NCBI GenBank assembly: GCA_031290295.1
Contig: JAITNT010000281.1
Span: forward strand, 1 to 22,557
DNA length: 22,557 nt
Source: Clostridiales bacterium
Lineage (GTDB): Bacteria; Bacillota; Clostridia; Christensenellales; DUVY01
Reading direction: 5' to 3'
Part shown: one piece after another, positions 1-22,557 of the stretch
Position numbering within the stretch: position 1 is the stretch's first letter
How the letters are laid out: every line of letters begins with the position of its first letter
Position numbers and translations under genes: made by a program
The notes under the pieces: generated by a model
What the model was told of the DNA's origin: nothing
Databases searched by the model: none
What the model saw: only the letters and a program-made list of their open reading frames with translations

Positions 1-1
1 C

Positions 2-1366
2 AAGGCCGAGGAGCGCGCCCATATTTTGGAGGGGCTTGTAAAGGCGCTCGCCAACATCGACGAGGTGGTCAAAATTATCCGTCAGTCGCGCGACAAGTTC
101 GAGGCGGCGGAGAAGTTAATCACAAAATTCATACTGTCCGACAAGCAGGCAAACGCCATTCTCGAGATGCGCCTGCACAGGCTTACCTCGTTGGAGGTCG
201 AGACCGTCAGGCAGGAGCTTGCCGAATTGCACAGGCTTATCGCGGAGTACAAGCAGATTATCGGTTCTAAGGAACGTATTTGCGCTATAGTCCGCGCCGA
301 GCTTCTGGACGTCAAGGAGAAATTCGCTACCCCGAGGCTTACCGATATGTCGTACGAATACGGCGATATCGATATCGCCGATATGATAGACAAGGAGGAC
401 GTTGTTATCAGCATGACGCACTTCGGTTATATCAAGCGTCTGCCCGTTACCGAGTACCGCACGCAGAAGCGCGGCGGCAAGGGCATAACGGCGCACCGGC
501 CGAAGGAGGAGGATTTTGTCGAGGACATGTTCATAACGAGCACGCACGACGATTTGCTGTTCTTCACCAACCGCGGCAAGGTCTATATGATTAAGGCTTA
601 CGAGGTGCCCGAGGCGCAGCGTACCGCGAGAGGACGCGCTATCGTCAACCTCTTACAGCTTGAGGAGGGCGAGAGGGTTTCGGCGGTAATTCCGATATCC
701 GAGGATTATTCCAAGGGCAACCTTATGATGGCGACCCGCATGGGGCTGGTCAAAAAAACCGCGCTGGAGCAGTTCGAGAGCATTCGCAAGGTCGGCAAAA
801 TCGCCATATCGTTGCTTGACGGCGACGAGCTTATCAGCGTTCAGCTCACCTGCGGACGCGACGAAATGCTGCTCGCCTCGTCGGAGGGCAAGTGCATACG
901 CTTCTCGGAGGAGGACGTCAGGCTCATGGGGCGCACCGCGCAGGGCGTGCGCAGTATGAAGCTCAATTCCGACGACTACGTCGTGGATATGGCGGTACTC
1001 AAGCCCGGCTATAAGATTCTCACCGTAAGCCAGTTCGGTTACGGCAAGCGCACCGAAATCGAGGAATACAGATTACAATCGCGCGCCGGCAAGGGCATTA
1101 AGGCGGGTATATTCAACGACAAGACCGGGCGCCTGGTTAATCTCAAGCTTGTCAGCGACGACGAGGATATCATGGTTATTTCCTCGGACGGAACGATTAT
1201 CCGTATGCGCAGCAAGGACGTTTCCCATATTTCGAGAGACACGCGGGGCGTGCGCGTTATGCGTATGCACGACGACGCCGAGGTTGTCTGCGTAGCGGTC
1301 GCGGCGGCGCAAGCCGACGACGGAGAGGACGCAACCGGAGACGCAACCGGAGGCGCGGAGGAGTAA
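2..1366 (+). CDS. gyrA: DNA gyrase subunit A, C-terminal part (5' end outside window)
   Basis: GyrA is the DNA-cleaving and DNA-wrapping subunit of gyrase (A2B2), which introduces negative supercoils using ATP. The reading frame is open from base 2, so the breakage-reunion domain with the active-site tyrosine lies upstream of the window. The visible part starts with the family sequence KAEERAHILEGL, runs through the coiled-coil/tower end, and then the beta-pinwheel C-terminal domain. The GyrA box QKRGGKG (464-484), needed for DNA wrapping, is intact, which separates GyrA from ParC. Degenerate blade repeats follow (TARGRAI, TAQGVRSM, SRAGKGI, TRGVRVM). The protein ends in an acidic Asp/Glu/Gly/Ala tail of about 20 residues. 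tilS follows 93 bp downstream on the same strand with no clear terminator between them, so read-through is possible. Identification is firm. Confidence 0.96.
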   Translation, partial: KAEERAHILEGLVKALANIDEVVKIIRQSRDKFEAAEKLITKFILSDKQANAILEMRLHRLTSLEVETVRQELAELHRLIAEYKQIIGSKERICAIVRAELLDVKEKFATPRLTDMSYEYGDIDIADMIDKEDVVISMTHFGYIKRLPVTEYRTQKRGGKGITAHRPKEEDFVEDMFITSTHDDLLFFTNRGKVYMIKAYEVPEAQRTARGRAIVNLLQLEEGERVSAVIPISEDYSKGNLMMATRMGLVKKTALEQFESIRKVGKIAISLLDGDELISVQLTCGRDEMLLASSEGKCIRFSEEDVRLMGRTAQGVRSMKLNSDDYVVDMAVLKPGYKILTVSQFGYGKRTEIEEYRLQSRAGKGIKAGIFNDKTGRLVNLKLVSDDEDIMVISSDGTIIRMRSKDVSHISRDTRGVRVMRMHDDAEVVCVAVAAAQADDGEDATGDATGGAEE

Positions 1367-1459
1367 AGGCGCGGTAAAGGACGGCAACGGCGGAGAACGC
1401 ATGAAAGCTTCTAATTTCTTTTTTCAAAACCGCGGCGGACGCAAAGGGCTTTATTCCGC

Positions 1460-2827
1460 ATGAATATTAATCTTGACCTAATCAAGCCGGGCAGTACGGT
1501 AGGCGTCGCGGTAAGCGGCGGCTCCGACTCGATGGCGTTGCTGCACTACTTATTCTTTAACCGCGCGCGGCTCGGTATAAGCGTCGCCGCGGTTAATGTC
1601 GACCACGGGCTGAGGGGCGCGGAGTCGGAAAACGATTCCGCGTTCGTTAAGGACTATTGCGAAAAAAACGGCATTCCGGTTTACGGCTTTAAGGTTAACC
1701 CTCAAATATACGGGGAGCGGGGCGGCAGTACGGAAAACAAGGCGCGAAAAATGCGGTACGCTTTTTTTCATGACTGCGTAAGCGCAAAAAAAGCCGACGT
1801 TATCGCGACGGCGCACCACGAATCGGATAACGCCGAAACGGTGCTTTTGCATATCCTGCGCGGCGCGGGGCTGAAGGGCGCGCGCGGTATTCCCGAGGCT
1901 TCGGGCGCGTTCATAAGGCCGCTGCTCAATACGCCCAAGCGGGAAATCGACGCGTATATAAGCGAGCACGGCGTGCCGTTTGTGACGGATTCTACTAACG
2001 CCGAGGAGAGGTACCTGCGTAATTTTATCCGCAAGACGCTCGCGGACATCAAGACGCGCCTGCCCCGCGCCGAGCAACGGCTTACCTCGTTCGCGGCGGC
2101 GGCGGCGGCGGACGACGATTTTATTAATAAATTCGTACCCGAATTTTTCGGTGAGAACGGCGCCGTCAAAATACCCGAGTCTATAGCGCGCGCGGAGCGG
2201 GCGGTGAAGAACCGGGTGGTTTTTAGGGCGTTCGCCGCGATAGGGGTCGAGAACGATATCGAAAAAAAAACCGCGGAGCTTGTCGGCGGGTTATTCGAGG
2301 GGCGGACGGGCGCGCGGCTGCAGCTTCCGTGCGGCGTAACCGCATACAGAGATTATGACGGCATAACGCTTACGCTTAATCACGCGGAACCGCCGTGCTT
2401 GGAGGAGAAGCCCTTCGCCGTCGGCGTTACCGAAATCGGCGGCGGCTTTATCGACGTCGGGGAGGTCGCCGCGGACGGATTTTTCGGCGGGGCCGCCCGT
2501 CCGGGGCTTGCCCCGGGGGAGGACGCCCTTTATTTCGACGCCGATAAAATTCCCGAGGGCGCGGTTATCCGCACGCGGCGGGAGGGCGACGTTTTTACGA
2601 AATTCGGAGGCGGCACGGTGAAGCTGAAAAAGTACCTTATAGACAACAAAATTTGCGCCCGCGAGCGCGACGGTATTTTGTTAGTAGCTTATCTCGGAAC
2701 GGTATACGTTATAGGCGGCCGCGCGATAAGCGGGCTTATCAAAACGGACGGCGGCACGAAAAGAGTTTTTACCGTGCGGACGGCGGTCGCGGCTAAGGAG
2801 GATTTTTGCGATGGACAAGGATTTTAA
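1460..2827 (+). CDS. tilS: tRNA(Ile)-lysidine synthase TilS
   Basis: TilS attaches lysine to C34 of tRNA-Ile2 (CAU anticodon) using ATP, so that the tRNA reads AUA and is charged with isoleucine; it is normally essential. The 455-residue protein has the N-type PP-loop motif SGGSDS at residues 19-24, the VDHGLRG motif at 47-53, and ATAHHESDNAETVLLHILRG, all diagnostic of the family. The C-terminal third fits the TilS substrate-binding domains (RTRREGDVFTKFGG, then LKKYLIDNKI). The ATG at 1460 has only a weak SD (AAAGGG). The 3' end overlaps hpt by 17 bp. tilS-hpt adjacency is a classic Bacillota arrangement. An A9 run at about 2262-2270 and an Ala-rich stretch near 2093-2112 are simple-sequence oddities. 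Confidence 0.96.
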   Translation: MNINLDLIKPGSTVGVAVSGGSDSMALLHYLFFNRARLGISVAAVNVDHGLRGAESENDSAFVKDYCEKNGIPVYGFKVNPQIYGERGGSTENKARKMRYAFFHDCVSAKKADVIATAHHESDNAETVLLHILRGAGLKGARGIPEASGAFIRPLLNTPKREIDAYISEHGVPFVTDSTNAEERYLRNFIRKTLADIKTRLPRAEQRLTSFAAAAAADDDFINKFVPEFFGENGAVKIPESIARAERAVKNRVVFRAFAAIGVENDIEKKTAELVGGLFEGRTGARLQLPCGVTAYRDYDGITLTLNHAEPPCLEEKPFAVGVTEIGGGFIDVGEVAADGFFGGAARPGLAPGEDALYFDADKIPEGAVIRTRREGDVFTKFGGGTVKLKKYLIDNKICARERDGILLVAYLGTVYVIGGRAISGLIKTDGGTKRVFTVRTAVAAKEDFCDGQGF

Positions 2828-3356
2828 GAGCGTATTGCTTGACGAAAAAACCATACGGAGGCGCGTAAGCGAGCTTGCCGAGGAGATTACGGGGGATTAC
2901 GCGGAGCCGGATACCGAGCTTGTAGTTATATGTATTTTGAAGGGCAGCGTATATTTTTTTGCCGACCTTACCGCCAAAATCAAGCGCGGCGTTAACCTTG
3001 AATTTATGGCTATTTCAAGCTACGGCGGCAACTCCAAAACCTCCGGGGAGGTGCAGGTAATTAAGGATTTGAGCGAGCCGATAAGCGGCAAGGACGTGCT
3101 TATAGTAGAGGACATTATCGACTCGGGGACGACGCTCCGCTATCTTAAGGAGATGCTGGAGCCGCGCAAGCCGCGCTCGATAAAGATTTGCGCCCTGCTC
3201 GACAAGCCCTCCCGCCGAAAGACGCCGATCGACGGCGACTATACGGGATTCCGTATCGAGGACGAATACGTCGTGGGTTACGGCTTAGATTACGCCCAAC
3301 GCTACCGCAATATTCCGTACATAGCGGTGCTTAAACCGTCGGTTTATCAAGGATAA
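2811..3356 (+). CDS. hpt: Hypoxanthine(-guanine) phosphoribosyltransferase
   Basis: This enzyme salvages hypoxanthine and guanine by transferring them to PRPP to give IMP or GMP in the cytoplasm. The 181-residue length is typical. The PRPP-binding motif VEDIIDSGTT sits at residues 99-108, with the LKGS loop at 43-46 and the C-terminal base-binding segment around YGLDYAQRYRNIPYI. The ATG at 2811 is fixed by a strong SD, AAGGAGG at 2795-2801, nine bases upstream and inside the end of tilS. The gene overlaps tilS by 17 bp and its stop overlaps the next ATG by one base (TAATG), so the three genes are very likely translationally coupled. In many Bacillota ftsH follows hpt; here a tRNA nucleotidyltransferase does. 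Confidence 0.96.
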   Translation: MDKDFKSVLLDEKTIRRRVSELAEEITGDYAEPDTELVVICILKGSVYFFADLTAKIKRGVNLEFMAISSYGGNSKTSGEVQVIKDLSEPISGKDVLIVEDIIDSGTTLRYLKEMLEPRKPRSIKICALLDKPSRRKTPIDGDYTGFRIEDEYVVGYGLDYAQRYRNIPYIAVLKPSVYQG

Positions 3357-4714
3357 TGAGAGAGGTTTCCGCCGCCCGGCGCGAGAGGTTCAGGCAAACG
3401 CTGCCGACCTCCGTTCTCAAAATAGCGGAGCTTTTGCCGCTCTATGTAGTCGGAGGCTTTACGCGTAATTTTTTTATGGAAGCGCAAGGAAGCACCGATA
3501 TCGATATTGCCGGGCCGCTGTCGTCCGCGGAGGTAAAAAAGCTGGTCGGTTACCCGGTTACCGTGGTAAGCGAGAGGCTGGACACCTCGGTTATAGCCGC
3601 GCCGGAGGGCAAGCTGGAATATACGCCCTTCCGCTCTGAAAGCTATGCGCCCGGGGGCGGACACACGCCCGAACGGGTGAGCTTCGGGGCGGGGCTTTTT
3701 GAGGACTCGCGCCGCAGGGATTTCAGCTGCAATACCGTTTATTACGATATTTCGCGCGGTGAGTTTATCGACCTCCATAACGGCGTCGGGGATATCGGCA
3801 ACAAAATTTTACGCGCCGTTCCCGAGCCGGAGAGGGTGTTCGCCTCGGACGGGCTGCGCCTTATGCGGCTGGCGCGGCTTGCCGCGGAAACGGGCTTTGC
3901 GATAGACCCGGAAACCTTTAGGGTTGCGGCGGCGCGCGCGGCGCAGCTGGGCGATATTTCTAAGGAGCGCAAGGCGCAAGAGCTTAACCGCATACTTAAC
4001 GCCGACCGCGTTTACGGAGTAGAGGACGCGCACTACCGCGGGCTTAAGCTGCTCGGGGAGCTGGGGCTGTGGCGGTACGTTATCCCCGAGCTTGAAGCCG
4101 GCATGGGAATCGGGCAAAACCCGAAATATCATAAATTCGACGTGTACGAGCACTCGCTGCAGACCGTGAAATTTGCGCCCGCGGACATAAGGCTTGCCGC
4201 GCTTCTGCACGATATCGCAAAGCCCCTTTGTCTTAAACGCGACGGAAACATGCATAATCACGCCGCGGACGGCGCCGTAATGACGCGCAACATACTGACG
4301 AGGCTCGGCTATCCGAACGCGGTGCGCGCCCGCACGGCGAGGCTTGTAGCTTTGCATATGTTCGATTTGGCGCACAATACAAGACCGAACAAGCTGCGCT
4401 GCTTTGTCGCCGAGAACAGCGATATAATCGGGGAGCTTGCCGAGCTGATCGTTGCGGACGGATACGCGACGGGATTTCCGTACGTGCGTAACGAGAGGCT
4501 CACGGACACGCTGCGCCGTATGCGCGAGGAGGGTACGCCGCTTAGTATCGGCGGGCTTGCCGTGTCGGGAACGGATTTGACGTCGGCGGGGATTTTGGAT
4601 AAGCTGATCGGCCGCGTGCTCAAGGAGCTGCTGAACGAGGTTATTTGCGGCAACCTCGCTAACGAAAAGGGCGCGCTTACGCGCCGCGCCGCGCGGCTTG
4701 CGAAGAGCTTGTGA
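3356..4714 (+). CDS. cca: CCA tRNA nucleotidyltransferase (class II) with HD domain
   Basis: A class II nucleotidyltransferase of the PolyA-polymerase/CCA-adding family, expected to build or repair the 3' CCA of tRNAs. Of its 452 residues the head carries GGFTRN (33-38) and the metal-binding DID (48-50). It continues with SRRRDF (118-123), a degenerate SDGLR (164-168) where EDxLR is usual, and ISKERKAQEL (201-210). An HD domain follows, with HD at 285-286 and histidines at 300 and 302. Two head-motif positions differ from the usual RD and ED. The start overlaps the hpt stop (TAATG), and an AAGGA lies only 2 nt upstream, so coupling probably drives initiation. It could be a full CCA-adding, an A-adding or a CC-adding enzyme; the motifs seen do not settle which. 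Confidence 0.88.
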   Translation: MREVSAARRERFRQTLPTSVLKIAELLPLYVVGGFTRNFFMEAQGSTDIDIAGPLSSAEVKKLVGYPVTVVSERLDTSVIAAPEGKLEYTPFRSESYAPGGGHTPERVSFGAGLFEDSRRRDFSCNTVYYDISRGEFIDLHNGVGDIGNKILRAVPEPERVFASDGLRLMRLARLAAETGFAIDPETFRVAAARAAQLGDISKERKAQELNRILNADRVYGVEDAHYRGLKLLGELGLWRYVIPELEAGMGIGQNPKYHKFDVYEHSLQTVKFAPADIRLAALLHDIAKPLCLKRDGNMHNHAADGAVMTRNILTRLGYPNAVRARTARLVALHMFDLAHNTRPNKLRCFVAENSDIIGELAELIVADGYATGFPYVRNERLTDTLRRMREEGTPLSIGGLAVSGTDLTSAGILDKLIGRVLKELLNEVICGNLANEKGALTRRAARLAKSL

Positions 4715-5068
4715 GGGGGGAGAGGGCGAGTTTATTATATGGGGCGTTGAAAGATGCGAAGAGATGTTTCGACTGTGCGATAGCATTGACATGGATAGGG
4801 TTTTGATTGTATTGAGTACGGAAGAACGGCGATAATGCAATTAAGACGGAGCGCAGCAAAATCGCATTTTTGCGGAGCGACACCGCTGAAAAAAACCTCG
4901 GAATCCCCTGTTGCAGCGAGTGTAGCGAGCGGAATGACCACGCGAGTAACGCGCTACGGTACACACCCGGATAGACTATGCCTATGAAGTCCGCCCGAAT
5001 GCGAAGAAGCGAGACGAAGCCGCCGCTAAGGCGGCGGAGCGAGCGCGCATTCGCGTATGGGCGGCAAA
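4712..5068. repeat. Mosaic intergenic repeat, copy R1
   Basis: This fills the 370-bp gap between cca and the PHP gene. Module A (4738-4797) matches 12776-12835 at 55 of 60 positions. Module B (4817-4894) recurs at 9190-9264 and partly at 15317-15369; it contains a GCAAAA...TTTTGC stem. Module C (4965-5026) matches 12977-13039 with one indel. The end (about 5031-5068) is an inverted match to 21177-21220. Modules C and D together can fold: CCGCCC and AATGCG near 4991-5003 pair with CGCATT and GGGCGG near 5046-5063, around an inner GCCGCC/GGCGGC hairpin. No plausible protein was found. A TTGACA (4786-4791) with TATTGA 18 bp downstream could be a weak promoter toward the PHP gene. Confidence 0.85.
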
Positions 5069-5084
5069 AAAAACAAGGAGCAGC

Positions 5085-5891
5085 ATGAGAGGAGATTTAC
5101 ACACGCATTCTTTGTTCTCGGACGGTTTGAAGGATATCGATTACCTTGTCGGGCGCGCGGAGACGCTCAGGCTCGATGTGACGGCGCTTACCGACCACGA
5201 CACCGTCGCCGGCGTAAGAGCGATGGCGGCGGCGGGCGCGGCGGCGGGAATCAGGGTGCTTACGGGGATAGAAATATCGGCGTTTGACGGACAAGAGGTG
5301 CATATACTCGGGTACAACGTCGATTTGTCCGGGAACAGTCCGTTGGTCGGCAGTCTGCAAAGAATGCGGGAGGCGCGCAGAGAGAGAATGCGCCGTATCG
5401 TGGCAAACCTTAACGGCATGGGCTTCCCTATGACGTTCGACGAGGTTTGCGCGCGGGCGCGGTGTTCCGCTTCGCGTTCGCACATAGCGGCGGTAATGGT
5501 AGACAAGGGCTACGTCGACAGCGTTCAGCGGGCGGTTGACCTCTATCTGGGTATAGGCAGACCGGCTTTTGTAGACTTCTTCGTACTGCCGCCGGCGGAA
5601 GCGGTATCGCTCGTACGCGGGAGCGGAGGCGTGCCCGTGCTTGCGCATCCGGGGCGAATGACGCTCGCAAAAACGGAGTTCCCGGGCTTTATCGCGAGGT
5701 TGAAGGATGCCGGGCTTATGGGTATAGAAAGCGCCTATCCCGCACATTCTAAGGAGCAGACAAAATTCTTCAGGGCGCAGGCGCGCACGTTCGGGCTTAT
5801 TAATACCGCGGGCAGCGATTTTCACGGCGTCGAAAAGGTTTTGTTCAGCTACGAACTTGAGAAAGAGACGGTGAGGGCGCTTGGGCTTTAG
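5085..5891 (+). CDS. PHP-domain metal-dependent phosphoesterase
   Basis: A 268-residue stand-alone PHP (polymerase and histidinol phosphatase) protein, probably a cytoplasmic phosphoesterase of the RNase AM / 3',5'-nucleoside bisphosphate phosphatase (YciV) type. The metal-binding motifs appear in order: GDLHTHSLFSDG at residues 3-14, TDHDT, GIEISA with the following HILGYN, SRSHIAAVMV, AHPGR, GIESAYPAHS and finally GSDFHG near the C-terminus. Length and motif set fit that subfamily. The substrate cannot be read from sequence; oligoribonucleotides or pAp are family-based guesses. The ATG at 5085 is supported by an AAGGAG SD just upstream (about 5075-5080). The gene begins right after repeat R1, and its 3' end overlaps the TTG start of the VanW gene by 11 bp, suggesting co-expression. 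Confidence 0.9.
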   Translation: MRGDLHTHSLFSDGLKDIDYLVGRAETLRLDVTALTDHDTVAGVRAMAAAGAAAGIRVLTGIEISAFDGQEVHILGYNVDLSGNSPLVGSLQRMREARRERMRRIVANLNGMGFPMTFDEVCARARCSASRSHIAAVMVDKGYVDSVQRAVDLYLGIGRPAFVDFFVLPPAEAVSLVRGSGGVPVLAHPGRMTLAKTEFPGFIARLKDAGLMGIESAYPAHSKEQTKFFRAQARTFGLINTAGSDFHGVEKVLFSYELEKETVRALGL

Positions 5892-7221
5892 GCGAAAAAA
5901 ACATTACAAAATTATCGCGGCGCTTATATTTGCGGCGGCTTTTATAAGCGCTTGTCATATCGCGGCGGCTTTGCCGAATAACGTAAACGCGGCGGGCGGC
6001 ATAGACGGCGCGATAACGGTTTGCTTTGAGAACACGAGCCGTGTTTTTGACCTTGCGGCATACAAGGATATCGACAGCGACATTTTTACATACCGGGAAT
6101 TTGCCGACCGCTACCGGATAAGCGGCGGCTATGCCGAAAAAAAAGACCTTATCGAACGCATAATCCGTCAGGGGTGGGACGCGGAGGTGGCTTTTCGCTA
6201 TGTGTATATCGGACTTTTGCGCGACATCGATGCGTTTTTATCCGCCAAGGTCGATATTGCGCCGCGAAACGCGCAAATACTGTTCTCGCCGTCGGGCTCG
6301 CCTAAGTTTGTAATCAAACGCGAGCTTAACGGACGGAAAGCGGACAGAGGCAAGCTTTATGACGACTTAATCAAAGCGTATTGCGCGGGCAGCTTTTGCT
6401 CCGTGTATGTTTCGACCTACCGGGTTTACGCCGAGGAAAACGCCGAGGATTTACGCGCGCAGACCTATTTGCGGGCGCGGTTTTCGACAAGCTATGAGAC
6501 GTCCTCGGTTGACCGCAAGCATAACGTGCGGCTTGCGGTATCTAAATTTAACGGCATGACGGTGCCGCCCGGCGGGCTTGTGTCCTTTAATCAAACGGTG
6601 GGCCCGCGCACGGAGGCGCGCGGCTTCCGCACGGGTAAAATTATAATTAACGGGCGGCTCGAGGACGGTCTGGGCGGCGGCGTGTGCCAGTCGTCAACTA
6701 CCCTGTACAACGCGGCGTTGCTTGCGGATATGACAATTTTGCAGGTGTCGCACCACTCCCTGCCGGTGTCCTACGTTCCGCCGTCCTTTGACGCGATGGT
6801 TAACAGCGGTTGGAGCGATATGGTTTTTAGGAACGATTCGGACGCCGCCGTATATATACGCGCGTATTGCGACGACCGAAACGTGTCCGCCGAATTTTAC
6901 GGTCTGAAAATGCCCTACAAAATAGTGCGCGAAGCCGAGGTGACCGAGATAATTCCGCACACCGGCTATGAGCGGCTCGCGGATACCGAGGGTAAATACG
7001 CCGAATTCGTAACGTACAAGGACGAAACCCACGTCGTAACCTACCCTAAGGACGGGTTGAAAAGCCGCGGCTATCTTACATATTACGGGGACGGGAACGT
7101 TATCAAAAAACTGCTTATACGAAGCGACACCTACGCGCCCACCAAGGGACTGATAGTCGAAGGGCAGCGGGAACGGCCGGTCGGCGTTTTTGATCCGATG
7201 CGAGTCGTTTGCGGGAGCTGA
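5881..7221 (+). CDS. VanW-domain protein, membrane-anchored or secreted
   Basis: A 446-residue protein with a basic N-terminus and one hydrophobic segment at about residues 10-30, fitting a signal anchor or signal peptide. The middle (about 130-195) resembles the PG_binding_4-type region common before VanW domains. The VanW domain spans about 200-330 and includes VSFNQTVGPRTEARGF and the hallmark GGGVCQSSTTLYNAAL (265-280). VanW proteins occur in some vancomycin gene clusters and widely in Clostridia; their biochemical role is not established, and presence here does not imply resistance. The start is TTG at 5881: an in-frame TGA at 5872 leaves it the first usable codon, and GAGGG upstream serves as SD. 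It overlaps the PHP gene by 11 bp. Confidence 0.9.
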   Translation: MGFRRKKHYKIIAALIFAAAFISACHIAAALPNNVNAAGGIDGAITVCFENTSRVFDLAAYKDIDSDIFTYREFADRYRISGGYAEKKDLIERIIRQGWDAEVAFRYVYIGLLRDIDAFLSAKVDIAPRNAQILFSPSGSPKFVIKRELNGRKADRGKLYDDLIKAYCAGSFCSVYVSTYRVYAEENAEDLRAQTYLRARFSTSYETSSVDRKHNVRLAVSKFNGMTVPPGGLVSFNQTVGPRTEARGFRTGKIIINGRLEDGLGGGVCQSSTTLYNAALLADMTILQVSHHSLPVSYVPPSFDAMVNSGWSDMVFRNDSDAAVYIRAYCDDRNVSAEFYGLKMPYKIVREAEVTEIIPHTGYERLADTEGKYAEFVTYKDETHVVTYPKDGLKSRGYLTYYGDGNVIKKLLIRSDTYAPTKGLIVEGQRERPVGVFDPMRVVCGS

Positions 7222-7314
7222 TATGAGAAATTTTGAGCGGATGATTTGCATAACAAGCCTGTTGGCCAAACGCCGGATAACCGCCGGATAATTTGATAAC
7301 CGCCTATCATTCTG

Positions 7315-7343
7315 TTGACATGACAACAATTGCTTGTTATAAT
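7315..7343 (+). promoter_or_regulatory. Consensus sigma-70/SigA promoter of the YwaF-like gene
   Basis: A perfect -35 TTGACA (7315-7320), a 17-bp spacer and a perfect -10 TATAAT (7338-7343), with a TG extension two bases before the -10. The -10 ends 7 nt before the ATG at 7351, so transcription should begin at or next to the start codon. No SD lies between. Confidence 0.9.
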
Positions 7344-7350
7344 TGTTCCT

Positions 7351-8439
7351 ATGCCGTGGGATACTTGGGAAACGATTAATTATCCGTATTTTTCTGTGGA
7401 ATATATGATTATGATAGTCCTCTGTTTCTGCGTGCTCGCGGTTGTTTCCGTCATATCCTTTAGGAAAAAACAGTATTTCGACACCGTTTTGGTTGTTATG
7501 TCGGTAATTTTGGGCGTTTTGACGGCGATGCTTATCGGTTATGCCGTAATTTCCGGCGACAATAATTTAGAATGGTATCTGCCGTTGCATTTATGCAATT
7601 TGTTTACGATCGTCGTGCCGCTTGCCGGGGTGTTCAAGGGTAAATTCCGCGCGTTCTTCATGGACTTTATGTGCGTTTGCGGGATACTGGGCTGCATGGC
7701 CGCCGTTCTCTTTCCGATGACCACGGTCATTAACCGACCGCCGCTCCATTTTATTTCCGTCACGGTCTGGCTGTATCATATCGCGATAGGCAGTTTGGGC
7801 GTTTATATGATTTCCTCGGGCGCGTACAGGCGGTTTTCCGCCGTTAACATTGTTTCCGTAGCGACCGTTCTTGCCGTTGCCGCCTATTTTGTAAACGGCG
7901 CGCTGGGTACAAATTTCATGTTCATTAATCCGGACAAGGCTTTTTTCCCGCTTAACATATTTTATCTGTTATTCGGGCGGGGCGCAATGCTCGTCGTCTA
8001 CGCCGCGATATACGGGGCGCTTTTTTCGGTTCAGCTCGCGTTTTTTGTTTACGGCCGTCTTAAAACAAAATCGATTATGCAGATTTTGAATCAATACGGC
8101 GCCGTAAGAGTTATAGCGCATCTCAGGCTGAAAGCAAGCGACAGCGAGCTTATCGCGTTTTTGGCAAGGACCAAGGGCGCGCGCAAAATAAACGCCAAAT
8201 ATTTACAGCCCGTCGTCAAATTTCTGCGAACCTCCGCCCGGAGCGGTTTTATCGGAGATATCCTCAATACTCCTATCGAACGCCTTGCGACCGCCGAGAT
8301 AATAAAAATCGCCAAGTCCGCCGCGGGGCAGATTTCAAAGCAGCTAAGCATTAGCGAAATAAAACGCGTTGAGCGGTATTACCGCTCGACGGATTCCGAT
8401 ACGCCCGTTAACGTGTTGAGCGTGAGCAAAAATATCTAA
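7351..8439 (+). CDS. YwaF/TMEM164-like integral membrane protein with C-terminal extension
   Basis: A polytopic membrane protein with about six or seven hydrophobic helices over residues 15-235. Family features include WYLPLHLCNL in an early helix pair, then a glycine-rich helix, PPLHFISVTVWLYH, and a conserved Asn/Pro region before the last helices. This matches the YwaF (TIGR02206) family related to TMEM164; the bacterial members have no settled function. About 125 residues follow the last helix (from about 240), basic and predicted helical, which is longer than usual for the family. The start is placed at ATG 7351, not at the upstream in-frame TTG 7330, because the TTG lies within the promoter spacer and would not be transcribed. 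With the -10 only 7 nt upstream and no SD, the mRNA is probably leaderless. Confidence 0.8.
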   Translation: MPWDTWETINYPYFSVEYMIMIVLCFCVLAVVSVISFRKKQYFDTVLVVMSVILGVLTAMLIGYAVISGDNNLEWYLPLHLCNLFTIVVPLAGVFKGKFRAFFMDFMCVCGILGCMAAVLFPMTTVINRPPLHFISVTVWLYHIAIGSLGVYMISSGAYRRFSAVNIVSVATVLAVAAYFVNGALGTNFMFINPDKAFFPLNIFYLLFGRGAMLVVYAAIYGALFSVQLAFFVYGRLKTKSIMQILNQYGAVRVIAHLRLKASDSELIAFLARTKGARKINAKYLQPVVKFLRTSARSGFIGDILNTPIERLATAEIIKIAKSAAGQISKQLSISEIKRVERYYRSTDSDTPVNVLSVSKNI

Positions 8440-8509
8440 CGGCTCGCGCCGCGGCGACAACATGAATTTTAATGCCGACGCTAAAGCGCGGAGCGGAACA
8501 TTACAGGAT

Positions 8510-8515
8510 AAGGAG
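8510..8515 (+). promoter_or_regulatory. Shine-Dalgarno site deciding the acetyltransferase start
   Basis: AAGGAG lies nine bases before the TTG at 8525. The upstream in-frame ATG at 8462 has no SD and would add 21 residues absent from the family. Confidence 0.75.
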
Positions 8516-8524
8516 AGCCCCATT

Positions 8525-9094
8525 TTGAGCTGGAAGGATAAGCTTAATACCGGAGAAATCATTTTCTTTGACGACCCGGAGTTCATGGCGGAGCAACGGG
8601 CTTGCCTTGAAACGCTATACGACATCAACCGGACGCGCCCGGGCGAGAAAGAAAAGCGGCAAGCGCTGTTTAGTAAATTTTTCGGTTCGGCAGGCAAAAA
8701 TCTCTACATCGAGCTTCCGCTTCACGCGAATTGGGGGCGCAATACCTATTTCGGAGACGACTGCTACGCCAACTTTAATCTCACGCTTGTAGACGACGGC
8801 GACATCTTTATCGGCAGTCATTGCATGATCGCGCCGAACGTCGTCATCGCCACGGCGGGGCATCCGCTAGACCCGGCGCTGCGCCGCCGAAAAGGACAGT
8901 ATTCCAAGCCCGTTCACATCGGCGAAAACGTATGGCTCGGCGCTAACGTCGTAGTCATGCCCGGCGTTACGATAGGCGATAACGCCGTTATCGGCGCGGG
9001 CAGCGTCGTCACAAAGGACGTTCCCGCTGACGCCGTCGCCTACGGCAACCCGTGCAGGGTGATGAAAACCCTGTCGGAGCGGGATGCAAAATAG
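8525..9094 (+). CDS. Maltose/galactoside-type O-acetyltransferase (left-handed beta-helix)
   Basis: An acetyl-CoA-dependent sugar O-acetyltransferase of the Maa/LacA/NodL group, probably a cytoplasmic trimer. The N-terminus from TTG 8525 (SWKDKLNTGEIIFFDDPEFMAEQ) lines up with the Mac domain of maltose acetyltransferases. Hexapeptide repeats run from about NLYIELPLHANWG to the C-terminus. The catalytic histidine falls in ATAGHPLDP, followed by KPVHIGENVWLGANVVVMPGV and AYGNPCRVMK. With the TTG start the protein is 189 residues, the usual family length. An alternative start at ATG 8462 gives 210 residues but lacks an SD. The exact acceptor sugar is unknown. It follows the YwaF-like gene by 85 bp and may share its transcript. 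Confidence 0.88.
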   Translation: MSWKDKLNTGEIIFFDDPEFMAEQRACLETLYDINRTRPGEKEKRQALFSKFFGSAGKNLYIELPLHANWGRNTYFGDDCYANFNLTLVDDGDIFIGSHCMIAPNVVIATAGHPLDPALRRRKGQYSKPVHIGENVWLGANVVVMPGVTIGDNAVIGAGSVVTKDVPADAVAYGNPCRVMKTLSERDAK

Positions 9095-9189
9095 CAACGG
9101 AGCGGCGTATAAATTCATGCAGGCTTTTGATCGTATGGTTTACGGGTAAACAAGCTGCGGTCATTGCGCTCCTCGCCGAGGACGATCCG

Positions 9190-9264
9190 TACGGAAGAAC
9201 GGGTAATGCAATTAAACCGGAGCGCCGGCAAAATCGCATTTTTGCGGAGCGACCCCGCAAAAAA
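9190..9264. repeat. Mosaic intergenic repeat, module B copy R3
   Basis: This resembles 4817-4894 of R1: TACGGAAGAACGG, AATGCAATTAA, and a GCAAAATCGCATTTTTGC stem followed by GCGGAGCGAC. It stops about 30 bp before the gtrA-like promoter. The rest of the 234-bp gap (9095-9189 and 9265-9293) shows nothing recognisable. Confidence 0.8.
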
Positions 9265-9293
9265 TCGGTCGGCAATAATATCGGTAATTTCAT

Positions 9294-9322
9294 TTGACAT
9301 TGCGCCGATAAAAACTTATCAT
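9294..9322 (+). promoter_or_regulatory. Promoter of the GtrA-like gene
   Basis: TTGACA (9294-9299), a 17-bp spacer and TATCAT (9317-9322). The -10 ends 6 nt before the ATG at 9329 and no SD is present, again pointing to a leaderless mRNA. Confidence 0.8.
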
Positions 9323-9328
9323 GTACCT

Positions 9329-9898
9329 ATGGAAAAAGAAGCGGAACAAATAGAATCTACGGAACAAATAGAACCGACGGAACAAACGGAGCCGGTTGAA
9401 GCGGCCGACAAGGACGCCGTAGGGCAATCGGCGGCGCCTAAGCTTACCGGGAAACAGAATCTTTTGCAGATTGTGAAATTCGTGCTGTTTTCGGCGGGCG
9501 CGGGAACAATTCAGACTATAGCCTTTACGCTGCTTAACGAGCTGGTTTTTATCGGCAATTATTGGCCGTCGTATATCATCGCGCTGGCGCTGTCGGTAGT
9601 TTTTAATTTTACCATTAACCGCCGTTTTACCTTCAAATCAACCGCCAACGTGCCTAAGGCAATGCTTTTGGCGTTGCTGTTCTACGTTCCGTTCGCCCCG
9701 TATACGACGTGGCTGACGGATTACCTCACGATAGGAAAGGGTTGGAACGAGTATCTTGTGCTTTTTATTAATCTTGTGCAGAACCTTATATTGGAATTCC
9801 TGTGGTGGCGCTTCGTTATCTACCGCAAAAGCATGAATAACCGTCCGGCGGAGAAAGAAAAAGATAAGGACAAGCCGGAAAAAAGCGACGGGGAATAG
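9329..9898 (+). CDS. GtrA-like membrane protein
   Basis: A 189-residue protein of the GtrA family (PF04138), which in characterised cases helps flip or handle undecaprenyl-linked sugars for glycosylation of surface polymers. Four hydrophobic helices are seen: FVLFSAGAGTIQTIAFTLL, YIIALALSVVFNFTIN, AMLLALLFYVPFAPYTTWL and YLVLFINLVQNLILEFLWW. The conserved loop NRRFTFKS follows helix two. An acidic N-terminal tail carries a threefold hexapeptide repeat (EQIEST, EQIEPT, EQTEPV), and the C-terminus is Lys/Asp/Glu-rich. The ATG at 9329 is chosen because the promoter overlaps any upstream in-frame start. No glycosyltransferase partner lies next to it. It converges with mgtA. Confidence 0.82.
   Translation: MEKEAEQIESTEQIEPTEQTEPVEAADKDAVGQSAAPKLTGKQNLLQIVKFVLFSAGAGTIQTIAFTLLNELVFIGNYWPSYIIALALSVVFNFTINRRFTFKSTANVPKAMLLALLFYVPFAPYTTWLTDYLTIGKGWNEYLVLFINLVQNLILEFLWWRFVIYRKSMNNRPAEKEKDKDKPEKSDGE
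9343..9396 (+). repeat. Three tandem 18-bp repeats in the gtrA-like gene
   Basis: Units start at 9343, 9361 and 9379, each beginning GGAACAAA. They encode EQIEST, EQIEPT and EQTEPV. The first two units differ at only three bases; the third is more diverged. Confidence 0.85.
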
Positions 9899-9960
9899 AA
9901 CCCGAAAACGCCGATTGCCGCCCCCGGAACACAAGAGCGCAACTAAATATTTACCTTATC

Positions 9961-9974
9961 CGCGCTATAGCGCG
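9961..9974. terminator. Possible bidirectional terminator between gtrA-like and mgtA
   Basis: A perfect 14-bp palindrome, CGCGCTATAGCGCG, lies in the 88-bp gap between the convergent genes. On the + strand a TCTTTTT run follows about 9 nt later; the minus strand has only a weak U-tract. Function as a terminator is uncertain. Confidence 0.4.
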
Positions 9975-9986
9975 CCTATTATCTTT

Positions 9987-12635
9987 TTACAGCCATTCTC
10001 CGAAGCGTTTTACGTAGAGCGTTTTTATCAGCTGGGTGAAAACAAAGTAGAGGAGCAGCAGCCCCGCTAACCACGGAATAAAGATCAGCGGAAGCTTCGC
10101 CATGTCGAAGCCGTTCGCAAGGCTTGTGAAGCCGATTATGAGCGCGACCGCGGTTACCGCAAAGGTTGAAACGTACAGCGCGACCGAGGGACGGCTTTTT
10201 ATAAACGGCATTTTTGCGGTGCGGATCATGTGAATAACTAGAACCTGCGAGATCGTTCCGAATAAGAACCAGCCGCCTTGAAACAGCGGAGCAAGCTCGG
10301 GCTTGTTTGCGCCGATAGCGAACCACATCACGATAAAGCAGGCGATATCGAATAACGAGCTGAGCGGTCCTAATACCGCCATAAAGGTTTTTATCGATTT
10401 TGTTTCCCATTTGCGCGGTTTTTTAATATATTCGTTATCTACGCTGTCGAACGGAATGCCCATTTGCGAAAAGTCGCAAAGCAGATTTTGCGTCAAAATA
10501 TGCACGGGCAGCATAGGCAAAAACGGCAGGAAAATGCTTGCCGCGATTACCGAAATCATGTTGCCGAAGTTTCCGCTGGCTGCCATTTTGATATATTTTA
10601 TGATATTGCCGAACGTTCTGCGCCCCTCTATAACGCCCTGCTCCAGAACCATGAGGTCTTTTTTGAGCAGAATGATATCCGCGGTTTCCTTGGCGATATC
10701 GACCGCGCTGTCCACCGAAATACCCACGTCCGCCTGATGAAGCGGCGGCGCGTCGTTGATCCCGTCGCCCATATATCCGACGATATGACCGTTAACCTGG
10801 AGCGCCTTGACCACCCTTTCCTTTTGGGAGGGCGACAGCTTGGAAAACAAGCTGCACTCCTCCGTCGCCTTAGAAAGCTCCCCGTCGGTCATGCCGCCGA
10901 CATCCTTGCCCGTAAGACACCGCGTAACGTCCACGCCCACCTTTTGGCAGACCTTAACCGCCACGCCGGCGCTGTCGCCCGTCAGTACTACCGTGCGGAC
11001 GCCGTGCTCCTTAAGCGCCGCGATTGCGGTTTTCGCGCTCTCCTTAGGCGGATCTAAAAAGCCGACGAACCCTATCAGCACCATGTCGCTTTCGTCCTCG
11101 ACACCCAGGTTGCGCGCGTCCGGAACGTCGTTTTTTTGCGCTACGGCGAGCATTCGGAGCCCGCCCGTGTTGTTTTTTTCATAGGTTCGCATAGCCCGGG
11201 CGCGGGTTTCCTCCGAAAGGGGCAGGATTTTTCCGTCCATTTCGACAAAGGCGCAAATAGCGAGAATTTCTTCCACCGCGCCCTTGGTAATAAGCTGTCG
11301 CTTGCCGTTCGCGCTTTGGAGCGAAACGCTCATGCGTCTGCGCGAAAAATCGAAAGGAATTTCGTCCACGCAGACATATTTTTGAAGAATATCCTCAAAG
11401 CCGTTTTCCGACGCGCGGTTGATTATGGCGATATCTATGAGGTTTTTCAGTCCCGTTTGAAAATAACTGTTCAAATAAGCGTGGCGCAAAATTCTCGTAT
11501 CGTCGTCGCCGTCCACGTTCATGTATTTTTCCAAAATGATTTTATCCTCGGTGAGCGTTCCCGTTTTATCCGTGCAGAGAACGTCCATTTCGCCGAAGGT
11601 TTGTATCGCGCCCAGCGTTTTGACGATAACGCCGCTTTTGGACATGGACATAGCGCCCTTAGCGAGCGTCGACGTCATTATGACGGGCAGCATTTCCGGC
11701 GTAAGCCCTACCGCGAGGGTTATAGCGAAGAGCAAGGCCTCCAGCCAGTCCTGCTTTATAAAGCCGTTCAGCAAAAAGACGATCGGCACCATCACGAGCA
11801 TAAGCTTAATCAAAAGACCGCCGATCGCGCCTACGCCGCGCTCGAAGCTGTTTTTCGCGCGGTCGCCCGACAGGGATTTTGCCATAGAGCCGAAATAAGT
11901 CTCGTTGCCCGTCGCGAGCACCAACGCGGTCGCGCTGCCGCTGATCACGTTCGACCCCATAAAGCCGATATTTTGCAGATCGGTTAACGCGTCGTCGGGA
12001 CGGCTTCGGCTGTTCTTAAATTTTTCCACGGGGTTCGATTCGCCCGTGAGCGCCGCCTGCGCGATAAACGTATCCTTTGTGGCGAGGAATCTCACGTCCG
12101 CGGGAATCATATCCCCCGCGGACAAGCGCACAATGTCGCCCGGCACGATGCCGTCTAAGGCGATTTCTCCGAACGCGCCGTCGCGCAGAACGTTGGCTTG
12201 GTTAGAAATCATGCCCGAGAGCTTTTCCGCGGCGGCGTTAGAACGCTGGCTTTGAACGAAAGCGACCGTACTTGAAATAATTACCAGCAAAAGAATAATG
12301 GACGCCGTCAAGGGGTCCGGGGTGTCCGCGATAACGACGTCGGTCACGAAGGTGATCGCCGCTATTATCAGCAAAACGATATTGAATGGATTGATAGCCG
12401 ATTCCCGAAGCCTGCGCGCGGTGGAGTTTTTGACGCCCGCCGTTATTTTATTTTTGCCGAATTCGTCCCGCTTTTCCTGCGCCTGTTCTTCCGTAAAGCC
12501 GTTTGACGTCGCGCCTAAGGCCGCATATACCTCCTCTATAGGCAAAAAGGCGTGTTTACGCAAAAACGCGTCGCTCGCCTCCCGGCGATGCTGGATTTTA
12601 GGGTTTTTTCTATTTTTCCTTACGAAAAGCTTCAT
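9987..12635 (-). CDS. mgtA: Magnesium-translocating P-type ATPase (MgtA/MgtB)
   Basis: An 882-residue type IIIB P-type ATPase that imports magnesium into the cytoplasm at the cost of ATP. In order are the actuator TGES (197-200), the membrane motif LTPEMLP (311-317), the phosphorylation site DKTGT (356-360), KGA (451-453) in the nucleotide-binding domain and the hinge GDGINDAP (623-630). The C-terminal membrane segments include NLLCDFSQMGIPFD, characteristic of MgtA rather than calcium pumps. The start is supported by an AAGGA SD upstream of the ATG and a promoter about 45 nt upstream. The predicted leader is only about 38 nt, too short for the M-box or mgtL-type magnesium-sensing leaders known elsewhere, so control must be by another route. 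Its neighbours are unrelated. Confidence 0.95.
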   Translation of the reverse strand: MKLFVRKNRKNPKIQHRREASDAFLRKHAFLPIEEVYAALGATSNGFTEEQAQEKRDEFGKNKITAGVKNSTARRLRESAINPFNIVLLIIAAITFVTDVVIADTPDPLTASIILLLVIISSTVAFVQSQRSNAAAEKLSGMISNQANVLRDGAFGEIALDGIVPGDIVRLSAGDMIPADVRFLATKDTFIAQAALTGESNPVEKFKNSRSRPDDALTDLQNIGFMGSNVISGSATALVLATGNETYFGSMAKSLSGDRAKNSFERGVGAIGGLLIKLMLVMVPIVFLLNGFIKQDWLEALLFAITLAVGLTPEMLPVIMTSTLAKGAMSMSKSGVIVKTLGAIQTFGEMDVLCTDKTGTLTEDKIILEKYMNVDGDDDTRILRHAYLNSYFQTGLKNLIDIAIINRASENGFEDILQKYVCVDEIPFDFSRRRMSVSLQSANGKRQLITKGAVEEILAICAFVEMDGKILPLSEETRARAMRTYEKNNTGGLRMLAVAQKNDVPDARNLGVEDESDMVLIGFVGFLDPPKESAKTAIAALKEHGVRTVVLTGDSAGVAVKVCQKVGVDVTRCLTGKDVGGMTDGELSKATEECSLFSKLSPSQKERVVKALQVNGHIVGYMGDGINDAPPLHQADVGISVDSAVDIAKETADIILLKKDLMVLEQGVIEGRRTFGNIIKYIKMAASGNFGNMISVIAASIFLPFLPMLPVHILTQNLLCDFSQMGIPFDSVDNEYIKKPRKWETKSIKTFMAVLGPLSSLFDIACFIVMWFAIGANKPELAPLFQGGWFLFGTISQVLVIHMIRTAKMPFIKSRPSVALYVSTFAVTAVALIIGFTSLANGFDMAKLPLIFIPWLAGLLLLYFVFTQLIKTLYVKRFGEWL

Positions 12636-12680
12636 AGCGCTCGATTCCTTGATAGATTATATTTCAGATTAATTTTTAAC

Positions 12681-12708
12681 ATTATACCATAAAACGCGTT
12701 CGGCACAA
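12681..12708 (-). promoter_or_regulatory. Promoter of mgtA
   Basis: On the minus strand a weak -35 TTGTGC (12703-12708), a 16-bp spacer and a perfect extended -10, TGGTATAAT, with TATAAT at 12681-12686. The start site is predicted near 12674, giving a leader of about 38 nt with a normal SD. Confidence 0.75.
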
Positions 12709-12748
12709 TTAAAATAACGCCGGAAAATTAAAATCCCGCCGCCGTGCA

Positions 12749-13075
12749 GATGGGGGAGAGAGGACAAGTTGATTGTATGGGGCGATGAAAGCGGCGAAGA
12801 GATGTTTCGACTACGCGATAGCATTGACATGGATAAAGTGAATTAGTATTCGGTACGGGTGGCACGGGCATGGATAGGGTTTTTATTGGTATAGTGTACG
12901 GAAGAACAACGGAACCCGTACCGCACGCGAAGCGCGCGAGCGGCTTTTACCCGTACTAAACGAGTACGCAGTAATAACCCGGATAAGACTATGCCGTTGA
13001 AGTCCGCCCGAATGCGAAAAAGCGAGACGAAGCCGCCGCAACGTTAGCAGCGGTACGGGTGAACGGTGACAATAC
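12749..13075. repeat. Mosaic intergenic repeat, copy R2
   Basis: This occupies most of the gap before the amt promoter. Module A (12776-12835) and module C (12977-13039) match R1 closely, but the core between them differs: R1 has module B, R2 has a section with CGGTACGGGT at 12851-12860 and 13051-13060 and its inverse at 12914-12923. A 33-bp segment (12836-12868) is flanked by the 8-bp direct repeat CATGGATA (12828-12835 and 12869-12876), as if inserted into a module that is continuous in R1. A short ORF on the minus strand here has no family look and is not called. Confidence 0.83.
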
Positions 13076-13110
13076 AATTAAACCGCCCGAAAAAAACTGC
13101 GTAAAAACTG

Positions 13111-13139
13111 TTGACAAAGACAAAAAACCGTGATAATAT
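13111..13139 (+). promoter_or_regulatory. Promoter of amt-PII
   Basis: TTGACA (13111-13116), a 17-bp spacer and TAATAT (13134-13139) preceded by a TGA extension. Transcription should start near 13146, giving a leader of about 290 nt before the ATG at 13437. Confidence 0.85.
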
Positions 13140-13228
13140 TGTTATACATTATTGACACGGCGGAGTTAAGCGACGGCGCTCTCGGCTGTGCGGCACACAC
13201 TAAACGCATATTTACATTGTATAGATTA

Positions 13229-13242
13229 CGGCAACGGAGCTG
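13229..13242 (+). promoter_or_regulatory. Hexaloop hairpin H1 in the amt leader (ANTAR-site-like)
   Basis: A 4-bp stem, CGGC paired with GCUG (one G-U), closes the hexaloop AACGGA. A at loop position 1 and G at position 4 fit the rule for RNA sites of EutV-type ANTAR antiterminators. It shares bases with the 5' arm of terminator T1, so the two cannot form together. Confidence 0.6.
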
Positions 13243-13266
13243 AACTGCTTTCGTTGCATTTTTTTT
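13231..13266 (+). terminator. Intrinsic terminator/attenuator T1 in the amt leader
   Basis: GCAACG (13231-13236) pairs with CGTTGC (13252-13257), extended inward by a G-U and an A-U pair, and is followed at 13259-13266 by eight consecutive T. It lies about 85 nt after the predicted transcription start and overlaps hairpin H1. Confidence 0.72.
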
Positions 13267-13355
13267 GCGGAAGCGGCAAAGCCCCGTAACGCGCTAAAGC
13301 TATCGCAACCAAAAAAGCCCCCCCCTCGGGCGGGCAACATATTTTGACAGATAAG

Positions 13356-13400
13356 ACCGCGGCAAAGGAGCCGAACGACGTTCCTTTGCCGCGGTTTTCT
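13356..13400 (+). terminator. Intrinsic terminator/attenuator T2 in the amt leader
   Basis: A perfect 14-bp stem (13356-13369 with 13382-13395) has a 12-nt loop and is followed by TTTCT. It ends about 40 nt before the amt ATG and before the SD, so it must be bypassed for amt expression. Confidence 0.85.
13360..13373 (+). promoter_or_regulatory. Hexaloop hairpin H2 in the amt leader (ANTAR-site-like)
   Basis: A 4-bp stem, CGGC with GCCG, closes the hexaloop AAAGGA. It differs from H1 at only two of 14 positions and overlaps the 5' arm of T2, so formation of H2 would block T2. Confidence 0.65.
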
Positions 13401-13436
13401 GTATATAACGAAATTTTTTATTTGGAGGTAACAACT

Positions 13437-15161
13437 ATGCCGGATATTATGGACATAATGGCATCCGTCAACATGATCTGGATTCTGGTCGCGGCCGCGC
13501 TTGTGTTTTTTATGCAGGCGGGCTTCGCGATGGTGGAAGCGGGTCTTACCAGGGCGAAGAACAGCGGGAATATCATAATGAAAAATCTTATGGATTTCTG
13601 TCTCGGGACTATCGTTTTTTGGGTGTTCGGCTATGCGCTGATGCACGGCGAAAGTATCGCGGGTATTTTCGGTATTCCTAACGGAAAATTCCTTAACCCC
13701 GACGGAGATTTGGCGGCGCACATGATATTTAATACCGTGTTCTGCGCAACCGCGGCTACGATAGTTTCGGGCGCTATGGCTGAGAGAACGAGGTTCTCCT
13801 GCTACTGCCTGTATTCCGTGGTAATATCTATTTTTGTTTATCCGATATCCGGGCACTGGATATGGGGCGGCGGCTGGCTCGCCGGAATCGGCTTCCATGA
13901 CTTTGCCGGTTCTACCGCGGTACACATGGTCGGCGGCGTCGCCGCGCTTGTCGGCGCCAAAATACTCGGCGCGCGTATCGGCAAGTTCGGTTCCGACGGC
14001 AAGCCCCGCGCTATACCGGGTCATAACCTCACGATTGCCGCGCTCGGCGTATTCATTCTGTGGTTCTGCTGGTTCGGCTTCAACGGCGGCTCCACCTTCG
14101 GCGCGGTAGACGGCGACGGGTCGTTCGCCGGTACGATGGCTAAGGTTTTTTTGACGACGAACATGGCGCCCGCGGTCGGCGCGGTAACCTGTATGATTAT
14201 TACGTGGGTGCGCTACAAAAAGCCCGACGTTTCGATGTGTCTTAACGGCGCGCTCGCCGGGCTGGTCGCTATAACGGCGGGTACGGACGTGGTTACGCCC
14301 GTGGGCGCGTTCTTTATCGGTCTTATCGCGGGCGTCGCGGTTATATTCGGTATCGAAATTATAGAAAAGAAATTCAAGATCGACGACCCCGTCGGCGCTA
14401 TCGCCGTTCACGGCATTTGCGGCGCATTGGGTACTATCATGGTCGGCGTATTCGACGAAACGAGCGGGATTTGGGGCGCTATCGCCGGAAACACTCCGGC
14501 GGGCGAGGCGTTCAAGTACTTAGGCATACAAATACTCGGCGTAGTAGTCGTAATCGCATGGGTAAGCGCGGTAATGATTCCGCTGTTCCTGTTGCTGAAG
14601 AAGAAAATGCGTATGCGCGTATCGCCGCAGGAGGAAATCGGCGGGCTCGATAAGTACGAGCACAACCTTGATTCCGCTTACGCGGGCTTCTCGGTTATGG
14701 ATCTTACGGAAGGGCACAACAAGGTCGCTTCCGCAGAAAGCATCGCAATCGCCGGATCCGTACCGCCGCCGCCTGCCGCGCCGGTCGTTAAGGACGGCAA
14801 GACTAAAATGACCAAGATTTCGATGATAATTCCGCAGTCGAAGTTTGAGACGCTTAAGGAAGCTATGAACAAAATCGGAGTAACCGGCATGACCGTTACG
14901 CAGGTTATGGGCTGCGGCGTTCAGAAGGGCGGTACCGAATATTACCGCGGCTCGCCGATAGAGATTACGCTGCTGCCTAAGGTCAAGGTGGAAATAATCG
15001 TTTCTCTTGTCCCCGTCGCTACGGTAATCGACACCGCGAGGAGGGTGCTTTATACCGGCAACATCGGCGACGGCAAGATCTTTACCTACGACGTGGAGCA
15101 CGTCGTCCGCGTCCGCACGGGAGAGGAGGACTTCGCCGCCTTGCAGGACAGCGACGTATAA
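13437..15161 (+). CDS. amt: Ammonium transporter fused to a PII signalling domain
   Basis: A 574-residue fusion. Residues 1 to about 420 form an Amt/Mep channel with about eleven helices that passes ammonium across the membrane; the pore histidines are H163 (STAVHMVGG) and H325 (AIAVHGICGA). A linker of about 35 residues leads to a complete PII (GlnB/GlnK) domain at 457-574, with VGITGMTVT-like VGVTGMTVTQV, QKGGTEYYRG in the T-loop, LPKVKVEI, and GNIGDGKIF and RVRTGEED for ATP/2-oxoglutarate sensing. The residue aligned with the uridylylated Tyr51 is Ile508, so GlnD-type control is unlikely. The start ATG 13437 has SD GGAGG (13424-13428). It is expressed from a strong promoter through a leader with two attenuators. 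The fusion would let the sensor gate its own channel. Confidence 0.95.
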   Translation: MPDIMDIMASVNMIWILVAAALVFFMQAGFAMVEAGLTRAKNSGNIIMKNLMDFCLGTIVFWVFGYALMHGESIAGIFGIPNGKFLNPDGDLAAHMIFNTVFCATAATIVSGAMAERTRFSCYCLYSVVISIFVYPISGHWIWGGGWLAGIGFHDFAGSTAVHMVGGVAALVGAKILGARIGKFGSDGKPRAIPGHNLTIAALGVFILWFCWFGFNGGSTFGAVDGDGSFAGTMAKVFLTTNMAPAVGAVTCMIITWVRYKKPDVSMCLNGALAGLVAITAGTDVVTPVGAFFIGLIAGVAVIFGIEIIEKKFKIDDPVGAIAVHGICGALGTIMVGVFDETSGIWGAIAGNTPAGEAFKYLGIQILGVVVVIAWVSAVMIPLFLLLKKKMRMRVSPQEEIGGLDKYEHNLDSAYAGFSVMDLTEGHNKVASAESIAIAGSVPPPPAAPVVKDGKTKMTKISMIIPQSKFETLKEAMNKIGVTGMTVTQVMGCGVQKGGTEYYRGSPIEITLLPKVKVEIIVSLVPVATVIDTARRVLYTGNIGDGKIFTYDVEHVVRVRTGEEDFAALQDSDV

Positions 15162-15202
15162 CGTACAATACCGATTAACGGACTGAACTGATTAACGGGC
15201 TG

Positions 15203-15243
15203 AAAACGGCGAACGGGTTATCACACCCGTTCGCCGTTTTTTT
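15203..15243. terminator. Bidirectional terminator between amt and mnmG
   Basis: A perfect 16-bp stem (15203-15218 with 15225-15240) has the loop TATCAC, a T7 run at 15237-15243 for amt, and TTTT on the other strand for mnmG. The genes converge here. Confidence 0.93.
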
Positions 15244-15316
15244 AATGTAACGCATTAAAATGCGTTTTGAGGGAAGCCGGGGAATAGGGCAATTAAACGA
15301 CCGGTAGGCGATGCCG

Positions 15317-15369
15317 AATAATGCAACTAACCCGCGGCGCGGCAAAACCGCGTTTTTGCGCAGCGAACC
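15317..15369. repeat. Mosaic intergenic repeat, partial module B copy R4
   Basis: A diverged, shortened version of module B: AATAATGCAACTAA, then GCAAAACCGCGTTTTTGC and GCAGCGAACC. It lies just past the 3' end of mnmG. Base changes in both halves of the stem keep the pairing. Confidence 0.65.
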
Positions 15370-15385
15370 TATTTAATCCCGTACG

Positions 15386-17266
15386 CTATAAAGACATGTC
15401 CGCTCTGTTTTTTTTGATATATACAATCAACACCGCTATATCCGCGGGGTTTACGCCGCTTATTCTCGAGGCTTGTCCAAGGGTAAGCGGCTTTATTTTG
15501 GCAAGCCTTTGGGCGGACTCGGTGCGGAGCCCTTTTATTCCGGCATAGTCCAGGGTTTCGGGTATAAGCATGCTTTCAAGGCGGTTCGCCTCGGAAATCT
15601 GCCGCGCCTGCCTGTCTAAATAACCGCCGTATTGTATTGTGATCAGCACCTCGTTGACGGCGGACGGCGAATGCTCGCCGAGCGTCGGCACATGCGCCCG
15701 CAGGGCTTCCGCGGTAACATGGGGGCGGCGCATAAGCTCCTCCAGCTGCATACCGGCGACTATTTCCGGGTCGCCCGCGGCGGTCAGAATGATATTTACG
15801 GCGGCGGGCGGCACCGTTTGCTTGAGACGGGCGCGTACCCGTTCTATTTCGTCAAGCCGTCTTGTAAAGCGCGAATACTGTTCCTCCGTAACCAACCCCA
15901 GCCCGAAGCCCTTTTGCGTGAGCCTGATGTCGGCGTTATCGTGCCGCAAGGACAGCCGGTATTCCGCGCGCGAGGTCATCATGCGGTACGGCTCGTTCGT
16001 GCCCTTAGTCACCAGGTCGTCGATAAGCACGCCGATATAGGCCTCGCTGCGTTTTAGCACGAGAGGGGGCTTGTCCAAAAAGGCGCGCGCCGCGTTTATT
16101 CCGGCTATAAGCCCTTGCGCCGCCGCTTCCTCATAGCCGCTTGTGCCGTTAATCTGTCCCGCGCAGTACAGCCCCTTGACGATTTTGCTTTCCAGCGTAG
16201 GAAGCAGGGAGCGCGAGTCGATGCAATCATACTCTATAGCGTAAGCGTCGCGCATAATTTCGATTTGCCCGAGACCCTCGACGGAACGCAGGAATTCCAA
16301 CTGAATATCCTGCGGAAGCGAGGTGCTCAAGCCCTGCACATAAATCTCGTCCGTGTCCGCGCCCTCGGGTTCGAGGAAGAACTGGTGGCGGCTTTTGCTT
16401 GCAAAACGGACGATTTTGTCCTCGATAGACGGGCAATAACGCGCTCCGACGCCCTTAATGATGCCCGAATAAGACGGCGAACGGCGGAGATTATTGCGGA
16501 TTATGTCGTGCGTAGCCGCATTTGTATAGCCGAGATAGCAGGGCATAAGGTTATAATTGATTTCGCCGTCGGTCATAACGGAGAGCGGCGCGGCGCTGTC
16601 GCCGTTCTGCACGGACAGCCTTGCGAAGTCGATACTCTTTGCGTCCGCTCTTGCGGGCGTGCCCGTCTTAAAGCGTCTTAGCTCATGCCCCGCCTCCGCG
16701 ATAGACGCCGACAAGTATTCCGCCCTGGCAAACCCCGACGGACCCTTCCTTTCAACTACCGCGCCGGTGATGACGGTTGACGAGAGATAAACGCCGCAGG
16801 CGAGTATAACGCGGTCGGCAAGATAGTGCGCGCCGAGCGCAGTAATTACGCCGTGCACCCCGCCCCGAGCCGTGATAAGCCTTACCGCCTCGCCCTGACG
16901 GAGGGTAAGCCCCGCGATATTTTCCACCGTATGCTTTATGTTGCGGTGGTAGAGATTCTTATCGATTTGCGCGCGCGGCGACTGTACGGACGCGCCCTTA
17001 GAGCGGTGCAGGGTGCGCAGCTGCACGAGCGCTTTGTCGGCTTCGCGCGCCATAACGCCGCCGAGCGCGTCGATTTCCTTGACAAGATGCCCCTTGCTGC
17101 TTCCGCCGATAGAGGGATTGCAGGCGAGGAAGCCCACGCTGTCAAGGTTGAGCGCGAGCAATAGCGTTTTTGCGCCGAGTCTTGCGGCGGCGGCGGCGGC
17201 CTCTATACCGGCGTGACCCGCGCCGACCACAATAATATCGTAGTTAACGGTTAGATGCTCTTCCAT
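15386..17266 (-). CDS. mnmG: tRNA uridine-5-carboxymethylaminomethyl synthesis enzyme MnmG (GidA)
   Basis: The FAD- and NADH-dependent partner of MnmE; together they add the aminomethyl or carboxymethylaminomethyl group to U34 of tRNAs reading split codon boxes. The dinucleotide-binding GAGHAG motif is at residues 15-20, followed by the family signatures CNPSIGGSSKGHLVKEIDALGG, later PCYLGYTN, and EYDCIDSRSLLPTLESK. The 626-residue length is normal. The open frame extends 70 codons further upstream into mnmE, but the ATG at 17266 is chosen because it sits 4 nt after the mnmE stop and directly precedes the conserved N-terminus. The SD is weak (GGGA), consistent with translational coupling to mnmE. 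Confidence 0.97.
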   Translation of the reverse strand: MEEHLTVNYDIIVVGAGHAGIEAAAAAARLGAKTLLLALNLDSVGFLACNPSIGGSSKGHLVKEIDALGGVMAREADKALVQLRTLHRSKGASVQSPRAQIDKNLYHRNIKHTVENIAGLTLRQGEAVRLITARGGVHGVITALGAHYLADRVILACGVYLSSTVITGAVVERKGPSGFARAEYLSASIAEAGHELRRFKTGTPARADAKSIDFARLSVQNGDSAAPLSVMTDGEINYNLMPCYLGYTNAATHDIIRNNLRRSPSYSGIIKGVGARYCPSIEDKIVRFASKSRHQFFLEPEGADTDEIYVQGLSTSLPQDIQLEFLRSVEGLGQIEIMRDAYAIEYDCIDSRSLLPTLESKIVKGLYCAGQINGTSGYEEAAAQGLIAGINAARAFLDKPPLVLKRSEAYIGVLIDDLVTKGTNEPYRMMTSRAEYRLSLRHDNADIRLTQKGFGLGLVTEEQYSRFTRRLDEIERVRARLKQTVPPAAVNIILTAAGDPEIVAGMQLEELMRRPHVTAEALRAHVPTLGEHSPSAVNEVLITIQYGGYLDRQARQISEANRLESMLIPETLDYAGIKGLRTESAQRLAKIKPLTLGQASRISGVNPADIAVLIVYIKKNRADMSL

Positions 17267-17270
17267 AACG

Positions 17271-18605
17271 CTATTTTCCCAGACAGAACCTCTCAAAAAT
17301 TCTGTCCACAACCTCCTCGCTCGCGGTCGAGCCGGTGATTTCACCGAGGCAAAGCCACGCCGAACGCAAATCCTCCGCCAACAATTCCGGGATTCCGGAC
17401 GGATTTTTGAGCGCGTCGGCGGCGCGTGAGAGCGCGTCGAGATGCCGCGTTTCCGTAAGCATAAGCCCTCCGGCAATAACGCCGCCGTCTATGAATTCGG
17501 TATAAATACGCTCCTTCAGCTCCTCGATTCCCGCGCCCGTCAGCGCGGACACGCAAATATCCGCCGGCGGCGTATTAGACCCGTTACGAAGCCTTCCGCC
17601 GCTTTTTATATCCGATTTATTGCGGACGGAGAGTGCTTTTTTACCCGCAAGCGCGCCGTCGATTTTTCCGTCGTCCGAATCGTCCGCGGGGTCGGTGACG
17701 CGCAACACGATATCGGCGGAGGACAACGCGGTTCGGGCGCGTTCTACGCCTAATTTTTCTACCGCGTCCGCGCCGTCGCGAAGCCCCGCGGTGTCCGTCA
17801 CGTTCATTTTTACGCCTTTATAAATAAGGGTTTCGGTTATTGTGTCGCGCGTCGTGCCGGGAAGCTCCGCGACGATTGCCCGTTCGGCTTTTAGCAGCGC
17901 GTTCAGGAGAGCGGACTTGCCTACGTTGGGCTTGCCCGCGAGCACAATATTAATGCCGTCCCGGACGTACGCCGCGGTAGTCCCCGTGGCAAGAAGCCCG
18001 GTAAGCGTGCCGGCTATCTCCCGTACGCGCGGCGATAAGGTATCCGCGCCGCCCGCCTCCGCGTCGGAGTCGGGGAAGTCGATCGACGTTTCCAGCTCGG
18101 CGAGCATATCGGTAAGCAGGTCTTGCATTTTTGCGCACAAGCGGTAAAGCTTGCCGTCAGCAAGCGCGCCCGCCGCCCTAAGCTCGGCCTCGCTTTGCGC
18201 GTTAATCAGCCGGATAATACCCTCCGCGCCCGAAAGGTCGGTTTTGCCGTTAATAAAAGCCCGTTCGGTAAATTCCCCCGGCCGCGCCGTAACAGCCCCC
18301 GCCGAAAGCAACGCGGCGAGCACATACCGCGCAAGCGCCGCGCCGCCGTGTATCTGGAATTCTACCACGTTTTCGCCCGTAAAGGAACGCGGCGCGGTAA
18401 AGCAAACCGCAAGGCACCGTTCGTCGAACGCCGCCGCGGAGAAGGTTCCGAGCATAAGCCTGCGTTCGGGAAAATCCGCCGCCTTGCCTCCGCCGTCGGC
18501 GCGGAATACGGCGTCGCAAATCCCGAACGCGCCGTCCCCGCTCACGCGGAGCACGGCTACTCCGCCCGTTCCTATAGGTGTTGCGATAGCCGCAATAGTT
18601 TTCAT
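17271..18605 (-). CDS. mnmE: tRNA modification GTPase MnmE (TrmE)
   Basis: A potassium-activated GTPase that works with MnmG in tRNA U34 modification. The N-terminal tetrahydrofolate-binding domain begins IAAIATPIGTGGVAVLRVSG and includes PGEFTERAFINGK. The G domain has GKPNVGKS (224-231), GTTRD (250-254), DTAG (271-274) and NKSD (329-332). The C-terminus FCLGK (440-444) keeps the catalytic cysteine motif. The 444-residue length is typical. The ATG at 18605 has no SD; a TATACT -10 ends 7 nt upstream, so the mRNA is probably leaderless. Unlike the common arrangement, jag and rsmG do not flank the mnmE-mnmG pair. It diverges from fabK across 142 bp. Confidence 0.97.
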   Translation of the reverse strand: MKTIAAIATPIGTGGVAVLRVSGDGAFGICDAVFRADGGGKAADFPERRLMLGTFSAAAFDERCLAVCFTAPRSFTGENVVEFQIHGGAALARYVLAALLSAGAVTARPGEFTERAFINGKTDLSGAEGIIRLINAQSEAELRAAGALADGKLYRLCAKMQDLLTDMLAELETSIDFPDSDAEAGGADTLSPRVREIAGTLTGLLATGTTAAYVRDGINIVLAGKPNVGKSALLNALLKAERAIVAELPGTTRDTITETLIYKGVKMNVTDTAGLRDGADAVEKLGVERARTALSSADIVLRVTDPADDSDDGKIDGALAGKKALSVRNKSDIKSGGRLRNGSNTPPADICVSALTGAGIEELKERIYTEFIDGGVIAGGLMLTETRHLDALSRAADALKNPSGIPELLAEDLRSAWLCLGEITGSTASEEVVDRIFERFCLGK

Positions 18606-18612
18606 AAGGAAC

Positions 18613-18618
18613 AGTATA
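18613..18618 (-). promoter_or_regulatory. Probable -10 box of mnmE
   Basis: TATACT on the minus strand ends 7 nt before the mnmE ATG. The -35 at 17 bp spacing (TTCCTT) is poor, so this promoter is less certain than the others. Confidence 0.5.
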
Positions 18619-18713
18619 CCGCATTTGCAAGGCTAAAGGAAGTAAATTTTCCAAGCTTTTTTCTTTGCTTACGGCAAAAAAGTATTTTTACCCGACATTT
18701 CAAGGGTAAAAGG

Positions 18714-18741
18714 TTGCAATTTAATGATTTTGTGGTAAAAT
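18714..18741 (+). promoter_or_regulatory. Promoter of fabK-fabZ
   Basis: TTGCAA (18714-18719), a 16-bp spacer and the extended -10 TGGTAAAAT, with TAAAAT at 18736-18741. The -10 ends 6 nt before the ATG at 18748, with no SD. No FapR- or FabT-like palindrome was recognised here. Confidence 0.72.
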
Positions 18742-18747
18742 ATAGAC

Positions 18748-19692
18748 ATGAGAACAAGAGTTACGGAATTATTAGGCATCGAATACCCCATATTTCAGGG
18801 CGGAATGGCGTGGATTTCGGAAGCGACGCTCGCCGCGGCGGTCTCGAACGCCGGCGGACTAGGAATTATCGCGGCGGGAAACATGCCCGCCGAGCTTTTG
18901 AGAGCGGAAATACGCAAGGCGAGGAGGCTTACGGACAAGCCGTTTGCGGTTAATATTATGCTTATGAATCCGTCGGTTGACGGGGTCGTTTCCGTTGTGC
19001 TCGAGGAAAAGCCCCCCGTTGTCGTGACGGGCGCCGGCAGCCCGAGGAAATTTGTGCCCGCCTTGAGGGCGGCGGGGATTAAGATAATACCCGTAGTCCC
19101 GGGCACGGCGCTTGCGAGAATGGCCGAGCGCGACGGCGTCGACGCGGTGATTGCCGAGGGTACGGAGAGCGGCGGGCATATCGGAGAGAACGCGACTATG
19201 GCGTTGGTTCCGCAGGTAGTCCGCGCGGTCAAAATCCCCGTGATAGCCGCGGGCGGAATCGCCGACGGCGCGGGCGTCGCCGCCGCGCTTTGCTTAGGCG
19301 CGGAGGGCGTGCAATGCGGCACGGTTTTTTTGGCGAGCGCGGAATGCAAAATTTCCGACGGCTACAAGAACATGATAATTAAAGCGGGCGATAACGCGAC
19401 CGCCGTAACGGGGCGCGGCACGGGTCTTGCCGTCCGCGCTATCAAGAACGGGCTTACCCGAACGCTGTCCGACATGGAGAGGGACGGCAAGTCGAAGGAA
19501 GAAATAGAGAATTTAACCGTAGGCAGCCTGAGGAGGGCGGTCGTCGACGGCGATATCGACGGCGGCTCGCTGATGGCGGGGCAGATTGCCGGGCTTGTTA
19601 ACCGCGTCCGTCCCGCCGCCGATATTATAAAGGGCATGTTTGCCGATGCCGTGCAAATACTCGAAGAAAAAGCGTTAAAATATTGCAAGTAA
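18748..19692 (+). CDS. fabK: Enoyl-[ACP] reductase FabK (FMN-dependent)
   Basis: FabK reduces trans-2-enoyl-ACP in the last step of each fatty-acid elongation round, using FMN and NAD(P)H. The 314-residue protein has the nitronate-monooxygenase-like TIM barrel. The N-terminus GIEYPIFQGGMAWIS is typical, followed by SNAGGLGIIAAG, the EGTESGGHIG segment with His144, IPVIAAGGIADG and GAEGVQCGTVFLAS for phosphate binding, and KISDGYKN. The length and C-terminal SLMAGQIAGLV match FabK better than nitronate monooxygenase. The ATG 18748 is set by the promoter, which leaves no room for a leader. fabZ follows by 15 bp. This pair lies apart from the rest of a fab cluster, none of which is seen here. 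Confidence 0.92.
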   Translation: MRTRVTELLGIEYPIFQGGMAWISEATLAAAVSNAGGLGIIAAGNMPAELLRAEIRKARRLTDKPFAVNIMLMNPSVDGVVSVVLEEKPPVVVTGAGSPRKFVPALRAAGIKIIPVVPGTALARMAERDGVDAVIAEGTESGGHIGENATMALVPQVVRAVKIPVIAAGGIADGAGVAAALCLGAEGVQCGTVFLASAECKISDGYKNMIIKAGDNATAVTGRGTGLAVRAIKNGLTRTLSDMERDGKSKEEIENLTVGSLRRAVVDGDIDGGSLMAGQIAGLVNRVRPAADIIKGMFADAVQILEEKALKYCK

Positions 19693-19707
19693 GGAAAGCC
19701 GTACATA

Positions 19708-20157
19708 ATGATAGGAATTGAAGAAATTAAGCAGGTGCTGCCTCAAAGAGATCCGTTTCTTTTTTTGGACGAAATAGGCGAAATAGGGGACGGCAAAATT
19801 ACCGCGTACTACACGTTCAAGCCCGACAACCCGATTTTAGCGGGGCATCTGCCGGGCAACCCGATTGTTCCCGGCATATTGCTCATAGAGGCTATGGCGC
19901 AGGCGGGCGCGTATTGGCTCATGACAAGACCGGAGAATAAGGATATGTTTGCCTATCTTTATAAGGTTATCGATTTCCGCGTTAAAAAAATGATTCGCCC
20001 CGGCGACAAATGCAGGATTGTAGCCGTCGATAAGGGCACGCGTTTTCGCATAGCCTCGGGAGAAGCCGAGGTTTACCTGGGCGACGAGCTTGCCGCCGCA
20101 TGTAAGCTTTCCTGCATGATAGCGGACGGCGTGCTTGCCGCGAAGCAGAGCCGTTAA
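19708..20157 (+). CDS. fabZ: 3-hydroxyacyl-[ACP] dehydratase FabZ
   Basis: A hot-dog fold dehydratase that removes water from 3-hydroxyacyl-ACP to give the enoyl-ACP substrate of FabK. The 149-residue protein starts IEEIKQVLPQRDPFLFLDEI, the usual FabZ N-terminus. The catalytic histidine H47 lies in AGHLPGNPIVPG and the glutamate E61 in IEAMAQAG. The motif reads GHLP rather than the common GHFP, a mild change. The ATG at 19708 has SD AAGGAAA about ten bases upstream. It follows fabK by 15 bp, so the two form an operon for consecutive steps. FabA-like isomerase activity cannot be excluded from sequence. Confidence 0.93.
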   Translation: MIGIEEIKQVLPQRDPFLFLDEIGEIGDGKITAYYTFKPDNPILAGHLPGNPIVPGILLIEAMAQAGAYWLMTRPENKDMFAYLYKVIDFRVKKMIRPGDKCRIVAVDKGTRFRIASGEAEVYLGDELAAACKLSCMIADGVLAAKQSR

Positions 20158-20224
20158 AAATTCCCCGCGTTTAGTTTTGTAACAAGTATAAAGAAAAACA
20201 AAATATCAAAGGAGTATTTATTTT

Positions 20225-21082
20225 ATGAGTATTTTATTTTGCGACAGTAACTGTGAGCTATGGTACGACAAGGTTAAAGAGCTGGGCTTAGAGGTTATCA
20301 AAATGCCGTACACTATCGACGGGGAGGAGCATTTTTACGACATGGGCGAGAATACGGACTTCGGCGAATTCTACGCCCGCATTCGCAAGGGCTCGATTCC
20401 CGTAACGTCCGCGCTTAATTCGGTGAACTATATCGAATATTTCGAGCCGTTTTTGGCTAAGGGCGAGGATATCCTTTACATAACCTTTTCGCACAAAATG
20501 AGCGCGACCTTCGACCATATGGAGATCGCCCTTAACGAGCTTAAATTGAAATATCCCGACCGCAAGGTTCTCACCGTGGATACCAAGACGATTTCCATGG
20601 GCGCGGGGCTGATAGTTTATGCCGCCGCCAAGAAATTCCGCGCGGGCGCAAGCCTTGAGGAAACCGCGGCGTACGCGGAGAAGCTTTCCGCGCGGGCGGG
20701 CACGGTCTTTACGGTGGACGACCTGAACCACCTCAAGCGGGGAGGGCGTTTGGGCGGCGCCGCCGCGGTAATAGGCTCGCTCCTCGGCTTAAAGCCCATG
20801 CTGCAATTTTCTAAGGAGGGCAGAATAGAGAACTACGCCAAAGCCAAGGGCAGAAAGAAATCTATAGAAATGCTGTTAGATAAGGCGGAGGAGAAGAAAA
20901 TCGACCTGTCCATGCCTGTGTCCTTCATAGACGCGGACGCGTCCGATATAGACGTCGCGATAGCCGCGTTCCGCGCGCGCTTCGGGACGGACTGCGAGCT
21001 GTGGAACCAACCCGTCGGCCCCGTAATCGGCGCTCACTGCGGTCCCGGCACGTTAGGGCTGTGCTTTACGTGTAAGGAATAG
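20225..21082 (+). CDS. DegV family fatty-acid-binding protein
   Basis: DegV proteins bind a single long-chain fatty acid; in Bacillota several act as FakB, presenting fatty acids to the FakA kinase for phosphorylation and entry into phospholipids. The 285-residue protein has IPVTSALNS (58-66) in the place of the usual PxTSQ/TSAxs motif, YITFSHKMSATFDH where a serine helps hold the carboxylate, and VDDLNHLKRGGRLGG, the family hallmark. The ATG 20225 has SD AAAGGAG nine to ten bases upstream. No FakA (Dak-phosphatase-type) gene is in the window. Placement after fabK-fabZ suits a lipid role, but a separate 67-bp gap and its own SD mean co-transcription is not certain. Confidence 0.9.
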   Translation: MSILFCDSNCELWYDKVKELGLEVIKMPYTIDGEEHFYDMGENTDFGEFYARIRKGSIPVTSALNSVNYIEYFEPFLAKGEDILYITFSHKMSATFDHMEIALNELKLKYPDRKVLTVDTKTISMGAGLIVYAAAKKFRAGASLEETAAYAEKLSARAGTVFTVDDLNHLKRGGRLGGAAAVIGSLLGLKPMLQFSKEGRIENYAKAKGRKKSIEMLLDKAEEKKIDLSMPVSFIDADASDIDVAIAAFRARFGTDCELWNQPVGPVIGAHCGPGTLGLCFTCKE

Positions 21083-21085
21083 TAG

Positions 21086-21250
21086 CCGACCAAGCGATAC
21101 CGACCAAGCGTGAATCGGCGCTGCGACAAGCCGCCCTTTACGGGCGGCTGTCTTGCTTAATCCGATTCAGTCGGACTTTTGCCGCCCGGACGCGAATGCG
21201 CGCTCGCTCCGCCGCAGGCGGTGAACGAGCGCGCACTCACGCTTGGTCGG
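21086..21250. repeat. Structured intergenic element with 14-bp terminal inverted repeats
   Basis: CCGACCAAGCGTGA (21100-21113) and its exact inverse (21237-21250) enclose about 150 bp. Nested inside are TGAATCGG/CCGATTCA (21111-21118, 21162-21169), a GCCGCCC/GGGCGGC hairpin (21130-21148), and a long hairpin of TGCGCGCTCG/CGAGCGCGCA (21197-21206, 21226-21235) with inner CCGCC/GGCGG. CCGACCAAGCG is also repeated directly at 21086-21096. Part of it (21177-21220) is the inverse of the end of repeat R1. It sits between convergent genes and may terminate both; a U-tract is weak on either strand. Confidence 0.8.
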
Positions 21251-21273
21251 TTAAAAGCCGGAGAGAGACAAAG

Positions 21274-21909
21274 CTACGCTTTTGGGGGCAGCATTGTTTC
21301 GGCGTATTCCGCGCCTAAGCCGTATGCGCCGCCGTGCTCCTTGATAATGGTCATTACGGCGTTATAGGTGCTCTTGTTGTTCCAGTCGCGCTGGAATTCC
21401 AGCATAACCTGCTGCCACGTTACCGGAATCGCGCCCGCCTGCGTCATGCGCCGTATCGCGGCGTAGTGCGCCTCTCTGCTTACGCCTCCGCAGGCGTCGC
21501 TTACAACGTAAATTTCGTAGCCGTCGCTAAGCATGGACAGCGCGGGGAAGGTCACGCAAGCCTCCGTCCAAAGCCCGGCAAGAATGATTTTACGTTTCGT
21601 CGTTCCCTCGACGGCTCTTTTCAGCTTGACATCCTCCCACGCGTTAATGCAGGTGCGGTCGATAGGCACGATGTCCGGATAGACGGTCTGAAGCTTCGAG
21701 CAAAGCATTCCGGAGAAGGCTTGCGCCTCTACCGTAGACAGAATACACGGCACCTTAAAGGCCTGCGCCGTTTTGGCAAGGCCTACGACGTTGTTAAGCA
21801 GGGTACCGCGCGAGATGCTTTCAATCCCGAAATACATTTGCGGCTGATGGTCGATAATGACTACGGCGGCGTCGGACGGGTCAAGCAAACAGTTAGAATA
21901 GTTTCTCAT
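21274..21909 (-). CDS. Isochorismatase-fold hydrolase, YcaC-like
   Basis: A 211-residue cysteine hydrolase of the isochorismatase superfamily, closest by eye to E. coli YcaC, whose substrate is unknown. The catalytic aspartate is D20 (VVIIDHQPQM) and the nucleophile C118 (AGLWTEACVTFPAL); the adjoining cis-peptide region and INAWED resemble YcaC nearly position for position. R85 lies near the basic residue of the triad. C-terminal ELHRDW-like LEFQRDWNN is also shared. The start ATG 21909 is supported by AAGGAG (21918-21923 on the minus strand). A perfect 7-bp inverted repeat lies just upstream of the SD. It diverges from the sigma factor gene and is not obviously linked to it. Confidence 0.87.
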   Translation of the reverse strand: MRNYSNCLLDPSDAAVVIIDHQPQMYFGIESISRGTLLNNVVGLAKTAQAFKVPCILSTVEAQAFSGMLCSKLQTVYPDIVPIDRTCINAWEDVKLKRAVEGTTKRKIILAGLWTEACVTFPALSMLSDGYEIYVVSDACGGVSREAHYAAIRRMTQAGAIPVTWQQVMLEFQRDWNNKSTYNAVMTIIKEHGGAYGLGAEYAETMLPPKA

Positions 21910-21924
21910 GATTTAGGCTCCTTC

Positions 21925-21944
21925 AGCAATTTCGTTTAATTGCT
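21925..21944. promoter_or_regulatory. Inverted repeat before the YcaC-like gene (possible operator or leader hairpin)
   Basis: AGCAATT (21925-21931) and AATTGCT (21938-21944) surround the spacer TCGTTT. It ends 2 nt upstream of the SD of the minus-strand gene. It could be a repressor site or an mRNA hairpin controlling access to the SD; the sequence does not decide. The rest of the 188-bp divergent gap is AT-rich, with no convincing promoter pair. Confidence 0.4.
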
Positions 21945-22097
21945 TCTGATAAAGTTGTTATAAATATTATTTTCATATGCGGCGGGAATTATGCGCAAAA
22001 AATATCTATATTTCGGTTTTCGTAGTATACTGAAAATAATTATTAAAAGCTTGTCACATTTTGCACGGTTGAATTGTTTTATAGGTAGGTGATTGTA

Positions 22098-22556
22098 ATG
22101 ACGACGGAATTTGAGCGCATTTACGACGAGTATTCACCGTTACTGTACCGGCTCGGGCTGCTGTATCTCGGCAACGGGGCGGCGGCGGAGGACTTGACGC
22201 AGGATTGCTTTGTCAAGCTGTACGAACGCGGAGCGGAGTTCGGCGGCGAAGGACATCTCAAGGGATGGCTTATTACCGTCGCGCGCAATTTATGCCGCAA
22301 CGCCGTTAAGAAAAACGCGCGCACCGTCCCACTTACATACGACCTGCCCGCGAAGCCGCAAAAAACCGATTACGCGCTTGCGGAAATATTCAAGCTGAAC
22401 GCGTCCGAAAGAGCGGCGGTTTATCTCTTCTATTACGAGGGCTACACCTCTAAGGAGATAGCGGGGCTTACCAAATCGACGGACGCGGCGGTGCGGTCGC
22501 GGCTCAAACGCGCGCGCGGCGAGCTTAGAGAGCTGTTGACGGACGAGGTTACCTAA
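22098..22556 (+). CDS. ECF-type RNA polymerase sigma factor
   Basis: A 152-residue sigma factor of the extracytoplasmic-function group, directing RNA polymerase to a small regulon. Region 2 covers FERIYDEYSPLLYRLGLLYL and AAEDLTQDCFVKLYER, followed by the GWLITVARNLCRN segment. Region 4 covers LNASERAAVYLFYYEG, YTSKEIAGLTKSTDAAVRSRLKRAR, a helix-turn-helix for the -35 element. The ATG 22098 is preferred over the GTG at 22089 because AGGTAGGTGAT immediately upstream provides the SD. The TAA stop at 22554-22556 is one base from the window end; the last T may begin an overlapping TAATG start, and in such loci the next gene is often the anti-sigma factor. That gene is not visible here. Confidence 0.9.
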   Translation: MTTEFERIYDEYSPLLYRLGLLYLGNGAAAEDLTQDCFVKLYERGAEFGGEGHLKGWLITVARNLCRNAVKKNARTVPLTYDLPAKPQKTDYALAEIFKLNASERAAVYLFYYEGYTSKEIAGLTKSTDAAVRSRLKRARGELRELLTDEVT

Positions 22557-22557
22557 T

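Follow-up and report, generated by a model that had tools for sequence, protein, structure and literature searches.

Two putative single-hexaloop ANTAR attenuators in series in the leader of a clostridial amt-PII gene

Introduction

The amt-PII fusion gene of a Clostridiales bacterium (Christensenellales; DUVY01) is preceded by a leader in which two nearly identical hexaloop hairpins, H1 and H2, each overlap an intrinsic terminator. How would such a leader be read, and would its two hairpins act together or one by one? The first-pass annotation had likened them to the sites of ANTAR antitermination and left two options, a duplicated switch or one ANTAR dimer controlling both terminators.

The accepted model of ANTAR action needs two neighbouring hexaloops. 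Previous work has shown that the eut targets consist of P1 and P2, separated among the eut genes by a linker of 5–12 nt, and that both hairpins are required in vivo (PMC3369931). The response of eutP is drastically lower with a linker of 3 or 14 nt and is ablated by loss of P1 (PMC3369931), and extension of the linker by 20 nt abolishes EutV action in vitro (PMC8934654). The SELEX consensus of NasR consists of a C:G closing pair, A at loop position 1 (A1) and G at loop position 4 (G4), and NasR binds a single hairpin at ~12 uM vs ~1 uM for the pair (PMC7496416). The 2022 structural work left open the role of sites with a single hexaloop.

A link between ANTAR proteins and nitrogen genes has been drawn before. 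Ramesh 2012 (PMC3369931) counts ammonium transporter genes and P-II genes among the predicted targets of ANTAR proteins and, in Desulfotomaculum acetoxidans, reports no fewer than 13 attenuators spread over six transcription units. In Clostridium, an antiterminator role has been proposed for NitR of C. acetobutylicum and for the product of an ANTAR gene that lies, in C. thermocellum, within the glutamate synthase cluster; the same work reports no significant change of the amt-PII gene under methyl viologen (PMC4676874).

Results

The window, by which we mean the whole stretch of 22,557 nt that was analysed, is the forward strand of contig JAITNT010000281.1 of assembly GCA_031290295.1. Its amt-PII gene (13437–15161, + strand) encodes a protein of 574 aa with an ammonium transporter domain (PF00909, E 5.6e-124) and a P-II domain (PF00543, E 5.8e-23; both Pfam). 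A promoter of the sigma-70 type, TTGACA-17-TAATAT, lies on the same strand at 13111–13139 and matches the consensus at 10 of 12 positions; from its position, the RNA is predicted to start at ~13146–13147. Because the left neighbour, a gene for a cation-transporting P-type ATPase (9987–12635), has the opposite orientation, the leader serves amt only, and its two terminators, T1 and T2, have no upstream gene on their strand to terminate. The leader (13147–13436) was more stable than 200 of 200 dinucleotide shuffles (z −4.85), and a search with the Rfam covariance models yielded no match within it at E up to 1. On the other side of the gene, a sub-threshold Rfam match to ctRNA_pGA1 at 15199–15248 (E 0.67, 23.9 bits vs a cut-off of 45) looks like a strong terminator 3′ of amt.

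Both hairpins lie on the + strand, H1 at 13229–13242 with the sequence CGGC(AACGGA)GCTG and H2 at 13360–13373 with the sequence CGGC(AAAGGA)GCCG. Each has a C-G closing pair, A1 and G4, and H1 starts 82 nt after the predicted RNA start. The positions, loops and identity at 12 of 14 letters that the first-pass annotation had given are exactly those in the sequence; 117 nt separate the hairpins, and their A1-to-A1 spacing is 131. T1 (13231–13266, + strand) has its stem at 13231–13257 and a run of eight T at 13259–13266, and excludes H1. T2 (13355–13401, + strand), with its stem at 13355–13396 and the T-rich end TTTTCTG at 13395–13401, excludes H2; the coordinates of both were derived by hand from RNAfold dot-brackets. 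RNAfold bore out the earlier description of two good terminators, T1 ending in T8 and T2 holding a 14-bp perfect stem, here part of a stem of 17 pairs, with energies of −13.6 kcal/mol for T1, which has a bulge, and −32.3 kcal/mol for T2. Folded in isolation, H1, whose stem contains one G-U pair, and H2 reached −4.1 and −6.5 kcal/mol, and since these folds are weaker than those of T1 and T2, each gate is energetically biased towards its terminator. The Shine-Dalgarno sequence of amt, GGAGG at 13424–13428 (+ strand; read from the sequence), is outside T1 and T2. Between T1 and H2, at 13317–13335, we observed a C-rich/G-rich hairpin (GCCCCCCCCTCGGGCGGGC) without an evident role.

A strict scan for a hexaloop plus terminator recovered both units from the window leader and zero units from 2000 shuffles of it. 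We define a tandem attenuator as a leader in which promoter and gene are separated by two complete units of hairpin and terminator, and the window leader is of this kind. Within the last 320 nt of the leader, H1 and H2 were the only A1/G4 hairpins of at least four pairs, and they look like ANTAR targets. A generic terminator scan had neither T1 nor T2 in its output.

We then compared 103 amt leaders, made up of the window, 79 loci from a GTDB scan and 23 loci from 61 genomes of the same order. The GTDB scan gave a longer list, of which we took the 80 top-ranking amt-PII loci and left out L041 as too short, and leaders were anchored at the start of the match, without guessed start codons. The searched genomes included none from the same genus, and the conservation seen is that of the unit type, not of the exact H1/H2 pair. 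By an energy scan in which C-G closing was a selection rule, 69 of the 103 leaders had an A1/G4 hexaloop that overlaps a terminator (successive scanner versions found the unit in 40, 43, 68 and 69), and other letter pairs at loop positions 1 and 4 occurred in only 1–11. In the strict scan, C-G closed the loop in 40 of 103 leaders vs 0–5 for other pairs. Leaders without a same-strand ORF of at least 100 codons ending within 130 nt upstream carried the unit in 52 of 63 cases. The second-best pair of loop letters was G..G, found in 11 leaders, 7 of which had no A..G unit; these leaders seem to be partly genuine, and we read loop position 1 as probably A or, less often, G. In L069 and L084, hexaloops seen by eye were missed by the energy rule.

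The stems are conserved as well. At least three further flanking pairs surrounded the CAANGGNG core in 58 of 71 cases in sense leaders; in amt coding sequence this held for 1 of 74 cores, and in antisense leaders for 3 of 12. Because this test was unselected for pairing, the pairing of the stem is no artefact of selection. In the aligned hairpins, both sides varied in 4 of 5 pairs, a count biased by the pre-selection of stems of at least four pairs. A rough covariance model from the relatives (R1; 29 units, 52 positions, 4 pairs), the kind of check that had been suggested for this leader, matched both units of the window weakly and proved too weak to use: H1-T1 came first (12.3 bits, E 0.39) and H2 third (11.0 bits, E 0.82), with an unrelated match of 11.6 bits between them. 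Run on the source genome, the same weak model gave three matches, the window units not among them, and by eye there was no nitrogen gene at those three.

Among leaders with a strong promoter (window included), the hairpin was at most 20 nt from the predicted RNA start in 28 of 33, vs 91 of 279 random anchors. The window leader, with 82 nt before H1, is an exception to this placement at the 5′ end.

Two or more complete, non-overlapping units were found in 10 of the 103 leaders. Besides the window these are L065, L068, L078, L081, L083, L086 and L108, together with the less sure L032 and L074, and by record title they are scattered across groups that include Clostridia, Erysipelotrichaceae and Sphaerochaeta/Spirochaetia. 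The L108 leader (locus ~2740–2950) has three units in series, with A1 spacings of 73 and 72 nt. Across the tandem leaders, the A1-to-A1 spacing ranged from 65 to 241 nt, the weaker cases L032 and L074 having 241 and 230 nt, and the first loop of L074 being AGCGAC. In the other 59 of the 69 leaders with a unit, it is the only one, and none of the antisense amt leaders scanned had two. In the genome G012, an operon of type III glutamine synthetase and amt carries two units in series. The amt leader of G001, a relative from the same family, has CAC(AAAGAT)GTG and a terminator immediately 5′ of the gene; farther upstream we saw by eye AAGCTTT(AATGGG)GAGGCTT, which is T-G-closed and followed by a terminator, and which we excluded from the tandem count.

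Does each unit have a recruitment hairpin of the P1 kind? We searched for an A1/G4 hexaloop of at least three pairs with its A1 14–40 nt upstream of the A1 of the unit. Such a hairpin preceded 5 of 80 units, which is the background rate (1–12 for the 15 other letter pairs, mean 5.9), and a search requiring four pairs found 1 in 79 units vs a background mean of 2.4. All three unit sets to which the test was applied were at background (2/48, 5/79 of 81 units, and 5/80), and within 14–40 nt nothing of the kind was found upstream of H1, of H2 or of the G001 amt unit. As a positive control, P1 was found at three loci beside EutV-like ANTAR genes with canonical receivers, at distances of 23, 28 and 36 nt (a Cetobacterium eutA leader, Fusobacterium and Acetoanaerobium). 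The control loci came from records of a plasmid collection, in which L277 alone is annotated as eut and L276 and L278 are unannotated, and looser unit settings were used (any closing pair, −6 kcal/mol). Of 17 non-coding candidates listed with these settings, 4 had some P1; among the five closed by C-G, P1 was present in three, and of the two without it one sits inside an annotated gene. Searches of the class with EutP (29 loci) and EutA (7 loci) supplied no dual-hexaloop leader as a control, an AmiR fragment had zero matches in the plasmid records, and the canonical-receiver ANTAR loci of G057, of the L048/L096 genomes (L266–L268) and of the L034 genome (L270, L271) had no unit. Because the hairpin is so often within 20 nt of the RNA start, there is often no room for P1.

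Genomes with amt usually also have an ANTAR gene. We picked 50 genomes out of those behind the 80 top-ranking amt-PII loci; 49 of them matched the ANTAR profile (PF03861), and the leaders of 44 of the 50 had the unit. Among 60 relatives, ANTAR was found in 24 of 25 with an amt match vs 9 of 35 without amt (p 2.9e-8). The amt-bearing genomes without an ANTAR match are G045, of the 25, and that of L090, of the 50, which does have the unit. Within the family of the source, G001 and G004 have both amt and ANTAR, and G002, G003 and G005 have neither. All genomes of the nine tandem relatives have ANTAR, with two matches in that of L065 and a single match in the other eight, from which we infer that both gates read one protein. 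In G001 the ANTAR gene is the last of an operon of class II amidotransferase, glutamate synthase, glnA and ANTAR. Units without P1 precede this operon, the type III glutamine synthetase gene and amt in that genome, and in G012, too, the ANTAR operon itself carries a unit.

The proposed search for an ANTAR gene in the source genome was formally negative: its assembly (62% complete) gave 0 matches to PF03861. Fourteen control genomes likewise gave zero, and the search works, as 33 of 61 genomes were matched in the wider search. A contig end interrupts the likely operon: contig C178 has the first two genes of a glutamate synthase operon of the same type and ends inside the second, and the source ANTAR gene may well be lost in the gap beyond. 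In the leader of this operon (L282 1834–1821, minus strand) we read by eye GAAC(GATGGT)GTTC, a C-G-closed G1/G4 hexaloop that overlaps a terminator and lies directly behind a promoter with TTGACA and, at 17 nt, a −10-like TATTCT (also by eye). The energy scanner run with the G..G letters did not return this unit. Because its loop begins with G and the reading was done by eye, we take this unit as support for the ANTAR reading, short of proof. Contig C156 encodes a type III-like glutamine synthetase, in whose leader we found no unit.

An energy scan for stems of at least four pairs in the window and 20 other source contigs (137,448 bases, both strands) gave 9 matches, of which two are the leader units and the remaining 7 were taken as background. 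A restrictive pattern had 17 matches in the source assembly vs 70 in the reversed control; two were again the leader units, and no other canonical A1/G4 unit was identified, three of the other sites being viewed. One of these three (contig C13 of the source genome, 2371–2423, minus strand) is a possible further hexaloop-terminator with a stem of 3 bp, in which GGC(AAGGGT)GCT precedes a T-rich tract and an arm like that of a terminator. Elsewhere between the genes, 12770–12900 of the window, L282 near 2678 and L283 at 420–640 have phrases in common by eye, such as 'GATGTTTCGACTACGC' and 'GGGTGGCAC', which suggests a dispersed intergenic repeat of the source genome.

The ANTAR proteins of the relatives mostly have a degenerate receiver. 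By eye, the acceptor Asp is kept in 4 of 29 proteins, the others having N, S, V, H, G, E or A at this position; these 29, from L111–L260, are part of a set of 50 ANTAR loci, and our alignment (A3) holds 21 of them, with three of the four acceptor-Asp proteins among the eight left out. Because 25 of 29 have no acceptor Asp, activation is probably by a route other than phosphorylation. We compared the G001 protein with EutV (6wsh), using a numbering that we presume to be shifted by two and the residue roles given in PMC8934654. Met172, the loop plug, is Met in G001; Tyr164 is His, as in AmiR; Lys143 and Lys147 are Lys and Arg, and Arg142 is Leu. Most of the RNA-binding face thus appears to be kept.

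Discussion

The best reading of the window leader is that of two independent single-hexaloop ANTAR attenuators in series, and we regard this reading as probable. This reading starts from what we observed, namely the anatomy of the RNA, its recurrence with conserved loop letters and stems, the absence of P1 and the co-occurrence of amt with ANTAR genes. Several observations count against it: H1 is 82 nt from the RNA start, unlike the hairpin in 28 of 33 leaders; the source assembly has no ANTAR match and yielded no further canonical A1/G4 unit; its type III glutamine synthetase leader has no unit, and its glutamate synthase leader has G at loop position 1.

The following course of events is proposed. 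RNA polymerase would start near 13147. If no active ANTAR protein were bound, T1 would form and halt many transcripts, and T2 would halt most of those remaining, so the default state of the leader would be off. An active ANTAR protein would grip the H1 hexaloop and then that of H2, and a gripped hairpin might persist long enough to block its own terminator, whereupon amt would be made. One hexaloop per gate would suffice, unlike the P1-P2 pair of eut, nas and ami. Both gates would probably answer to the same protein, and if they act independently, read-through would be approximately the product of two probabilities, which would tighten the off state and steepen the response. The likely regulator is a pseudo-receiver ANTAR protein from the end of a glutamate synthase/glutamine synthetase operon, and the nature of the target genes points to nitrogen limitation as the activating condition.

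The interpretation in the annotation is supported in part. The 102 related amt leaders, together with the ANTAR genes found in the genomes, lend good support to its ANTAR-type reading and to its duplicated-switch option.

Four other explanations were weighed. It is unlikely, though the least so of the four, that H1-T1 is a decaying duplicate with T1 as a leaky relic and that H2-T2 alone regulates. T1 is indeed much weaker than T2 and bulged, and H1 has a G-U pair, as decay would predict, but T1 keeps its T8 and H1 its closing C-G, A1 and G4, and nine further leaders also have gates in series.

It is improbable that the hairpins are read by some other factor, be it another RNA-binding protein or a small ligand. 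The missing ANTAR match in the source, G045 and L090 genomes would fit such a reader; against this, the consensus of loop and closing pair equals that of ANTAR targets (PMC7496416), ANTAR and amt co-occur strongly, the ANTAR operons of G001 and G012 carry the same type of unit, and the leader matches no Rfam family.

It is likewise improbable that one ANTAR dimer, or two touching dimers, bridges H1 and H2 as a wide P1-P2 pair and opens both terminators together. One leader does hold two hexaloops of the same type, and classical targets have two (PMC3369931), but 59 of the 69 unit-bearing leaders manage with one, the spacing in the others runs from 65 to 241 nt, and EutV loses most or all of its action when the linker is 14 nt long or is lengthened by 20 nt (PMC3369931, PMC8934654). 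Moreover, polymerase would have passed T1 before H2 is made, so by this reasoning H2 would come too late for H1. The annotation's option of one dimer for both terminators thus found no support.

That ordinary terminators carry the hexaloops as chance by-products of their stems is scarcely credible: small inner hairpins are possible in any terminator arm, and the unit did appear in 14 of 103 antisense amt leaders and 5 scan matches (at least four stem pairs) in 164,670 bases of amt coding sequence, but a terminator demands neither the strong bias at loop positions 1 and 4 nor that at the closing pair, no shuffle gave a strict unit, and with the upstream gene on the other strand these terminators would have no gene to end.

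With two single-hexaloop gates as the preferred reading, how far does the window leader resemble known systems? As in EutV/EutW control of eut in Enterococcus faecalis (PMC3369931, PMC8934654), an A1/G4 hexaloop overlaps the 5′ arm of a terminator, the default is off and the genes are related to nitrogen. Unlike eut, which needs P1 and P2, the window has one hexaloop for each terminator and no P1. Since EutV needs P1 in vivo (PMC3369931), single-loop action contradicts the only detailed model. The C:G closing pair, A1 and G4 of H1 and H2 are those of NasR/nasF (PMC7496416), and AmiR, of AmiR/amiE, also has a pseudo-receiver (PMC8934654) and an ANTAR domain that aligns with that of the G001 protein, whereas nasF and amiE are both described as two-hairpin targets (PMC3369931). 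The nitrogen regulons of Ramesh 2012 share the amt and P-II targets and the use of several attenuators per transcription unit, but the search model described there required two hairpins (PMC3369931). The Clostridium NitR/ANTAR cluster of glutamine synthetase and glutamate synthase likewise has its ANTAR gene within the cluster, with the difference that the account of it in PMC4676874 gives no RNA target. Tandem leaders of the riboswitch type also place independent sensor-plus-terminator units in series under one signal, for which a digital, pseudo-cooperative output is expected; there a tRNA or small molecule is sensed directly, whereas the sensor in the window is likely a protein.

In titles and openings of abstracts, a scope that leaves out most subscription journals and supplements, we met no description of single-hexaloop ANTAR attenuators, or of serial ones before amt. 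The earlier remark that no case with this layout is known needs qualifying by the multiple attenuators per unit of Ramesh 2012. In one respect the layout is more ordinary than the annotation supposed, since 9 of the other 102 leaders have tandem gates; in another it is stranger, since its units have none of the P1 hairpins by which ANTAR targets are defined.

We lean towards a broader proposal, that across a wide range of Clostridia, and in some other bacteria, the genes of ammonium assimilation use single-hexaloop ANTAR antitermination without the recruitment hairpin P1, with the hairpin often at the extreme 5′ end, read by pseudo-receiver ANTAR proteins made together with glutamate synthase and glutamine synthetase, and with gates, up to three, placed in series to sharpen the response of amt. 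If this is true, the dual-hairpin rule of EutV is not general, and a search built on hairpin pairs may overlook part of a large nitrogen regulon. Natural tests of that rule are plentiful among the amt leaders, where P1 is missing and often has no room, and serial ANTAR gates would be a protein-run counterpart to tandem riboswitches.

A last difference from EutV concerns activation. The receiver of EutV is phosphorylated (PMC8934654), unlike what the 25 of 29 relatives' proteins without the acceptor Asp would allow. By gene linkage, P-II or glutamine synthetase are candidates for the activating signal of these degenerate-receiver proteins.
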